Shown here: positions 1 to 64,000 of the stretch, one piece after another | How the letters are laid out: each line of letters begins with the position of its first letter | How positions within the stretch are numbered: position 1 is the stretch's first letter | Assembly: GCF_000013205.1 (NCBI RefSeq) | Contig: NC_007775.1 | Location: forward strand, 2,439,001-2,503,000 | Reading direction: 5' to 3' | Source of the DNA: Synechococcus sp. JA-3-3Ab | GTDB taxonomy: Bacteria > Cyanobacteriota > Cyanobacteriia > Thermostichales > Thermostichaceae | DNA: 64,000 bases | Position numbers and translations under genes: made by a program | Notes under the pieces: model-generated | Databases searched by the model: none | What the model was told of the DNA's origin: nothing | What the model saw: only the letters and a program-made list of their open reading frames with translations

Positions 1-716
1 CTCCCCCGCCGGTGGAATCGGTGTTTCCGCCCCCATCCCCTCTGCCACAACCGGCCACCCCTGAGCCTGCTCCTCTGGCTCCAGTCGGCAACCGCTATCC
101 GCGTATTGAGGCGATTCGCTTGGATCCCCAGCGCGACCTGGTGGAAGGGGATATTCTCACCATTGCCATCTGGGGGGACTCGGGGGGGATCGCCCAGTTT
201 GATTTGGGGAATTTGGCCCTGAACCAGCCGATGCGGGAGGTGCGACCCCACCACTACGAGGGCACCTACGTGGTGGCCCCCACCCACCAAGCCAGCAACC
301 CCGTTTTGCGAATTGTGCTCACTAAGGATGGCCTCAGCCAGGAACACCGGGAGATCTTCCCTTTTGCAATCGATGGATCTAAGGGAACCCGCTCCACCAT
401 CCAGCCGGTCTCCGCACCTGTCGCTGCTGGGCTGCCCCGGATTTTCAATGTCACCACCAACAGCACCAACCTGCGCATGGGCGAGATCCTCAAAGTTACG
501 ATGCGAGGGGATCCGGGGGGGCGGGCAGCTTTTCGCATCGTCGGGGTGACGCCGGAGGTGGAGATGCGGGAGGTGGCGCCCGGCCTCTACGAAACCCAGC
601 AGCAACTGCCCTTCAACATGCAGCCGGTCAACAACGGCCTCGTTGAGGTGATCCTGGAGCGGGGCGGCCAAAGAGCCACCCAAACCAGCCCCTCGCCCAT
701 TACCATCGCTCCCTGA
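1..716 (+). CDS. C-terminal part of a two-repeat hypothetical protein (5' end outside window)
   Basis: The frame is open to the left edge and reads through a proline-rich stretch, so the gene probably starts upstream; a GTG at 12 is the first start-like codon inside the window. From that GTG the protein is 234 residues: a Pro-rich linker (about 6-25) and then two copies of a probable beta-rich module (about 43-89 and 155-200). Both modules share the pattern G-(D/E)-I-L, then G-D-x-G-G-x-A-x-F, then M-R-E-V-x-P-x-x-Y-E. I do not recognise the family. The repeated Ig-like spacing suggests an extracytoplasmic or structural role, but that is inference. Confidence 0.7.
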   Translation, partial: PPPVESVFPPPSPLPQPATPEPAPLAPVGNRYPRIEAIRLDPQRDLVEGDILTIAIWGDSGGIAQFDLGNLALNQPMREVRPHHYEGTYVVAPTHQASNPVLRIVLTKDGLSQEHREIFPFAIDGSKGTRSTIQPVSAPVAAGLPRIFNVTTNSTNLRMGEILKVTMRGDPGGRAAFRIVGVTPEVEMREVAPGLYETQQQLPFNMQPVNNGLVEVILERGGQRATQTSPSPITIAP

Positions 717-926
717 GCAAAACTTGCCGTGCAGCCTCGCGAGAACTTTATCCCGCTGGTGCAAACGGTAGCTCAAGGAATACGATCCGCTTGCCCAGCT
801 ATTGGCGTTCACCGGCAGCTTGGTAGTTACAGCCATCTCAAATGGCAATGAAACGTTTCTCTGCGTCGTTATTGCTACGCAACGCTGTCGCGGACGCGCC
901 GGCCGTGCGGAGCACTATCCCCAACT

Positions 927-962
927 CCCCTCTCCCTTTGGGAGAGGGGCCGGGGGTGAGGG
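927..962. repeat. Dispersed CCCCTCTCCC hairpin repeat, copy 1
   Basis: A perfect 10-bp stem (927-936 with 940-949, loop TTT) is followed by CCGGGGGTGAGGG. The same unit recurs at 15248, 47588 and 55263. The 305-bp gap 717-1021 holds this repeat and, at about 868-900, a degenerate copy of the CGCTACGCGACGCT-type repeat; I see no gene there. It lies between convergent gene ends and could also act as a terminator-like structure. Confidence 0.75.
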
Positions 963-1021
963 TAGAGGGGGTCGGCGGCAAAGTGTCTTCGTCTTGTTTG
1001 AAACGACTATACGCCCCTTGG

Positions 1022-2761
1022 CTAGACGGCTGCCTCAAAGGGATCCGCGCTGCGCTGGATCTGGGTGGATAATTTGGGAATCACCTGCAGCTTGAACTGT
1101 TGCTCGAAGACCTTTTTCTTCTCGTTCAAGCTCCACAGCTCCAGGGCACAGTCGTCGTTAGGGTGCTTGGGATCCAAAATCAGCTCCATGCAGCGGGGGC
1201 CTTCTCCCAGAAGCTGAAAACGGCAGTGGAGAGCTTGGATGGCCTGCAGGCGGCGGCGATCCAGAGCACAGGCTATGCGCAGCAGGGGGCTGAGCTCGAG
1301 GACAACTTGGCGATCCCGCTCGTTGCTGAGGCGTTGAAAGTTCTCGTGCTTCTTCTTGGGGGGCGACTTGCGGTGGTAGCGGGCCAGGTTGGCGATCACC
1401 TCTATCTCTTCCTCGTTGAAGCCCAACAGCTCCCCGTGGCGGATCAGGTAGTAGGAGTGCTTGTGGTGGGCGGCATGGCTGATGAAGTGGCCGCAGTTGT
1501 GCAGCATGGCCGCCGCCCAGAGGAGAGCTCGCTCGCGGGAGCCCCAGGAGTGCAGGATGCCGCGGGTCTGATCGAAAAGACTGAGGGCAAACTCCGCTAC
1601 CCGCTCGGCATAGGGGAGCTCCACCTGGTATTTTTCCGCCAGCTTGAGGATGCTGCGCCGCCGCACCGAGCTGTGGTAGCGCAGCCGATCTTCAATGAGC
1701 CCCTGGCCGATCATCCAATCCACGATCAGCCCTTCCCGCAGGGCCCGTTCGCAAAACTGGATCCGCTCCACCCCCAGCAGGGTCATCACCTCCTCCAAGA
1801 TGACGGCCCCAGCCAGGATGATCTCCCCGCGTCTTTCCCCAAAGCCGGGCAGTTTTTGCCGTTCGGCCACGGTGAGGGAGCGCAGCTCTTTGACATAGGC
1901 CCGCAGGGCTTCCAGGCTGAACTCATACCCCTGCAGGCGAGTGGGGGCAGCGCCCAGCCGACGGCGGGCATCCAACTGGGCCAAGCACTCGATGGTGCCG
2001 GAGGTGCCCACCAAGGTCAGGGATCCCGGCTGTTGGGAGGCTTCGACGATGCGCCGCATCTGCTCAATGGGAGCTTCCAGCATGCCGCGGACATGTTGCC
2101 GCAGCGCCTGCAGCTCGGCGGAGGTGGGCGGATCGTGGTGCAAAAAAGCTTGGGTCAGGCGCACCGCCCCCACCTTGATGCTGCGTAGAAACTCCGGCTC
2201 TTGGCCGTTGCCCAGAATCAGCTCGGTCGAGCCGCCGCCGATATCCACCACCGCGTGCAGCCGATTGTGGAACTCCATGGCCGAGAGCACCCCCAGGTAG
2301 ATGCGGCGGGCCTCCTCCTGGCCGGAGATCAGCTCGATGCGCAGGCCCAGCTCCTGCTCGATCCGCTTCAAGAACTCCGGCCCATTGGGGGCCTCGCGCA
2401 CAGCGCTGGTGGCCACGGCAACGATATCCTGCACCTGAAAGCTCTCGGCAATGCGGCAAAACCGCTCCAGAGCCGTCCGGGCCCGTTCCATGGCAGCAGG
2501 GGTAAGGGCGCCCGTCTGGCTGCAGAATTCCCCCAGCCGCACGGTGGCTTTTTCGCGGGAGATGATGGTGAAGCTGGGGATATTGGGGTTAATGCGCACC
2601 ACCACCATGTGCAGGGAGTTGCTGCCCACATCGATGGCGGCTATGACCGGAGCAACTCCAGACTCAGAAAGGGGGGCCGGTTTCGGTTCAGAGGCGGCGG
2701 CAGAGCGTTCGGCAAGGTTGGCGAGCGAAGAGACCATGAATGAATTCAGAGGTTGCGACAC
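1022..2761 (-). CDS. ppx: Ppx/GppA family exopolyphosphatase
   Basis: This 579-residue protein should hydrolyse terminal phosphates from polyphosphate (or pppGpp). The ASKHA phosphate-binding motif DVGSNS lies at about residues 44-49, and the second glycine-rich motif DIGGGSTEL follows at about 175. The C-terminal third carries an HD-like segment, HNCGHFISHAAHHKHS, as in long bacterial Ppx enzymes of 500-580 residues. The start is the ATG at 2761; about 30 poorly conserved residues precede the catalytic fold, so a later start is possible. The gene is divergent from thrS. The matching kinase gene, ppk, is about 46 kb away in this window. Confidence 0.93.
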   Translation of the reverse strand: MSQPLNSFMVSSLANLAERSAAASEPKPAPLSESGVAPVIAAIDVGSNSLHMVVVRINPNIPSFTIISREKATVRLGEFCSQTGALTPAAMERARTALERFCRIAESFQVQDIVAVATSAVREAPNGPEFLKRIEQELGLRIELISGQEEARRIYLGVLSAMEFHNRLHAVVDIGGGSTELILGNGQEPEFLRSIKVGAVRLTQAFLHHDPPTSAELQALRQHVRGMLEAPIEQMRRIVEASQQPGSLTLVGTSGTIECLAQLDARRRLGAAPTRLQGYEFSLEALRAYVKELRSLTVAERQKLPGFGERRGEIILAGAVILEEVMTLLGVERIQFCERALREGLIVDWMIGQGLIEDRLRYHSSVRRRSILKLAEKYQVELPYAERVAEFALSLFDQTRGILHSWGSRERALLWAAAMLHNCGHFISHAAHHKHSYYLIRHGELLGFNEEEIEVIANLARYHRKSPPKKKHENFQRLSNERDRQVVLELSPLLRIACALDRRRLQAIQALHCRFQLLGEGPRCMELILDPKHPNDDCALELWSLNEKKKVFEQQFKLQVIPKLSTQIQRSADPFEAAV

Positions 2762-2780
2762 TTTGCGACACTTCTAGAAT
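2753..2780 (+). promoter_or_regulatory. Possible promoter with tandem TTGCGACA, upstream of thrS
   Basis: TTGCGACA occurs twice in tandem (2753-2760 and 2763-2770). The first TTGCGA lies 16 bp from TAGAAT (2775-2780), a plausible -35/-10 pair that would give a leader of about 150 nt before thrS. The site overlaps the ppx start region, so it may serve either direction. It is a pattern match only. Confidence 0.3.
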
Positions 2781-2938
2781 ACTGTGTGCTTTCCCCCCTT
2801 TTTCTTGGCCGAGCTGTGGGTTTAAAGGCGACGGTCTTTCTTAAACAGAGAGTTGTCCCCGTTGGGGATCCCGGCTGTTCTGGCCTCAGACTAAGATAAA
2901 AGCACTGCAGAGTCATTTTTGTCGCCAAGCGGGTTCCG

Positions 2939-4750
2939 ATGTCTCAACCAGCCGCATCCCCTCAACAGGCCAACAGCCCCCTCAAGCTGCTGCGTACCCA
3001 CGAATCTCCCAAGCTGGAGCGCATCCGCCACACCACCTCTCACGTCCTGGCGATGGCGGTGCAAAGGCTGTTTCCCAAGGCCCAGGTAACCATCGGCCCG
3101 ACGACCGACTATGGCTTTTACTACGACTTTGACCATCCCGAGCCCTTCACGCCGGAAGATCTGGAGCGCATCAAAAAAGAGATGCAGGCGATCATCAAGA
3201 AAGGCTTGCCGGTGATCCGCGAGGAGGTGAGCCGGGAGGAGGCCAGGCGCCGCATCGAGGCCCTCGGCGAACCTTACAAGCTGGAGATTTTAGATAGCAT
3301 TCCCGAAGGCGAGCCGATCACCATCTACCATCTGGGGGATGAGTGGTGGGATCTCTGTGCCGGCCCCCACGTGGAAAACACGAAGGAGATCAACCCCAAA
3401 GCTTTTGACCTGCTCAGCGTGGCCGGCGCCTATTGGCGGGGGGACGAGACCAAGCCGCAGCTCCAGCGCATCTACGGCACCGCCTGGGAGACGCCGGAGG
3501 AGCTCAAGGAATACAAGCGGCGGCTGGAAGAGGCCAAGCGGCGGGATCACCGTAAGCTGGGCAAGGAGCTGGGCCTATTTATATTTGCCGATGAAGTGGG
3601 GCCGGGCCTGCCCCTTTGGACCCCCAAAGGAACTACTCTGCGCTGGGTGCTAGAGGATTTTCTCAAGCAGGAGCAGCTCAAGCGGGGCTATCTGCCGGTG
3701 GTGACGCCCCACATTGCCCGCGTGGATCTGTTCAAGATCTCCGGCCACTGGCAAAAGTACCGGGAAGACATGTTTCCCATGATGGCCGAGAGCGAGGAGG
3801 CGCGCGCCGCTGAACAGGGCTTTGTCATGAAGCCGATGAACTGTCCTTTTCACATCCAAATCTATAAATCAGAGCTGAGATCCTACCGCGATTTGCCGCT
3901 GCGCTATGCCGAGTTCGGCACCGTCTATCGCTACGAACAATCGGGGGAATTGGGGGGCTTGACCCGCGTTCGCGGCTTTACGGTGGACGATGCCCACCTG
4001 TTTGTCCGGCCCGATCAGCTGGAGGAGGAGTTTCTTAAGGTTGTCGATCTCATTTTGGTGGTCTTCGACAAGCTCAAACTCAAAGATTTTCGCGCCCGCC
4101 TCAGCTTCCGCGATCCCAAATCCGATAAATATCTGGGATCCCCGGAAGAGTGGGATATGGCCGAGAATGCCATTCGCCGCGCGGTGGAGAAGCTTTCAAT
4201 GCCGCATTTTGAAGGGATCGGAGAGGCGGCTTTCTACGGGCCGAAGCTGGACTTTATCTTCCGCGACGCGCTGGATCGGGAGTGGCAGTTGGGCACGGTG
4301 CAGGTAGACTACCAAAACCCGCAGCGCTTTGACTTGTACTATGTGGCCGAGGACGGATCCCGGCAGCGGCCGGTAATGATCCACCGCGCTCCCTTTGGTT
4401 CGCTGGAGCGGCTCATCGGCATCCTCATCGAGGAATACGCGGGGGATTTTCCCTTCTGGCTGGCGCCGGAACAGGTGCGCATCTTGCCCGTTTCCGACCA
4501 ATACCTGGGCTATGCCACCCAGGTGCGGGATCAGTTGCGAGAACAGGGGATCCGCGTCCACATCGATGCCGACAGCGACCGCCTGCCCAAAAAGATCCGC
4601 AACGCCGAGAAGGCCAAGGTTCCCTTCATGCTGATTGTGGGGGAAAAAGAGCAGGCAACTGGCACAGTGAGCGTGCGGCAGCGCCACGGAAAAGACCTGG
4701 GATCCCTGACGGTGGCAGACTTCCTGGATCAGGTGCAGGCGCTCAACTAG
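2939..4750 (+). CDS. thrS: Threonyl-tRNA synthetase
   Basis: Class II synthetase of 603 residues that charges tRNA-Thr. The N2 editing domain is present (His31-x3-His35 in RHTTSHVLAMA, later CAGPH). The catalytic core shows the zinc-ligand Cys in MNCPFHI, motif 2 around RYEQSGELGGLTRVRGF and the C-terminal anticodon-binding domain. Only about 25 residues precede the editing domain, so the N-terminal TGS domain found in roughly 640-residue bacterial ThrRS is absent. The ATG at 2939 agrees with the conserved start of the fold. It stands alone, followed by the duplicated ABC fragment. Confidence 0.96.
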   Translation: MSQPAASPQQANSPLKLLRTHESPKLERIRHTTSHVLAMAVQRLFPKAQVTIGPTTDYGFYYDFDHPEPFTPEDLERIKKEMQAIIKKGLPVIREEVSREEARRRIEALGEPYKLEILDSIPEGEPITIYHLGDEWWDLCAGPHVENTKEINPKAFDLLSVAGAYWRGDETKPQLQRIYGTAWETPEELKEYKRRLEEAKRRDHRKLGKELGLFIFADEVGPGLPLWTPKGTTLRWVLEDFLKQEQLKRGYLPVVTPHIARVDLFKISGHWQKYREDMFPMMAESEEARAAEQGFVMKPMNCPFHIQIYKSELRSYRDLPLRYAEFGTVYRYEQSGELGGLTRVRGFTVDDAHLFVRPDQLEEEFLKVVDLILVVFDKLKLKDFRARLSFRDPKSDKYLGSPEEWDMAENAIRRAVEKLSMPHFEGIGEAAFYGPKLDFIFRDALDREWQLGTVQVDYQNPQRFDLYYVAEDGSRQRPVMIHRAPFGSLERLIGILIEEYAGDFPFWLAPEQVRILPVSDQYLGYATQVRDQLREQGIRVHIDADSDRLPKKIRNAEKAKVPFMLIVGEKEQATGTVSVRQRHGKDLGSLTVADFLDQVQALN

Positions 4751-4867
4751 CCGGTTGCGGCAATGGAGGGCAGTGGAGTTTTCAGAACTTGAGGATCCCA
4801 GATGCCGGGGAGCTCAAGAAAGGGCCTGAATGTCCCTTTCTAAAGAAAAGCCAGCCGACGGCCGTGT

Positions 4868-5002
4868 TGACGGCCCGCCGCTATTCTGGCGGCAATGCCC
4901 AGAAGATCGTTGTGGGGCGGGAGCTTTCCTGTGGATCCAAGGTGCTGGTGGCTGCCCAACCGACGCGGGGGGTGGATGTGGGGGCCATCGAGGCCATTCA
5001 TC
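4868..5002 (+). pseudogene. 135-bp duplicated fragment of the downstream ABC ATPase gene
   Basis: By eye these 135 bases are identical to 8212-8346, inside the second nucleotide-binding domain of the ABC gene (signature [15 protein letters not shown] and Walker B region). The fragment has no flanking ABC sequence and cannot make a functional product. Just before the junction, GCCGACGGCCGTGTTGAC resembles the same gene's first-domain Walker B region near 7522, so the fragment may be an internally deleted copy. Together with 8212-8346 it forms a direct repeat bracketing fmdA-fmdB. Confidence 0.9.
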
Positions 5003-5053
5003 CTAAGCTCCTCATCTCCCGCTCTGCGATTGTAGATAACAGCACTATGAATT

Positions 5054-5096
5054 GTAGCTCTTACTACAGTATTAGCTTCTCTATTGGAGATAGGCT
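5054..5096 (+). promoter_or_regulatory. NtcA-activated-type promoter for fmdA
   Basis: GTA (5054-5056), eight bases, then TAC (5065-5067) exactly matches the cyanobacterial NtcA site GTA-N8-TAC. Twenty-three bases further on is TAGGCT (5091-5096), a TAN3T -10 box at the spacing typical of class II NtcA promoters. The predicted transcript would start near 5103, about 45 nt before the fmdA ATG. The regulation fits the product, since formamidase releases ammonium. Confidence 0.65.
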
Positions 5097-5147
5097 TTTG
5101 TGCATTCAAAGTCTGACCGCAGAGTGATGACTCAAGGATAGGATCCC

Positions 5148-6353
5148 ATGCCCAAAACGCTGTTTAAAGTTGACCTGACTAAGCCAATGGATCAACAGGA
5201 TCTACCGGGTCACAACCGCTGGCATCCTGATATTCCCGCTGTGGTTTCTGTAAACCCTGGCGAGGTATTCCGAATTGAGTGTAAAGACTGGACGGATGGG
5301 CAAATCAAAAACAACGATGATCCTTCCGACATTGAGCAGGTTGACCTAAGCGTTGTCCATGTTTTGAGTGGGCCTATTTGGGTTAACGGCGCCCAGCCTG
5401 GAGATATCCTGGTTGTCGATCTGTTAGACATTGGGCCACTGCCGGGAGACGAGTGGGGGTTTACAGGTATTTTTGCCAAAGAAAATGGAGGGGGATTCCT
5501 CACCGATCATTTTCCCAACGCGGCCAAAGCCATCTGGGATTTTCAAGGCATTTACACCACTTCCAGACACATTCCCCATGTGCGCTTTGCCGGCATCATT
5601 CACCCCGGCCTCATTGGCTGTGCCCCATCTCACGAGTTGCTGGCGGCTTGGAATAAGCGGGAAGCTGAGCTGGTCGCTTCGGCTCCCGATTTGCGCACTT
5701 ACGGCGCGGGGCTATCCGGCAATCAGCCTGTGCTGGCCGCCTTGCCCAATCCCAAGAACGCAATTTTGGGAACTTTGCCCAAGTCAGAGTATGAGCGGGT
5801 TGCTGCTGAAGCGGCTCGGACGGTGCCCCCGCGAGAGCACGGTGGTAATTGCGATATTAAAAACCTGTCTAAAGGAACACGGATCTACTTCCCGGTTTAC
5901 GTGGAGGGTGCCAAGCTGTCGATGGGAGATATTCACTTCTCGCAAGGGGATGGGGAGATCTCTTTTTGTGGCGCTATTGAGATGTCGGGCTACATCGATC
6001 TCCACGTCGATCTAATCAAGGGTGGTGTTGAGAAGTACGGATTGGTTAACCCCATTTTTAAGCCCGGCCCTGTTGAGCCACGTTACTCGGAATACCTTGT
6101 GTTTGAGGGCATTTCTGTGGACGAGCTTACAGGTAAGCAGTATTATATGGATGTTCACATTGCCTATCGACGCGCCTGCTTAAATGCCATCGAATATCTG
6201 AAAAAATTCGGCTTTACGGGAGAACAAGCTTATCTGCTGCTCAGTGCTGCACCGGTGGAGGGCAGAGTGAGTGGGATCGTCGATATTCCCAATGCTTGCT
6301 GTACGGTGGCTATTCCTACGCAAATCTTCGACATAGATATTCTCCCTAGGTGA
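5148..6353 (+). CDS. fmdA: Formamidase / acetamidase (FmdA_AmdA family)
   Basis: A 401-residue protein of the usual length for this family, which hydrolyses formamide or short amides to the acid and ammonium in the cytoplasm. Recognisable segments are the N-terminal W-H-P-D-I-P region, PGDILVVDLLDIGPLPGDEWGF and the GGNCDIKNLSKG block. AAGGA at 5134 precedes the ATG by 9 bases. fmdB follows 40 bp downstream and an NtcA-type promoter lies upstream, pointing to nitrogen scavenging. The gene is visibly more AT-rich than its neighbours and contains no GGATCC, which suggests recent transfer. Confidence 0.93.
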   Translation: MPKTLFKVDLTKPMDQQDLPGHNRWHPDIPAVVSVNPGEVFRIECKDWTDGQIKNNDDPSDIEQVDLSVVHVLSGPIWVNGAQPGDILVVDLLDIGPLPGDEWGFTGIFAKENGGGFLTDHFPNAAKAIWDFQGIYTTSRHIPHVRFAGIIHPGLIGCAPSHELLAAWNKREAELVASAPDLRTYGAGLSGNQPVLAALPNPKNAILGTLPKSEYERVAAEAARTVPPREHGGNCDIKNLSKGTRIYFPVYVEGAKLSMGDIHFSQGDGEISFCGAIEMSGYIDLHVDLIKGGVEKYGLVNPIFKPGPVEPRYSEYLVFEGISVDELTGKQYYMDVHIAYRRACLNAIEYLKKFGFTGEQAYLLLSAAPVEGRVSGIVDIPNACCTVAIPTQIFDIDILPR

Positions 6354-6393
6354 ATGTTATCCGATGCCTCGTTCAAGGGGGTGGAATAGGAAG

Positions 6394-6669
6394 ATGCCGC
6401 TGTATGAGTTTAAGTGTCAAACCTGTGGGGAGTTTGAGGTATGGCGGCCCTTATCTCAATATCGAGATCCGGCCTATTGTCCTTCTTGCAATCAGGAAGG
6501 GAAACGTCTCATTTCAGTTCCCATGGTTCAGCTTTCCAGCTCTTTGCCTATTTCAAAGGGGGGAAGAGAACCCAAACTGATCAAGCGTGAACAGCACTCA
6601 AATTCTGATCCAAACTCGCCAAAATATCGCTCCCAATCCTGTGGGCGACCTTGGATGTTGCACCATTAG
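6394..6669 (+). CDS. fmdB: FmdB-family zinc-ribbon protein
   Basis: A 91-residue protein opening MPLYEFKCQTCG and followed by CPSC, the two CxxC pairs of the FmdB zinc ribbon. I chose the ATG at 6394, not 6364, because the family begins at MPLYEF. Members often sit beside formamidase genes and were described as putative regulators in methylotrophs; the exact role is unsettled. The C-terminal half is basic and low in complexity. It shares the AT-richer composition and lack of GGATCC with fmdA and is probably cotranscribed with it. Confidence 0.88.
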   Translation: MPLYEFKCQTCGEFEVWRPLSQYRDPAYCPSCNQEGKRLISVPMVQLSSSLPISKGGREPKLIKREQHSNSDPNSPKYRSQSCGRPWMLHH

Positions 6670-6953
6670 TTATTAGACATAGTTGTTTCAGGCTAGGGTA
6701 AGACGCCTGGGCTATTGAAAAAAGCCTTCTGGCCCCGTGCATTATTGCTCCGCAGCGCTATTGCTATGCCTACGGCACCCTGACGGGAACCGCAACGCTG
6801 ACGCGACGATGCGACGACGTAACGACGTGACCAACGTTTTAGGTGTGGGTGCAGTGTCCCAGTTTGAATCGAAATGACCATAGTGCTTAGAAAAAGAGAG
6901 ACTCTCACAATACCCCCAGAAATGCTTTCCTCTGGCATGGCAGTTCACAACCT
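6670..6953. other. Gap with degenerate CGCAACGCTGACGCG-type repeats
   Basis: No gene seen. Bases 6745-6825 hold several degenerate units of the dispersed family (GCTCCGCAGCGCTATTGCTA, CGCAACGCTGACGCGACG and CGACGACGTAACGACGTG), a low-complexity run ending the AT-richer fmd island. Confidence 0.5.
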
Positions 6954-8531
6954 ATGCTGGAAGAGGCGTTCAAGAAGCACCTCATGAGTGGGCCTGATCC
7001 TTCCTTGGCAGAGGGATCCCATCGCAGCGATATTGCCCTTCGCTTGCAGGGGATCACCAAGCGTTATCCTCTGGTGCTGGCCAACGACCACATCGATCTG
7101 GAGGTGCGTTGGGGAGAGATTCTGGCGCTGATGGGGGAGAACGGGGCGGGCAAGTCTACCCTGATGAAGATCGTCTATGGGTTGGTCAGCCCGGACGAGG
7201 GATCCATTCAAGTGGATGGGCAACCGGCCAAAATTCACAGTCCCGCCGATGCCATTCGGTTGGGAATTGGGATGGTGCATCAACACTTTATGTTGGTGGA
7301 TCCCTTGACGGTTACGGAAAACGTGGTTCTTGGGGCCGAACCCGGCCATCTTTTTCAGGTCGATTTCCGTCGGGCCAGGGCTGAGGTGGCTCAGTTGATT
7401 GCCGAGATGGGCTTCCATCTGGATCCCGACGCCAGAGTGGAGGATCTGCCGGTAGGCCTACAGCAGCGGGTGGAGATCTTGAAAATGCTCTACCGCAAGG
7501 CCCGCATCTTGATTTTGGATGAGCCGACGGCAGTGTTGACTCCGCAGGAGGCAGGCGAGCTGTTTGCGTTTTTGCGCCGCTTTGCCCGGCGGGGGGGAGC
7601 TGTCATTTTCATCAGCCACAAGCTGAAGGAGGTAATGCAACTGGCCGACCGCGTCACCGTCATTCGGGATGGCAAGGTGGTGGCGACGTTGCCCACTGCC
7701 CAAACCGATGCCCAGGAACTGGCGCGGCTGATGGTGGGGCGGGAAGTCAGTCTGACCGTTGAAAAAAAGGCCGCTACCCCTGGGGAGGTGTTGCTGGATG
7801 TGCGAGATCTGTGGGTGGATATACCGGGGCGGAAGCCGGCGGTGGCGGGGGCGAGCTTCCAGGTACGTGCCGGCGAGATTGTGGGCCTTGCCGGTGTGGA
7901 GGGAAACGGCCAAACGGAATTGGTGGAGGCGATCACCGGCTTGAGAAGCTACCGCGGCCAAATTCGCTATGGAGCCGGATCCCTGTCTGCTTCGGCCCGA
8001 CAGGTGCGTTGCTGGGGTCTGAGTCATATCCCCGAAGATCGCAATGTGAGAGGTTTGGTGCTGGATTTCCCCACCCGCGACAACCTGATCCTGGGGGATC
8101 ACCATCAAAAGCCGTATACCGGCTGGTTGGGATTTTTTCAGGAAGAGGCCATTGACCAACATGCCCGCCAGGTGGTGGAGAGCTTCGACGTTCGCCCCCG
8201 CAGCATTTCCCTGACGGCCCGCCGCTATTCTGGCGGCAATGCCCAGAAGATCGTTGTGGGGCGGGAGCTTTCCTGTGGATCCAAGGTGCTGGTGGCTGCC
8301 CAACCGACGCGGGGGGTGGATGTGGGGGCCATCGAGGCCATTCATCGGCGCATCCTGCAGGCGCGGGATCAGGGCATGGGGGTGCTGCTGGTGTCGGCGG
8401 ATTTGAATGAGGTGATCAGCTTGTCGGATCGCATTTTGGTGATCCATGAGGGCCACCTGGTGGGAGAACTCACGCCTGAAGAGGCCACCGAAGATCAGCT
8501 AGGGCTGCTGATGGGCGGGATCCAGCATTAG
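6954..8531 (+). CDS. Double-domain ABC transporter ATPase (nucleoside/simple-sugar type, YufO/RbsA-like)
   Basis: A 525-residue protein with two fused nucleotide-binding domains. The first has Walker [10 protein letters not shown] (61-69), [14 protein letters not shown] and a Walker [12 protein letters not shown]. The second has the degenerate Walker [10 protein letters not shown] typical of this class and the signature YSGGNAQK. The fold matches ATPases of the BMP/nucleoside and ribose-type importers. No permease or binding-protein gene lies nearby, so its partners must be elsewhere. A later ATG at 6984 is an equally good start. Part of the second domain is duplicated upstream at 4868-5002. 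Its 3' end overlaps convergent malQ by 4 bp. Confidence 0.9.
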
Positions 8532-10129
8532 ACGAGGCCGGGGGCAGCTTGAGAAGATCCTGCCGCTCGTTCTTGGGCCAGGGCTGCCCGCCGTTGCTCC
8601 AACTCTTGCGGAGAGATGCGCCCGTAGGTGACGCTCAGCTCCGCCAGCCGCTGGGCCAGCTCCGGCCGCAGCATCTCCTCGCGGTAGCGCCAGGCCCAGT
8701 TGTTCTCGGCCCTGCCGGGGAAGTTCATGCGCGCCTCTGCCCCCAGGCCCATCACATCTTGCAGGGGAATGATGGCCAGGTCGGCCACGGAAGCCAGGGC
8801 CAGGCGAATCAGATCCCAGTGGATGCCGTCGGATCCCTGGCAGCCCAGGTAGCGCAACAGGTTTTGCTTTTCCCACTCCGGGCGTTCTGGGTCATGAAAC
8901 CAGCCCACCACGGTGTTGTTGTCGTGGGTGCCGGTGTAGACGACGAAGTTGCGCTCGTAGCTGTGAGGCAGATAGGGGTTATCGGGCCCCGAGCCAAAGG
9001 CAAAGAGCAGCACCTTCATGCCGGGCAGGCCAAATTGATCCCGCAGTTGCAACACCTCCGGCGTAATGTCTCCCAGATCTTCGGCGATCACCGGGATTTT
9101 CCCCAGCTTGTCGGCCAGCGCCTGAAAGAAGTCGGCCCCCGGCCCTTTTTGCCACTCGCCTTCTACCGCTGTTTCCGCAGCGCCGGGGATGGCCCAGTAG
9201 CTCTCGAAGCCGCGGAAGTGGTCGATGCGGACGCAATCCACCTGCTTGAGAATGGCCTGGATGCGCCGGATCCACCAGTCGTAGCCGCGGGCCTTGAGCA
9301 CCTCCCAGTTGTAGAGGGGGTTGCCCCAGCGCTGCCCGGTGGGGCTGAAATAGTCGGGGGGCACGCCGGCTACCTGCAAGGGCCGTCCTTGTTCATCCAG
9401 GTGAAACAGCTCCCGGTTGGCCCACACATCGGCGCTGTTGGGGGCGACATAGATGGGTATGTCCCCGATGAGCTGCACTTGATGCCGGTGGGCGTACTCT
9501 CTTAGGGATCCCCACTGTTGGGCAAATAGATACTGCCAAAACATCTGCCGGGTGATGGCATCGGCATGGCGGTCACGGGCCTCTTGCAAAGCCAGGGGAT
9601 CCCGTTGTGCCAAGGCTGGATCCCATTGGGTCCATTCCTGGTCGCCATACACCTCTTTGAGGGCCATGAACAGGGCGTAGTCCGGCAGCCAATCGGCCTC
9701 GGCAGCACAGTAGGCTTGGAAAGCTTCCCAGTCGGCGGCGGACGCTTTTTCTTTGAAGGTAGCCCAGGCGCGGTGCAGCAGGCCCAGCTTGAAGGGGATC
9801 ACGGTTTCGTAGTCCACCCGCTCAGCATTCCCCGCCTGGATGGCTGGCCATTGGGGCAGATCCTGCCAGCCGTTGGGTTCCAGCCAGCCGGCTTTCACCA
9901 GCAGCTCCGGGCTAATCAGCAGTGGGTTGCCGGCAATGGCAGAAAAGCTCATGTAGGGGGAGTTGCCCCAGCCGGTGGGGCCAAGGGGCAGCACCTGCCA
10001 GAGGCGCTGGCCGCTTTCCACCAGAAAATCCACAAACCGGTAGGCAGCCGGCCCCAGATCGCCGATGCCAAATGGCCCCGGTAGCGAGGTGGGGTGCAAG
10101 AGGATGCCACTGAGTCTGCCCATGCGCAT
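8528..10129 (-). CDS. malQ: 4-alpha-glucanotransferase (amylomaltase, GH77)
   Basis: A 533-residue disproportionating enzyme that transfers alpha-1,4-glucan chains during glycogen and maltodextrin metabolism. The N-terminus [22 protein letters not shown] is the conserved amylomaltase opening. The catalytic Asp lies in [15 protein letters not shown], the acid/base Glu in [13 protein letters not shown], and the third carboxylate in [12 protein letters not shown]. Length is typical for the family. It is transcribed toward the ABC gene with a 4-bp tail overlap; pyrE lies upstream on the same strand after 155 bp. Confidence 0.96.
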
Positions 10130-10284
10130 GGCTAAACCCTTTTCGCCCTATTTCACCGCCTATCCTGTCACTTCTACAGCCCAATGACAGCTACCAATCG
10201 ACAAAACCAAGACCAAAGGTCAAAAGCGCCAACGGCCTTTTTGGCTTGGCCAGCTCTTGCAGCGGAGGAGAGATGGGGAGCCTC

Positions 10285-10971
10285 TCAAGAGCAGGCTTGG
10301 GAACCCCCCTCACCTCCCAAAACCGGCCAGCCCACCAAGCCCTGGCGGAGACTCTGATGGCAGGCACGCACCTCTTCAAGGGTAAACAGGCGGCGAAAGG
10401 GGATCCCCATTTCGCGGTAACGGGCCTCTGCCCCTTCCAGTCGATCCACCAAAGCCAGGATCCCTTCTGCCCGATAGCCCGCTGCCCGCACCCGCTCGAC
10501 AGCCTTGAGAGCCGAGCCGCCGGTGGTCACCACATCCTCCAAGATCCAAACCCGGCTGCCCGCCGGCAACTCCGGCCCCTCGATCCAGGCCTGGGTGCCA
10601 TGTCCCTTAGGCTCTTTGCGGACAATCAGGGCCGCCAGGTTGGCCGGCTCAGCCTGCAGAGAGGCCAAACTCACCGCTGTGACCAAGGGATCCGCCCCCA
10701 AGGTCATGCCGGCAACTGCCTCGGTCTCAGGGGGCAGTAGCCGATGCAGCAGGGATCCCACCAGGTAGGCTCCCTGGGGGTGGAGGGTAACCGGCTTGCA
10801 GTTGATGTAGTAAGTGCTTTGCTGCCCAGACGTGAGGGTAAAGGATCCCTCGCGGTAGGCCAGTTGGGCCAGCAAATACAGCAATTTCTCCCGCGCCTCA
10901 GCCGAGGAAAGACCTAAGGGAGAACAGTCTAGGAGCAACACAGCAGGGATCCCCATCAGCTCAACCGTCAA
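10285..10971 (-). CDS. pyrE: Orotate phosphoribosyltransferase
   Basis: A 228-residue enzyme converting orotate and PRPP to OMP in pyrimidine synthesis. The PRPP-binding loop reads VWILEDVVTTGGSAL, preceded by LIVRKEPKGHGT with the catalytic Lys. About 20 residues precede the conserved core, so a start some codons later is possible. The C-terminus (GGEGGSQACS) is unusually loose. No operon partner is seen. The upstream side holds the structured repeat at 11015. Confidence 0.94.
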   Translation of the reverse strand: MTVELMGIPAVLLLDCSPLGLSSAEAREKLLYLLAQLAYREGSFTLTSGQQSTYYINCKPVTLHPQGAYLVGSLLHRLLPPETEAVAGMTLGADPLVTAVSLASLQAEPANLAALIVRKEPKGHGTQAWIEGPELPAGSRVWILEDVVTTGGSALKAVERVRAAGYRAEGILALVDRLEGAEARYREMGIPFRRLFTLEEVRACHQSLRQGLVGWPVLGGEGGSQACS

Positions 10972-11014
10972 CCCATAGATGCGGCAATAACTAACCTGGA
11001 GGAACTTCAGTCCG

Positions 11015-11110
11015 AAGTAAGCAGAACTTTGAGGTTATGCCTCAAAGGACTGTCTAGGGGCGTCTTGACAGCGCCTTTACGAGTCCATTTTGGGCTGCGT
11101 AAGAATCCCC
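11015..11110 (+). ncRNA. Solo structured repeat, copy A (TnpB right-end / omega-RNA-like)
   Basis: It is about 70% identical by eye to 59882-59786 on the other strand. Three hairpins follow each other: 11027-11034 with 11040-11047 (perfect 8 bp), 11056-11062 with 11072-11078, and 11082-11086 with 11092-11096. The copies differ by paired changes in the last two stems. It ends GCGTAAGAATCCCC, a form I associate with right ends of cyanobacterial IS605-type tnpB elements. No matching tnpB precedes it; pyrE does. It lies directly outside the IS607 left end. Confidence 0.6.
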
Positions 11111-11192
11111 TGGGTGGGAGCATGACTCTAGTCAATGATACGCTGGACTATACTGAAAATAATGTACAGTATGTTCAGTATGGCTGCCTGGC

Positions 11193-11786
11193 ATGGCTAG
11201 GTATGTAAAACCGAGAGAAGCAGCAGCTTATTTTGGGGTGTGTCTCCACACCCTCAGACGGTGGGAACAGAAAGGCTGGATTAAGGCAATACGCACACCA
11301 TCTGGTAGAGCGAGAAGGTATGACCTCGACAGTTACGTCAGAACACCCAGAAAGGATAAACGAGTTGTTTTGTACGCCCGAGTCAGCAGTCGAGGGCAGA
11401 AACCAGACTTGGAGAGACAGATTGCAAGACTGGTTAACCTCTATCCTGGAGCCGAAGTGGTCGGAGAGGTTGGCGGCGGTCTCGACTTCAAAAGACCAAA
11501 GTTCCTTGCCTTATTGGAACGAGTCCGTGCAGGAGATATCGGAACAATTGTGGTCGCTCACCGGGATCGACTCTGCCGGTTTGGATTTGAGTTCGTTGAG
11601 TGGTACTGCCGTCAATACGGGTGCGAAGTCTTGGTTCTCGATGACGATCACCTTTCTCCCCAACAGGAACTGGTTGAGGATATCCTCACCATCCTGCACT
11701 GCTTCAGTAGTCGGCTCTACGGACTCAGGAAATATCGGGCTGCAATCGAGAAAGATACGGATTTATCCGGAGCCAGCGCTGGCTAA
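11193..11786 (+). CDS. tnpA: IS607-type serine recombinase (TnpA)
   Basis: A 197-residue transposase. Residues 1-50 form a MerR-like helix-turn-helix (VKPREAAAYFGVCLHTLRRWEQKG). The catalytic domain opens VLYARVSSRGQKPDLERQ, with the nucleophile at Ser65 (or Ser66), and continues with VVAHRDRLCRFGFEFVEW, the resolvase arginine motif. This small HTH-first architecture is specific to IS607 recombinases. The ATG at 11193 is the only good start. The 3' end overlaps the tnpB frame by about 47 bp. Confidence 0.93.
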   Translation: MARYVKPREAAAYFGVCLHTLRRWEQKGWIKAIRTPSGRARRYDLDSYVRTPRKDKRVVLYARVSSRGQKPDLERQIARLVNLYPGAEVVGEVGGGLDFKRPKFLALLERVRAGDIGTIVVAHRDRLCRFGFEFVEWYCRQYGCEVLVLDDDHLSPQQELVEDILTILHCFSSRLYGLRKYRAAIEKDTDLSGASAG

Positions 11787-12921
11787 GGTTTGGAAGCAGT
11801 GGCAAGCGGCGTGCCGGTACTGCTACAATCAAGCGATTGCCTATCAGCGTCAGCATGGTGCCCCAAAAACGGCCAGAAAGCTGCGGGACATCATCCTGCG
11901 CTCCGACCTGCCCGGGTGGGTGAAGGACGCCCCCTGCCACATCAAGCAGAACGCGGTCGTCGAGGCGTGGTTGGCGTTTCGCCGAAGCAAAGACGCGAGG
12001 TTTCGCAGTGTGCGGGACAGGTCGCATACGCTGCAATTCAACGCCGGCAACTTTCGCAATGGGACGTGGTATCCGAAACTCACCCGAGGTTTGGCGTTCC
12101 GTGCATCCGAGGAGATGCCCAGAGAATGGGCACGTGGAACTGAGCTAATGCGGGTGAAAGACAGATGGTATGCCATCTTTCCTGAGCCCGTGAACGAGCA
12201 GTGTTCGTTAGCAAAGGGGGTGATCGCACTTGATCCTGGAGTAAGAAGCTTCCTTACAGGGTTTGATGGGGCGGGCTTTGTAGATATCGCCAAGGGGGAC
12301 TTTGGCAGGATCGTTCGGCTGTGCTACCACCTAGACGATCTGCAATCTAGGCTGAGTAAAGCACCGCGACCCAAGCGTAGGCGAATGCGGCAAGCGGCGT
12401 TTCGTCTGCGGGAGAGAATCAGGAACTTGGTGGACGAGTGCCATCGCAAGGTAGCGGCGTTCCTAACGGATAACTACCGATTGATATTCCTCCCCACTTT
12501 CGAGTCAGCCAAGATGGTTGCCAAGGCAGGGAGGAAGTTTGGTAGCAAGACAGCAAGGGCGATGCTCACCTGGGCGCACTACCGGTTCAAGCAGCTCCTG
12601 AAGTTTCAAGCCAAGAAGAAAAACGTGGTTGTCGTGGAAGTATCGGAAGCGTACACCAGCAAAACCTGTACCAAGTGCGGGCACATCCACACCAAGTTGG
12701 GTGGCGCAAAGGTGTTTAGATGCCCAAAGTGCAACCACAGACTACCACGAGATTGGCAAGGCGCCCTGGGTGTTATGCTCAGGGCTTTGCGGGATACCGC
12801 CTTTCTGTTTGGACTCCGTCCGAGTAGCGCGGTCGCGTCAGCATCGCGTAGTGACAACGGAAACGGACAGAATGCTATCGCTTCACCGCTGAGCAGTAAT
12901 GCTCAGCAGTGTTCAGCGTAA
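11740..12921 (+). CDS. tnpB: TnpB RNA-guided nuclease of the IS607 element
   Basis: About 393 residues from the point where TnpB homology begins (SRKIRIYPEP). No ATG is present; CTG at 11740 or frameshifting from tnpA are possible entry points, and the frame is open far upstream. The RuvC-like triad is intact: Asp165 (ALDPGVRSF), Glu255 (LPTFES) and Asp338 (RDWQGA). The zinc finger uses Cys310, 313, 328 and 331. Related TnpBs cut DNA guided by an RNA from the element's 3' end. The last codons encode an 8-bp hairpin. Confidence 0.9.
   Translation: MQSRKIRIYPEPALAKVWKQWQAACRYCYNQAIAYQRQHGAPKTARKLRDIILRSDLPGWVKDAPCHIKQNAVVEAWLAFRRSKDARFRSVRDRSHTLQFNAGNFRNGTWYPKLTRGLAFRASEEMPREWARGTELMRVKDRWYAIFPEPVNEQCSLAKGVIALDPGVRSFLTGFDGAGFVDIAKGDFGRIVRLCYHLDDLQSRLSKAPRPKRRRMRQAAFRLRERIRNLVDECHRKVAAFLTDNYRLIFLPTFESAKMVAKAGRKFGSKTARAMLTWAHYRFKQLLKFQAKKKNVVVVEVSEAYTSKTCTKCGHIHTKLGGAKVFRCPKCNHRLPRDWQGALGVMLRALRDTAFLFGLRPSSAVASASRSDNGNGQNAIASPLSSNAQQCSA
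12888..12907 (+). other. 8-bp hairpin in the last codons of tnpB
   Basis: GCTGAGCA and TGCTCAGC pair perfectly around a GTAA tetraloop; stop TAA is at 12919-12921. This is where the guide-RNA scaffold of TnpB elements is usually encoded, so the hairpin may be part of that RNA. Confidence 0.5.
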
Positions 12922-12932
12922 ATGTATCAGTG

Positions 12933-13448
12933 TCAATAGGACAAGCGATGGTGCGGCTCTGCCACCACCGCGGCCTCCGACTCCTCCGACAAGTGGGCAA
13001 TCAGCCGATCCACCAGCTGCGACAGGGTTGCCCGTTCTTCTAAGCTGAGACAGCCGTAGGTCTGCTCCCGCAACTCCCAAATGAGAGGGGGCAAAATTTC
13101 TTTCAACTTCTCTCCGGCAGGGGTGAGGTAAACCCGCCAGATCCGCCGATCCTTGGGATCCCGCTGCCGCCGGATCAGCTCCCGTTTCTCCATGCCGTCC
13201 AAGACACCGGTCATGGTACCCCCCAACTGCTGCAGGCGCTCGCAGATAGTGGAGGTGGGGATCCCGTCTTCTTCCCAGAGGCAGCAAAGCACCACCCAGT
13301 GGGAAGCGGTCAGGCCGAAGGGCTCCAGGTAGGCCTGAAATTTCCGCCGCACCAATTGCGACAACAGCCGAAGGCGATAGCCTAGGGAATAAGGGGCCAG
13401 AATCTCGCGCCATCGCTCCAGGAAGGCTTGTTTCTCCAACTGAGCCAT
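12933..13448 (-). CDS. MarR-family transcriptional regulator
   Basis: A 171-residue winged-helix repressor. The DNA-binding region reads LTASHWVVLCCLWEEDG, then the recognition helix CERLQQLGGTMTGVLDGMEKRELI and the wing RQRDPKDRRIWRVYLT. The ligand is unknown. The stop codon lies within the presumed right end of the IS607 element, so the last residues may be altered by the insertion. Four TTACA half-sites lie about 100 bp upstream of the start (13545-13582). Confidence 0.9.
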   Translation of the reverse strand: MAQLEKQAFLERWREILAPYSLGYRLRLLSQLVRRKFQAYLEPFGLTASHWVVLCCLWEEDGIPTSTICERLQQLGGTMTGVLDGMEKRELIRRQRDPKDRRIWRVYLTPAGEKLKEILPPLIWELREQTYGCLSLEERATLSQLVDRLIAHLSEESEAAVVAEPHHRLSY

Positions 13449-13544
13449 CGCTGAGGGTTCCCCATGGGTGGCTGAGAATGCTTAGAGCTTAAATTTTTCC
13501 ATTCTAACCTTCTATAAAGAGCGGCCAAAAGCAGCTCATCATCC

Positions 13545-13582
13545 GTTACAAAAGCGTTACAGGCTTTACAACAAAAGTTACA
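13545..13582. promoter_or_regulatory. Array of four (G/T)TTACA half-sites upstream of marR
   Basis: TTACA occurs at 13546, 13557, 13566 and 13578, spaced 11, 9 and 12 bp, all in the same direction and about one helical turn apart. It resembles the direct-repeat RpaB site HLR1 but with irregular spacing, or could be an autoregulatory MarR operator. Otherwise the gap 13449-13832 shows no gene. Confidence 0.35.
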
Positions 13583-13832
13583 GTGGAGGGTTGGGCGAGG
13601 GGCGAATCTCCCGCCAATTAGCATCAGCTAGGAACCAAATTAAGCTTGGCGTGACAGGGATCCCGCTCTTCTGTGTGAAGGAAGAAAATGCCGATTTGCC
13701 CATCTGGGGTCGCCTCGGCAAAAGAGGGGCAGTGGGCAAGGGGAAAATTTGCCAGAGCCATTGAGATGGCACTAGAGTAGCTTCAAGTTTTGCCAGCTCG
13801 TTCTCTTTGCCAATGTCTTTTGGGAGGTGAGC

Positions 13833-15146
13833 ATGTTGTCTATCCTACAGGGGTTGAGCTCCCAGCGCCGTTTCCTCTGGGCAGGGATCCCGTTGGTTTG
13901 TTCTCTGGCCCTGGGGGCCTGCTGGAACAACCGCAGCAGTGCCGAAACCCCCTCTCAGGGTGTCCAGGCTGAGGTTACAGCAGCGGCGCAAAACCCCTTC
14001 CCCCCCATCCCCACCCCGCCGCCGCCGCTGCCTTCCCCCAGTGGCACGCCCGGCCTTCCCCCCTGGTGGCCCCGTGGGCAATCGTCGCAGTGGCAGGATT
14101 CCCCCTACGCCGTGGCCTTGTCCGGTTTTTTGCAGGGATTGGCGGCCCAAGGGGGAGCGCTCTCTCAACAGGGGATCCTGCTTTGGACAGCCGAAGGCGA
14201 GCTCTTGGCGGAGCACCTGCTGGATCGGCCTTTGCCGGTGGGGGCTTTGGATCAATTGGCCCTCAGCCTGATGGCGCTGGAAAAGTGGGGCTATGAGTAT
14301 CGCTTCCAAACTCGCTTCTACACCACCAGCCACCGCTCCGGCCAGCGCTTGACGGGAGACTTGGTCGTGGTGGGCGGCGGGGATCCCTATTTCCGGGAGG
14401 CCAATGTGGCCGAGCTGGCCCGCCACCTGCACAACCTCGGCATTCGCCAGATCGACGGCGAGGTGAAGGTGGTGCCCCCCTTCCGCTTGCTGGGTCAGCC
14501 TGACTCTCTGGCCAGCGCCCGCCGGCTTGCCGAGCTCCTCCGAGATCCCCAGGGGCCCTATCCTGTGACCCTCGGCGGCTCCGGGTCAACGTTAAGGGAG
14601 CTGCCGGAGGAGATCCATTGCCTGGCCGGCTACACCTCGCTGCGCCTGGGATCCCTGCTACAAATCCTCAACGGCGGCAACGATCGGGCCATGGCAGAAG
14701 CCCTGTTGGCGGAGCTGGCAGGCAGAACAGCCCTGCTGGAGTACCTGCAGCAGCGGTTGGTAGCTCAGCCGGTTGCCCATCTGGATCCCAAACTGGCCCC
14801 TGCCCAGTTGGAAATTCGCCTTGGCCCAGGCGGGCAAGAGCTGTACCTCTCCCCCCGCGCCCTGGCCCATCTGTGGGAACATCTGCTTGAGGCCACAGAC
14901 GGGGATCCCAGGCGTGTCCTGCCAGTGGCCGGGGTCGGCCACAGCCCTTTGCAGCTCCGCGCTCTGCCCCCGGGCACGATCGCCCAGGTGGGCTCTGCCG
15001 CCAACCGACTGATGATGGTGGGGCAGCTTCCGGATGGCACCCGTTTCGTCTTACTCAACCACGGCCCGGATCTGGGCGTCTTGCGCCAGCACCAGGATCA
15101 GTTCCTGCAGCAGGTGCTGGCCGTTGGGGAGCCTCTCCGCCGCTGA
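13833..15146 (+). CDS. PBP4 (DacB/peptidase S13)-like lipoprotein lacking catalytic residues
   Basis: A 437-residue protein with a lipoprotein signal (lipobox ending LGAC, Cys30) and a Pro-rich linker (about 52-75). The body resembles D-Ala-D-Ala carboxypeptidase PBP4: ALEKWGYEYRFQTRFYT, then LTGDLVVVGGGDPYF. Where the SxxK motif should be, the sequence is PVGALDQL, with no Ser or Lys; the SxN region reads NGGND and the KTG region VGSAAN. It is probably an inactive peptidoglycan-binding or regulatory protein. I chose the ATG at 13833 because GGGAGG precedes it by 5 bases. Confidence 0.8.
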   Translation: MLSILQGLSSQRRFLWAGIPLVCSLALGACWNNRSSAETPSQGVQAEVTAAAQNPFPPIPTPPPPLPSPSGTPGLPPWWPRGQSSQWQDSPYAVALSGFLQGLAAQGGALSQQGILLWTAEGELLAEHLLDRPLPVGALDQLALSLMALEKWGYEYRFQTRFYTTSHRSGQRLTGDLVVVGGGDPYFREANVAELARHLHNLGIRQIDGEVKVVPPFRLLGQPDSLASARRLAELLRDPQGPYPVTLGGSGSTLRELPEEIHCLAGYTSLRLGSLLQILNGGNDRAMAEALLAELAGRTALLEYLQQRLVAQPVAHLDPKLAPAQLEIRLGPGGQELYLSPRALAHLWEHLLEATDGDPRRVLPVAGVGHSPLQLRALPPGTIAQVGSAANRLMMVGQLPDGTRFVLLNHGPDLGVLRQHQDQFLQQVLAVGEPLRR

Positions 15147-15247
15147 AGAATAGAGCCCTCTCCCTTCTCTTTTCTTCGAGGCCCTCTTGGTCGGGGAGCC
15201 ACGGTGCAAGCGGCTCCCCAACATCTAGTTGGCCGATCCCTGACTTT

Positions 15248-15284
15248 CCCCTCTCCCTTGTGGGAGAGGGGCTGGGGGTGAGGG
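15248..15284. repeat. Dispersed CCCCTCTCCC hairpin repeat, copy 2
   Basis: A perfect 10-bp stem (15248-15257 with 15262-15271) is followed by CTGGGGGTGAGGG. It lies in the 335-bp gap 15147-15481 between convergent gene ends, so it may help terminate transcription. Nothing else is recognised in that gap. Confidence 0.75.
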
Positions 15285-15481
15285 CAGCTTTTACGATTGG
15301 AAGAAGGCGGGAATTAAAGAGGAGGGCAAAGCTGCCTAGGGCTGGCCAAGCCAAGGATCGGTCTCGCCTCGCAACTGGCAGGATCTCCTGCTGCATCACC
15401 ATCTCAAGCAGCTCATCCACCTGATCCAGCAGGCGCTGCCCCTGAGACCTAAGGCAAACAAGAAAGCCCGCAGGGTCTCCT

Positions 15482-16057
15482 CTAGGGATGGGGGCGGATC
15501 AGCCCGTAGCCGCCGTGCTTGCGGACATAGATGACGTTGATCTCGCCGTTTTCGATGTTGCGGAACACGTAAAAATCATGATCCACCAGCTCCAACTGGT
15601 GCAGCGCCTCCTGAACTGTCATGGGAGGCATGGCGAAATACTTGGTGCGCACCACCTCAGGGGGCAGCTCTGCTTGCCGTTCTGTATTCAGAGGATCGGT
15701 GAGGGGCTGCTGGGCCACTGCCACCGAGGTTTTGGGAGAATGGCGGATGCGGTGAACGCCGTTGCGTTCTTTATATTTGCGCAGCTTGCGGGCCAGCTTG
15801 TCGGCAACGCGGTCAATGCTGGCGTAGAGGTTCTCGCTGCTTTCCTCCGCCCGGATGACGGTGCCGTTGGCGTAGACGGTAACTTCGGCAGATTGGTTGG
15901 CACTGATGCGGGGGTTACGGGCTACCGATAGATTGACATCCACTTCACTGGTGATCTGGGCAAAATGTTTGACAGCCCGCTCGATTTTTTCTTGAACGTA
16001 GCTGCGGATGGCGTCGGTAATCTCGACGTTTTTCCCTTGGATCACAAGCTTAGTCAT
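15482..16057 (-). CDS. hpf: Long-form ribosome hibernation factor (HPF/LrtA)
   Basis: A 191-residue protein that binds the 30S subunit and drives ribosome dimerisation in resting cells. The N-terminal S30AE domain (about 1-100) opens [21 protein letters not shown] linker leads to the C-terminal dimerisation domain ending [10 protein letters not shown]-like [20 protein letters not shown]. In cyanobacteria this gene is lrtA, a dark-induced transcript whose long 5' leader controls mRNA stability; the 700-bp gap upstream leaves room for such a leader. The ATG at 16057 is the conserved start. Confidence 0.95.
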
Positions 16058-16777
16058 GGGTACTCTCCCGGTTGTGTCAGTTTACACCTAAAGTTAGCGC
16101 CTCACCCTCGCAAAGGATCCCTAGGAAACAGCCCCCACCTCAGGCATGATCGCGGCCCGGCAACTTGCAGAAAGGGCTACGCCAGAAGATGAAGATCGGC
16201 TTTGGCATCGGCACTAACCTCTTGGGTTAAGTCTAAGTTAACATCTCCCCCAGGGATCTGGTTCAGGGGTTAAGAATAAATTTAGGCCGTCTTCATTTTT
16301 AAGGGATTGGGAGCCAGCACCACTTCTCAGGCAAGGAGAGGTTCCCTGAATTCGGAACTCCAAATTCAAGTGGAGAAGGTCTCCAGACTGCTCGAAAAGG
16401 GCAAACTTAGTGGCAGAACTTACACAGATAGGTTCTGCCGAAAATGCTTTTACTAAACTTAAATTCAACAGAGAGAATCAGCACTTGCTGAATCGACCTC
16501 TGCTCTCAGGGCGAGCATCTCCTTATTGTTTATTGCTATCTTTTCTCTTTTCTCCTTACAGAACTTGTGGCCATTATACAACCTGGTGAGCCAGGGTGCT
16601 TTTTCCAGCTCAGACAGAGACTGAAAGGGAGAATGAAGAGATGTTGACTGAAGTTAAGCTTTTTATAAGATAGGGATCCCGTAGAAATATCGTTACCAAG
16701 AGCAGGTCTGAAAAGCCGTTTTTGGCCTCTGTGGCCGACCTGCTAGCCGGAAGGCCGGTTTGCTTAGAAGAAGTGGG
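16058..16777. other. 720-bp divergent gap: possible lrtA leader and a hairpin before the PLP gene
   Basis: No gene seen. The part near 16058 probably holds the lrtA promoter and leader. At 16701-16708 AGCAGGTC pairs with GACCTGCT at 16737-16744 (perfect 8 bp), enclosing GCC...GGC, followed by CCGG...CCGG at 16747-16758, just before the downstream coding start. It could be a structured leader or a terminator-like element. Confidence 0.4.
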
Positions 16778-18031
16778 GTGGACCCGGTGGTCAGAGAGAT
16801 CTCTTGGAAAGCGAAGGAGCTTTTGGACAAAGCAGAAGCAGCTTTGCAGGATCAGTTTCAGGCGATAGATAGGGTCCTTAGGGAGAACCTGGCGCGGGTG
16901 CTGCAGGCCTTCCGCGACCAGCAGGTGGGATCCCATCACTTTGCCGGCGTATCGGGCTATGGTCACGACGACCGGGGACGAGAGGTTTTGGATCGGGTGT
17001 TTGCCCAGATCATGGGCTGTGAGGCGGCGCTGGTGCGGCTGCAAATGGTGTCTGGCACCCATGCCATTGCCTGTGCCCTGTTTGGCGTGCTGCGGCCGGG
17101 GGATGAGCTGTTGGCCATCACCGGCCCCCCCTACGACACTCTGGAGGAGGTGATCGGCCTGCGGGGATCGGGGCGGGGATCCCTGCGGGAGTTCGGCGTT
17201 ACCTATCGTCAGTTGGATCTGCGGGAAGGAGATGTCGATTGGCAGGCCCTGAAAACGGCCCTCAAACCGCAAACCCGCCTGGTTCACATCCAGCGCTCCT
17301 GTGGCTATGACTGGCGTCCCAGCTTTTCCATCGCCCAGATTGCCGAGATGATCCAGATCGTCAAGGCACAAAACCCGGAGGTGGTGGTCTTGGTCGATAA
17401 CTGCTATGGCGAGTTTGTGGAAACCCAAGAGCCCACCCACGTGGGCGCAGATTTGATTGCTGGATCCCTAATCAAAAATCCAGGCGGCACCCTGGCCCCG
17501 GCGGGGGGCTATGTGGCGGGGCGGGCCGAGCTGGTGGAGCAGGCTGCCTGCCGGCTGACAGCGCCAGGGATCGGCTCGGAAGGGGGAGCAACTTTCGATC
17601 TCAATCGCCTGCTGTTCCAGGGGCTGTTTTTGGCTCCACAGATGGTGGCCGAAGCGGTCAAGATCGCCCATCTGGCCGCCCAGGTGTTCCACGATCTGGG
17701 CTATCCTGTTTCCCCGTCACCCCAGGTGTCCCGCACCGACATCATCCAGGCCATTCAACTGGGATCCCCGCAGAAGTTGCAGGCCTTTTGCCGCGCTATC
17801 CAAAGCAGCTCGCCAGTGGATTCCTACCTCACCCCGATCCCAGAAGTGATGCCCGGCTATGCCGACCCGGTGGTGATGGCGGCGGGCACTTTTGTTGCCG
17901 GCAGCAGCGCCGAGCTCTCCGCCGATGGGCCAATGCGCGAGCCCTACATCGTCTACTTACAGGGGGGGACCCATCTCAGCCACGGGCGGTTGGCCCTAGA
18001 GGCCGTCTTGCAAGCTTGGGATGCTCTGTAA
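16778..18031 (+). CDS. PLP-dependent methionine gamma-lyase-like protein ('aluminium resistance' family)
   Basis: About 417 residues of the fold-type I PLP family annotated as methionine gamma-lyase-like or aluminium resistance protein. Landmarks are HHFAGVSGYGHDDRGRE, LQMVSGTHAIACALFG, HIQRSCGYDWRPS, VLVDNCYGEF and the PLP Lys in GSLIKNPGG. The substrate is uncertain; cysteine- or methionine-related C-S chemistry is likely from the family. There is no ATG: GTG at 16778 or 16787, or TTG at 16760, could initiate. A hairpin ends some 30 bp upstream. Confidence 0.85.
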   Translation: MDPVVREISWKAKELLDKAEAALQDQFQAIDRVLRENLARVLQAFRDQQVGSHHFAGVSGYGHDDRGREVLDRVFAQIMGCEAALVRLQMVSGTHAIACALFGVLRPGDELLAITGPPYDTLEEVIGLRGSGRGSLREFGVTYRQLDLREGDVDWQALKTALKPQTRLVHIQRSCGYDWRPSFSIAQIAEMIQIVKAQNPEVVVLVDNCYGEFVETQEPTHVGADLIAGSLIKNPGGTLAPAGGYVAGRAELVEQAACRLTAPGIGSEGGATFDLNRLLFQGLFLAPQMVAEAVKIAHLAAQVFHDLGYPVSPSPQVSRTDIIQAIQLGSPQKLQAFCRAIQSSSPVDSYLTPIPEVMPGYADPVVMAAGTFVAGSSAELSADGPMREPYIVYLQGGTHLSHGRLALEAVLQAWDAL

Positions 18032-18116
18032 ATTGCCGTCCCTGGCCGGGCTCCGCCCAAGGAGTAGAATTGAGTCTGTGGTCTCCATTCCCTCTAGACG
18101 GATCCTCGTCGATTGG

Positions 18117-18923
18117 ATGTCGAGCTTATGTTCTAGTTCTGGGTTTTTCCTCGGTTGGGGATCCCCTTTGGCCCTTGCTTGGGTGGCTTTGGGGTTGGCC
18201 AGCGGCTGTCGGCTGTTGAACCCCGTGGGAGAGGGGAGCACACAAGTGGGAGCCGCCTTGACTCCCTCTCCCCTGTGGAGAGGCAGCCAAACCCTGACAG
18301 GAACTCTTGAAGGGGGGGACGAGGTCAGCCCCCAGTACGGCAGCTACTGGGATGGGATCCCTGTGGCCGCCGAGGCGGGCCAGATCCTGATCGCCGCCCT
18401 GGAGAGCGAAGACTTTGACCCTTACCTGGAGCTGGTGGACGGCCAAGGGCGGGTAATCGGCTTTGACGACGACTCCGGCCCAGATGTTAATGCCCTCTTG
18501 GCGGTGCGGCTGCTGCAGGAAGGCACCTACACCTTGCGGGCCACAAGCTTCAAGCCGGCATCCACTGGCACCTACCGGCTGACCTACCGGCTGGCCCAGG
18601 TCGATTGGCAGCAAACGGTGTCGGGCCGTCTGCAGAAGGGATCCGCCCAACACCCTGAAGACGGCAGTTGGATGGAAGAACACCCCATCGCTGCCCGGGT
18701 CGGCCAGATCCTACTCGCTTCGATGGCCAGCTCTGATTTCGATGCCTTTTTGCAACTGTTGGACCCGGAGGGAGAGGTGATGGCTTGGGATGACGACCAA
18801 GGCGGCGGCAGCGATGCCCTGATAATTGCCTTTTTGCCTCGCAGCGGCGCCTACACCCTCCGGGCCAACACCCACAAACCAGGAGAAGAAGGAGCCTATG
18901 GGTTGCAGTACGCCCTGCACTAG
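18117..18923 (+). CDS. Lipoprotein with two PPC (pre-peptidase C-terminal) domains
   Basis: A 268-residue secreted protein. The ATG at 18117 gives a signal peptide with lipobox LASGC (Cys31). Two PPC-type beta domains follow (about 70-155 and 165-265), each with the pattern G-Q-I-L, D-F-D-x-(Y/F)-L-x-L-x-D-x-x-G, a D-D-D motif and YTLRA. Such domains accompany secreted peptidases but stand alone here. The D-rich loops suggest metal or sugar binding, which is inference. It follows the PLP gene without an obvious terminator. Confidence 0.82.
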   Translation: MSSLCSSSGFFLGWGSPLALAWVALGLASGCRLLNPVGEGSTQVGAALTPSPLWRGSQTLTGTLEGGDEVSPQYGSYWDGIPVAAEAGQILIAALESEDFDPYLELVDGQGRVIGFDDDSGPDVNALLAVRLLQEGTYTLRATSFKPASTGTYRLTYRLAQVDWQQTVSGRLQKGSAQHPEDGSWMEEHPIAARVGQILLASMASSDFDAFLQLLDPEGEVMAWDDDQGGGSDALIIAFLPRSGAYTLRANTHKPGEEGAYGLQYALH

Positions 18924-19015
18924 CGTCCAGGCCTGCCAAGCTTCTGCGCCTTCCCTGAGAAGTTTTGGCCGGTCTGCCTGTAAGCCTTTTGATGCCGATG
19001 TCGAGATTGGGCAAG

Positions 19016-19045
19016 AGTCATTATTGCTTTAGTCATTATTGCTTT
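19016..19045. repeat. Perfect tandem duplication of a 15-bp unit
   Basis: AGTCATTATTGCTTT occurs twice head to tail, followed by ATTTTATT. A TTCAGA-GCCT-TCTGAA hairpin lies at 19072-19087. Both are in the gap 18924-19259, where I see no gene; possibly a terminator region for the PPC gene. Confidence 0.7.
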
Positions 19046-19259
19046 ATTTTATTAGCGCTGGAAGCTTCTGGTTCAGAGCCTTCTGAAGCAGGGTTGGTTG
19101 GGGTTTGCTGAGGTTTATGGGAAAGCATGACATCTTATCCTAAGTTGTGACGGAGCTGAAATGTTGCCTTCATGGACAGGGCGTTTTCCCTAGAATGGGA
19201 TCGATGGCCTAGACCCCTCTTTCTCTTGCACTTTCGCAGTTCAGCCCTTACCCTACACA

Positions 19260-19475
19260 ATGGATGCCATGACCCCTGAAATGGTACGCCAGTTCTGGTC
19301 TTTGGTCAGCGAGATCGGCAGGCCAGATTGGCTCAATCAGCGCGACGATGACTTGGTGAATCTGCTTCTGAGTGCTTGCCAAAAAAAACATGCCCTCAGC
19401 AACGTCGATGCCTCAATTCTCAACCGCTACATCAGCATCCGCCTGCCCTTGATTCGTGAAATTGTTGTCGACTAG
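19260..19475 (+). CDS. Small hypothetical protein (71 aa)
   Basis: I do not recognise a named family. The 71-residue product is predicted soluble and helical, with an acidic middle (QRDDDLVNLLLSACQKKHAL) and a hydrophobic C-terminus. An alternative ATG at 19269 would remove three residues. It precedes the TMEM14-like gene by 27 bp in the same direction, so the two may be cotranscribed. Confidence 0.65.
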   Translation: MDAMTPEMVRQFWSLVSEIGRPDWLNQRDDDLVNLLLSACQKKHALSNVDASILNRYISIRLPLIREIVVD

Positions 19476-19502
19476 ACCGAGCTAGGGGGGTTTTTCCCAG
19501 CC

Positions 19503-19820
19503 ATGATGGCCGCACAGATGACTTTGCTCGTCTATGGAGCGCTGCTTTTGCTAGGCGGGGTCGTCGGCTATGTGAAAGGCAGAAGCTCCAAGTCGTTAAT
19601 TAGCGGCCTGGTGGGGGCCGCCCTCAGCGGCGTCAGCTACGGGCTACTGGGAACAGATCCCCGCTGGGGGCTGGGTCTGGGCTTGGGGACGGCGGTGCTG
19701 GGATCCCTTCTCTTTGCCCTGCGCTACCGCAAAACCGGCCAATTTCTGCCTGCTGGTCTAATGCTGGTGGTGAGCTTGGCGGCTGTTCTTCTCCTAGGCC
19801 TCAGCTTCGGCTCGGTCTAG
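19503..19820 (+). CDS. TMEM14/UPF0136-family small membrane protein
   Basis: A 105-residue protein with about four predicted transmembrane helices and the glycine-rich pattern GGVVGYVKGRSSKSLISG followed by LRYRKTGQFLPAGLM, characteristic of the TMEM14/UPF0136 family. Eukaryotic relatives act in organelle membranes (for example FAX1 in plastid fatty-acid export); the cyanobacterial role is not established. The start may be either of two adjacent ATGs. Confidence 0.85.
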   Translation: MMAAQMTLLVYGALLLLGGVVGYVKGRSSKSLISGLVGAALSGVSYGLLGTDPRWGLGLGLGTAVLGSLLFALRYRKTGQFLPAGLMLVVSLAAVLLLGLSFGSV

Positions 19821-19903
19821 GCCGGCAGCGGCAAGACAAGCCTGCTTGGCTGTCGGTTCCAGACTCTGGGATTAGGGCGGGTCTGGGATCTCCATTGCCG
19901 GGG

Positions 19904-20533
19904 TCACCACGGTGCAACCCGATAGAAGCGAGTGGTGGTCACCCACTCGGTGGCAGGGATCTCCTCGACGACGATGGCGCGGGCGATGGCATCGCCCAGT
20001 TGGGATCCCCGTACCCGTACATTGGCAAAGGAGCCACCCTGCTTAAAAGAGGCAATCTCCTGGAAGTTGAGGGGACGGAGGGAGGCCACCGCCAATACTT
20101 GGGCTTGGCCAAAGGGCGGGGCGATGGTCAGGCGGTAGCGGGCACCAGGGGGCGGGAAGGTGCGCGCTTCGCCGGCCCGCAAAAACTCGTTTCCACCCGA
20201 GAAGCGGTTGGGCAAAATCAAATGGGTGCGGCCATCGGCTTGGATGCTGAAGAGGTAGACGTAAGCGTCGCGATTGGTGCTCACGGTAATGGCAATCGGC
20301 TCGCCGGGCCGGTAGATGGGGTTAGAGCCGCGCCGATCCAGCTCCAGGTTGACCTGCAAGTTGGAAGGCACTGGGTTGACGATGATGGAGCGGGTGCCGG
20401 TTTCCAGCCGATTGTCGGCCAGTTTTAGCCTTTGCAGCGGGGGGTAGAGGCCCAGGGTCTGCGGGAAAACGGCGGTGGCCGGAGCCATCGACAGCCCCAA
20501 AGCCAGCGGCAGGAAGACCAGTTTGGCGTTCAT
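19904..20533 (-). CDS. Exported DUF4384 protein
   Basis: A 209-residue protein with a signal peptide (MNAKLVFLPLALGLSMAPATA) and a DUF4384-type beta domain: YRPGEPIAITVSTNRDAYVYLFSIQADGRTHLILPNRF. Such domains occur in extracytoplasmic proteins and as appendages of kinases and caspase-like proteins; function is unknown. It is monocistronic and convergent with the TMEM14-like gene. Confidence 0.82.
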   Translation of the reverse strand: MNAKLVFLPLALGLSMAPATAVFPQTLGLYPPLQRLKLADNRLETGTRSIIVNPVPSNLQVNLELDRRGSNPIYRPGEPIAITVSTNRDAYVYLFSIQADGRTHLILPNRFSGGNEFLRAGEARTFPPPGARYRLTIAPPFGQAQVLAVASLRPLNFQEIASFKQGGSFANVRVRGSQLGDAIARAIVVEEIPATEWVTTTRFYRVAPW

Positions 20534-20751
20534 AGTTCACACCTGACAATCAGTGGCTATGTTCATCCTAGGAAGGGGCAGAGTTCGACCGGAGCAGGCT
20601 TCGCGCAGTCTCAGATCTCCTGCTGATGCAGTTTCCCCTGCCGCAGATGGCAGGCCCAGGGGGGAAAAGGCGCTGAGAAAACTGGGAGATCCTGTCTGGA
20701 AAGGGCTAAGCTGCAGATTGGGGATCCCTTGACTCGAGCCCAACCTTGCCT

Positions 20752-21189
20752 ATGGCCGGCGACAGTTACCAAGAAGGCATTGCGGCGGTTCAGGCAGGCG
20801 ATTTTCCGGCTGCCATCCAGGCCTTTCGCCGGGCAGTTGCCGAGGATCCCGCGCACACCGAAGCTCGCTACAAGCTGGCCTGGGTGCTGGGCATGAGTGG
20901 CTATCTGGATCCGGCACTGGCCGAGCTGGAGGCCGTGTTGGCGGCAGATCCCACCCATGTTGCAGCCCACTACAACCGGGGAGCCTTGCTGTTGCAAAAG
21001 GCTCAACTGGAAGCAGAGGTGGATGGACAACTCGATCTCGAGGTCCTGCGGCAGGCCGAAGCGGCTTTTCAAACCGTGATGCGCTTGGATCCCAACGATC
21101 AACGGGCCTATGCCTTTCTCACTTTGGTCAGGCGAGCCATCCGCAACTATCAGTCGCCCGCGCAGCCTTCTAGCCGCAGTGACGAGTAA
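20752..21189 (+). CDS. TPR-repeat protein
   Basis: A 145-residue protein made almost entirely of about three tetratricopeptide repeats (YQEGIAAVQAGDFPAAIQAFRRAVAEDP; ARYKLAWVLGMSGYLDPALAELEAVL; AHYNRGALLL...AFQTVMRLDP). There is no signal peptide or enzymatic domain, so it is presumably a protein-interaction adaptor. The ATG at 20752 is preferred to the upstream TTG. Its end overlaps a small convergent ORF by 20 bp. Confidence 0.83.
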   Translation: MAGDSYQEGIAAVQAGDFPAAIQAFRRAVAEDPAHTEARYKLAWVLGMSGYLDPALAELEAVLAADPTHVAAHYNRGALLLQKAQLEAEVDGQLDLEVLRQAEAAFQTVMRLDPNDQRAYAFLTLVRRAIRNYQSPAQPSSRSDE

Positions 21190-21364
21190 ACCCCTGCACC
21201 AGGACTTCCAGGGGGGGAACGCCGGGATCCCCCAGCTCGGCTGCCACTTCTTGAGAAACCTGTCTCACCACTTCCGCAGGCAGTTGCAGCTTGTCCACCA
21301 ACTGCCAAAAGTCCTCTAGCTCTTCCCAATTCAGCCAAGGCTCCTCTACGGGCGCTGGCGGCAA
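21170..21364 (-). CDS. Possible small acidic hypothetical protein (64 aa)
   Basis: The frame encodes an acidic, amphipathic protein (EEPWLNWEELEDFWQLVDKL...VVRQVSQEVAAELG) whose composition looks like a real protein. It starts with TTG, lacks a clear ribosome site and overlaps the TPR gene by 20 bp, so it remains uncertain. Confidence 0.4.
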   Translation of the reverse strand: MPPAPVEEPWLNWEELEDFWQLVDKLQLPAEVVRQVSQEVAAELGDPGVPPLEVLVQGFTRHCG

Positions 21365-21476
21365 TTACCAGGTAGCCCACCTGAGAAGGAGACGCCTCTC
21401 GGCTTCGTCGCCAACTTGAGCCAGCACCCCATTTATCCAGGGGTACTACCAGGTGGCACAACCACGACCAGCGGCG

Positions 21477-22589
21477 CTAAAAGCCCATCAGGCGGGCTAC
21501 AGCAGCCAAATCGGGGGCTACTCCTGTGTGGATGGCGGCGGATCCCTGTTGGGCGGCCGTGTCGGGATCCTTAAGGCCGTTGCCGGTGAGCACGCACACC
21601 ACCTGGGCGCCGGCAGGCACCTGATCCCGCCATTTCAGCAATCCAGCCACTGCAGCGGCACTGGCCGGCTCGCAGAAGATCCCTTCCTCCGCCGCCAGCA
21701 GACGATAGGCGGCCAGGATCTCCTCGTCGGTTACACTATCCACCCGGCCACCGCTGGCCTGGACGGCCGCCTTGGCCTTCACCCAACTGGCAGGGTTGCC
21801 GATGCGGATGGCCGTAGCCACCGTTTCCGGGTGTTCCACCACCCGGCCCAGAACGATGGGAGCGGCGCCGGCAGCCTCAAAGCCGTAGAGACGCGGGCGG
21901 CGGCTAGCCTTGCCCTGCTGATGGTACTGACAAAACCCCATCCAGTAGGCGGTGATGTTGCCGGCATTGCCCACGGGGATACAGAGCCAGTCGGGGGCAT
22001 CCCCCAAGGCATCCACCACCTCGAAGGCGGCGGTCTTCTGCCCCTCCAGCCGAAAGCGGTTGACAGAATTGACCAGGGCCACTGGGTAAGCTTCCGCCAG
22101 TTGCCGCACCATAGCCAGCGCCTGGTCGAAGTTGCCCTGGATGGCGATGATCTCGGCCCCGTACATCAGGGTCTGGGCCAGCTTGCCCTTGGCCACGTAG
22201 CCATCTGGGATCAGCACGTAGGCCCGCAGGCCCCCTTTGGCCGCATAGGCAGCGGCTGCTGCCGACGTGTTGCCGGTGCTGGCGCAGATGACCGCTTCCG
22301 CCCCCGCCTCTTTGGCTTTGGACACTGCCATGGTCATGCCCCGATCCTTGAAGCTGCCGGTGGGGTTGAGGCCCTCCAGCTTCAGGTAAACCTGGCAGTC
22401 TCGCCCCAGCCGTTGGCTCAGCGCGGGAGAGGGGATCAAAGGAGTATTGCCCTCATGCAGCGTCACTACGGGGGTGCTGGAGCTGACGGGGAGCCAGTCC
22501 CGGTAGTGCTGGATCAGGCCGGGCCAGAGCCCCACTTGCGCGCGGGATCCGGCCGTACGAGAGGAATGGGTGGGATTCAGGGTCACCAT
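21477..22589 (-). CDS. thrC: Threonine synthase
   Basis: A 370-residue PLP enzyme converting O-phosphohomoserine to threonine. The PLP Lys lies in [18 protein letters not shown], the serine/glycine loop in [16 protein letters not shown], and the phosphate-binding loop in [12 protein letters not shown]. Length and layout match the short bacterial class. It is downstream of menF on the same strand (99 bp). Ala-rich stretches raise local GC. Confidence 0.95.
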
Positions 22590-22688
22590 GCTGCCGAGCA
22601 GTCGAGGCCAACGGAAGGGCCAGCTTCTTAACTGTAACCGTTTGCGAAGCAGTTGGAGCAGCTCTCTCCCCTGCTGGATCGAGAGGAT

Positions 22689-24218
22689 CTAGTCGGGCAA
22701 GGGCTGCAAGGCCAGCGCCTGGGCCAGAGAATGCAACTTGAGGCGGATCTCGGCCAGCTCCTGGGCGGGGTTGGAATCGGCCACGATGCCGGCGCCGGCA
22801 TACAGGCGGGCCCGCTTCCCCGCGATCAAAGCCGAGCGGATCCCAACCACCAACTCGCCATTGCCCTGCAAGTCCACCCAGCCCAGCGGGGCGGCATAGC
22901 TCGAGCGGTCAAAGGGCTCCCACTGCTCCAGCCACTGCAGCGCCGCCTGCTGCGGATAGCCTCCCACCGCTGCGGTGGGGTGGAGCTGGGCCAACAGGTC
23001 GAACAGATGCACCTCCGTAGGGAGTTCGGCCTCGATCACCGTTTGCAGATGCTGGATGTTGGCCAAACGGCGCAGCCGTGGCTGAGGGGAGATCCGGGGC
23101 TCCATCCCCAGCCGGCCCAGAGCCTCTTGGATCGAGCGCACCACCCACTGGTGTTCGCGGCGGTCTTTGGGGCTGCGGAGCAGTTGCTCGGCCAACATGC
23201 GATCCTGGTGGCCGTTGGCGCCGCGGGCGACGGAGCCGGCCAGCGCATCGATCTGCACCCGGCCCTGCCACACCGACAGTAGCCGTTCTGGGCTGGCTCC
23301 CAAGAAGATCTGGGGAGGAAAATCCCTCTGGCTTTCCAGGGCAAAGGCGAAGACGCTGCAATCGGGGTGATGGGCCTCCAGATAGGCCAGCAGCGAAGGG
23401 ATCGGGGGAGGGGAGGGCAACGCCAGATCCACAGCCTCTGCCAGCACCACTTTTTCCAGGGATCCCGCCTGAATCGCTTGCAGGGCTTTTTGAATGCGAG
23501 CCAAGAGAGGTGTTTCCGCTACCGCTACCGGTAGAGGGGGCTGCAGCTCCCAACCGGGCAAGGGAGCCTGGGAAAGACGCTGCATGCGGGCAAAAAAAGC
23601 GGCAATCTGACCAGCCAAGGCCGCCGGGTCGCTTTCGGGGCCGACTTCTAGGTTAAGCCGCGCCACCGTCAGCTCCCCCCCCACCTGCAACAGTTGCCAG
23701 CGCGGCAGGACCAGTGCTGCCCCCCCGCCGCTCCTGGGGGCAAAGCCAAAACGGCAGAAGCACAAAGGGCGCTCCTGACGGCTGCTTGGGGACTCTAGGT
23801 TGCCAGGAGCGGTGTGGACATGGGGCTGTAGGGCTTGCACAAAGGCCCGTGCCGCCTGAAATCTCCCCTCTCCTGAAAGGTCGAGCTGCCGCAGGGATCC
23901 CCACCCCAGCACCCGCACCCTTTCCCCTTGCGCCTGGTGGGAGAGATAGCAATAGCTAGAGGAGCGGTTGGGGGGGAGCGAGCCCAACTGCCGGGTCAGC
24001 ACTGCCAGCGGATCTAGCCCTGAGATGGGCTGCGATAGGCTGAGAATCTGGGGGATCCCCCGCGCTCGCGCCATCTCTTGGCAGGTCGCTAGCAGGGGAT
24101 CCCAGGCGTGTTCCACCTCTGCTGGCCCAGCAGAGGCGTGAATGGGCGGCCAGGCTCTGGGCCATTTCGTGCGTCCGGACCCACCCTTCCAGGGGAAAAG
24201 AGAAGAAGTCATGCGCAA
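22689..24218 (-). CDS. menF: Isochorismate synthase (MenF)
   Basis: A 509-residue chorismate-utilising enzyme making isochorismate, the first committed step to phylloquinone. The C-terminal chorismate-binding domain (about 230-500) shows EKVVLAEAVDL, PQIFLGASPERLLSV, the conserved LAGSVARG, LHPTAAVGGYP and YAAPLGWVDLQGNGELVVGIRSA with AGAGIVADSNPAQE. The N-terminal half is the variable region of this family. It is divergent from menA, a later step in the same pathway, which supports MenF over a salicylate or anthranilate enzyme. Confidence 0.9.
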   Translation of the reverse strand: MRMTSSLFPWKGGSGRTKWPRAWPPIHASAGPAEVEHAWDPLLATCQEMARARGIPQILSLSQPISGLDPLAVLTRQLGSLPPNRSSSYCYLSHQAQGERVRVLGWGSLRQLDLSGEGRFQAARAFVQALQPHVHTAPGNLESPSSRQERPLCFCRFGFAPRSGGGAALVLPRWQLLQVGGELTVARLNLEVGPESDPAALAGQIAAFFARMQRLSQAPLPGWELQPPLPVAVAETPLLARIQKALQAIQAGSLEKVVLAEAVDLALPSPPPIPSLLAYLEAHHPDCSVFAFALESQRDFPPQIFLGASPERLLSVWQGRVQIDALAGSVARGANGHQDRMLAEQLLRSPKDRREHQWVVRSIQEALGRLGMEPRISPQPRLRRLANIQHLQTVIEAELPTEVHLFDLLAQLHPTAAVGGYPQQAALQWLEQWEPFDRSSYAAPLGWVDLQGNGELVVGIRSALIAGKRARLYAGAGIVADSNPAQELAEIRLKLHSLAQALALQPLPD

Positions 24219-24469
24219 GCAAAAGAGAACGATCCTACCTTGGCCGAAAACAGGACAACCGTCATCTCAACCGGCAAGGGAAGCTGCAGAAAGGCGTTTC
24301 AGGATATGAGATTAGGGGGGCAGCCGGCAGCTCAGGCTCGCCAGCGCCGGATCCCAGGCGTTTCTTTACGGATTGCAAGGTTTCTTAGCATCCTTGGGGA
24401 TGGGAACAGAAGCCCCCTAACCTAACAAATACAGAGCAAACACAGAACCCAGAGAGAGCTAGATCCAAC

Positions 24470-25447
24470 ATGCTCGCACAGCCGGAACCGTCAAAGAGAA
24501 CGCGCAGGAGTCCAAAGGCCAGCCCAGTACAGCTTGCGGAAAAGGGCACTTGGGAGGGCCGCTCTCGGCGACAGTTGTGGATGGCCGCCCTTAAGCCCCC
24601 CATGTACAGCGTGGCGATCATGCCCATCTGGGTGGGATCCGCCATCGCCTACGCCCAGTCAGGGGCGATGGATGTGGGGGTTTTGGCGGTGTTTCTGGGG
24701 GCCGCCATCTGTCTTTTGGCTTGGGTCAACATCAGCAACGACGTGTTTGATGCCCAGACGGGGGTGGACAAAAACAAGCTCCACTCGCTGGTCAGCTTGA
24801 CGGGCAGGCCGGTTCAGGTGTTTTGGGTGGGCAACGCCTTTTTGGCTTTGGGGCTGGCGGGGATCCTGTGGCTGAGCTGGCGGCAATCGGATCCGACGGT
24901 GCTGCTATTGGTGCTGCTGGCCTGCGGGCTGGGCTACGCCTACCAGGGGCCGCCCCTGCGCCTGGGCTACTACGGCCTGGGGGAGCTCCTCTGTTTTTTG
25001 AGCTTCGGGCCGCTGGCGGTTTTGGCCGCCCACTACAGCCAAAGCCAAAGCTGGTCGCTGCCAGCCCTGGCGGCCTCACTGGTGGTGGGGATGGTCACCA
25101 GCTTAATTTTGTTTTGCTCCCATTTCCATCAGGTGGAGGACGATCTGGCTGCCGGCAAGCGCTCGCCGGTGGCCCGCCTGGGCACTCGGCGCTCCGCCCG
25201 TCTCATCCCCTGGATCTGCGGCAGCATTTTTGGCCTGCTGCTGCTGTTTGTCGGGCTGGGGGCTTTTCCGGCTTGGACGTTGCTGGGTTTTGCCGGGATC
25301 CCCTTTGCGGTGCGGCTATCCCGCCTGCTGGGGGCCTATCACGACCAGCCGCAGCGGATCAGCCATTCTAAGTTCATCGCCGTCGGCCTCCACTTTTGGC
25401 TGGGGCTGTTTCTGGGGCTGGGCTTTATCCTCAGCCGTCTGGGATAA
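24470..25447 (+). CDS. menA: 1,4-dihydroxy-2-naphthoate phytyltransferase (MenA)
   Basis: A 325-residue UbiA-type membrane prenyltransferase that attaches the phytyl chain in phylloquinone synthesis. After a basic N-terminal tail of about 40 residues come 8-9 predicted membrane helices. The first Asp-rich motif is NDVFDAQTGVD (substrate Mg site), and the second lies in HQVEDDLAAGKRSPVARLG. It is divergent from menF with 250 bp between them, probably a shared regulatory region. Confidence 0.92.
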   Translation: MLAQPEPSKRTRRSPKASPVQLAEKGTWEGRSRRQLWMAALKPPMYSVAIMPIWVGSAIAYAQSGAMDVGVLAVFLGAAICLLAWVNISNDVFDAQTGVDKNKLHSLVSLTGRPVQVFWVGNAFLALGLAGILWLSWRQSDPTVLLLVLLACGLGYAYQGPPLRLGYYGLGELLCFLSFGPLAVLAAHYSQSQSWSLPALAASLVVGMVTSLILFCSHFHQVEDDLAAGKRSPVARLGTRRSARLIPWICGSIFGLLLLFVGLGAFPAWTLLGFAGIPFAVRLSRLLGAYHDQPQRISHSKFIAVGLHFWLGLFLGLGFILSRLG

Positions 25448-25588
25448 GCCAGAACCCTAGAGGTGATCGGGATCCCGCCGAGGCGGCCCGCAAATTGCGA
25501 TAAGCTACAGCCTAGTGTGCCGGCTTGGGTGTTGGCCCCGCTGGGGCTCATGGGTTAGGGATCAACGTAAGGCAGCGGCGAGAACAGG

Positions 25589-27427
25589 ATGCGGCGATTT
25601 TTCAATTCCAACCTGGGGGTGGCGCTCTTGGGAACCGGCCTCTTGGCTGCTCTGGTTGCCTGGGCCTTGTCCATCGACATCGAAGAGGTAAAGGTGGAGC
25701 CCCTTCCCCCGGATCAGCCCCTTTCCGTCAGCCGCAGGGTAGATATCTTGGGTCGTCGAGGGGGCCAGCGGCGTTGGCGTCTCATCGCAGACCAGGTGGA
25801 GCTAAGAGCTGGGCAACAGGTGTTTGAGCAGGGGGCGCACGGCTACTTCTACGGAGATGGCGCCGACCGCCAAGAAGAGGTGCCGGATCCCTTTTTTGCC
25901 AGCAGCGAGCGGATGATTTGGCAGGCCAAGCGTGCCCGCTACAACGCCACCGCCGACGCGTTGTATCTGGATGAGGGGGTGGAGGTGAGAAGCGAGGATG
26001 GCAGCCTGCTTCTGACCCGTGCTCTGCGAATCACCCCCGAAGAGCGCATCGAGGTGCCGGAGGCCTTCACCCTCAAAGGGCAAGAAATGATCCTAGAGGG
26101 CCGCTCCGGCTCGTTTAACTTCCAATTTGCCCTCCTCAGCGCCCAGCAGGGCAAGCTAACGGTGTTGCCCTTGGATTCGGAGTCCTCACGCCCAGCAGCC
26201 GCGCCCATGAGCGACCCGACCAGCGCTGGGGCGGATCCCACTTCTACCATCATCACCGCTGACCAGCTCACCTACGACCGGGCCAACCAGGTGGCCGAAG
26301 GGAAAGGGAACCTGCGCATTCGCGAAGGCGGCCTCGAGATTCGCGCCCCTCAGGGCACCTACCTGCGCCGACAGGCCCAGAGCATTCTCTCCGGCGGCGT
26401 GGTGTTGCAGGAGGTGGCCGATGTCGGCAGCCGGGATCCCCTCTTGGCGGATCTGCGCTTGGCCCAGGCTGATCCCCAGGCGACCCCAGCCCAGCAGGAT
26501 CAGGAGGTCACCATCGTCGCCGACCGCCTCACCTACGACCGCAACACGCAAATTGCTCGCGGGGAAGGCAACCTGGAAATCCGCCAGGGGGAAACCATCA
26601 TCCAGTCGGCCCAGGGCACCTACCGCCGCCGCGAATCCCAAAGCCTGCTGACGGGGGGGGTTACCCTGCGCGAGCCTGGGCGGGTGCTCACCTCCGCCCG
26701 CTTGGAGGGCAACCACCGCGACAAGATCTTCTTTTTTGAAGAAAACGTCCTCTACCGGCAGATGGCCACCTCTACCCCAGCTCCTGGCGGCGGATCCCTG
26801 ACGGAGGAGCTGCGCCAAGCCGAAACGGAAGTGCGGGCCGCCCGCCTGGTTTACAACTCTCGTACCGGCACCTCGGAGTTTAGCGAGGCCGTCGAGTTCA
26901 TCCAGCGGGGGCGCAAGGCCAAGGCCAACCAGGCCACCATTACCCCTGAGAAGGTGGAGCTGCGGGGAGAGGTGGTGATCGAGCAGATCGAGGGGGACTG
27001 GCTGGCGCGGCGTCTGCAAAACCCCCAGACCCAGGCCGATGTGGACCAGCCGACGGTGATCTACGCCGACCGGGTGGAGATCGATCAGGCCAGCGGCGAT
27101 GCCCGCTTCTTCGGCAATGTGGTTATCGTGCAGGCCAACCGCGCCATCGAAGGGGATCGCGCCGAGTACTCCGACCAAGGGCAGATTTTCAGGATCACCG
27201 CCGACCAGGCTCCCGTCCTCCTCTGCGATCGCGGCGAGCTCAATCCGATTCCCCGCGAGAGCACTGCACCGCTGCCCGGTCGCGATGCTCTGGATCAGAT
27301 GTGCCGGGGCGCCAACCGCCTCAGCGGCAGGCTGGTCACCCTGAACTTGGAGCGGGATGAGTACACCGTGGAAGGGGACGAGCAGCAGCAGGGGATGTTT
27401 CAATTCCGCATCACCGACGCCCTCTGA
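25589..27427 (+). CDS. LptC/LptA-like multi-repeat LPS-transport protein
   Basis: A 612-residue protein with one N-terminal membrane anchor (NSNLGVALLGTGLLAALVAWAL), an LptC-like stretch, then several OstA/LptA-type beta-jellyroll segments. Two segments are close tandem copies: about 26255-26410 (ADQLTYDRANQVAEGKGNLR) and 26518-26670 (ADRLTYDRNTQIARGEGNLE), each followed by a QGTY-x-R-R motif. A longer array could form a periplasmic bridge carrying LPS to the outer membrane. It lies 77 bp before the LptF/G gene in the same direction. Confidence 0.82.
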   Translation: MRRFFNSNLGVALLGTGLLAALVAWALSIDIEEVKVEPLPPDQPLSVSRRVDILGRRGGQRRWRLIADQVELRAGQQVFEQGAHGYFYGDGADRQEEVPDPFFASSERMIWQAKRARYNATADALYLDEGVEVRSEDGSLLLTRALRITPEERIEVPEAFTLKGQEMILEGRSGSFNFQFALLSAQQGKLTVLPLDSESSRPAAAPMSDPTSAGADPTSTIITADQLTYDRANQVAEGKGNLRIREGGLEIRAPQGTYLRRQAQSILSGGVVLQEVADVGSRDPLLADLRLAQADPQATPAQQDQEVTIVADRLTYDRNTQIARGEGNLEIRQGETIIQSAQGTYRRRESQSLLTGGVTLREPGRVLTSARLEGNHRDKIFFFEENVLYRQMATSTPAPGGGSLTEELRQAETEVRAARLVYNSRTGTSEFSEAVEFIQRGRKAKANQATITPEKVELRGEVVIEQIEGDWLARRLQNPQTQADVDQPTVIYADRVEIDQASGDARFFGNVVIVQANRAIEGDRAEYSDQGQIFRITADQAPVLLCDRGELNPIPRESTAPLPGRDALDQMCRGANRLSGRLVTLNLERDEYTVEGDEQQQGMFQFRITDAL

Positions 27428-27504
27428 CGGGATCCCAGCGGAGCTGGGGGTCGTCTGGATCTCTAGAGCTGGCTGAGCTTGTGCACCTGAGGTAACAGAG
27501 CCAC

Positions 27505-28683
27505 ATGACCATCCCACTGGCCAAGGGTCAACGGCGCCGAACTTCTGCCCAGACGGGGAGCTTTTGGGGATCCCTGAAGTTGGGGGGCTTTTTTTTGGAG
27601 TTTTATCTCTGCAAAGAGATGATCCGCCCCTTCTTTTTGGGGGTGGCGGGGGGCACGGTGATGATGCTGGGCAACCAGCTTTTTATCTACGCCGATTTGC
27701 TGGTGAAAAAAGGCGCCCCTCCCCTGACAATTTTGCACATTCTCCTCCTCAACTTGCCCGCCATTTTGGTGGTCACCTTCCCCATTGCCGGCCTCTTTGC
27801 CACCCTACTTACTCTGGGCAGGATGGGAGCTGACAGCGAGATCACCGCCCTGCGGGCCGCCGGGATCCCCTACCGCAAGGTGTTGATTCCGGTGCTCTGC
27901 ATCGGCCTGCTGGTCAGCGGCCTGGCGCTGTTGACCAACGAGGTGATCGTGCCAGAGACCAACCAAAAGGTGAAAACCCTGAACACCAACCTCATCCTGG
28001 CCCAGGATGCCCTTCCGTTTGACTCGGAGGAAATTGTGCGGGTGGACGACGACCTCTGGTTTCATGTGGGATCCATCGACCCGAAGACCGGCTGGATGCG
28101 CGATCTGCTGATTTTGGATCGCAAGGCCGAGACCGGCCACCTGCGCTACCCACAGGTGATCTCGGCCCAAACGGCGCACCAGGTGGGCCAAGCCTGGCAC
28201 CTGCAAGACGTGGTGATCCGTCGCTACGACGAGCGGGGGCGCACCTACTACGAGGGCCAGGTGGCGGAGATGGAGCTGAACATCGTCAACAAGTTGGTGG
28301 GCCTGGTGTACGCCGAGAAGGTGCCCCAGGAGCAACGGGCGGCAGAGCTGTGGGAGCAGTGCCAGCGATATCGAGCGGAGCAACGTCCTTCTGCTGATGT
28401 GGCCCGCTGCCTGACGGAGTACCACCTCAAGTTCGCCATTCCCTTGGCCAGCTTTTTTGCCATTTTGGTGGCTGCGCCCTTGGGCCTGCAGACGGTGCGC
28501 CAGACCGGCCGCTACGGCAGTGTGGCGCTGGCGATTGTCCTGGTGTTTATTTACTATGTACTGATGAGCCTGGGACGCGCCATGGGCCGAGTTGAGCATA
28601 TCGATCCCTGGCTGGCCGCCTGGTTGCCGAATATGATTTTCGGTGGGGTGGGCTTCTCTCTACTGTGGCGGTTTTTACGGTGA
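27505..28683 (+). CDS. LptF/LptG (YjgP/YjgQ) family LPS-export permease
   Basis: A 392-residue inner-membrane permease of the LptBFG exporter. Membrane helices flank a periplasmic beta domain (about 150-275): N-terminal EFYLCKEMIRPFFLGVAGGT, MGADSEITALRAAGIPYRKV with the coupling-helix region, and a C-terminal set ending near LRFIKF-type FSLLWRFLR. Only one LptF/G-type gene is present, consistent with cyanobacteria using a homodimer. Its stop overlaps the GTG of the next gene by 4 bp, so translation is likely coupled. Confidence 0.9.
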   Translation: MTIPLAKGQRRRTSAQTGSFWGSLKLGGFFLEFYLCKEMIRPFFLGVAGGTVMMLGNQLFIYADLLVKKGAPPLTILHILLLNLPAILVVTFPIAGLFATLLTLGRMGADSEITALRAAGIPYRKVLIPVLCIGLLVSGLALLTNEVIVPETNQKVKTLNTNLILAQDALPFDSEEIVRVDDDLWFHVGSIDPKTGWMRDLLILDRKAETGHLRYPQVISAQTAHQVGQAWHLQDVVIRRYDERGRTYYEGQVAEMELNIVNKLVGLVYAEKVPQEQRAAELWEQCQRYRAEQRPSADVARCLTEYHLKFAIPLASFFAILVAAPLGLQTVRQTGRYGSVALAIVLVFIYYVLMSLGRAMGRVEHIDPWLAAWLPNMIFGGVGFSLLWRFLR

Positions 28684-31600
28684 GATCCGGCAACTTCCCG
28701 CAGGGCTTCAGCCCTTGGGCAAAATGGTTGGCCCTGTGCTGGGGCAGCTCCTTGTGGTTGGGGATGGGGGAGGCCGTCTTTGCCCAGTTGGATCCCCTGC
28801 CCACCAATCTGGAGGGCTATCAGCGCTTTTGGGCGGCCCAGCGGAGCCGCGATCCTGGCTCAGAGCCGGTTGCTCCCACCGGCGCCAGCCTGTTGGGGGA
28901 TCCCATCACCTTGGCCGAGGCCCAATCCTCCTCGCGCCTGGCAGCAACAGCGGCTCCCTCCGTTCCCCCTCTTCCCGCCTCGGCCCCTGTTGAAGGATCC
29001 CCTCCCGAAAAAGCGCTCACACCGGAAGAGCTAAACCGGCAGCGGCTGCAGCCGCTCTTGGCCGAAGGGGCGGCGGCCCATGCACGGCGGCAGGCGCAGC
29101 AGGCCCAAGCTCAGGCAACACCGTCCTCCCGGTCTGCTTCATCGACAACGCCCACGGCAGCTGTTCCTACTCTGGACTCCCTTCGCTCCTCCCAGCCTGC
29201 AACTTCCCAAGCTGCTGACTTGCAGGTAGAAGAGCAACCTGGGCAGCACCCCAACGAAGCGAGGCGCTTGCCTGTTCCCCCCCCAGGGTCCACCGTCGAG
29301 AGCCTGGCCGCTGCTCAAGGGCAAGAGAGGCCTGGTTCGGAAGCGGTGGCGCAGCAAGTCCCGACCTGGATCCCGCAAGCCGGCGGGAACTGGAATTGGG
29401 GCGGCGCCCCTTCTTCCACCGGCACTCAGAGGGCAGCTCAAACCGGAACTGAGGCATTCACCCCCACTGCCGGATCCCTCCTTGCTCCTCAGTTGTTGGA
29501 GCGGTTCCCCCTGTTGCGAGATCTGGGCGATCCCGCCACCGGCCCAGAAGCCGCTCCGCCTGCCAGCCAGGGATCCCAGATTCGCCAGCAGCTGGCGGCC
29601 ACCGCCACCGCCCAGATCCCCCTCGACCCGGCTCAGATCAACGTCAGTGGGGATGTGCTCAGCTACCTTGCCGAGCAAGACCTGGGCATTGCCGAGGGGA
29701 ACGCCCAGATCCAGTTGGCCGACGGCACCCGCATCAGCGGCGAGCGGCTGTTGTTTTACCGACGGGAACGGCGCCTGCGCAGCGACGGCCCCTTCCGGAT
29801 GGAACAGCCCCCTGGACCCCAGGGGCGCGGCATCCGGCAAATTGAGGGGCGCAACCTGGATCTGGACATCCCCGGTCGCAGCGCTCAATTTGAAAGCTCG
29901 CTGGTGATCTTGCCGGGGGAGGAGCCGGGCACCAAGGTTTTTGTGCGCAGCCAAGAGACCACCGCCCTGTTGGGGGATCAGATCTTTTTCGAGAGGGCCA
30001 CCGTCACCACCTCGCCGGAGCCGCCCATTACCCACTACGTACAAGGGGATCGGGTGGAGGTGTTTCCCGATGACCGGGTGATCGTCTACGACGCCCGCGT
30101 GTTTGCCGGCGGCGAACTCACAGAAGCAGGGGATCTGCGGGCGGGCCTTCAGATCGCCTATTTCCCCCTGTTCATCTACAGCCTGCGAGATCACCAATGG
30201 GTGCTGCCGGGGCGCAGCGAGACAGAGGGGGTGTTTGTCAAATCCAGTTGGGCCTACCGCTTCGACGAATACAACTTCGGCGGCCTGCGGCTGGATGCCA
30301 TCCAGAAAAAAGGGGTGGGCATTGGTTTCTTGCATGACTACATCCTGCCCATCCCGGACAGTGTCAACTACGGGCGAGCCCAGTTTTACTTGGTTACCGA
30401 AGCCGACCAACAGCGCTTCTCCAGCCGTTTCCGCATCGACCACAACTTCGACTTTTACGCTGCCAACCTCTTTGGGCAGGAAGGCCAACTGCGGGGACAG
30501 CTCAACCTCAACCTGGACAACACCTACCGTCTTGCCGGCGGGCGCAACGACAACGCCGATCTCCGTCTCAACGCCACCTTTCAGGGGGATCTCTCCACCA
30601 CCACCCTCAACATCAGCCGCACCGGATCCCAGGAGAACGGCACCTATAGCTTTCCCCTCACCCTCAGCCACCTCCAGCGCTATGGGGGCATGCCTTGGCT
30701 GCAATCGGATCTGCGGCTGGACTACAACCAGCGGGTGAGCGTCAAGGATGGGCCAGACTTTGCCGACGCGCGGCTGACGCTGGGTGCCCAACTCACCCCA
30801 CCCGGCTGGGGCGGCACCTATCGCCTGGCCTACCGCGCCTACAGCAGCTCCAACGGCGACACCGAGCCGCGCCGCAACTTCGAGCTGGCCTTCAATCCCG
30901 ATCTCCTCCGCATCACTCCCGATATCTCCCTCAGCAGCGCCCTCACCCTGACCCAAGAGCAACAGCCGGATCGAGAAGTGGGATCCGGCCTTAACTTTTT
31001 CAATCGTTACGAGCTGCGCTCCAGCCTTCAATTCAACGACATTCAACCGGCTCCCTGGATCACCTTCATGCCCGGCTCGATCGACTACACCCAAGTCCTG
31101 TACTCAACCCCCGACCAGGAATCCACCGTCAGCCTCAACCCCCGCCTCAGCCTCAAGCCTGCCGACTGGAACACCATCGACCTGCGCTACAGCCGCACCT
31201 TCTACGGCAACAACTCTGTGCCCTTTCAAACCCTTTCCGCCAGCCCCAAGGATGTGGATCGCCTCAACGCCAGCATCAGCTTCTTTACGCCGCGCGACTT
31301 CCTGCCCAACGTGCCTCCCGGCTACCTTGCCTTTGAAGATGACCTGCCCGGCGAGCTGCCCATAGCCCTGACTTTTCCCGACGACACGCCGGAGGACTTG
31401 GAAGCGATTGCCTCCCGTAACCTGCAGGAGCTGCAGGCAGAGGTGAAAAACCTGGTGCGCCTGGACACCAGCCTTGGCTACGACTTCATCACCCAGAAGT
31501 GGGATACCCTCAACGCCAACTTCACCTGGAGCACCACCCCTGATCTGTTCAACATTCAGTTGCAGACGGCCTACGACCTGAACCAGGGACAGCTCCAACC

Positions 31601-32015
31601 CGTTCGTCTGGAGTATCGGGGACGCAGCAGCACCACATTTAACCGGGATCAACGCTCCGGCCTGGAGGTGTATGAGCCGGGGATCAGCTATGCGCTGCAG
31701 GCGGTTTACGATCCCCGGTTGGGCCAGATCTCTACCTATGGTCTGGAGCTGGATGCCACCCTCGGCACGCAGTGGCAAAACCACTGGCGGCTCCGCCTGG
31801 GCCTGACGGAGGCAGGGATCCGCCGCATTGAGGTGCGCCGCGACCTGCGGGATTTCGAGCTGCGCCTGGCCTACGATCCGCTGGCAGAGTCCCTGCGCCT
31901 GGAAGGGATCCTGGTGGCCTTTCCCAGCCGCCCGGTGGGCCTGACCCAAGAGCGGGGAGAGTTTCACCTAACCTCGCCGGTGGGCGCCTTCAGCCTGGAT
32001 AGCCTGGGGCGCTAG
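28680..32015 (+). CDS. LptD-like outer-membrane protein (OstA domain + DUF3769 barrel)
   Basis: A 1111-residue outer-membrane protein expected to insert LPS. I chose the GTG at 28680, which overlaps the lptF/G stop (GTGA). It gives a signal peptide ending VFA-QLD. A long Pro/Ala/Ser-rich region (about 60-320) precedes an LptA-like domain (QINVSGDVLSYLAEQDLGIAEG) and then a large region of alternating strands with many aromatic-terminated segments to the C-terminus, as in DUF3769 barrels. The disordered linker is much longer than in proteobacterial LptD. Confidence 0.82.
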   Translation: MRSGNFPQGFSPWAKWLALCWGSSLWLGMGEAVFAQLDPLPTNLEGYQRFWAAQRSRDPGSEPVAPTGASLLGDPITLAEAQSSSRLAATAAPSVPPLPASAPVEGSPPEKALTPEELNRQRLQPLLAEGAAAHARRQAQQAQAQATPSSRSASSTTPTAAVPTLDSLRSSQPATSQAADLQVEEQPGQHPNEARRLPVPPPGSTVESLAAAQGQERPGSEAVAQQVPTWIPQAGGNWNWGGAPSSTGTQRAAQTGTEAFTPTAGSLLAPQLLERFPLLRDLGDPATGPEAAPPASQGSQIRQQLAATATAQIPLDPAQINVSGDVLSYLAEQDLGIAEGNAQIQLADGTRISGERLLFYRRERRLRSDGPFRMEQPPGPQGRGIRQIEGRNLDLDIPGRSAQFESSLVILPGEEPGTKVFVRSQETTALLGDQIFFERATVTTSPEPPITHYVQGDRVEVFPDDRVIVYDARVFAGGELTEAGDLRAGLQIAYFPLFIYSLRDHQWVLPGRSETEGVFVKSSWAYRFDEYNFGGLRLDAIQKKGVGIGFLHDYILPIPDSVNYGRAQFYLVTEADQQRFSSRFRIDHNFDFYAANLFGQEGQLRGQLNLNLDNTYRLAGGRNDNADLRLNATFQGDLSTTTLNISRTGSQENGTYSFPLTLSHLQRYGGMPWLQSDLRLDYNQRVSVKDGPDFADARLTLGAQLTPPGWGGTYRLAYRAYSSSNGDTEPRRNFELAFNPDLLRITPDISLSSALTLTQEQQPDREVGSGLNFFNRYELRSSLQFNDIQPAPWITFMPGSIDYTQVLYSTPDQESTVSLNPRLSLKPADWNTIDLRYSRTFYGNNSVPFQTLSASPKDVDRLNASISFFTPRDFLPNVPPGYLAFEDDLPGELPIALTFPDDTPEDLEAIASRNLQELQAEVKNLVRLDTSLGYDFITQKWDTLNANFTWSTTPDLFNIQLQTAYDLNQGQLQPVRLEYRGRSSTTFNRDQRSGLEVYEPGISYALQAVYDPRLGQISTYGLELDATLGTQWQNHWRLRLGLTEAGIRRIEVRRDLRDFELRLAYDPLAESLRLEGILVAFPSRPVGLTQERGEFHLTSPVGAFSLDSLGR

Positions 32016-32112
32016 GGCTGGCTCTGCCCTGCAGTCGGGAGGGCGGGTTGGGGCCGGCTTCGGCTACACTAAAGGGCCGACGCTCCTTTTTGCTCAGCAG
32101 CGCTGAACTCCT

Positions 32113-33348
32113 ATGGCCAGGATCAACGACCACTTCCTCAAGCTGAAGGCTGGCTATCTCTTTCCCGAGATTGCCCGGCGGGTGCAGGCCTTTGCCGCCG
32201 CCCATCCCGAAGCTCAGATCATCAAGATGGGCATTGGCGATGTCACCGAGCCGCTGCCGGAAGCCTGCCGAACAGCCATGATCCGGGCCGTGGAGGAGAT
32301 GGGGGAGCGGGCCACCTTCCGCGGCTATGGGCCGGAACAGGGCTACGAGTGGCTGCGCCAGGCCATTGCCCGCCACGATTTCCAGGCCCGCGGCTGCGAC
32401 ATCGACGCCTCTGAGATCTTCATCTCCGACGGCTCCAAGTGCGACTGCGGCAACATCCTGGATATTCTCGGCCACGACAACACCATTGCCATCACGGATC
32501 CCGTCTACCCGGTTTATGTAGACACCAATGTGATGGCCGGCCATACGGGGCCGGCCAACGAGCGGGGCGAATACGAGGGCCTGGTCTATCTGCCGCTGAC
32601 GGCAGAAAACCACTTCACCGCCAGCTTGCCCCAGCAAAAGGTGGATGTCATCTACCTCTGCTTTCCCAACAACCCCACCGGCGCAGTGGCCACGCGGGAG
32701 CATTTGCAGGCCTGGGTGGACTATGCCCGCGCCCACAACTCGCTCATCCTCTTCGATGCCGCCTACGAGGCCTACATTACCGAGCCTGGGATCCCCCACT
32801 CCATCTACGAGATCCCAGGGGCAAGGGAATGCGCCATCGAGTTCCGCTCCTTTTCCAAAACGGCTGGCTTTACCGGCACCCGCTGCGCCTTTACCGTGGT
32901 GCCCAAGTCGCTGCGGGGCCAGGCTGCCGACGGCTCCTGGGTGGATCTGTGGAGCCTGTGGTATCGCCGCCAGTCCACCAAGTTCAATGGCGTGGCCTAC
33001 ATTGTGCAGCGGGGAGCAGAAGCCGTCTATTCCGAGGCGGGGCAGGTCCAGGTGCGGGCTCTGGTGCAGTTTTACCTGGAGAATGCCCGCATCATCCGCG
33101 AGCAGCTCGCCACAGCGGGGATCCAAGCCTACGGCGGCGTCAACGCTCCCTATGTTTGGGTAAAAGCCCCGGAAGGACTGAGCAGTTGGGAGTTTTTCGA
33201 CAAGCTGCTGCACACCTGCCATGTGGTGGGAACTCCCGGATCGGGCTTTGGCAGCGCCGGCGAGGGCTATCTGCGCCTGTCGGCTTTCAACAGCCGCGCC
33301 AACGTGGAGGAGGCGATGCGCCGCATTGTCAGCGTGTTTGGAAGCTAA
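32113..33348 (+). CDS. dapL: LL-diaminopimelate aminotransferase
   Basis: A 411-residue PLP aminotransferase that converts tetrahydrodipicolinate directly to LL-diaminopimelate for lysine and peptidoglycan, the route used by cyanobacteria and plants. The opening [21 protein letters not shown] is diagnostic. It also shows [28 protein letters not shown] and the PLP Lys in [13 protein letters not shown]. The ATG at 32113 matches the family start. bvdR follows about 120 bp downstream. Confidence 0.97.
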
Positions 33349-33468
33349 GGGGCTAGAGCTTTGGCGGGGGAGCAGGGATCTTCCCGGACAAGCTGGAGAG
33401 GGAAAGATCCCTGGTGTGGGGCTCCATGGGATGCTACAGACAGAACAGGCTACGAGAGGAGACAGACC

Positions 33469-34437
33469 TTGCGGGTGGGGATCATCGGCACTGGCTACGC
33501 AGCTCGCTCACGGGCAGAAGCCTTGCGCAAAGATGGGCAGGTGCAGATTGTGGCAGTTGCTGGCCGAACCCCTGAGCGAAGTGCTGCTTTTGCCGCCGAG
33601 TTTGGGGCGGCGGCCTATTCCGACTGGTCTTCCCTGTTCTGCGAGCAGCCGCTGGATTTGGTGTTTGTTAGCACCATCAATCGGGATCATGCGGCCATCG
33701 CCCGTGCCGCCCTGGAGGCCGGGATCCACACCGTTGTGGAATATCCCCTGGCCCTGAGCGTTGCCGAAGCTCGCTCCCTGGTGCAATTGGCAGCGGAACG
33801 GCAGTTGCTGTTGCACGTAGAGCACATAGAGCTCCTCAGCGGCGTTCACCAGTTGCTGAGACGGGAGCTGGCAGGGCTGGGCAAGTTGTTTGCCGTTCGC
33901 TACATTACCCTCACTGCCACCCACCCTGCCCCCGACCGCTGGACTTATCGGCCCGACCAGTTTGGCTTCCCCCTCACAGGGGCTGTCTCCCGCATCCACC
34001 GCCTGGTGGACTTGTTGGGAAAGGTAGAGCGGGTGAGCTGTCAACTGCGCTACGACGGTCCAGACTTGCCCCACCGCTACAGCAGTTGCTACTGCACAGC
34101 CCACCTAAGTTTTGCCAGTGGGCTGCTGGCGGTGTTGACCTATGGCAAAGGGGACTCCCTGTGGTGCTCCCAGCGCCTATTGGAGTTCCATGGCCAGCGG
34201 GGGGGCCTGCTGATCAACGGCGAAGAGGCGACCCTGTTGCGCCCTGGCAGCGCCCATCCCCTGGAGACCGGATCTCGCCACGGCCTGTTTGAGCAAGATA
34301 CCCGCATGGTGCTGGCTCACCTGCGCTGCGGCAGCCCTCTCTACGTGGATCCGGAGAAGATACTCCACGCCCTAGCTGTGGCCGAGGCCGCCGAGCGGTC
34401 TGCCCAAACCCAGCAGGTTGTCTGCGTCCAGGATTAG
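33469..34437 (+). CDS. bvdR: Biliverdin reductase (BvdR)
   Basis: About 322 residues of the Gfo/Idh/MocA fold. The Rossmann motif is RVGIIGTGYAARSRAE. From memory it closely follows Synechocystis BvdR in LLHVEHIELLSGVHQ, APDRWTYRPDQFGFPL, LTYGKGD and GSRHGLFEQDT. It should reduce biliverdin to bilirubin with NAD(P)H and help phycobilisome assembly. No ATG fits; the TTG at 33469 has GAGGAG 8 bases upstream, and GTG 33475 is an alternative. pcyA, which uses the same substrate, lies at 61.7 kb. Confidence 0.85.
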   Translation: MRVGIIGTGYAARSRAEALRKDGQVQIVAVAGRTPERSAAFAAEFGAAAYSDWSSLFCEQPLDLVFVSTINRDHAAIARAALEAGIHTVVEYPLALSVAEARSLVQLAAERQLLLHVEHIELLSGVHQLLRRELAGLGKLFAVRYITLTATHPAPDRWTYRPDQFGFPLTGAVSRIHRLVDLLGKVERVSCQLRYDGPDLPHRYSSCYCTAHLSFASGLLAVLTYGKGDSLWCSQRLLEFHGQRGGLLINGEEATLLRPGSAHPLETGSRHGLFEQDTRMVLAHLRCGSPLYVDPEKILHALAVAEAAERSAQTQQVVCVQD

Positions 34438-34465
34438 ATCCCTTAGCAGCAGGCGACGTTGCCGC

Positions 34466-35029
34466 TCAAGGAGAAGGAACTGGGTCTGCCAGCGGAAAGT
34501 GCCGCTGCAACAAAGCCGGGATCCCTTGCGGAGAAACGCCGCTGTAGCGAGCCTTGTCGGGCAGGAACACCACGTTGGGCCCCCGTTTGCAATCTTTCAT
34601 GCAGCCCACTCCCTGCACCCGGATGGTCTCCGGGTAGGCCGCCAAGTGGGCCTGCAGAGCCTGCATCACCGCCATCGCCCCCCGCCGACAGCAATCAGAC
34701 TTCTGACAGACCAAGACAACGCCTTTCCTCCCTTCCTCCGCTCCGGGAGCGGCCTTGGGGGAAGCCTGGACAGGAACCACGCGGCAGAGCACCCATTTCT
34801 CTCGCCCCTTGAATGGATCCACCTCCCGCTCCCCGGCGATCTGAAGCCTATCTCCGGGTTTGAGGCTGCGGTAGAGCTCAGAACGCAGCGGCTTGGGGAT
34901 CTTGCCGGCAAACACTTCTGCCCCGGCCTGCCAGCGCAAGTACTTGAGCTTGCCATCCTTATCGGGAAGAAATCCCAGGAACTGGCCCTCTGCCTCAAAC
35001 GGGATCCTTTGCTTAGCCAACTTGCTCAT
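34466..35029 (-). CDS. (2Fe-2S) thioredoxin-like ferredoxin-domain protein
   Basis: A 187-residue protein with an N-terminal beta domain of unknown role (about 1-90) and a C-terminal thioredoxin-like 2Fe-2S domain. The cluster ligands are in VCQKSDCCRRGAM and VGCMKDCKRGPNVVF, a C-x4-C(C) plus C-x3-C pattern as in NuoE-like ferredoxins. The partner enzyme is unknown. It overlaps the end of the upstream 92-residue gene by 17 bp, indicating cotranscription. Confidence 0.83.
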   Translation of the reverse strand: MSKLAKQRIPFEAEGQFLGFLPDKDGKLKYLRWQAGAEVFAGKIPKPLRSELYRSLKPGDRLQIAGEREVDPFKGREKWVLCRVVPVQASPKAAPGAEEGRKGVVLVCQKSDCCRRGAMAVMQALQAHLAAYPETIRVQGVGCMKDCKRGPNVVFLPDKARYSGVSPQGIPALLQRHFPLADPVPSP

Positions 35030-35291
35030 CTTGTCCCCCAGCGTTGAGCTGCCAACATATCTCTAGGCTGTCCAATAACTCCCGCCGCCGCGCCGTGTAT
35101 TGGCGGATCACGCTGCGCACCTGCACCAGAGCCAAAGGCGTGTCCACCTGCACCTGCAAATGACCCTCTCCCGTACAAACCGCTGGGATCCCCAACTCCA
35201 CCAGCCGCCGCCCAATGCGCCAGCGCTCCCCCAAGGGGATCTGCAAACAATAGCCGCTCCCAGAAGATACAAAGTTCATGGCCAGAAGCAA
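35013..35291 (-). CDS. Small cyanobacterial protein (Asr1405/Asl0597-like)
   Basis: A 92-residue protein with the pattern LGERWRIGRRLVELGIPAVC followed by LQVQVDTPLALVQVRSVIRQ, which I recall from a cyanobacterial family annotated as Asr1405/Asl0597. Function is unknown. A second ATG at 35279 is an alternative start. It overlaps the following 2Fe-2S gene by 17 bp, so the two are probably translationally coupled. Confidence 0.65.
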   Translation of the reverse strand: MLLAMNFVSSGSGYCLQIPLGERWRIGRRLVELGIPAVCTGEGHLQVQVDTPLALVQVRSVIRQYTARRRELLDSLEICWQLNAGGQDEQVG

Positions 35292-35425
35292 CGCCTCATC
35301 AGTAAGAGTAGACCTGGAAAGCTACTAGGGAGAGTAATTCTCAATAAATGCTTACAAGAAAAACAAAAGCCAGCGCAGAGAGGGTAGCAGGCTCGCCGAC
35401 CTGACGGGCCTGCCCTGGATCCCGA

Positions 35426-35977
35426 CTAGGCTCTGCCGTCCATCAAGCCAAACACCAGGCTGTCGTTGGCCAGGAAGTGGCTGAGGTGGAAGGCCCGGTC
35501 TTCCGTCTTCAGCAAGATCTGCTCGTAGAGGTAGCGGGTGGCGCGATCCCCTAGGCTTTCCGCTTGAGCGGCCTGACGCCGCAGCAGATCAATGATGGCC
35601 TGCTCCGCGGCCAGATCGTTCTTCAGCATTTGCCGCGCCTCAAAAGCGCCATCCGGCTCAGGGGTAAAGCAGCAGAGGCGAGCCAAGGTGGCAAAGGTGG
35701 CTACCGGCACACCCCCTAGACCTTCAAGGCGTTCTCCCAGGTCGTGAACATGTTCCCTCACCTGCTCGTAGTGATCCTTGAATAACTGGTGCAGCGGGTA
35801 GAACTCGGTGCCCTCCACTACGAAGTGATGCTTCTGGTATTGCAAGTACAACCCTTGGAAGCTGGCCAGAAGGGCGTTCATCCCCTCGCAGATCGGCTGG
35901 GTCACCTCCAGGCCGAGGGAGACAGGGTTGTTGCGCACGCTGTTGAAGGCCTGGCGCAAGGTTGCGGTTTCGGACAT
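35426..35977 (-). CDS. dpsA: Dps-family ferritin-like protein (DpsA)
   Basis: A 183-residue Dps protein forming 12-mers that oxidise and store iron and protect DNA. The ferroxidase region aligns as His51 (QKHHF), His63 (PLHQLF), then His78 and Glu82 (HVHDLGER). The usual Asp is thus replaced by His, giving a three-histidine site as I recall for Thermosynechococcus DpsA. The gene is monocistronic and divergent from the DUF697 GTPase gene. Confidence 0.92.
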
Positions 35978-36225
35978 AGGGCAAGGTTCTCCAAGGTAAA
36001 GAGGACACAGCTATCTACCCAGTCTACTTGATTGAGTCGATCCAGGAGATCTTGGGGCTGTCCCCACCCCAGCATAGTCCAACTCGGCGCTTCTTGTGAA
36101 CAGCTCTCAATAAAGTGCTGGTTGTAGCAAAACCGGTGGGCCGGTCAGGGAGGAGTCGCATCCCTTCGCGATTTACACTAGACTGGGAGCGTTAGCCCAG
36201 TTGATCCCGTACTTGGGGATGGAGC

Positions 36226-37479
36226 ATGTCTCAAACGGAGCCGGAAAGCCGCTCCTGGATAGAAAAACTGATTCGCCTAACCCATCAAACGGTTGCGCGA
36301 GCTCGGGGGCAACAGGGAGATCTAGAAGATTCGGCCGGCCACCTGTTCAAACGCCACCTGTTCAAACAGAGCCTGCTGGAAGCGGAGGCCGAAATGGGCC
36401 ATTGCAACGTCCTGGTGATCGGCAAAAGCGGGGTGGGCAAGAGCACTTTGGTCAACGCGGTGTTTAAAGATGAGCTGGCCCGCACCGGCGTCGGCAGCCC
36501 CGTCACCCGCCACATTCGCCAATATTCCAAGCAAGGTTGCCCGATCACCATCTACGATACGCCTGGCATGGAGTTGGCCGGCGAGCAGAATACTCAGATC
36601 CGCCTCGAGGTGGCCCAACTAATCGACGAGCTGCGCCTCAAGGATCCTGAACATCACATTCACATTGTTTGGTATTGCATCCACCACGAGCTGAAGCGGC
36701 TGGAGGAAACCGAGCGCAGGTGGCTGAGGGAACTGGAACTCAAAGATGTGCCGGTCATCTTGGTTTTAACTCAATGCCTGGAATACCCCAATCCGGAAGA
36801 GAGCGAGTTTTTCCAGTATTTGCAGCGCCAAAATCTCCCTGTTCGCTACATTGTTCCTCTTTTGGCTAAGGACAAGGTCATTAACCGGCAACTCACCATC
36901 CCCGCCCACGGGCTGGAGCATCTGATCGGCTGCACCTTGGAGCTGCTGCCGGAAGTGGCTCGCCTTGCCTTTATCCGCCAGCAATTGCTGCGGGTAGATC
37001 TCAAAGCCGATGCTGCTTTTAAGTATGTATCGGGCTATGTGGCCAGCGCGGCCTTTATTGGGGCAACCCCCCTTCCTTTTGCCGATGCCCCTCTGTTGGT
37101 GGCTGCTCAGATTGGCATGATTGCCAATATCAGCTTTATCTTCGGCTACAAAGCTTCCCCTTCTTTTTATTACTCTTTGATGGCGGCTTTGGCAGGCGTT
37201 GGGGGCGCAGTGGTGACCGGGCGGGCCATTGTCTCGAACCTGCTGAAGCTGATCCCCGGCGTGGGATCCCTGGCAGGCGGCATCATCCAATCCACCACAG
37301 CCGCTACCCTGACCCTTTCCCTTGGCCTGGCCTATATTGAGCTGATGAAGGCCATCGCCCGCGCCGAAATCCAAGGAATCCAGCTTTCCCAGAAAGAGAT
37401 GCAGGAGATCTTTGTGCGCGAGTACCAAGAATATGCCGGACGCAGAACCCAGAAAAATGAGGTGGGAATAAGAGCATAA
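36226..37479 (+). CDS. GTPase with C-terminal DUF697 membrane domain
   Basis: A 417-residue protein. The G domain (about 60-230) has P-loop GKSGVGKST and G3 DTPG; the usual NKxD is replaced by LTQCLEYP. The C-terminal half is a DUF697-type hydrophobic region (YVASAAFIGATPLPFADAPLLVAAQIGMI and later glycine-rich helices). Such YcjF/Era-like GTPases associate with membranes; the role is not known. Tail-to-tail with the glycosyltransferase gene, 7 bp apart. Confidence 0.87.
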   Translation: MSQTEPESRSWIEKLIRLTHQTVARARGQQGDLEDSAGHLFKRHLFKQSLLEAEAEMGHCNVLVIGKSGVGKSTLVNAVFKDELARTGVGSPVTRHIRQYSKQGCPITIYDTPGMELAGEQNTQIRLEVAQLIDELRLKDPEHHIHIVWYCIHHELKRLEETERRWLRELELKDVPVILVLTQCLEYPNPEESEFFQYLQRQNLPVRYIVPLLAKDKVINRQLTIPAHGLEHLIGCTLELLPEVARLAFIRQQLLRVDLKADAAFKYVSGYVASAAFIGATPLPFADAPLLVAAQIGMIANISFIFGYKASPSFYYSLMAALAGVGGAVVTGRAIVSNLLKLIPGVGSLAGGIIQSTTAATLTLSLGLAYIELMKAIARAEIQGIQLSQKEMQEIFVREYQEYAGRRTQKNEVGIRA

Positions 37480-37486
37480 GAGCTTT

Positions 37487-38509
37487 TCATCCCGGCTTTT
37501 GAGTGGGCAGCGAGCCCGAGCTGCAAACAGGATAGGATCCTGGAGAAGGCGAATGTCCTGAGGTCTCGAACCCAAAGGCGCCTTGGACTAGGTACAGTGG
37601 CCGGCCTTTCACCTCTTCAAAAACGCGGCCCAGATACTCTCCAATTACGCCCAGGCTGATCAACTGGATCCCGCCCAAAAACAAGGTCATCACCGCCAAA
37701 GAGGCGTAGCCGGGCACATCAGAGCCAAACAGCAAAGTGCGGATGATCAGAAAAAGGCCGTACAGCAAAGCCAGCACGGAAATCCCCAAGCCCAGATAGC
37801 TCCACACCCGCAACGGCCAAGAGCTAAAAGAGGTAATGCCTTCTATGGCCAGGTTCCACAACCGCCAGTAGTTCCACTGGCTTTTGCCGCGAAAACGGGG
37901 GGCGCGGTCGTAAAAAATGGCCACCTGACGATAGCCCACCCAGGCAAAGATCCCTTTCATAAAGCGGGTGCGCTCCCGCAGTTGCCTGATGGCGTCCACC
38001 ACCTGCCGATCCAATAGCCGAAAGTCCCCGGTATTGCGCGGGATCCGCACCTGGCTGAGCTGGTCGATGACCCAATAAAACCCGTTGGCCGTCAAGCGCT
38101 TGAGCCAGCTCTCTCCCCGGCGGCTGCGGCGCACCGCATACACCACCTGATACCCCTGCCGCCACTGCTGCAGCATCTCCGGGATCAACTCCGGGGGATC
38201 CTGCAGGTCGGCGTCGATGGGCACAACGGCTCTGCCCGCAGCGTAGTCCAAGCCGGCGGTGAGGGCAATTTCCTTGCCAAAACCGCGGGAGAGGTTCACC
38301 ACCTTGATGCGGGGATCCTGACGATGGAAAGCGATCAGCTTTTCCAGCGTGTCGTCCTCGCTGCCGTCGTTGACACAGATGATCTCGTAGGGGATCCCCA
38401 ACGGATCCAAGGTTAGGCGCAGGCGCTCGAACAAATGTTCCAGGTTGTCCGCCTCATTTTTGCAGGGGATGACAACCGAGAGCTCAGGGGCAGCAGGCTC
38501 AGAGGACAT
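37487..38509 (-). CDS. Family 2 glycosyltransferase (GtrB/DPM1-like)
   Basis: A 340-residue polyprenyl-phosphate sugar transferase. The GT-A domain shows VVIPCKNEADNLEHLFERL, CVNDGSEDDT and DADLQDPPELIPEM (metal-binding DxD). Two C-terminal membrane helices (LGLGISVLALLYGLFLIIRTLL and the following segment) are typical of GtrB-type enzymes that make undecaprenyl-phosphate-linked glucose or similar. The sugar is not predictable. The last 30 residues are a low-complexity tail. Confidence 0.9.
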   Translation of the reverse strand: MSSEPAAPELSVVIPCKNEADNLEHLFERLRLTLDPLGIPYEIICVNDGSEDDTLEKLIAFHRQDPRIKVVNLSRGFGKEIALTAGLDYAAGRAVVPIDADLQDPPELIPEMLQQWRQGYQVVYAVRRSRRGESWLKRLTANGFYWVIDQLSQVRIPRNTGDFRLLDRQVVDAIRQLRERTRFMKGIFAWVGYRQVAIFYDRAPRFRGKSQWNYWRLWNLAIEGITSFSSWPLRVWSYLGLGISVLALLYGLFLIIRTLLFGSDVPGYASLAVMTLFLGGIQLISLGVIGEYLGRVFEEVKGRPLYLVQGAFGFETSGHSPSPGSYPVCSSGSLPTQKPG

Positions 38510-38558
38510 AGGAGAGCAGGGATCCCGTACCTGGCGATTATTCTGCCATCACGGGGTG

Positions 38559-39524
38559 CTATGGGTTTGCCGACATCTCCGCCACAATCGAGCGCAGCTC
38601 ATCCTCTGAGATGCGGTAGACCTCGTTGCAGAACTGGCAAACCGCCTCTGCTCCCTTATCGGTGCGGATCATGTCGATGAGCTCGTCCCGCCCCAACATG
38701 CGCAGCGCCCCCTTCACCCGGTCGGAATTGCACTGGCAATAGAAGCGGATGGTGCGCACCTCCGGCGCGATCTTGAGATCCAAGTCGCCCAGGCAAATTT
38801 GCAACAGCTCCCGCAAACCGCCGCCGTAGGCCAGCATTGGGCTGAATTCCTCTACTTTGGCCAAACGGGCCTCCATCTCCGGGATCAGACTGGCTGGCGC
38901 TCCCGGCATGAGCTGCATCAGCACTCCACCGGCGGCGCGCACCCGCTGGGAATCGAGGTTCACCCCCAAAAGAACTGCCGAAGGGATCTGCTCCGAGGAG
39001 GAGAGGTAGTAGCTGATATCATCTCCCACCTCTCCCGAAACCAGTTCCACAGCACTGGTGTAAGGCTGGCCGTAGCCCAAGTCCCGCAGCACATGGAGGT
39101 AGCCGTAACGCCCAACGGCCTGACCCACATCCAACTTGCTCTCAGGGGTGAGAGGAAGTTCAATGGCAGGGTTGCTCACATAGCCGCGTACCGTGCCGTC
39201 CATGCCGGCATCTACGTAGATGCCGCCCAAGGGGCCATTTCCCTTCAGTTGCAGGTTGATCCGCGCCTGGCGTCGCTTCAGGTTGGCCGCCAGCAACAGG
39301 GCTGCACTCATAGCCCGCCCCAGCGCCACTGTCGCCACATAGGAGAGCTTGTGCCGCTCCCGCGCTTCCTGGACTGCCTGGGTGGACACCAAGCCCACCA
39401 CCCGAATCTTGCCCTCCGCCGCCGTAGCCCGGATCAGGTGATCCGGAAGAGATGAAGGCGGTGTACTCTCAGAAATATCCTTGGTTCGCTTCAATCGTTC
39501 TGACCCAGAGGCATCCGTCATCAC
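38559..39524 (-). CDS. hslO: Redox-regulated chaperone Hsp33
   Basis: A 321-residue Hsp33: an N-terminal oligomerising domain (ATAAEGKIRVVGLVSTQAVQEAR, then GNGPLGGIYVDAGMDG) and a C-terminal zinc redox switch with CxC (YCQCNSDR) and CxxC (VCQFCNEVYRI). Oxidation of these cysteines activates holdase activity. About 28 residues precede the conserved start, so initiation may be somewhat later than 39524. Confidence 0.95.
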   Translation of the reverse strand: MMTDASGSERLKRTKDISESTPPSSLPDHLIRATAAEGKIRVVGLVSTQAVQEARERHKLSYVATVALGRAMSAALLLAANLKRRQARINLQLKGNGPLGGIYVDAGMDGTVRGYVSNPAIELPLTPESKLDVGQAVGRYGYLHVLRDLGYGQPYTSAVELVSGEVGDDISYYLSSSEQIPSAVLLGVNLDSQRVRAAGGVLMQLMPGAPASLIPEMEARLAKVEEFSPMLAYGGGLRELLQICLGDLDLKIAPEVRTIRFYCQCNSDRVKGALRMLGRDELIDMIRTDKGAEAVCQFCNEVYRISEDELRSIVAEMSANP

Positions 39525-39894
39525 AACCTCAACTCCTGCCTCGAAAGCAAGCCTGCAGGGATCCCCTGGCGACTTACTTCTTTCCCCGTAGGCTCGCTGC
39601 CACTTCGCTATAAGTCGGAGCCAGCCTCTACTATACCATCATAGGCGGCTTATCCCCCTGCCCACTAGCCAGCAGCTTGCTCCGCTAGTTTTTCGGCTCA
39701 AAGCCAATCACCTTGCCCATGCTGCCGCTCTGCCCTCCGGTTGGCAAAGCGGTTCTTCATCCCAAGTAAGATAGGGAGCGTTTGCAATTCTTCTGCAATT
39801 TTTCCCTCTCCTACCAGAGTGTGCCATCCTGAGGATCTAGGCTGATCCAACGCGACCCCCAGCCTGTTGGCCTTACTCTCTGGGTGACTGCTTC
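39525..39894. other. 370-bp gap with no recognised gene
   Basis: Divergent region between hslO and the DUF6464-like gene, AT-richer near 39630-39800, presumably holding both promoters. No clear -35/-10 pair or RNA structure was recognised. Confidence 0.4.
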
Positions 39895-40182
39895 ATGTTG
39901 GATAACCTCACTGCCTACGTCTCGGAACATGCGGCCAAGCGTCGCTGGCGGGAACGCGCCTACAGCCGCTTTTTGCAGGATTGGCGGCGACAAGTGGTGC
40001 TGCTGCGCCGCCAACGGGCCGGTGAATTCGGCCAGCCGCTGGGGGATCCCTCCTGTATTTTCAGCGCCCAGTCGACCTGGTTGCGCTGTGCCGTCAACCC
40101 GCGAGGGCCCTGCCAGGGCTGCCCCCACTATTCCCCGCTTGCCTCTCCGCTGCCGGATCCTCACCCTGATGTGCTCGGTTAG
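39895..40182 (+). CDS. Small DUF6464-like cyanobacterial protein
   Basis: A 95-residue protein. After a basic helical N-terminus (RRWRERAYSRFLQDWRRQ) comes GDPSCIFSAQSTWLRCAVNPRGPCQGCPHY, a four-cysteine pattern I associate with the cyanobacterial DUF6464 family. The cysteines may bind a metal. Function is unknown. The ATG at 39895 is the natural start. Confidence 0.65.
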   Translation: MLDNLTAYVSEHAAKRRWRERAYSRFLQDWRRQVVLLRRQRAGEFGQPLGDPSCIFSAQSTWLRCAVNPRGPCQGCPHYSPLASPLPDPHPDVLG

Positions 40183-40381
40183 TTCGCCGGATCCAAATCT
40201 GTTCAGACTCCCACTCATGCCAAAGGAAAACCGGCGGCGAAAGAAGGGATCCCATCCCCAGTCAACCTTCGACACTCCCCCTGCCGACCGGCTGGTTAAA
40301 CGCCAAGGCAACGGCATAGCTGTTTCCCCGGAGCGCTGGGGACTCTGCGCAGTTCCCCAGCTCATCAGCCCAGAGCTCTGC

Positions 40382-40419
40382 CCGCACCAAAGTACGGGGC
40401 TACCAAGCTATCCCTCTGT
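40382..40419 (-). repeat. 38-bp repeat with a terminal-type hairpin, copy 1
   Basis: Matches 60054-60091 with 3 differences in 38. It contains an imperfect hairpin CCGCAC-CAAA-GTACGG. Read on the minus strand (CCGTACTTTGGTGCGG) it looks like the right-end hairpin of IS605-type tnpB elements. No transposase frame is attached; it lies 40 bp upstream of the JAMM gene. Confidence 0.6.
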
Positions 40420-40463
40420 GTCAAAATGAAAGAACGGTAACTCCATCGGCAAAGGTGAGATTC

Positions 40464-40952
40464 ATGGCCCTTCACCTCTCGGCAGAGCACCTCCGCGCCA
40501 TCCGCCAGCATGGCGAGCAAGCCTTTCCCTACGAGGGCTGCGGCATTTTGATCGGCGAGCTCAAGGGAGCGGACAAAATCGTCCATGAACTCTGGGCGGT
40601 GGCCAACACCTGGGATCAAGCCGAAAACCCCTTGGCAGACGGCGAATCCAGCCGCCGCCGCTTCTTGATCGACCCGGCGGATTTCAAGCGGGCCAACGAC
40701 CATGCCGTGCGCAAAGGCCTGGGGATCCTGGGCACCTACCATTCCCACCCCAACCACGCGGCTGTTCCCTCCGAGTTCGATCGCCAGCACGCTTTTCCCT
40801 GGGGCTTTTCCTGTGTGATCGTCAGCGTGCGCGAGGGCAAAGCAGAGGAGGTGGCCAGTTGGGTTTTGGATGAGCAGGAGCAGCCCCAACGGGAGCCGAT
40901 GCAGATTTGGGAAGACAAATCTCTGCCCTCGCTTGTGGCTCGGGCTGGCTAG
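40464..40952 (+). CDS. JAMM/Mov34-family metalloprotease (Mec-like)
   Basis: A 162-residue zinc peptidase of the JAB/MPN family. The full active-site set is present: Glu24 (YEGCG), His93 and His95 (HSHP), Ser103 and Asp106 (VPSEFD). In actinobacteria the related Mec+ releases cysteine from the carrier CysO; family relatives also trim ubiquitin-like proteins. Here the next two genes encode a ubiquitin-like carrier and its E1-like activator. I chose ATG 40464 because AGGTGAG lies 5 bases upstream; GTG 40455 is an alternative. Confidence 0.9.
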   Translation: MALHLSAEHLRAIRQHGEQAFPYEGCGILIGELKGADKIVHELWAVANTWDQAENPLADGESSRRRFLIDPADFKRANDHAVRKGLGILGTYHSHPNHAAVPSEFDRQHAFPWGFSCVIVSVREGKAEEVASWVLDEQEQPQREPMQIWEDKSLPSLVARAG

Positions 40953-41162
40953 AGAAGCTGACTGCTGTTTTCCCGCCAACCTTCCTTCCAAAAATGAGGC
41001 TTATGGCTGAGAAGCTTTGGGATCCCTGGTGGGCAATGACTGGGGTGAGGGTTGTCGGAAAAAGCGGTACTCTGAACTTGATGAGGTGACACTTGGAATA
41101 GTTCAGCTCAGAACCTCAAGGTGTAGATCAACCAGATCGCTAGAACCCTTCCCCGAACTCCC

Positions 41163-41444
41163 ATGGCAACCAAAGTCTTGATTCCCTCCCCCTTGCGTCC
41201 CTACACCGACAACCTGGAAGCTGTCGAGATCGAGGGCAGCAATGTCGGCGAAGTGATGAGCAACCTGATCGCCCGCTATGGCGAGCTAAAGCGCCACCTC
41301 TACACAGAAGACGGCAAGTTGCGCAATTTCGTCAACGTTTACCTCAATGACGAGGACGTGCGCACGTTGGCCCAAGGCGACAACACGCCGGTGGGAGAAC
41401 AAGCCGTCATCAGCATCGTTCCTGCTATTGCCGGAGGGCGTTGA
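41163..41444 (+). CDS. Ubiquitin-like sulfur carrier (MoaD/ThiS/CysO family) with C-terminal Gly-Gly-Arg
   Basis: A 93-residue beta-grasp protein (VLIPSPLRPYTDN...VNVYLNDEDVRTLAQGDNTPV...ISIVPAIAGGR). The di-glycine that is normally the extreme C-terminus (Gly91-Gly92) is followed by Arg93, so adenylation and thiocarboxylation should require prior removal of that residue. The upstream JAMM peptidase is the obvious candidate. Its stop is 2 bp before the ATG of the E1-like gene. It may deliver sulfur for cysteine, thiamine or molybdopterin synthesis; the sequence does not say which. Confidence 0.9.
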   Translation: MATKVLIPSPLRPYTDNLEAVEIEGSNVGEVMSNLIARYGELKRHLYTEDGKLRNFVNVYLNDEDVRTLAQGDNTPVGEQAVISIVPAIAGGR

Positions 41445-41446
41445 CC

Positions 41447-42610
41447 ATGTTGAACCTGGACACCAGCCAAGTCAGCCTCTCCCGCGAGGAGATGGAGCGC
41501 TTTTCTCGCCACCTTATCCTGCCAGAGGTGGGCCTGGAAGGGCAGAAGCGGCTGAAAGCGGGCAAGGTGCTGTGCATTGGCACCGGCGGGCTGGGCTCGC
41601 CCCTGTTGCTGTATTTGGCGGCAGCCGGTGTGGGGCGGATCGGCATCGTCGATTTCGATGTGGTGGATGTGTCGAACCTGCAGCGGCAGGTGATCCACGG
41701 CACCTCCTGGGTGGGCAAGCCCAAGGTGGAATCGGCCAAAAACCGCATCCTGGAGATCAACCCCTATTGCCAGGTGGACGTTTACAACACCGCTCTGAAG
41801 GCCCACAATGCCCTGGAGCTGTTTGCCAACTACGACGTGATCGTGGATGGCACCGACAACTTCCCCACCCGCTACCTGGTCAACGATGCCTGTGTGCTGA
41901 CGGGCAAGCCCAATGTCTACGGCTCGATCTTCCGCTTCGAGGGGCAGGCGACGGTTTTCAACTACGAGGATGGGCCCAACTACCGCGATCTCTACCCCGA
42001 GCCACCGCCACCGGGGCTGGTTCCCTCCTGTGCCGAGGGGGGCGTGCTGGGGATCCTGCCCGGCATCATCGGCCTGATCCAGGCCACCGAGACGGTGAAA
42101 ATCCTGCTGGGCATCGGCACGACCCTGAGCGGGCGGCTGCTGCTTTACGATGCTCTAAAAATGAGCTTCCGCGAGCTGAAGCTGCGCAAAAACCCCGCCA
42201 CTCCCCCCATCACCCAGCTCATCGACTACGAGCAGTTCTGTGGGATCCCGCAAGCCACAGAACAAGCCAGCCAAGCGGAGATCCCCGAGATCAGCGTGGC
42301 TGAGCTGAAGGCGCGGATGGATGCTGGCCAAGACTTTGTGTTGGTCGATGTGCGCAACCCCAACGAGTGGGAGATCGGCCGGATCCCTGGCGCTCACCTG
42401 ATCCCGTTGCCGCAAATCGAAAACGGCGATGGGGTGGAGCAGGTGCGAAAACTCCTCAACGGCTCGGAGCTAATCGTCCACTGCAAGAGCGGGGTGCGCT
42501 CGGCCAAGGCCTTGAAGATTCTGCAAGCAGCCGGGATCCAAGGGAAAAACCTGCGCGGGGGGATCCTGGCCTGGGCTGAGGCTTACGATCCCTCCATTCC
42601 CAAGTACTAG
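41447..42610 (+). CDS. moeB: MoeB/ThiF-type E1-like adenylyltransferase fused to a rhodanese domain
   Basis: A 387-residue activator of sulfur carriers. The N-terminal ThiF domain has the ATP loop [19 protein letters not shown], the DGTDNFPTRYLVND motif and the catalytic Cys in PSCAEGGVLG. The usual zinc CxxC pairs are absent. The C-terminal rhodanese domain (about 280-387) has its active Cys in IVHCKSGVRSAKAL. Together they would adenylate the carrier and transfer sulfur to it. The ATG at 41447 has GGAGG about 9 bases upstream within the carrier gene. Confidence 0.94.
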   Translation: MLNLDTSQVSLSREEMERFSRHLILPEVGLEGQKRLKAGKVLCIGTGGLGSPLLLYLAAAGVGRIGIVDFDVVDVSNLQRQVIHGTSWVGKPKVESAKNRILEINPYCQVDVYNTALKAHNALELFANYDVIVDGTDNFPTRYLVNDACVLTGKPNVYGSIFRFEGQATVFNYEDGPNYRDLYPEPPPPGLVPSCAEGGVLGILPGIIGLIQATETVKILLGIGTTLSGRLLLYDALKMSFRELKLRKNPATPPITQLIDYEQFCGIPQATEQASQAEIPEISVAELKARMDAGQDFVLVDVRNPNEWEIGRIPGAHLIPLPQIENGDGVEQVRKLLNGSELIVHCKSGVRSAKALKILQAAGIQGKNLRGGILAWAEAYDPSIPKY

Positions 42611-42793
42611 TTCAAAGCTCTGGCTGTCCCTTGCCCTGCAGTTGAAGGCACAAGCGGCCTGCCGCTGCGCGGAAGCCAGCCCAGTAGCAGTGCGGTCAAG
42701 GGCGGCTGTCTGTTTCGGCTTCTCTCCTGCCCTTTGTCCTGCTCTAGCATAGATCTTCGAGGGTTCCTCTCCCTTTTTCGCCTCCCCTTTTCC

Positions 42794-44035
42794 ATGAGTG
42801 CCACTTTGCCGGCAGAGACAGAAACCATCTTTCACTCCATCCCCGAAGCCCTGGAGGACCTCAAGTGTGGTCGCATGGTCATCGTGGTCGATGACGAAAA
42901 CCGGGAAAATGAAGGGGATCTGATCTGTGCTGCCCAGTTTGCCACGCCAGAGGTGATCAACTTCATGGCCACCTATGGGCGGGGCCTTATCTGTCTAGCC
43001 ATGCAGGGATCCCGCCTCGACGAGCTGAAGATCCCGCTGATGGTGGGGCAAAACACCGACAGCAACCAGACAGCTTTTACCGTCAGCATTGATGCCGGGC
43101 CAGAGTTAGGGGTTTCTACAGGCATTTCCGCTGCCGACCGCGCTCGCACCATCCAGGCGGCCATCCATCCCCATACCCGACCGGAAGATCTGCGCCGCCC
43201 TGGGCATGTCTTTCCGCTGCGGGCGCGGGAGGGCGGGGTGCTCAAACGGGCCGGCCACACGGAAGCGGCAGTGGATCTGGCCATGTTGGCCGGGCTGTAC
43301 CCGGCAGGGGTGATCTGCGAGATCCAAAACCCGGATGGCTCGATGGCCCGCCTGCCCCAGTTGATCGAATTTGCCCGTCAGCACAATTTGAAAATTATCA
43401 CCATCGCCCATCTGATCGAGTACCGCCTGCGCACCGAACGGCTGGTGCACCGGGGGGCTATCGCCACTTTGCCGACGGAGTTTGGCCAGTTTCAGGTCTA
43501 CGGCTACCGCGACACCCTTAACCAGGTAGAACACCTGGCGCTGGTGAAGGGGGATCCGACCCAATTTGCCGCCAAGCCCGTCCTGGTGCGGGTGCATGTG
43601 GAATGCCCCCTGGGGGATGCGCTGGGATCCCTGCGCTGCGACTGTCGCCGCCAATTGACCGCCGCCCTGAAGATGATCGACCACCAGGGCCAGGGGGTGC
43701 TGGTGTACCTGCGCCGGCAAGAGCTCAGCCTTATCGAGCAAATCAAGTCCTATGCTCGCCAAGATCTGGGGCTAGCTGAAACTGCGCCGCCAGCAGCGAT
43801 GGATCTGCGGGATTACGGCATTGGCGCCCAGATCCTACGCGATGTGGGGGTGCGGAAGATGCGCCTGATCAGCAATACCTCTCGCCACATCAGCGGCCTG
43901 AAGGGATTTGGCCTGGAAGTGGCCGAGCGGGTGCCCCTACTGCTGGAAGAGGAGGACGTGAATTTGCACTTGAAGCCCTCCTGCCCCCTCAGCGGGAAAT
44001 CCGAGCCGCAACTCTACTCCAGCTTAGGCCTGTAG
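42794..44035 (+). CDS. ribBA: RibBA: DHBP synthase with a divergent GTP cyclohydrolase II domain
   Basis: 413 residues from ATG 42794 (an upstream in-frame ATG at 42734 is less likely). The N-terminal dihydroxybutanone-phosphate synthase half is intact: [40 protein letters not shown]. The C-terminal half keeps the zinc cysteines ([16 protein letters not shown]) but lacks the usual RQEGRGIGL loop, reading [10 protein letters not shown], and TNNPRKI is replaced by SNTSRHI. GTP cyclohydrolase II activity is therefore doubtful and a second RibA is probably elsewhere. Confidence 0.9.
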
Positions 44036-44449
44036 AGCGTTGTAAGGCCGAGCGCCCCGGTAGAAGAGGGATCGCGCTGAAGGCAGCTCGGCATCGACCC
44101 TAGAGACCTCAGCAGCTCGCTCCCAGAAGCGCCAGAAGACTCGCCTGCGGGGGGAGGGAGACGGTGCCGCTGGCTGAGAAGAACCCCCCTGCAACAGTTG
44201 CTTCGGCAAAACCGGCACTTCCGATCCCACCCGCGACCACACCTCAAACCTAGGAGGGCGCACCACCACAATGCTGATCAAGGAGCCGCGATCCATCTCG
44301 CGGCGGCAACTGGCGATAGCGTCCTGCAGCCGAGCAAAGCTGCGGTTAAAAGCGTAGAAATAATCCTGAAAGCGGATGGCCTCCCAAAACCCTTCCTTTG
44401 TCACCGCCACATGGTCGTGGTCGGCGGAGGCGTAGTCGAGGATCACCAT
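44024..44449 (-). CDS. Hypothetical protein (141 aa)
   Basis: Not recognised. The N-terminal 80 residues look like a folded domain (DHVAVTKEGFWEAIRFQDYFYAFNRSF...ISIVVVRPPRFEVW), while the C-terminus is low-complexity and Arg/Pro-rich. It overlaps the tail of ribBA by 12 bp, convergently. No GGATCC is found from its start to 44589, a weak hint of different origin. Confidence 0.6.
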   Translation of the reverse strand: MVILDYASADHDHVAVTKEGFWEAIRFQDYFYAFNRSFARLQDAIASCRREMDRGSLISIVVVRPPRFEVWSRVGSEVPVLPKQLLQGGSSQPAAPSPSPRRRVFWRFWERAAEVSRVDAELPSARSLFYRGARPYNALQA

Positions 44450-44585
44450 ACGTGTAAAGACTGATTAGTGATGAATCAAATCAGGATGGTTTTTTACCGT
44501 ATTTCCACTTAAGCACGACATTGCACAGCCCGTCATCCGCGAAATGGCTTGCTTGCAACAAAAGGAGTTTTCTCGCCCTTGCTGC

Positions 44586-45575
44586 TCATGGGATCCCGCC
44601 CAATTCCTGTTGCAGCTTGGCCATGGCTGCTTCTCCGATGTGAGGGGAAGCACAGACCAGGTTGGGCGTGCGGATCAGGTCGGATCGGGCTTGGCGCACC
44701 AGAGCGCGCAGGGTAGAGTAGCTGGCCTCGTCGCAGATGAGGGTGTGGGCGCGGCGAATCAGGGATCCCACCCGTTCCGTATCGGAAATCACCGCTGTCA
44801 GCACCAGCAGGTCTGCTCGCAAGCTTTGGACGATCACCTCGGCAACTTCTAGTAGGGCAGTGCTGATGCTCACCAGCCCCAGACAAGCGTGGGAAGGCAA
44901 TTGGCGGATCAGGGCAATTTCGCGGGCGTAATCCGACACCTCCACCGGGAGCACACGGGCCCCCCGCGGCTGGGCAATGGCCTCGACAGCGCTGAGAAAA
45001 TAGTGCAGCGTCACCACAGTGCCGGAATGGATCTGATCCAGCACGGCGGCCAGGTCTTCCAACAGCACCAACTGGACCCGGATGCCCAAAGTCTGTTGGA
45101 TTTGTTGAGCCATGAGTTGTCCTGTGCCCAAGTCTCGGCGGGGCACGCACACCAGCACCTGAGCACTGCAGCGCAGCCGCCAGTCGATCTCGGCCAGCAG
45201 CAGATCCCGCACCTGCTCCAGAGAAAAGCCTTGCTGCTGAAGCTGATCGATGCCCTGACGCACCTGCTCCAGCGCCTGTTTGGATCGATCCAGGTTCTTG
45301 CTGAGACCGCGAGAACGGTTAACCGCCTGGCGAGCAGTGCCGCTCACGTAAATGCCGGAGGCGGCGCGAGTTTCCACCAGGCCCATGGCCTCCAGTTGGT
45401 GGTAAACCTTGTGGATGGTGTTGCGATGCAGGCCCGTCTGCATGGCCAACTGACGGGTGCTGGGCAGGCGACAGCCGGGAGGAAATTGCCCGCAGGCAAT
45501 GCCAAAACAGAGCAAGTTGAAGAGCTGGACTGAGCCAGGGATCCCGCTCTCCGGCTGAATAGAAATGCGCATCAT
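44586..45575 (-). CDS. GntR-family transcriptional regulator
   Basis: 329 residues from the ATG at 45575. The N-terminal winged helix is a clear GntR type: [47 protein letters not shown]. The C-terminal 200 residues are not the usual FadR, HutC or aminotransferase effector domain. From memory Synechocystis Sll1961, a GntR-like factor affecting photosystem stoichiometry, has a similar layout; this is unverified. The frame extends upstream into a decayed tnpB whose last stop overlaps this start, so its native promoter may have been replaced. Confidence 0.85.
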
Positions 45576-46572
45576 GGCCTGCTTTTCTCCGTGACGTACT
45601 CCCGCACCCATGCTGACGCATAGAGTGCAGGCTTCCCAGTGACTCCTGCCCGATAGCAGGACATTTCCTGAGCTTGAAGAACGGGACGCCCCACCGCTCT
45701 GGATTTGATGACCCTCGCCGAGTTGTGATCCCTGCCAATACTCAGCCCACAGTGCGGACAATCGTGCCACCGCTCATGCAGCTTTTTGGGCACATCTCGA
45801 CCACACCCCGAGCGCTCTTGACTCGTGCCATTTGGATCCCCTGCAATCGTCAACAGCCCAGCTCTTTCAGCCTTGGCTGCCAAGATTTGCAGGAACTCAC
45901 CCCAACCGGCGTCATGGATAGATTTGGCCAACCTTGTCCTTGCCAGACCTTTGATGTTCAGCGCCTCATGGGCTATATGTCTTGCAAAAGCTGATGAGCA
46001 ACTTTGTGGTGAAAATCCCGGCGCTGGTTGGCTACTTTCTGATGCGCCTTGCTCAACCTCTTGACCGCTTTCTGGTAGCGGTTTGACCCCTTCTGCTTGC
46101 GCGATACAGACCGTTGCAGCCGCTTGAGGGGCTTTTGCGCTTTACGGTAATACTGAGGAACCTCGATAACCTCACCCTCATCGGTGACCAAGAAAGAGCT
46201 TAGCCCCAGGTTATCCCCATCGTGTTTTCCCACGTTGGCGGGTCAGGGCTCCATTCCGGGACAGACGGATCCTGCAGGCTCAAGGTGACGTACCACCCAT
46301 CCACCTTGCGGGTGATGGTGGCCGTTTTAATCACGAAGCCGTCCGGCAAAGGACGGTGTTGGATGAGCTTGACCGGCCCAATCTTGGGCAGATGGATAAA
46401 CTTTCCCCGGATACAGTCCTGCTTCATCTGAGGGAAAGCGATTTTGCTCCCACCCGTTGAACCGTTCTGCCAAGCGATAGTTGTACTGCTTACGCAGCAG
46501 CTCCAGCCACTCACCCATCAGGGCGACTTGGCTAGCAGTAGGCCGCAAGCGGTACTGGTAAGCGGTTCTCAT
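45572..46572 (-). pseudogene. tnpB: Frameshifted IS200/IS605-type tnpB
   Basis: Three or more frames together spell a TnpB. The N-terminus is at 46572 (MRTAYQYRLRPTASQVALMGEW), a middle part continues in another frame (LGLSSFLVTDEGEVIEVP...[13 protein letters not shown]), and the C-terminus ends at 45572 ([14 protein letters not shown]...[20 protein letters not shown]). At least two frameshifts separate these parts, so no nuclease is made. It lacks an associated tnpA. It is unrelated in detail to the intact IS607 tnpB. Its end abuts gntR. Confidence 0.88.
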
Positions 46573-46631
46573 GATGAATGCATTGTACCTGTTGAACGCT
46601 CCCGCCTCTCATCCCGACTCTGACCGGCCCG

Positions 46632-46702
46632 CCCCCTATATCCCCCCGCCCCCCTATATCCCCCCGTATACGGGGGGACTGGGGGGCTGGGATATAGGGG
46701 GG
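46632..46702. repeat. Nested GC-rich palindromes
   Basis: CCCCCCTATATCCC (46649-46662) pairs perfectly with GGGATATAGGGGGG (46689-46702). The space between contains an 18-bp perfect palindrome CCCCCCGTATACGGGGGG (46660-46677), so two alternative cruciforms are possible. CCCCCTATATCCCCCC is also repeated directly (46632 and 46650). The rest of the gap 46573-47003 shows only the doxX promoter. Confidence 0.9.
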
Positions 46703-46942
46703 TACAGAGCGGGGCTTCCAGGACTACGTCCCGCTAGCGCGAACGGCGGATTAGCTAAAGACAGGGATCGTCTGCCAGAAGAATTGCGCCAACACTTCAC
46801 AAGGATAGGCACTCGAGAACGGCTCGGGCGCATCTTGTCCAAGCGACGCTGCGGGGGCAGGGATCCCCTCTGTTGCTGCGCCCACCCCCAACCCAATGGC
46901 CGACGATCCGGCCTCCGAAGGACAGGGGATCCCGCCCTGGTC

Positions 46943-46971
46943 TTGTTACAGAAATTTAGAATCGTTACAAT
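46943..46971 (+). promoter_or_regulatory. Sigma-70-type promoter of doxX
   Basis: TTGTTA (46943-46948) and TACAAT (46966-46971) are separated by exactly 17 bp, close to the consensus for housekeeping promoters. The start codon is about 32 bp downstream of the -10 box. GTTACA occurs twice in the same stretch. Confidence 0.55.
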
Positions 46972-47003
46972 AGTTAGCATCTTTGCATTGCAGGTTGCAT
47001 CTC

Positions 47004-47582
47004 ATGGCACTCACTCAGCAGTTTCCCGTGCTGCTCGTCTCGGTTTTGCGTCACGACAGCGTTCCTCCGCGGTGGTCCCAGTTGGGGTGGACCGTCTTGC
47101 GGGTGGTGGCGGGGCTATTCATGATTCACAACGGCCTCGACAAGCTGGCCGATATCGAAGGGTTTGCGGCGGCCTATGTGGAAGTGATCGGCTTGCCGTT
47201 CCCCATCTTTTTCTCCTATGTAGCCGCCTACACTGAACTGATCGCAGCTCCCCTGGTGGCCCTGGGCCTGTTCACGCGGCCCGCCGCATTGAGCCTGGTG
47301 GCCACGATGGCGGTGGCCATGTTTCACCACATCAAGGTGGCCGGCTTCAGCATTCCTTACCTGGAGCTATCGGCCATCTACGCGGCCATCTTCTTGGCCT
47401 TTGCCGTCAATGGCGGCGGTTGGTTCTCTCTGGATCAGCTCTTGGTGAACGGCATTGAGGCGGGGCTGAACCGCTCCAGCCGACAAAAGTTGGAGAGCTT
47501 GCAGTCTTCGCTGCAGGCCACCGAGCAGGTGATCGCCCTGGGCGAGCAAGAGGCCGAAGCTGCCCAAACCCCTCGCTCCTAA
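47004..47582 (+). CDS. DoxX-family membrane protein
   Basis: A 192-residue membrane protein with about four helices and the DoxX pattern WTVLRVVAGLFMIHNGLDKLAD, ELIAAPLVALGLFTRPAALSL and FHHIKVAGFSIPYLELSAIYAAIF. A coiled-coil-like tail of about 45 residues (SSRQKLESLQSSLQATEQVI) follows the last helix. Family members have been tied to quinone or redox balance, but no activity can be assigned. I chose the ATG at 47004. Confidence 0.85.
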   Translation: MALTQQFPVLLVSVLRHDSVPPRWSQLGWTVLRVVAGLFMIHNGLDKLADIEGFAAAYVEVIGLPFPIFFSYVAAYTELIAAPLVALGLFTRPAALSLVATMAVAMFHHIKVAGFSIPYLELSAIYAAIFLAFAVNGGGWFSLDQLLVNGIEAGLNRSSRQKLESLQSSLQATEQVIALGEQEAEAAQTPRS

Positions 47583-47587
47583 GCCAA

Positions 47588-47620
47588 CTTCCCAGAGGGA
47601 GAGGGGACCGGGGGTGAGGG
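47588..47620. repeat. Dispersed CCCCTCTCCC-family repeat, copy 3 (partial)
   Basis: TTCCCAGAGGGAGAGGGG followed by ACCGGGGGTGAGGG, between the convergent ends of doxX and ppk. The left stem arm is truncated compared with 927 and 15248. Confidence 0.65.
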
Positions 47621-49852
47621 CTAAAGGCGGCTGGCGGCCCGCTCCATCAGGCGTTGGTGGGTGGAGCGTACCGGCTCTCCCGGCTTGGGCTGTCGCTGTA
47701 CGTAGGTGCCATCGGGACGCAATTCCCAAGCTTGCCGGTTATCCGTCAGACAGATCTCCAAGATCGCCTTCAGCTCTTGCTGCAACAGGGGATCCTCTAC
47801 AGGGGTTACCACCTCGACGCGGCGATCCAGGTTGCGGGTCATGTAGTCGGCGCTGCCGATGAAGTACTCTTCCTGGCCGCCGTTGTAGAAGTAGAAGATG
47901 CGGGAGTGCTCCAAGAAGCGCCCGATGATGCTGATGACACGGATGCGCTCGCTCAGGCCCGGGATCCCTGGCTTCAGGCAGCACATGCCACGCACAATGA
48001 GGTCGATCTCCACCCCTGCCTGGCTGGCCTCGTAGAGCACTTGGATCATGCGCGGGTCGGTGAGGGAGTTGACCTTGACGATGATGCGTCCCCGCTGGCC
48101 GGCTTGGGCATGGCGCATCTCTCTCCGGATCAAGGCTTCCATCCCCTGGCGCAGGGTGCGAGGGGCCACCAGCAGCTTGCGGAAGTGCCGTTGCCGCGAA
48201 TAGCCCGTCAGCAGGTTAAACAATTCTGTTACATCGTTACAGAGAGTCTCATCGCAGGTAAACAGGCCCAAGTCAGTGTAGATGCGGGCGGTCTTGGGGT
48301 TGTAGTTGCCGGTGCCGATGTGGACATAGCGGCGCAGGGATCCCCCCTCTTCCCGCACCACCAGCGCCAGTTTGCAGTGGATCTTCAGCCCCGGCAGGCC
48401 GTAGGCCACGTGCACCCCAGCTTTTTCCAGCTTCTTGGCCCAGAGGATGTTGTTTTCTTCGTCGAAACGGGCTTTGAGTTCCACCAGGGCGGCCACCTGC
48501 TTGCCGTTCTCGGCAGCCTGGATGAGGGATCCCACCACCGAGGAGTCGCCGGAGGTGCGGTAGAGGGTTTGCTTGATGGTGAGCACCTGGGGATCGTTGG
48601 CCGCCTCCTCCAAAAACCGTTCCACACTGGCAGCAAAGGAATCGTAGGGGTGGTGCACCAGCAGATCCCCTTCCCGGATGACGGAGAAGATATCCACCGG
48701 CTCATCGCTGACCGAGGCAGTACGCAAGCGGGGAGGGGTGACGGGCCCCCAAGGGGGATCTTTTAAATCAGGGCGGTTGAGGTTGAGAAACGCCATCAGC
48801 CCCCCCATGTTGAGGAGCCCATCCACCTCGTAAACGGAGTCGGCATCCAGATGCAGCTCTTCGCACAGCCGTTGGCGAATGGCAGAGGGCATCGACTTGG
48901 CGATCTCCATGCGCACCACCGAGCCAAAGCGCCGTTTGCGCAGCTCTTCTTGAATGGCTGCCAGCAGATCGTCGGCCTCGTCCTCTTGGATCTCCAGATC
49001 GGCGTCGCGAGTGATGCGGAAGGGGTAGTACTCCAGCACTTCCATGCCCACGAACAGGGCCTCCAGGTGATGGGCGATCACCTGATCCAGCGGCACGAAG
49101 CTCACCCCGTCCCGCAGCGGCACAAAGCGGGGCAGGGTGTTGGGCACCTTGACGCGGGCAAAGTGTTCCTTGCCGGTCTCCGGATCCCGCACCACCACCG
49201 CCAAGCTGAGGCTGAGGTTGGAGATATAGGGAAAAGGATGGCCCGGATCCACCGCCAAGGGGGTGAGCACGGGAAACAGGCGGCGGTCGAAATACTCCCG
49301 CAGCTCCTGCCGCTCCGGTTCGGCCAGCTCGGAAAAATCGCGGATGTGAATGCCCTGTTCCGCCAGCTTAGGCACCAGTTCCTGCCGAAAACACTCGTGT
49401 AACTTTTGAATCAGGGGGCGCAGGCGATTGGAGATCTGCCGCAACTGCTGCTGCGGTGTGAGGCCATCTGGAGTCAGCACCAACACACCCGTCTCCAACT
49501 GACGGCGAATCACCGCCACTCGCACCATGAAGAATTCGTCCAGGTTGCTCTCGAAGATGGCCAGAAACTTCAGCCGCTCCAACAGGGGAGTGCGCTCGTC
49601 CAGAGCCTCGTGCAACACTCGGGCGTTGAACTCGATCCAGCTCAGCTCGCGGTTGAAATACTGCTCCGGCAAGGCATAGCCCTCCTGGATGGGCGCAGTC
49701 GGGATCCCGGGCTGTCCGGCATCGGGATGGCAGCCTGTCGCGTCGGGGTTGTGGGGCGACAAGGGAGAGTCCGTTTCCTGGGGGCGCGGAGTCATGGTGG
49801 CAGAGGTCTGGGTTGTCTCAAACACGTCAACAACGGCTGCAGCCGACCCCAT
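47621..49852 (-). CDS. ppk: Polyphosphate kinase
   Basis: A PPK1 of about 743 residues that makes polyphosphate from ATP. The N-domain starts YFNRELSWIEFNARVLHEA. The autophosphorylated His lies in YVHIGTGNYNPKTARIYTDLGLF, and the second catalytic His in GRFLEHSRIFYF. The ATG at 49852 lies 1 bp after the livM stop; the ATG at 49798 is an alternative, since the first 60 residues are low complexity. The tight spacing suggests a livH-livM-ppk transcript. Confidence 0.96.
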   Translation of the reverse strand: MGSAAAVVDVFETTQTSATMTPRPQETDSPLSPHNPDATGCHPDAGQPGIPTAPIQEGYALPEQYFNRELSWIEFNARVLHEALDERTPLLERLKFLAIFESNLDEFFMVRVAVIRRQLETGVLVLTPDGLTPQQQLRQISNRLRPLIQKLHECFRQELVPKLAEQGIHIRDFSELAEPERQELREYFDRRLFPVLTPLAVDPGHPFPYISNLSLSLAVVVRDPETGKEHFARVKVPNTLPRFVPLRDGVSFVPLDQVIAHHLEALFVGMEVLEYYPFRITRDADLEIQEDEADDLLAAIQEELRKRRFGSVVRMEIAKSMPSAIRQRLCEELHLDADSVYEVDGLLNMGGLMAFLNLNRPDLKDPPWGPVTPPRLRTASVSDEPVDIFSVIREGDLLVHHPYDSFAASVERFLEEAANDPQVLTIKQTLYRTSGDSSVVGSLIQAAENGKQVAALVELKARFDEENNILWAKKLEKAGVHVAYGLPGLKIHCKLALVVREEGGSLRRYVHIGTGNYNPKTARIYTDLGLFTCDETLCNDVTELFNLLTGYSRQRHFRKLLVAPRTLRQGMEALIRREMRHAQAGQRGRIIVKVNSLTDPRMIQVLYEASQAGVEIDLIVRGMCCLKPGIPGLSERIRVISIIGRFLEHSRIFYFYNGGQEEYFIGSADYMTRNLDRRVEVVTPVEDPLLQQELKAILEICLTDNRQAWELRPDGTYVQRQPKPGEPVRSTHQRLMERAASRL

Positions 49853-49853
49853 C

Positions 49854-50813
49854 CTATCCTGCTGGGTTCTGCTTAGACGAAACGGAAGTAGCCACAACAG
49901 GCTTGGGCGGACGTTCTGGCAACAGCCCTTGGGAGCGCGTGAGAAGAATCACCTGCAGCAAGATCCCGATCAACAAAATGCGCAAGGGGCCGGCCCGGGT
50001 GGCCCATTGGGGCGGCAGACGGTTGGTCAACCATTCGCTGCCCGACCACACGCCCCAAATCACCAGCGCCCCCAGCAGGGCGCCGCGGTTGTTGCCGCTG
50101 CCCCCGGCAATCAACATCACCCAGACGATGAAGGTGGCAAACTCCGGCTGGAAGGCTTCCGGGCTGATGAAGTTGACAAAATGGGCATAGAGCGCCCCCG
50201 CCAGCCCCATGAGCATGGATCCCAGGACAAATGCCTGCAAACGAAACTGGAGCACATCTTTGCCAGCGGCTAGGGCTGCCGGCTCGTCCTCGCGGATAGC
50301 CCGCAGCACCCGTCCCCAAGGAGAGCGATAGGCCCGCTCGCTCAGCCAGTAAACCACCGCCAAGACCAGCAGCACCAAGCCCAAGTACAGCAGCGTATCC
50401 TGTCCTGGGATCCAGCCGCGAAAGGGCCGCGGAATGCGGGTGATGCCACGCACGCCGTTGGTCAGCCAGCCCTCGTTTTTCAGGATTTGGCTGATGATCT
50501 CGGCAATGCCGATGGTGGCGATGGCCAAGTAGTCGGAGCGCAGCTTGAGGGTGATCAAGCCGATCAAGAAGGCGATCGCCCCGGCGGCGACCACCGCCAT
50601 GGCAAAGCCCACCCAGAACGGCAGATCGAACCCGCCCAGGTGCTCAGGGGTGGGCGGCGTCGTGGCAATGGCGCTGGCGTAGGCCCCCACAGCAAAAAAG
50701 GCCCCCACCCCAATGTTGAACATGCCGGCGTAGCCCCACTGGATATTGAGGCCCAGCACCAGCACGCCGTAGATCCCCACCAAAACCAAAAAGAAAATGG
50801 CGTAGCTCAACAT
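49854..50813 (-). CDS. livM: Branched-chain/neutral amino-acid ABC transporter permease (LivM type)
   Basis: A 319-residue inner-membrane permease with about 8-9 helices: LNIQWGYAGMFNIGVGAFFAVGAYASAI, LRSDYLAIATIGIAEII and the EAA-like loop RAIREDEPAALAAGKDV. The ATG at 50813 overlaps the livH stop (TGATG). A large upstream frame extension is a shadow of livH. Cyanobacterial relatives include the NatC/NatD permeases for neutral amino acids. No ATPase or binding protein is nearby. The C-terminal 25 residues are a hydrophilic tail. Confidence 0.92.
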   Translation of the reverse strand: MLSYAIFFLVLVGIYGVLVLGLNIQWGYAGMFNIGVGAFFAVGAYASAIATTPPTPEHLGGFDLPFWVGFAMAVVAAGAIAFLIGLITLKLRSDYLAIATIGIAEIISQILKNEGWLTNGVRGITRIPRPFRGWIPGQDTLLYLGLVLLVLAVVYWLSERAYRSPWGRVLRAIREDEPAALAAGKDVLQFRLQAFVLGSMLMGLAGALYAHFVNFISPEAFQPEFATFIVWVMLIAGGSGNNRGALLGALVIWGVWSGSEWLTNRLPPQWATRAGPLRILLIGILLQVILLTRSQGLLPERPPKPVVATSVSSKQNPAG

Positions 50814-51706
50814 CAGGCCCGTCCTCCCAACAGCCCTGTGGGCCGCAAGATCAGCAACAGCACCAGAATGGCAAAGGCCACCCCCGTCTTGTAGGCTGGG
50901 CTGAGCACCAAAGTAGAAAACTCCTCCGCCAGGCCAATCACCAGCCCCCCGGCGATGGCCCCGTAAGGGCGACCAATGCCGCCGAGGATGGCTGCAGCGA
51001 AAACGGGCAACAGCAGCCGCCAGCCCATGGTGGGGTGCAGCCGCGTATCCAGGCCCAGGAAGATGCCCGCCACACAGGCCAAGGCGGCGCCAATGGCCCA
51101 AGTCCAGAGAATGATCCGCTCCGTATCGATGCCGGTCACCTTGGCCAAGTCAAAATTGTCGGCCATGGCCCGCATGGCTTTCCCCACCCGCGTGTGCTGC
51201 AAAAACAGGTGCAGCGCCACCACCAACAGCGCCGTTCCCACCAGAATCGCTACCCAATCCGGTTTGACGCGCAGCCCCCAAAACTGCCAGGGCAACTGGA
51301 TGCCGCTGCGGTACACCTGGTTGTTGGGCCCCCAGAGAATCTGCACCAAGCTGCGCAAGATCAGGGCCGTGCCAAAAGAAGAGATCAGCAAAATCACCGG
51401 CGCTTCCCGGCGCAGGCGGCGATAGACCAGTTGGTCGATCCCCACCGCACACAGTGCTGTCGCCAAGGCCGCCGGGATCCAGCTCACCTCTAGCGGCCAA
51501 CCCCAGCCGACAAACGTCAGGGCAAAGTAGGCCCCCAAGGTCATCAGATCCCCGTGGGCAAAGTTGGCAAAGCGCAAAATGCCAAACGTGAGAGACACCC
51601 CAATCGCCCCCAAAGCATAGATGCTGCCCAGGACGAGGCCGTAGATGAACAGTTGCAACAGTTGGGTCACACCTGCCCCCGCAATACCCTGCCCTGATGA
51701 TGCCAC
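50813..51706 (-). CDS. livH: Branched-chain/neutral amino-acid ABC transporter permease (LivH type)
   Basis: A 297-residue permease with the LivH opening LFIYGLVLGSIYALGAIGVSLTFGILRFANFAHGD and the cytoplasmic loop TRVGKAMRAMADNFDLAKVTGID. It is the partner of LivM, with stop and start overlapping. Divergent from lptC with only about 69 bp between, so the promoters must be compact. Substrate preference cannot be read from the permease. Confidence 0.93.
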   Translation of the reverse strand: MASSGQGIAGAGVTQLLQLFIYGLVLGSIYALGAIGVSLTFGILRFANFAHGDLMTLGAYFALTFVGWGWPLEVSWIPAALATALCAVGIDQLVYRRLRREAPVILLISSFGTALILRSLVQILWGPNNQVYRSGIQLPWQFWGLRVKPDWVAILVGTALLVVALHLFLQHTRVGKAMRAMADNFDLAKVTGIDTERIILWTWAIGAALACVAGIFLGLDTRLHPTMGWRLLLPVFAAAILGGIGRPYGAIAGGLVIGLAEEFSTLVLSPAYKTGVAFAILVLLLILRPTGLLGGRA

Positions 51707-51775
51707 AGCGGGATCCCATCCGGCCCAGCGGCAGGGTAAAGCTAGGGTAGGAGAAAGCGCGCAAGAGAGAGAGCC

Positions 51776-52777
51776 ATGCAGCCCAGTTCTTCTCGGATCC
51801 TAGGTTGGCTAGTGGTTTTGGCCCTGCTGAGCGCTGCCTGTGGTGGGCCGGAGCCACCCCCGGCCAGGGATCCCGAGGCTCCTTCCGCACCCATCTCCAC
51901 CCCCCAGTTGATCTACGAAGACATCACCCTCACCCAGGCCAAACCCGATGGTGGCCTGCTCTGGCGCCTCCAGGCTCGCCTGGCCGAATACGAGTCCCCC
52001 CCAGAAAATGGCACCACTCCCGTGCAGTTGGGATCCGCCCATTTGCAGTCTATCGAGGGAGAGTTTTTCGACGCAGAGGATCGCGCCATTCGCGTCCGGG
52101 CCGAGCGGGGATCCGCCTACCCCGGCGAGCGGCGGCTGGAACTGACGGGCCAGGTGGAGGTGGAATCGGAGCGGGACAACCTGCGCCTGCAGGCAGAGCG
52201 GCTGCAGTGGTTGCCGGAACAGCGCCTCCTCGAAGCCGAGGGCCAGGTGCAGGTGGAGCTGTTGGACGGCCGGGGATCTCTGGAGGGGGATCGCTTGCGC
52301 ATCGACTTTGGCCAAGCCCAGATGCAACTGGAGAATCGGGATCCGAGCCAACCGGTGCGGGCCAAGTATCGGGATCCGGAGCTGGAGCTGGCCGCCCGCC
52401 GTTTCTTGTGGGAATTTGGCGCCGGCGAGGTGCAGGCGCTGGGAGCAGTCGAGGTGGATGCCCCCCAGCAAAGGGTGCGCCTCAGCGGCGAGCAGTTGCG
52501 GGCTCCGCTGCCCCTAACCGAGCTGCGCCTGCTGGGCAACGTGAAAGCCAAAGCCGTTCGCGTTGGCGGGACGGAGTCCCTGCAAACCGGCCAAGAGTTG
52601 CAGGCCCAAGAGATCCGCTGGCGCATCGGCTCCACCCAACTGCAGGCCCTGGGCAATGTGCGCTACCGCCAGCCCGGACAAGCCCTGACCGTGAGCGGCG
52701 ACAGCGGCATCCTAGACTGGCAGGCCAACACCGCCCGGATCCAGGGCAACAGCCAAACCCAGCTCACTTTGCCCTAG
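51776..52777 (+). CDS. LptC/OstA-like lipoprotein (LPS export)
   Basis: A 333-residue exported protein with a lipobox-like LLSAAC (Cys22) and an LptC-type beta-jellyroll (QLIYEDITLTQAKPDGGLLWRLQARLAEYE, then repeated strands such as VEVESERDNLRLQAERLQW and RGSLEGDRLRIDFGQAQM). It probably passes LPS from LptF/G to the LptA-like protein at 25.6 kb. Lipid anchoring in place of a helix is unusual for LptC. It is separated from the other lpt genes by about 20 kb. Confidence 0.82.
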   Translation: MQPSSSRILGWLVVLALLSAACGGPEPPPARDPEAPSAPISTPQLIYEDITLTQAKPDGGLLWRLQARLAEYESPPENGTTPVQLGSAHLQSIEGEFFDAEDRAIRVRAERGSAYPGERRLELTGQVEVESERDNLRLQAERLQWLPEQRLLEAEGQVQVELLDGRGSLEGDRLRIDFGQAQMQLENRDPSQPVRAKYRDPELELAARRFLWEFGAGEVQALGAVEVDAPQQRVRLSGEQLRAPLPLTELRLLGNVKAKAVRVGGTESLQTGQELQAQEIRWRIGSTQLQALGNVRYRQPGQALTVSGDSGILDWQANTARIQGNSQTQLTLP

Positions 52778-52859
52778 GAGCCGGCGACAAAGGGCCGACA
52801 GGAGCATGTCAAGATAGTTTAAGAACCGTGTTGGGTGGGTTGTGGTGAGGAGTTCAGCA

Positions 52860-54524
52860 ATGGCAGAGGCCGCCTTGGGGGAACGCCCCAACATTCTGTT
52901 GATCGTGCTCGATACCCAACGGGCGGATCGCCTTTCCTGCTACTGGTCAGAGGAAGAGCGGGCCCGCCAGGTGCCCACCAGCCCCAACCTGGATCGGCTG
53001 GCGGCAGAATCCACCCTCTTCGAGCGGGCCATCGCCCCCGCCCAGTGGACGATCCCCTCCCACGCCTCCCTGTTTACGGGGGAATATCCCAGCACCCACC
53101 AGACTGTCCAGGCAGACCTGGAGCTGAGCCCCGCCCTGCCCACCCTGGCGGAGCTGTTGAAACTGGGCGGCTACACCACCGTGGGCTTTTGCAACAACCC
53201 CCTGGTCGGGATCCTGAAAAACGGACTGCGGCGCGGCTTTGACACCTTCTACAACTACGGCGGGGCCCTGCCCACCCGCCCCCCCGAAGGCAATCCCTTG
53301 CCCACCCCCCTCAACCGCTGGCTGGCCGCCTACACCCAGTTTTGGCGCCGCCTCTCCTACCCGGTGCAAAACGCCTTTGCCCGCTCTGATACTCTCTTCC
53401 AACTGGCGCTGCACCCCTGGTTTGCCTCCCTCTGGACCCGGCTGATGAACTTCAAGGGCAACACGGCTGCCTCCATTGCTGACCTCAACGGTTACTTGCA
53501 GCAGATAGCCCGCCGCCAGTTGGATGGGCAAGCGCCGCCCTTCTTTTGCTTTGTCAACCTGATGGAGCCCCACCTGCCCTACTGGCCGCCGGAGCCCTTT
53601 GTGCAGAAATATGCTCCCTACTTCAAGACCAACCGCGAGGCGCGCGACTTTTTGCGGGAGTATAACGCCCAGCCCTACCGCTGGATGGCGCCCCTGCCCC
53701 AGCCGCTTTCCCCGCTGCAGGCCCAGGTGCTCAGGGACATCTACGATGCCGAGGTGGCCTACCAGGATCACCTGCTGGGATCCGTCTTCGAGACCCTGCG
53801 CCACACCGGCCTAGAGCAGAACACCCTGGTGGCCATCGTCGCCGATCACGGCGAAGGCTTAGGGGAACACGACTTTGTCGGCCACGCCTTTGTGGTTTAC
53901 GAAGAGCTGATCCGCGTCCCCCTGATCCTGCACTACCCCGGCTACTTTCCAGCAGGAAAGCGCGTGGCCACCCCCGTTTCCACCCGCCGCCTCTTCCATA
54001 CTCTCTTGGAAGCAGCCGGCTTCCGCCCCAGCCTTTCTCTAGCCAACGGCGCCCCCCGCGTCAGCCTCCAGCTTCGCCGCGAGATCGCCCGCCTCAGCCT
54101 GAGCCGCACCCTGGCCGGCGAGGATCCGGAGCAGGGAGTGGTGCTCAGCGAAGCCTTCCCGCCCCAGATTCTCCTGCGCGCCATGGAAAACCGCAACGAC
54201 AACCTGCTGCAGGCGCGCGCCTGTTACGACACCCGCCGCGCTCTCTACGAAGGGGTGACCAAGCTGATCCAAACCGGAGATCGCCCCAGCCTCTACAACC
54301 TGGAGCAGGATCCGGCGGAACTGCAGGACTTGCTGGCGGCCGGGATCCCTTCTGAGCCGGGATCCCTTTCCCCCCAGGCTTGGCTAGACCGCCTGCGGCA
54401 AGGGCTGAGGCAGTGGTTGGAGTGGGCAGAATCGCGCCGGCCCAGCACCGCTCCTCGCCGAGTTGACATGGAAAGCAACACAGACTTGGTGCGGCGGATG
54501 CAAGAGCTGGGCTACCTGGAGTAG
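52860..54524 (+). CDS. Sulfatase-fold (alkaline phosphatase superfamily) protein with Thr at the nucleophile position
   Basis: A 554-residue protein. Metal ligands match type I sulfatases: LLIVLDTQRADRLSCY and VAIVADHGEGLGEH. The position of the formylglycine motif (C/S-x-P-x-R) reads W-T64-I-P-S-H, with Thr instead of Cys/Ser and His instead of Arg, as in LtaS-type phosphotransferases that use Thr. A sulfatase activity is therefore unlikely; phospho-transfer or phosphodiester hydrolysis is more plausible. There is no signal peptide. AGGAG lies 7 bases before ATG 52860. Confidence 0.85.
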   Translation: MAEAALGERPNILLIVLDTQRADRLSCYWSEEERARQVPTSPNLDRLAAESTLFERAIAPAQWTIPSHASLFTGEYPSTHQTVQADLELSPALPTLAELLKLGGYTTVGFCNNPLVGILKNGLRRGFDTFYNYGGALPTRPPEGNPLPTPLNRWLAAYTQFWRRLSYPVQNAFARSDTLFQLALHPWFASLWTRLMNFKGNTAASIADLNGYLQQIARRQLDGQAPPFFCFVNLMEPHLPYWPPEPFVQKYAPYFKTNREARDFLREYNAQPYRWMAPLPQPLSPLQAQVLRDIYDAEVAYQDHLLGSVFETLRHTGLEQNTLVAIVADHGEGLGEHDFVGHAFVVYEELIRVPLILHYPGYFPAGKRVATPVSTRRLFHTLLEAAGFRPSLSLANGAPRVSLQLRREIARLSLSRTLAGEDPEQGVVLSEAFPPQILLRAMENRNDNLLQARACYDTRRALYEGVTKLIQTGDRPSLYNLEQDPAELQDLLAAGIPSEPGSLSPQAWLDRLRQGLRQWLEWAESRRPSTAPRRVDMESNTDLVRRMQELGYLE

Positions 54525-54527
54525 GAG

Positions 54528-55016
54528 CTATTCCAGCTCTCCCTCTTCCCCCCAATGATCCCGCAGGTAGCCGTTGAGATCATCATAGACATCGGTCTCC
54601 TCGGGATCCGGTGTTGGCCAGTCCTCGTTCTGCCCGCCGATGATGACGCGGCTGAGGTTAATGTACTCGAGGCTGAGGGTGCGCAGGGCGTTGATCAGCA
54701 CATCCAGCGCCAAGGCATCGGCCGTGCCCAGGTCAAACCAGCAGCGGGCCCAGTTGCCCTTTTCTTCCAAGGATCCCATGTTGTGCATCAGGGAGGTCAA
54801 GGGAGCTGAGTCGCTGGGGTACTCCAAATAGCTCAGATCCACCTCCGCCTCTTGGGCCACCAGGCGCTCGGCGTTGAATCCCCCCAGCTTGCCCAGCACA
54901 TACCAGGATTCCAGCACCTCCTTGAGGTACTCCAGCTCCGCTGGAACCGGCGGCTCCGCAAACTCAAACCAGATCCAGAGATTTCCCGGATCGCACTCGC
55001 GAAACTCCACTTGCAT
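54528..55016 (-). CDS. DUF3531 protein
   Basis: A 162-residue protein with the conserved cyanobacterial/plastid pattern VEFRECDPGNLWIWFEF, ESWYVLGKLGGFNAERL, LMHNMGSLEEKGNWARCWFDLGTADALALDVLINAL and IIGGQNEDWP. The family is found in oxygenic phototrophs; its biochemical role is unknown to me. It lies 3 bp from the convergent sulfatase-fold gene. Confidence 0.88.
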   Translation of the reverse strand: MQVEFRECDPGNLWIWFEFAEPPVPAELEYLKEVLESWYVLGKLGGFNAERLVAQEAEVDLSYLEYPSDSAPLTSLMHNMGSLEEKGNWARCWFDLGTADALALDVLINALRTLSLEYINLSRVIIGGQNEDWPTPDPEETDVYDDLNGYLRDHWGEEGELE

Positions 55017-55225
55017 GGACGGTTCCTCGGCTAGGCCTAGCCATCGATCTTAATCTGGCCCAGCTTACTGGTTTCTCCCCAGAGGGCAAGGATCCTCCTG
55101 GCGTCAGCGCTTAGGGAACACCGTTCCGCTTGCGCGAGCAGCGACAGCACCTACCGTTGGGGCCTGCGGCCCGCTGACGCGAGGGGGTCTCCCCAGCCAG
55201 TTGCTCAAACGCTCCGCGCTGCTGA

Positions 55226-56191
<966 letters not shown>

Positions 56192-56196
56192 GCACT

Positions 56197-57843
56197 CTAC
56201 CACGCCAGGGCTAGGCCATCGGCACGGGGTTCGGAAGCCGCAATGAAGTGATCCCCATCCCGCAAGAGGATCTGTCCCCGGCCAAAAAGACCGCAATCCT
56301 CTTCTGCGTCCACCACCTGCACTGCATGGCCGCGGGCGGAGAGTTCGCGCACCACCTGGGGCGGCACCGTGCTCTCCAGCGCCACCTGCGGGATCCCCTG
56401 ATCCCACAGCACTCGCCAGCGGGGCGCATCCAGAGCCGCCTGGGGGTTCAGGCCGTAATCCACCAAATTCACCACCACCTGCACATGGCCTTGGGGCTGC
56501 ATTGCCCCCCCCATGACACCAAAAGGGCCGAGGGGGATCCCTTCTCTGGATAGAAAAGCGGGGATGATCGTGTGGTAGGGGCGCTTGCGGGGGCCCACCT
56601 GGTTGGGATGGCCGGGCTCCAGGGTGAAACCCGTGCCGCGGTTGTGGAGAGCAATGCCCGTGCCCGGAACCAGCAGACCACTGCCGAAGCCATCGAAATT
56701 CGACTGAATCAAAGACACCATCAACTCACCATCAGCTGCAGCCAGGTAAACCGTTCCCCCCTCCGGCAGCCCTGGCTGGGCCAGGGGGATCGCCTCCCTC
56801 CCGATCAACTGCCGCCGCCGCTGTGCATAAGCCTTATCCAGCATCTGGGCAGGACTGACCCGCACATACTCCGGATCCGCCACCTGTCGTCTCACATCGG
56901 CAAAGGCCAGCTTCATTGCCTCAATCTGCAGGTGATAGCGCTCGCCGGCATCGTAGGAGATCCGACCCAGCTCAAAACCCTCCAAAAGGTTGAGCGCCAT
57001 CAAAGCGGCAATGCCCTGCCCGTTGGGGGGGATCTCCCAGACGGTGTAGCCGCGGTAATCTGTATGGATGGGTTCCACCCAATCGGCCTGGTGCTGGGCC
57101 AAGTCAGCGGGGGACAGGAAGCCGCCCGTGGCCTCCGAGAAAGCCAGCAACTTCTCCGCCAGCTCCCCCCGGTAAAAACTCTCCCCACCGCTACGGGCAA
57201 TCTCTTCTAGGGTTTGAGCATGTAGGGGGCTGCTCCAGCGCTCCCCAGCCCGTGGGGCACGCCCTTGGGGAAAGAAAACGGCCTTGAAGGCGTCGTGGCG
57301 GGGATCTGGCAGGGGCAAATAGATGGACTCCGCCGCCTGCCACAGTTGGGCCACCCGGGGAGAGACCGGAAATCCCTCTTGCGCCAGACGAAGGGCAGGC
57401 ACAAACAGACGCTCGAACGGCAGCTTTCCCCAGCGCCGGTGCAGGGCCTGCCAAGCGGAAACTGCCCCCGGCACCGTCACCGCTAACCAATCGTAGGGGG
57501 GGATCCGCCCATGGTCCCGGTACCGCTCCGGCGTCAGGGCGGCTGGGCTGCGACCGGAAGCATTCAACCCGTACAGCTGACCCTCCTCCCACACCAGAGC
57601 AAAGGCATCGCCGCCAATGCCATTGGAGGTTGGCTCCACCACCGTCAAAGCCACCGCCATTGCCACGGCTGCATCCACAGCATTGCCGCCCGCCCAGAAC
57701 ATCTCCATGCCCGCCATTGCCGCCAAAGGTTGGCTGGTGGCCACGGATCCCTGTCTGCCCATCACCACCCGTCGCCGCGAAGCAAACGGATAGCGATCCA
57801 GGGCCTGCCGCAAAAAAGTGGGTGCTGGAGTGGGTGCTGGCAT
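56197..57843 (-). CDS. ggt: Gamma-glutamyltransferase-like Ntn hydrolase
   Basis: A 548-residue Ntn-hydrolase of the GGT family, acting on glutathione or gamma-glutamyl compounds. Landmarks are GSVATSQPLAAMAGMEMFWAGGNAVDAAVA, NGIGGDAF and the autocleavage Thr in EGGTVYLAAADGELMVSL. No signal peptide is visible, so it may be cytoplasmic. The start ATG at 57843 sits directly on a dispersed repeat that forms the whole upstream sequence; the longer upstream frame is a shadow of the HAD gene. Probably cotranscribed with HAD, 37 bp upstream. Confidence 0.9.
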   Translation of the reverse strand: MPAPTPAPTFLRQALDRYPFASRRRVVMGRQGSVATSQPLAAMAGMEMFWAGGNAVDAAVAMAVALTVVEPTSNGIGGDAFALVWEEGQLYGLNASGRSPAALTPERYRDHGRIPPYDWLAVTVPGAVSAWQALHRRWGKLPFERLFVPALRLAQEGFPVSPRVAQLWQAAESIYLPLPDPRHDAFKAVFFPQGRAPRAGERWSSPLHAQTLEEIARSGGESFYRGELAEKLLAFSEATGGFLSPADLAQHQADWVEPIHTDYRGYTVWEIPPNGQGIAALMALNLLEGFELGRISYDAGERYHLQIEAMKLAFADVRRQVADPEYVRVSPAQMLDKAYAQRRRQLIGREAIPLAQPGLPEGGTVYLAAADGELMVSLIQSNFDGFGSGLLVPGTGIALHNRGTGFTLEPGHPNQVGPRKRPYHTIIPAFLSREGIPLGPFGVMGGAMQPQGHVQVVVNLVDYGLNPQAALDAPRWRVLWDQGIPQVALESTVPPQVVRELSARGHAVQVVDAEEDCGLFGRGQILLRDGDHFIAASEPRADGLALAW

Positions 57844-57870
57844 ATCGCTACGCGACGCTCTCGCGAATGG
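57842..57870. repeat. TATCGCTACGCGACGCTCTC repeat, copy 1
   Basis: Unit ATCGCTACGCGACGCTCTCG then CGAATGG. On the minus strand its end supplies the bases immediately before the GGT start codon. No Shine-Dalgarno-like sequence is present. Confidence 0.85.
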
Positions 57871-57880
57871 GCTGGGCTCC

Positions 57881-58621
57881 CTACACAGGCAGGTTATCGC
57901 TACGCGACGCTCTCGCGAACAGGAGTGCGGCCAACTCCGCAAAGCTGTCCACCACCACATCTGCCCCGGCGTGGCGCAGTTCCTCGGCGGTGAAAGCCGT
58001 GGTGAGGCCCACCGCAAAACAGCCAGCCCCCTTAGCGGCGCGGATCCCATGGGTAGAATCTTCAATCACCCAACACAACGCCGGATCCAACCCCACAGCG
58101 GCAGCCGTTTTCAGGTAAGGCTCTGGGTCGGGCTTGGCCCGCTGAATGTCTTCGGCGGTAATCACCGCGTCAAACCAGCGGTGCAGGTCGAAGCGCTGGA
58201 AAATCTGCGCTTGATCCCGGCGGATGGCCGAAGTGGTGACGGCCAGGGCAGAAAAGCGCTGGCGGCTGGCCGCCAAAAACTCCAGCACCCCCGGCACCAG
58301 GGGTACCTCTGCCAGCAGCTCGCCAAAAGCCTTGGCCTTTTCCTCGATCAAGCGCTGCACCAGCAGGGGCTGTTCCGCAGGCGGGGTGTCTGTCTGGTGT
58401 TGGACGAGGTACTCGAACATATCGCGGTCGGTGCGCCCTTTGAACTGCAGGGAGATGGGGGCCAAATCCAGGGATAGGTGGCAGCGTTGCAGGGCAATGG
58501 CTCCGGCGCGGGCATGGATTGGTTCCGAATCCACAATCACCCCGTCCATATCGAAGAGCAAGCCGGCAGTCACGTCAGCCTTCCCCTGTTGTAGGCACAG
58601 CACTTTGGATTGCATAGACAT
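57881..58621 (-). CDS. HAD-family phosphatase (beta-phosphoglucomutase-like)
   Basis: A 246-residue HAD hydrolase. Motif I is LLFDMDGVIVDSE (Asp24, Asp26), motif II VTTSAIRR, motif III Lys in AKPDPEPYL, motif IV VIEDSTHGI. The cap is the small helical type of phosphoglucomutase and phosphoglycolate phosphatase relatives; the substrate is unknown. The ATG at 58621 directly abuts a dispersed repeat. Another copy of that repeat is embedded in the C-terminal codons (FARASRSDN), so the tail of the protein has been rewritten by it. Confidence 0.88.
   Translation of the reverse strand: MSMQSKVLCLQQGKADVTAGLLFDMDGVIVDSEPIHARAGAIALQRCHLSLDLAPISLQFKGRTDRDMFEYLVQHQTDTPPAEQPLLVQRLIEEKAKAFGELLAEVPLVPGVLEFLAASRQRFSALAVTTSAIRRDQAQIFQRFDLHRWFDAVITAEDIQRAKPDPEPYLKTAAAVGLDPALCWVIEDSTHGIRAAKGAGCFAVGLTTAFTAEELRHAGADVVVDSFAELAALLFARASRSDNLPV
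57894..57920. repeat. TATCGCTACGCGACGCTCTC repeat, copy 2 (inside HAD gene end)
   Basis: Matches copy 1 over about 26 bases. It lies in the last codons of the HAD gene, 51 bp from copy 1. Confidence 0.85.
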
Positions 58622-58648
58622 TATCGCTACGCGACGCTTTCGCGAATG
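58621..58648. repeat. TATCGCTACGCGACGCTTTC repeat, copy 3
   Basis: Same unit with one change (CTCTC to CTTTC). On the minus strand it ends at the HAD start codon exactly as copy 1 ends at the GGT start codon. Confidence 0.85.
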
Positions 58649-58672
58649 GGCAAGCACGGGACAGGGATCCTC

Positions 58673-59335
58673 TTAACAACCATACTGCCCCGTCTCCATC
58701 CCCCACCCGCAGAAGCGGCTGGTGATCTGCCAGATGGGATCCAACACATCCGTCAGGGCGTGGTCACTCTCCACCGCCACCAGTTGGGCCCAGGGGCGAC
58801 GGGCCACATAGTCTCGGCTGGCTTGAATGGGGATGGTGTCGTCTTGGATCCCATGCACAATCAGGGTGGGCACAGGCCGGCGCAACGCCCCATCCGGGTA
58901 GCGTTGGGCATCGGCAACAAAGCCGTACTCCAAAGGGAGAGGGCGGCCTTCTCCGTAGTGAAACACCATGAGTTGTCCGGTTCGCTGCCAAGTCTCCACC
59001 GCCTCTGCCCCCAGCCGCGGCAGCCAATGGCCCAGAAAGCCAAAGGCCGGTGCCAAGAGCACCAGACGCTGCACGCAGGGTTGCTGCTCGGCCACCCAGG
59101 CGGCCACCAGTCCCCCCAAGCTCGAACCAATAAGGGTAACGGGAGGATGGCCCATTTGCGCCAACTGCTCAGAAACCTGCCGGATCTGGCGGGTCAAGGT
59201 AAGCTGGGCAAAGTTGCCCTGGTTGAGATCGGGCACCTGCAGAGGGATCCCAAGCTGCTGCAGCCGCTGCCGGAAAAAAGTAGCCTTAGCCGATTGAGGC
59301 CCAGAGCCGAATCCGTGCAAGTAGATGACCGCCAC
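58673..59335 (-). CDS. YqiA/YcfP-type alpha/beta-hydrolase
   Basis: A 220-residue esterase-fold protein. HGFGSGPQSAKATFF near the start is the YqiA-type oxyanion region. The nucleophile elbow is IGSSLGG (Ser72), the acid is in HGIQDDTIP and the His in ESDHAL. The natural ester substrate is unknown. It starts 14 bp after secG, and HAD and GGT follow on the same strand, so the four may be one transcript. Confidence 0.88.
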   Translation of the reverse strand: MAVIYLHGFGSGPQSAKATFFRQRLQQLGIPLQVPDLNQGNFAQLTLTRQIRQVSEQLAQMGHPPVTLIGSSLGGLVAAWVAEQQPCVQRLVLLAPAFGFLGHWLPRLGAEAVETWQRTGQLMVFHYGEGRPLPLEYGFVADAQRYPDGALRRPVPTLIVHGIQDDTIPIQASRDYVARRPWAQLVAVESDHALTDVLDPIWQITSRFCGWGMETGQYGC

Positions 59336-59349
59336 GATGACAGGGATCC

Positions 59350-59589
59350 CTAGGGGCCTGTGGCTGCCGAGAGCCAGCCTGCCCCCAACACCACGCTGAT
59401 GGAGAGGAAGAGGGTGGCCACCGTCCAGGTGATGCGGTTGAGGTTCTGCTCGGCACTTTTGGAGCTGGAGAACAATTGGGCCTGGCCGCCAATGCCCGCC
59501 AGCCCATCCCCTTTGGGGCTATGCAACAACACCAGTATCACCAGCAAAACGGCCGAGGCAGACCAAAGGAACTCGAAGAAGGCTTCCAT
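59350..59589 (-). CDS. secG: Preprotein translocase subunit SecG
   Basis: A 79-residue membrane protein with two helices (FLWSASAVLLVILVLLHSPKGDGL and ITWTVATLFLSISVVLGAGWL) joined by GGQAQLFSSSKSAEQNLNRIT, the characteristic SecG loop. It is part of the SecYEG channel. I chose the ATG at 59589; the ATG at 59604 would add five residues. Confidence 0.92.
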   Translation of the reverse strand: MEAFFEFLWSASAVLLVILVLLHSPKGDGLAGIGGQAQLFSSSKSAEQNLNRITWTVATLFLSISVVLGAGWLSAATGP

Positions 59590-59785
59590 CGCAGAGGATC
59601 CCACTAGGGCACGTTGCTGAAGCTATTATCGCCTGTATCTCCACCCTGGCACACCCTGCGCTCCCCTTCCAAAATCCATTAGATTGGAGTTTCAGCGTGG
59701 GATCTCTCACTGCCAACTTTTCCCTCTCTGGGGGACGTTATACAGCCGAGCCTGACCCCGTCTTGACACTTCCCCGACTAAGGGG

Positions 59786-59882
59786 GGGGATTCTTACGCA
59801 GTTCAAAAACGAACTTGTAAAGGCGTTGCCAAACCGCCTCTAGACAGTTCTTTCAGTCAAAGCCCCAAGGTTCTGCTTACTT
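59786..59882 (-). ncRNA. Solo structured repeat, copy B (TnpB right-end / omega-RNA-like)
   Basis: Reverse-strand relative of 11015-11110. It keeps the second stem (AGAGGCG with CGCCTTT) and the third (AGTTC with GAACT) with base changes that preserve pairing; the first stem is weaker. It ends GCGTAAGAATCCCCCC and is followed by CTTAGTCGGGGAAGTGTCAA, a terminal-hairpin pattern. A short coding tail (59857-59985) runs into it. This sits in the gap 59590-60107, which otherwise has no gene. Confidence 0.6.
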
Positions 59883-59985
59883 GTCTGATCGCGTCAGCGG
59901 GACGGAGTCCTTGCAGGTTGGCCGAGAGGTTGGCATCTCGCAGACGCTTGCCACCGGTCGGGTTTTTCACCGTGATTAGAGGCTC
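59857..59985 (-). pseudogene. Residual C-terminal coding tail, probably of a transposon protein
   Basis: The minus-strand frame reads GEPLITVKNPTGGKRLRDAN, then LSANLQGLRPADAIRQVSRT and LGL before a TGA at 59857. It has protein-like composition, no start and runs into structured repeat B. Copy A also keeps the VSRT codons. By context it is the leftover end of a tnpB-like gene; I cannot assign it by homology. Confidence 0.45.
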
Positions 59986-60053
59986 GCCTGGGAACGGTAC
60001 GCCTCGTCTACACTATTGGCAAGCAACTAAAGCTGCTTACGGGCTTTTCCGCT

Positions 60054-60091
60054 CCGCACTAAAGTACGGGGCTAGCAAGCTATCCTTCTGT
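60054..60091 (-). repeat. 38-bp repeat with a terminal-type hairpin, copy 2
   Basis: 35 of 38 bases match 40382-40419. On the minus strand it reads GCTAGCCCCGTACTTTAGTG then CGG, an imperfect hairpin resembling an IS605-type right end. It ends 16 bp before the ATG of the small four-cysteine gene. Confidence 0.6.
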
Positions 60092-60107
60092 ATTGCTGGT
60101 GTCCTGT

Positions 60108-60383
60108 ATGAGCTCTCTTCCGCCTCCTCTGAGCGGGGCCATCGCGTGGCTATTGCTACTCTTGCCGTTGTGGACGGTGGCCAGAGCAGTCGCGGACTTC
60201 TTGCATCAAGCTCAACAGATGCACCGCATCCCCTGCCACAAGTGCAGGTTTTACAGCGGCGATCCCCACCTCAAGTGCGCTGTCCATCCTCAGCAAGCTC
60301 TGACAGAGGCGGCAATCGGCTGCCCCGACTGGCTTCCAATTTCTGGAGATCCTCGCCAGGGGAGCGCAGTAACCAACAACTGA
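60108..60383 (+). CDS. Small membrane-anchored four-cysteine protein
   Basis: A 91-residue protein with one N-terminal helix (SGAIAWLLLLLPLWTVARAVADFL) and a conserved-looking cysteine segment IPCHKCRFYSGDPHLKCAVHPQQAL followed by GCPDWLP. I recall similar short proteins in many cyanobacteria, without function. CxxC plus two more Cys suggest a metal site facing one side of the membrane. I chose ATG 60108 over the upstream in-frame start. Confidence 0.7.
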   Translation: MSSLPPPLSGAIAWLLLLLPLWTVARAVADFLHQAQQMHRIPCHKCRFYSGDPHLKCAVHPQQALTEAAIGCPDWLPISGDPRQGSAVTNN

Positions 60384-60424
60384 GCTGCCAGAAGGTGATA
60401 CTTGCGAGTTTCCCAGGGGATCCC

Positions 60425-61210
60425 CTAAGTGGGGGGAAACAGTCTCTGATGAACATCGCCGACAAAGGCTTCCACCGCTTCTCGGATCACCTCTCGCAGG
60501 TTGGCGTAGGCTTTGGCGAAGGGCGGGATCCGCTCGCTGAGGCCGAGCAGGTCGTGGGTGACGAGAATTTGGCCGTCGCAGGCCGGGCCAGCCCCAATCC
60601 CCAGAGTCGGGATCCCGACTTGCTGGGTGATCTGGGCAGCCAATTCCGCCGGCATGTGTTCCAAAACCAGGGCAAAGGCTCCTGCTCGCTCTAGGCTCAG
60701 GGCTTCCTGGCGCAGCCGCTCCGCCTCCGAGGGGGTTTTCCCCTGCTGGCGATACCCCCCCAGTTGATGTTTGGCCTGTGGGGTGAGGCCGATGTGGCCC
60801 AAGACCGGGATCCCTCGCTGGACCAGAAAGGCCACTGTTTCCACCATGTCTGGGTAGCCCCCCTCCAGCTTCACCCCATTCACCCCTGCCTCCTTCATCA
60901 GACGTCCTGCCGAGAGGAGGGCCTGCTCTTTGCAGACTTGGTAGCTCAAGAAAGGCAAGTCGGCCACCAAAAAGGCTCGTTCTACGCCGCGGCGCACTGC
61001 CTGGGCGTGGTGGATCATCTGTTCCAGAGTCAGGGGCAAGGTGCTGCTGTGCCCCAAGCTGGTCATGGCCAGGCTGTCGCCTACTAAGATCAAGTCGATC
61101 CCGGCCCGATCCAAGATCTGCGCTGTGGCGTAGTCAGCAGCCGTGAGGGCCACCAACGGTTGACCCGCCTGTTTGGCCTGGCGAAAGTGGTGAATGGAAA
61201 GGGCAGCCAT
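60425..61210 (-). CDS. panB: 3-methyl-2-oxobutanoate hydroxymethyltransferase
   Basis: A 261-residue PanB, the first step of pantothenate (CoA) synthesis. Landmarks are [35 protein letters not shown], the catalytic region [17 protein letters not shown] and [21 protein letters not shown]. Length is typical. It is monocistronic, with its start about 165 bp from the tRNA-Ser gene on the other strand. Confidence 0.96.
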
Positions 61211-61376
61211 ACCTCTATGATCTCATTTGCCCCGCCATTTCCGGCTGGTCGGGCCGTACCCCCCAAGGGCTTTGGCCCTGGGGTGCTTGGCCAGCTTGCA
61301 TCTGCCCCATTCCACGAGAGGGGATCCGGGCAGGATAGCCCGTTTGCCGCTAAGATGGTAAAGCCCTATGCAGACT

Positions 61377-61463
61377 GGAAGGGTGACAGAGTGGTTGATT
61401 GTGACGCTCTCGAAAAGCGTTGTGGCCGCAAGGTCACCGTGGGTTCGAATCCCACCCCTTCCG
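61377..61463 (+). tRNA. tRNA-Ser (anticodon CGA)
   Basis: An 87-nt class II tRNA. The acceptor GGAAGGG pairs with CCCTTCC, the anticodon stem is ACGCT/AGCGT with loop CTCGAAA and anticodon CGA at 61411-61413. A long variable arm (TGTGGCCGCAAGGTCACC) and T arm GTGGG-TTCGAAT-CCCAC follow. Discriminator G fits serine. CCA is not encoded. It reads UCG codons. Confidence 0.96.
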
Positions 61464-61690
61464 TCCTCGATCAATCCAATGGCGCTCAACGCTGCCAACG
61501 CCCGCTAGGGTCAGCATCCGGCCCTCTCCACCTCCGCCAAAGCCCCCGGCAGCCCTGGACTGGCTGGGATCCCTCGCTTTATTAAGTCCCACCTCAGCTT
61601 CCTGAAACCTGGATCTCAGGAGGGCACCTTTGCGGATTGGCCCGGCAGGGCTTTCGAGGACTTGTCGCTTAACCGGTCTTCTTGGCTCCC

Positions 61691-62431
61691 ATGTTCACCG
61701 CCCCTGCTCTGCAAGCGCAACTGCATCCCCTCATCCAGCGCCTTTCGGAGGCGATTCTGAGCATTTGGGGATCCCACCTCAGCCTGGCTCCCTATGCCCT
61801 GCCGGCGGAGCTGGGCTATGTGGAGGGCCGCCTGGAAGGCGAGAAACTGCAGATCGAAAACCGCTGCTACCAAGGGGATCCCTTTCGCAAGCTGCACCTG
61901 GAGCTGGCCCAGGCCGGGCAAAGCCTGGATATCCTCCACTGCGTCATGTTTCCGCAGCCGCAGTACCCGCTGCCGCTGTTTGGCTGTGACATTGTGGCCG
62001 GCCGCGGCCAGGTGAGCGCCGCCATCGTCGATCTCTCGCCGGTCACCCCCACTTTGCCGGATCCCTACATTCAAGAGCTGGAAGCCTTGGGAGCTCATCT
62101 CGCCCCTTTCCAAAACCGGCGCCAGTTGCCGCCGTGGGGGACGATTTTTTCTCCCTACTGCCTGTTCATCCGGCCCGGCGATGAGGCGGAAGCCGACCGC
62201 TTTTTGTATTTTGCCTGCCGTTACCTGGAAATCCACTGCCGGCTGGCGCAACAGATCCCCCCGCAGACAGATCCTGTCCAGATCCTGGCCCACTACCAAG
62301 GGCAGCAGCGCTACTGCAGCCAACAACAGCAAAACGACCGCACCCGCCGCGTTTTGGAAAAAGCTTTTGGCCCCGCCTGGGCCGAGCGCTACCTGAGCAC
62401 CGTCCTTTTCGATTTGCCCCCCAGTCCTTAG
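61691..62431 (+). CDS. pcyA: Phycocyanobilin:ferredoxin oxidoreductase
   Basis: A 246-residue ferredoxin-dependent reductase making phycocyanobilin from biliverdin for phycobilisomes and phytochromes. Catalytic residues are recognisable: the Glu in KLHLELA, the His in [20 protein letters not shown] and the Asp in GCDIVAGRG. The ATG at 61691 is preferred to TTG 61682. It overlaps the convergent ACT gene by 4 bp. Confidence 0.96.
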
Positions 62432-63318
62432 ACGGGATCCCCTTGCAGCCGCTGCTGGATGCTCAACGCCAATTTTTGCCCTAGGAACTCCGGCAGGGTT
62501 GGAGTTGCATCCGGCCCCAGCAAGTAGAAAATGAAGCGCGTCTGCTTGCGGCGGAGCATCAGATTGAGGTGAACAACGGTCAACTCCTCCTGCGCCAGAG
62601 CGGTCATCACCCGGTAAAACACGCCCGGCTGGTTGTCCACATCCACCAACAGCGTGGGCAGATGAAACACCGGGTCAAAATAAAAAGAAACCTGGGTGTC
62701 TTTCAAGCCGGCCTTGAGATCAAACTCCAGCGCCAAGGTTTCGTGAACGGGAAACACCCCCGCCAAGCACTCGTGAATAGCCCGTTCTAGGTTGAGCTTG
62801 GTCTGGGCAGAAAGGCTGTGGCCATCGCGCGAGACGGTGACGCGGATAAACACCAAGTGCGGTGAGTAGATCTGCCCGTAAAGGTGGATGCCGTGCACCG
62901 AGAGATTGAAAGCGGTGAGCACCCCAAACAGGTCGCTGAGCAGAGAAGGGCGGTTGCGATAGGCCAGACAAACCACCGTCTTGCTGCGCTCGTCCCGCAT
63001 CTGTACCACGGCCTTGCGGGTTTGGTAGAGGGCATAGGCCAAGCGCAGATTTTGAGCCTGCACCTCGCTGCTGACGAACTGGCTATAAAAAGGCGGAAAG
63101 CTGCGGTTAAAGCGCTGCATGAGAGCCGTTCGCGCCAGCGGGACGGAGTGCTTGCGAGTGCTGACTGCGAGCGGCTGGGGATCCTCGTGGCCAGCCCTTT
63201 CCCCTCTGGCAAGAGGAGCCACCTTCGGCTGCTGCGCTGACTGCTCGGTTGACATCGACTTTGCCGCCTGCATTGCTTCCTCTCCATCGTTACTCAGCAT
63301 GCCCCGGCCAAACCTCAT
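62428..63318 (-). CDS. ACT-domain protein
   Basis: Up to 296 residues, with two ACT-type regulatory modules (about 112-185, [34 protein letters not shown]; and 222-285, [33 protein letters not shown]). There is no catalytic domain, so it is probably an amino-acid-sensing regulator, as in GlnD-like C-termini. The start is uncertain: the first 66 residues are low complexity and cross a dispersed repeat (63124-63160), so the ATG at 63120 (230 residues) may be the real start. Confidence 0.78.
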
Positions 63319-63680
63319 CTATCAGTAAAATCACTGAGGCTGGAAAGCACGTCAACGCTGTACCCAATTCTTGTTCAATGCTTTTGGATTTAATCTATCT
63401 CACAAGGCCGAGCTGGGCATCCAAGGAACCGCTGAGGGCCATCCCCCAATTGGGGGGAAGTCCATCCCTGCGTCGCTGCCAAGCCGACGGGTGTGCGCCT
63501 TCAAATCCCAGACCAACCAGGAACAGTGGGGCAGGCTCTTAAAGCCTAAACTATGAATTGAGGGGAGAACTGCAATTTTTGATATAGAGTGCTGGATTAA
63601 GTGCTAGCCTGCTGGCAACTTGGAGCGCTATTCTGTTAGCCAAAACTTCGGTTTTCCTTAGGTTTGTTGAAGGGATCCCC
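63319..63680. other. 362-bp divergent gap with a CCCCCAATTGGGGG palindrome
   Basis: Between the ACT gene and prmA. A perfect 14-bp palindrome lies at 63443-63456. The part near 63560-63660 is AT-richer and should hold the prmA promoter. No gene is supported. Confidence 0.5.
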
Positions 63681-64000
63681 GTGAGCACAACCGTTGCCGA
63701 CCCCAGCCTGCTCTCGCCTGCCCAAGCGCCGGATCCCGGTGGGGCCTGGTGGGCTCTCAACATCATCGCTTCCCCTGCCCAGGAGGATCAGATCTTTTGG
63801 CGGCTGGAGAGCTTTGGCTGTCAGGGCATGGCCAGCCAGGCTCATGGCGAAGATCGAATCAGCATTCACGCCTATTTGCCCTGGTTCCGCGCCACCCTTT
63901 TGGATTTGGCCGCTCTGGCGCTGCGCCTGCGGCAAGACGCCCTTGTGGCTGGCCAGCCCATCCCCAAACTGCGCTGGGAACGCATAGAAGCGGAGGATTG
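63681..64000 (+). CDS. prmA: Ribosomal protein L11 methyltransferase, N-terminal part (cut by window edge)
   Basis: A GTG at 63681 starts a frame open to the right edge (about 106 codons). WWALNIIASPAQEDQIFWRL, ESFGCQGMASQ and LDLAALALRLRQDAL match the PrmA N-terminal substrate-recognition domain; the SAM-binding domain lies beyond the window. A good frame and family match support the GTG start. Confidence 0.85.
   Translation, partial: MSTTVADPSLLSPAQAPDPGGAWWALNIIASPAQEDQIFWRLESFGCQGMASQAHGEDRISIHAYLPWFRATLLDLAALALRLRQDALVAGQPIPKLRWERIEAED

Follow-up and report, generated by a model that had tools for sequence, protein, structure and literature searches.

The 97-nt structured motif that an earlier note had placed between pyrE and an IS607 element is very probably the right-end remnant of an IS200/IS605-family transposon that carries an omega-RNA-type scaffold. 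Its sequence corresponds, in frame, to the last ~30 codons of tnpB, which end in VSRTLGLCLKELSRGALTTPLRVLLWTA and have their stop TAA inside GCGTAAGAATCCCC. The true right end of the element lies past the boundary drawn in the earlier note and comprises GAATCCCC, a hairpin and then GGGAGTGTCAA. The motif had been described as solo, in one copy (copy A) compared with another (copy B) elsewhere in the window, by which we mean the whole 64,000-nt stretch analysed. A DNA search with copy A yielded 38 matches in its own genome (2,932,766 bp, one contig). The covariance-model search proposed in the earlier note, with a model built from 20 distinct copies, A and B among them, identified 46 matches in the 2.93-Mb genome, including both main window copies, and more in relatives; these further copies show that the motif is not solo.

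One copy in the genome is autonomous (L016/L088, 1,810 bp, hereafter the parent) and carries divergent tnpA and tnpB genes. Its TnpA is a 134-aa Y1 (HUH) transposase (L088 2723-3127, NF033573, 130 bits) that matches IS608 and other solved IS200/IS605-type transposases in the PDB with E about 1e-23. Its TnpB has 416 aa from the ATG (NF040570, 168 bits), and the final residues, VSRTLGLCLKELSRGALTTPLRVLLWTA up to the stop, are encoded by the scaffold. The tnpB stop falls at element position 1777, and the scaffold occupies 1689-1810, overlapping the right end as well as the 3' end of tnpB. The same modelled scaffold terminates a second, independent intact TnpB of 426 aa (L166), which comes from a different cyanobacterial family. 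The resemblance to IS605-type tnpB right ends bearing an omega-RNA scaffold, which had been suggested together with a comparison to full tnpB elements, is thus borne out: the motif is the scaffold and tnpB coding end of the parent, and the scaffold forms the tnpB 3' end in both L088 and L166. A phmmer search of the parent TnpB against PDB sequences gave no match. In the parent TnpB (L088 1422-2801, minus strand) the stretch that separates the presumed RuvC-II motif from the presumed RuvC-III motif (YSSQASFLDGDELP...NADANAAANL) is free of cysteines, and the usual zinc finger thus seems to be missing. The whole genome contains 78 TnpB-domain and 19 Y1 transposase matches.

The ends of the parent are subterminal hairpins rather than inverted repeats, with the palindrome GCCCCGCACTTGAGTGCGGGGC at the left and the right-end hairpin at the other side. 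Left ends mostly begin with ACACA, which may belong to the target or to the element. Empty sites were sought in relatives with the joined flanks of L003 and L012, and none was found, the flanks not having been kept together. The L012 flanks map to distant places in the related genomes G003 and G004, which suggests a rearrangement at that insertion.

Seventeen copies in the genome have left and right ends and no intact gene, and span 136-342 bp. Nine are A-type elements of 259-282 bp (L006, with a damaged left end, among them), seven are B-type or L020-like elements of 276-342 bp, copy B included, and the shortest measures 136 bp. With both ends, no transposase and several near-identical copies at different sites, the family has the features of miniature elements. 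Compared with the parent, the short elements keep positions 1-73, usually 1689-1810 and, in many, part of 1514-1605, the rest being deleted. The remaining family copies are 0.6-1.3 kb long with broken genes, and the relative G003 has short copies of its own, of about 250-284 bp. Since deletions extend into the scaffold in L011, L015, L034 and L036, the scaffold is not strictly required for copy survival. Short elements usually keep the GGTGAAAAACCC block, around which frame continuity is lost. A possible extra helix around this block gave better duplex energies than mononucleotide shuffles did in many of the copies (z ranging from about -4 to near 0), with cross-lineage controls that are not clean. 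The flanks that follow TGTCAA differ from copy to copy, as a guide would.

Just inside the left end, some copies carry TGNTATA(G/A/C)T or a close variant, which resembles an extended -10 element (L002-L004, L011, L020, L034, L035, L139 and the parent, where it overlaps the 3' codons of tnpA). Three G003 copies (L142, L143 and L144) have insertions of ~26 nt (TTTCGCGGCAGCGGGCCGTAGGCC) in the part of the scaffold that links stem 3 to the terminal hairpin, and L144 has a further insertion inside stem 1 that resembles the 24-nt repeat GGACTCCGTCCCGCTGACGCGATC.

Copy A is a broken relic and no working mobile element by itself, because its left end is absent and its right terminus is split by an IS607-family element (Table 1). 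Of the ~280-bp A-type element it lacks the left 134 bp and begins only at position 135, and its homology runs from 10981 to 11120 and again over 12931-12936, past the IS607. The terminus reads GGGAG, then IS607, then TGTCAA, with GGGTGGGAG at 11112-11120, and joining the flanks across the IS607 gives back GGGTGGGAGTGTCAA, the right end of the family. In all compared IS607 copies AG precedes the left end CATGACTC and AG succeeds ATGTATC at the right end; the match of these AG borders identifies the insertion borders at 11121 and 12930. The IS607 previously listed as a neighbour is therefore present, and it sits inside the terminus of copy A. Its TnpB has a DPG motif (IALDPGVRSFL), and cyanobacterial IS607 TnpBs with a similar DPG motif have been proposed as ancestors of Fanzor (PMC10711439). 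Many near-identical copies of this IS607 appear to exist in the genome. The structured 97-nt stretch is real, and its coordinates were incomplete at copy A as well as at copy B, which belongs to a 331-bp element. Likewise, the proposal of an orphan scaffold or a non-autonomous element holds for the family, where tnpB-less short elements exist and intact tnpA and tnpB lie elsewhere, and not for the immobile copy A.

Table 1. Window coordinates of copies A, B and C, the inserted IS607 and the adjoining gene
Feature	Position	Strand	Remarks
pyrE-like phosphoribosyltransferase ORF	10285..10971	-	PF00156, 24.7 bits, under the 26.3 cut-off; name pyrE taken from the earlier note
Copy A, left-truncated short (A-type) IS200/IS605 element	10981..11120	+	right end interrupted at GGGTGGGAG
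Copy A omega-RNA-like scaffold, three stems, into right-end stub	11015..11120	+	
Copy A stem-loop 1	11021..11053	+	GCAG..CTTTGAGGT/GCCTCAAAG..CTGT
Copy A stem-loop 2	11059..11075	+	GGCG/CGCC
Copy A stem-loop 3	11077..11102	+	includes AGTCC/GGGCT
IS607-family element within right terminus of copy A	11121..12930	+	
IS607 TnpA, serine recombinase with MerR-like HTH	11193..11786	+	NF033518, 193.5 bits
562-aa open frame containing IS607 TnpB	11233..12921	+	NF040570, 133 bits
TGTCAA, displaced last six bases of copy A right end	12931..12936	+	
Copy C, third, strongly decayed short element	40268..40421	-	left end present; right end GGGGGAGTGTCGAA
Copy B, complete 331-bp short IS200/IS605 element	59763..60093	-	both ends, no intact gene
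Copy B scaffold and right-end hairpin	59763..59882	-	covariance model E 1e-30, partly by construction
Copy B left end	60020..60093	-	ATACAGAAGGATAGCTTGCTAGCCCCG...; inner border approximate

The positions and strands given earlier for copies A and B were confirmed by sequence and by the covariance model. The model scores of the two (for copy A, 11015-11126, plus strand, E 2e-32, the final six bases being IS607 already) are partly by construction, as both helped to build the model; copy B was also found by the plain, model-free DNA search with copy A. The tnpB stop-codon motif GCGTAA of copy A lies at about 11097-11102, where the tnpB frame is shifted. The fold of copy A is better than those of shuffles (z -3.3, with 1 in 200 shuffles equally good), and its scaffold is nearly unaltered from the consensus of its own subfamily, with one pair changed and its pairing kept. 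Copy B, by the same comparison with its own consensus, has eight of nine altered pairs broken, with stems 1 and 4 decayed, and folds no better than shuffles (z +0.4) because of the decay of stem 1. Its flanks, sought in relatives, are separated there and not adjoining. Copy C has a barely recognisable scaffold (model match at 40269-40387, minus strand, E 0.014) beside a recognisable left end. The 24-nt repeat GGACTCCGTCCCGCTGACGCGATC lies inside copy B at 59887-59910 and elsewhere in the window at 52556-52579 and 63128-63151 (all on the minus strand). It is absent from the corresponding spot in the relatives L021 and L034, and has very many matches in related genomes, including head-to-tail copies at G002:C2:625153-625319.

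The substitutions reported between copies A and B are correct: in stem 3 a C-G and a T-G pair each become T-A, and in stem 2 a G-T pair becomes A-T. The selection on RNA structure that had been read from these changes is poorly supported by two copies taken by themselves; the family-wide count, by comparison, supports selection on the fold. Aligning 20 copies from the genome gave 94% paired cells and a covariation score of 0.160; shuffles scored 0.140+/-0.007, with 1 of 500 as high. When relatives were added, two-sided changes occurred in 20 of 36 pairs (9.5+/-1.8 in shuffles, none as high), and the short elements alone gave 12 such pairs (5.6+/-1.6 in shuffles); both counts are supportive and not proof, because both alignments, having been fitted to the model, lean to its structure, and the copies are related. 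Comparison of four subfamily consensuses left 42 of 44 altered pairs still paired, where about 0.38 would be expected at random, in a fitted alignment in which the 44 pairs are non-independent, six pairwise comparisons sharing four consensuses, and in which a consensus of related paired sequences tends towards pairing. Within groups, pair changes of a copy relative to its own consensus kept pairing in 5/12 cases for A, 12/31 for B, 7/15 for the parent group and 15/19 for G003. This pattern fits lineages that kept the fold while they spread, single copies probably decaying after insertion.

We propose that in the parent the last tnpB codons, the 3' UTR and the terminal hairpin would form an omega-RNA (reRNA) scaffold, to which flanking host DNA would supply the guide. 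Internal deletions produced the short elements (about 260-340 bp), each with a left end, usually GGTGAAAAACCC, a scaffold and a right end. TnpA in trans would have moved them, and a TnpB encoded at another place may have used their transcripts as guide RNAs; such a TnpB could cut the vacated donor site, which would lead to the short element being copied back. Copy A no longer takes part in this presumed cycle, having lost its left end and received IS607 in its terminus. From the sequence evidence, use of short-element RNA as a guide by TnpB in trans is plausible, if short of probable. We hold with similar reserve that the short elements may be guide-RNA-only transposons, with their own scaffold and a site-derived guide, dependent on one parental TnpB and one TnpA, and that the RNA fold would have been selected for the spread of gene-less elements. 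The main doubt about a guide role in trans is timing: pairing may have been kept while the ancestors still carried tnpB.

A serious competitor, which we stop short of calling probable, is plain decay, in which deletion left the short elements and solo ends behind as remnants that play no part as RNA. The scaffold would then be present through its overlap with tnpB codons and with the right end that TnpA needs, and the covariation would come from tnpB-bearing ancestors. Consistent with such decay, subfamilies A, B and P keep pairing in 24 of 58 pair changes, near the ~0.38 random expectation, part of the scaffold is lost in some elements, and copy B is mostly broken. However, nine A-type copies and the G003 short copies spread without intact tnpB and with the scaffold kept, the within-group changes of G003 keep pairing at a higher rate (15/19), and the GGTGAAAAACCC block is retained by short elements despite the lost frame continuity around it.

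The paired changes might instead stem from constraint on something other than RNA, either the protein sequence of TnpB or the DNA hairpins that TnpA reads. The region is coding in the parent, the C to T change in GTC/GTT is synonymous, and the ends of IS200/IS605 elements are established to function as folded single-stranded DNA. We nevertheless consider this unlikely, given that the partner change in copy B, G to A, introduces a TGA stop into the tnpB frame, that stem 3 is frameshifted in A-type copies, and that short elements without intact tnpB show covariation away from the terminal hairpin, in stems 1 and 3. Copy A could also still act locally, as a part of the pyrE 5' region or as a guide RNA whose target is set by IS607 sequence. 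The probable pyrE ATG lies at about 10956, ~25 bp away from the left edge of copy A, so that the relic may overlap the pyrE promoter or leader, and the nearly consensus scaffold would suit such a role. Yet copy A has neither the left end nor the promoter-like region, and the last six bases of its scaffold are replaced by IS607, which makes a local function very improbable.

Guide RNAs are an established feature of tnpB right ends, and miniature internal-deletion elements have been described from thermophilic Synechococcus. In ISDra2 the 3' end of tnpB and the transposon right end give rise to a ~150-nt reRNA (PMC8612924), an arrangement like that of the scaffold described here, with flanking DNA as the potential guide; the Synechococcus miniature elements are cited in a passage of PMC10969869. 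The parent resembles IS200/IS605 TnpB systems such as ISDra2 in its one TnpA/TnpB pair; unlike in ISDra2, most copies here have no intact tnpB alongside. The scaffold sequence and fold match no relevant Rfam family at the gathering threshold, and at E<=1 there was one chance match. Stand-alone omega-RNAs acting in trans have been reported for IscB systems, in which the scaffold likewise lies apart from the nuclease gene; here, in contrast, it resides inside a short transposon with both ends and has a TnpB-type parent. Gene-less internal-deletion derivatives in many copies, like those described here, were reportedly found by Nelson, Bhaya and Heidelberg in 2012, in what is very probably this strain or a sister of it. 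ISSoc2, the source of the cited miniature elements, is presumably an IS607-type element, whereas the present elements come from an IS200/IS605 parent and keep a guide-RNA scaffold. Our search of the literature, incomplete in coverage, found no paper on miniature elements that keep a guide scaffold.

Even without a function in trans, the nature of the 97-nt motif is settled. If the short elements do use TnpB in trans, the retention role proposed for this nuclease would reach gene-less elements too, and it would become easier to understand how many short copies are sustained by a single autonomous one. A natural set is available in this genome: one parent, 17 short elements whose flanks, and hence potential guides, differ, and decaying relics as controls.
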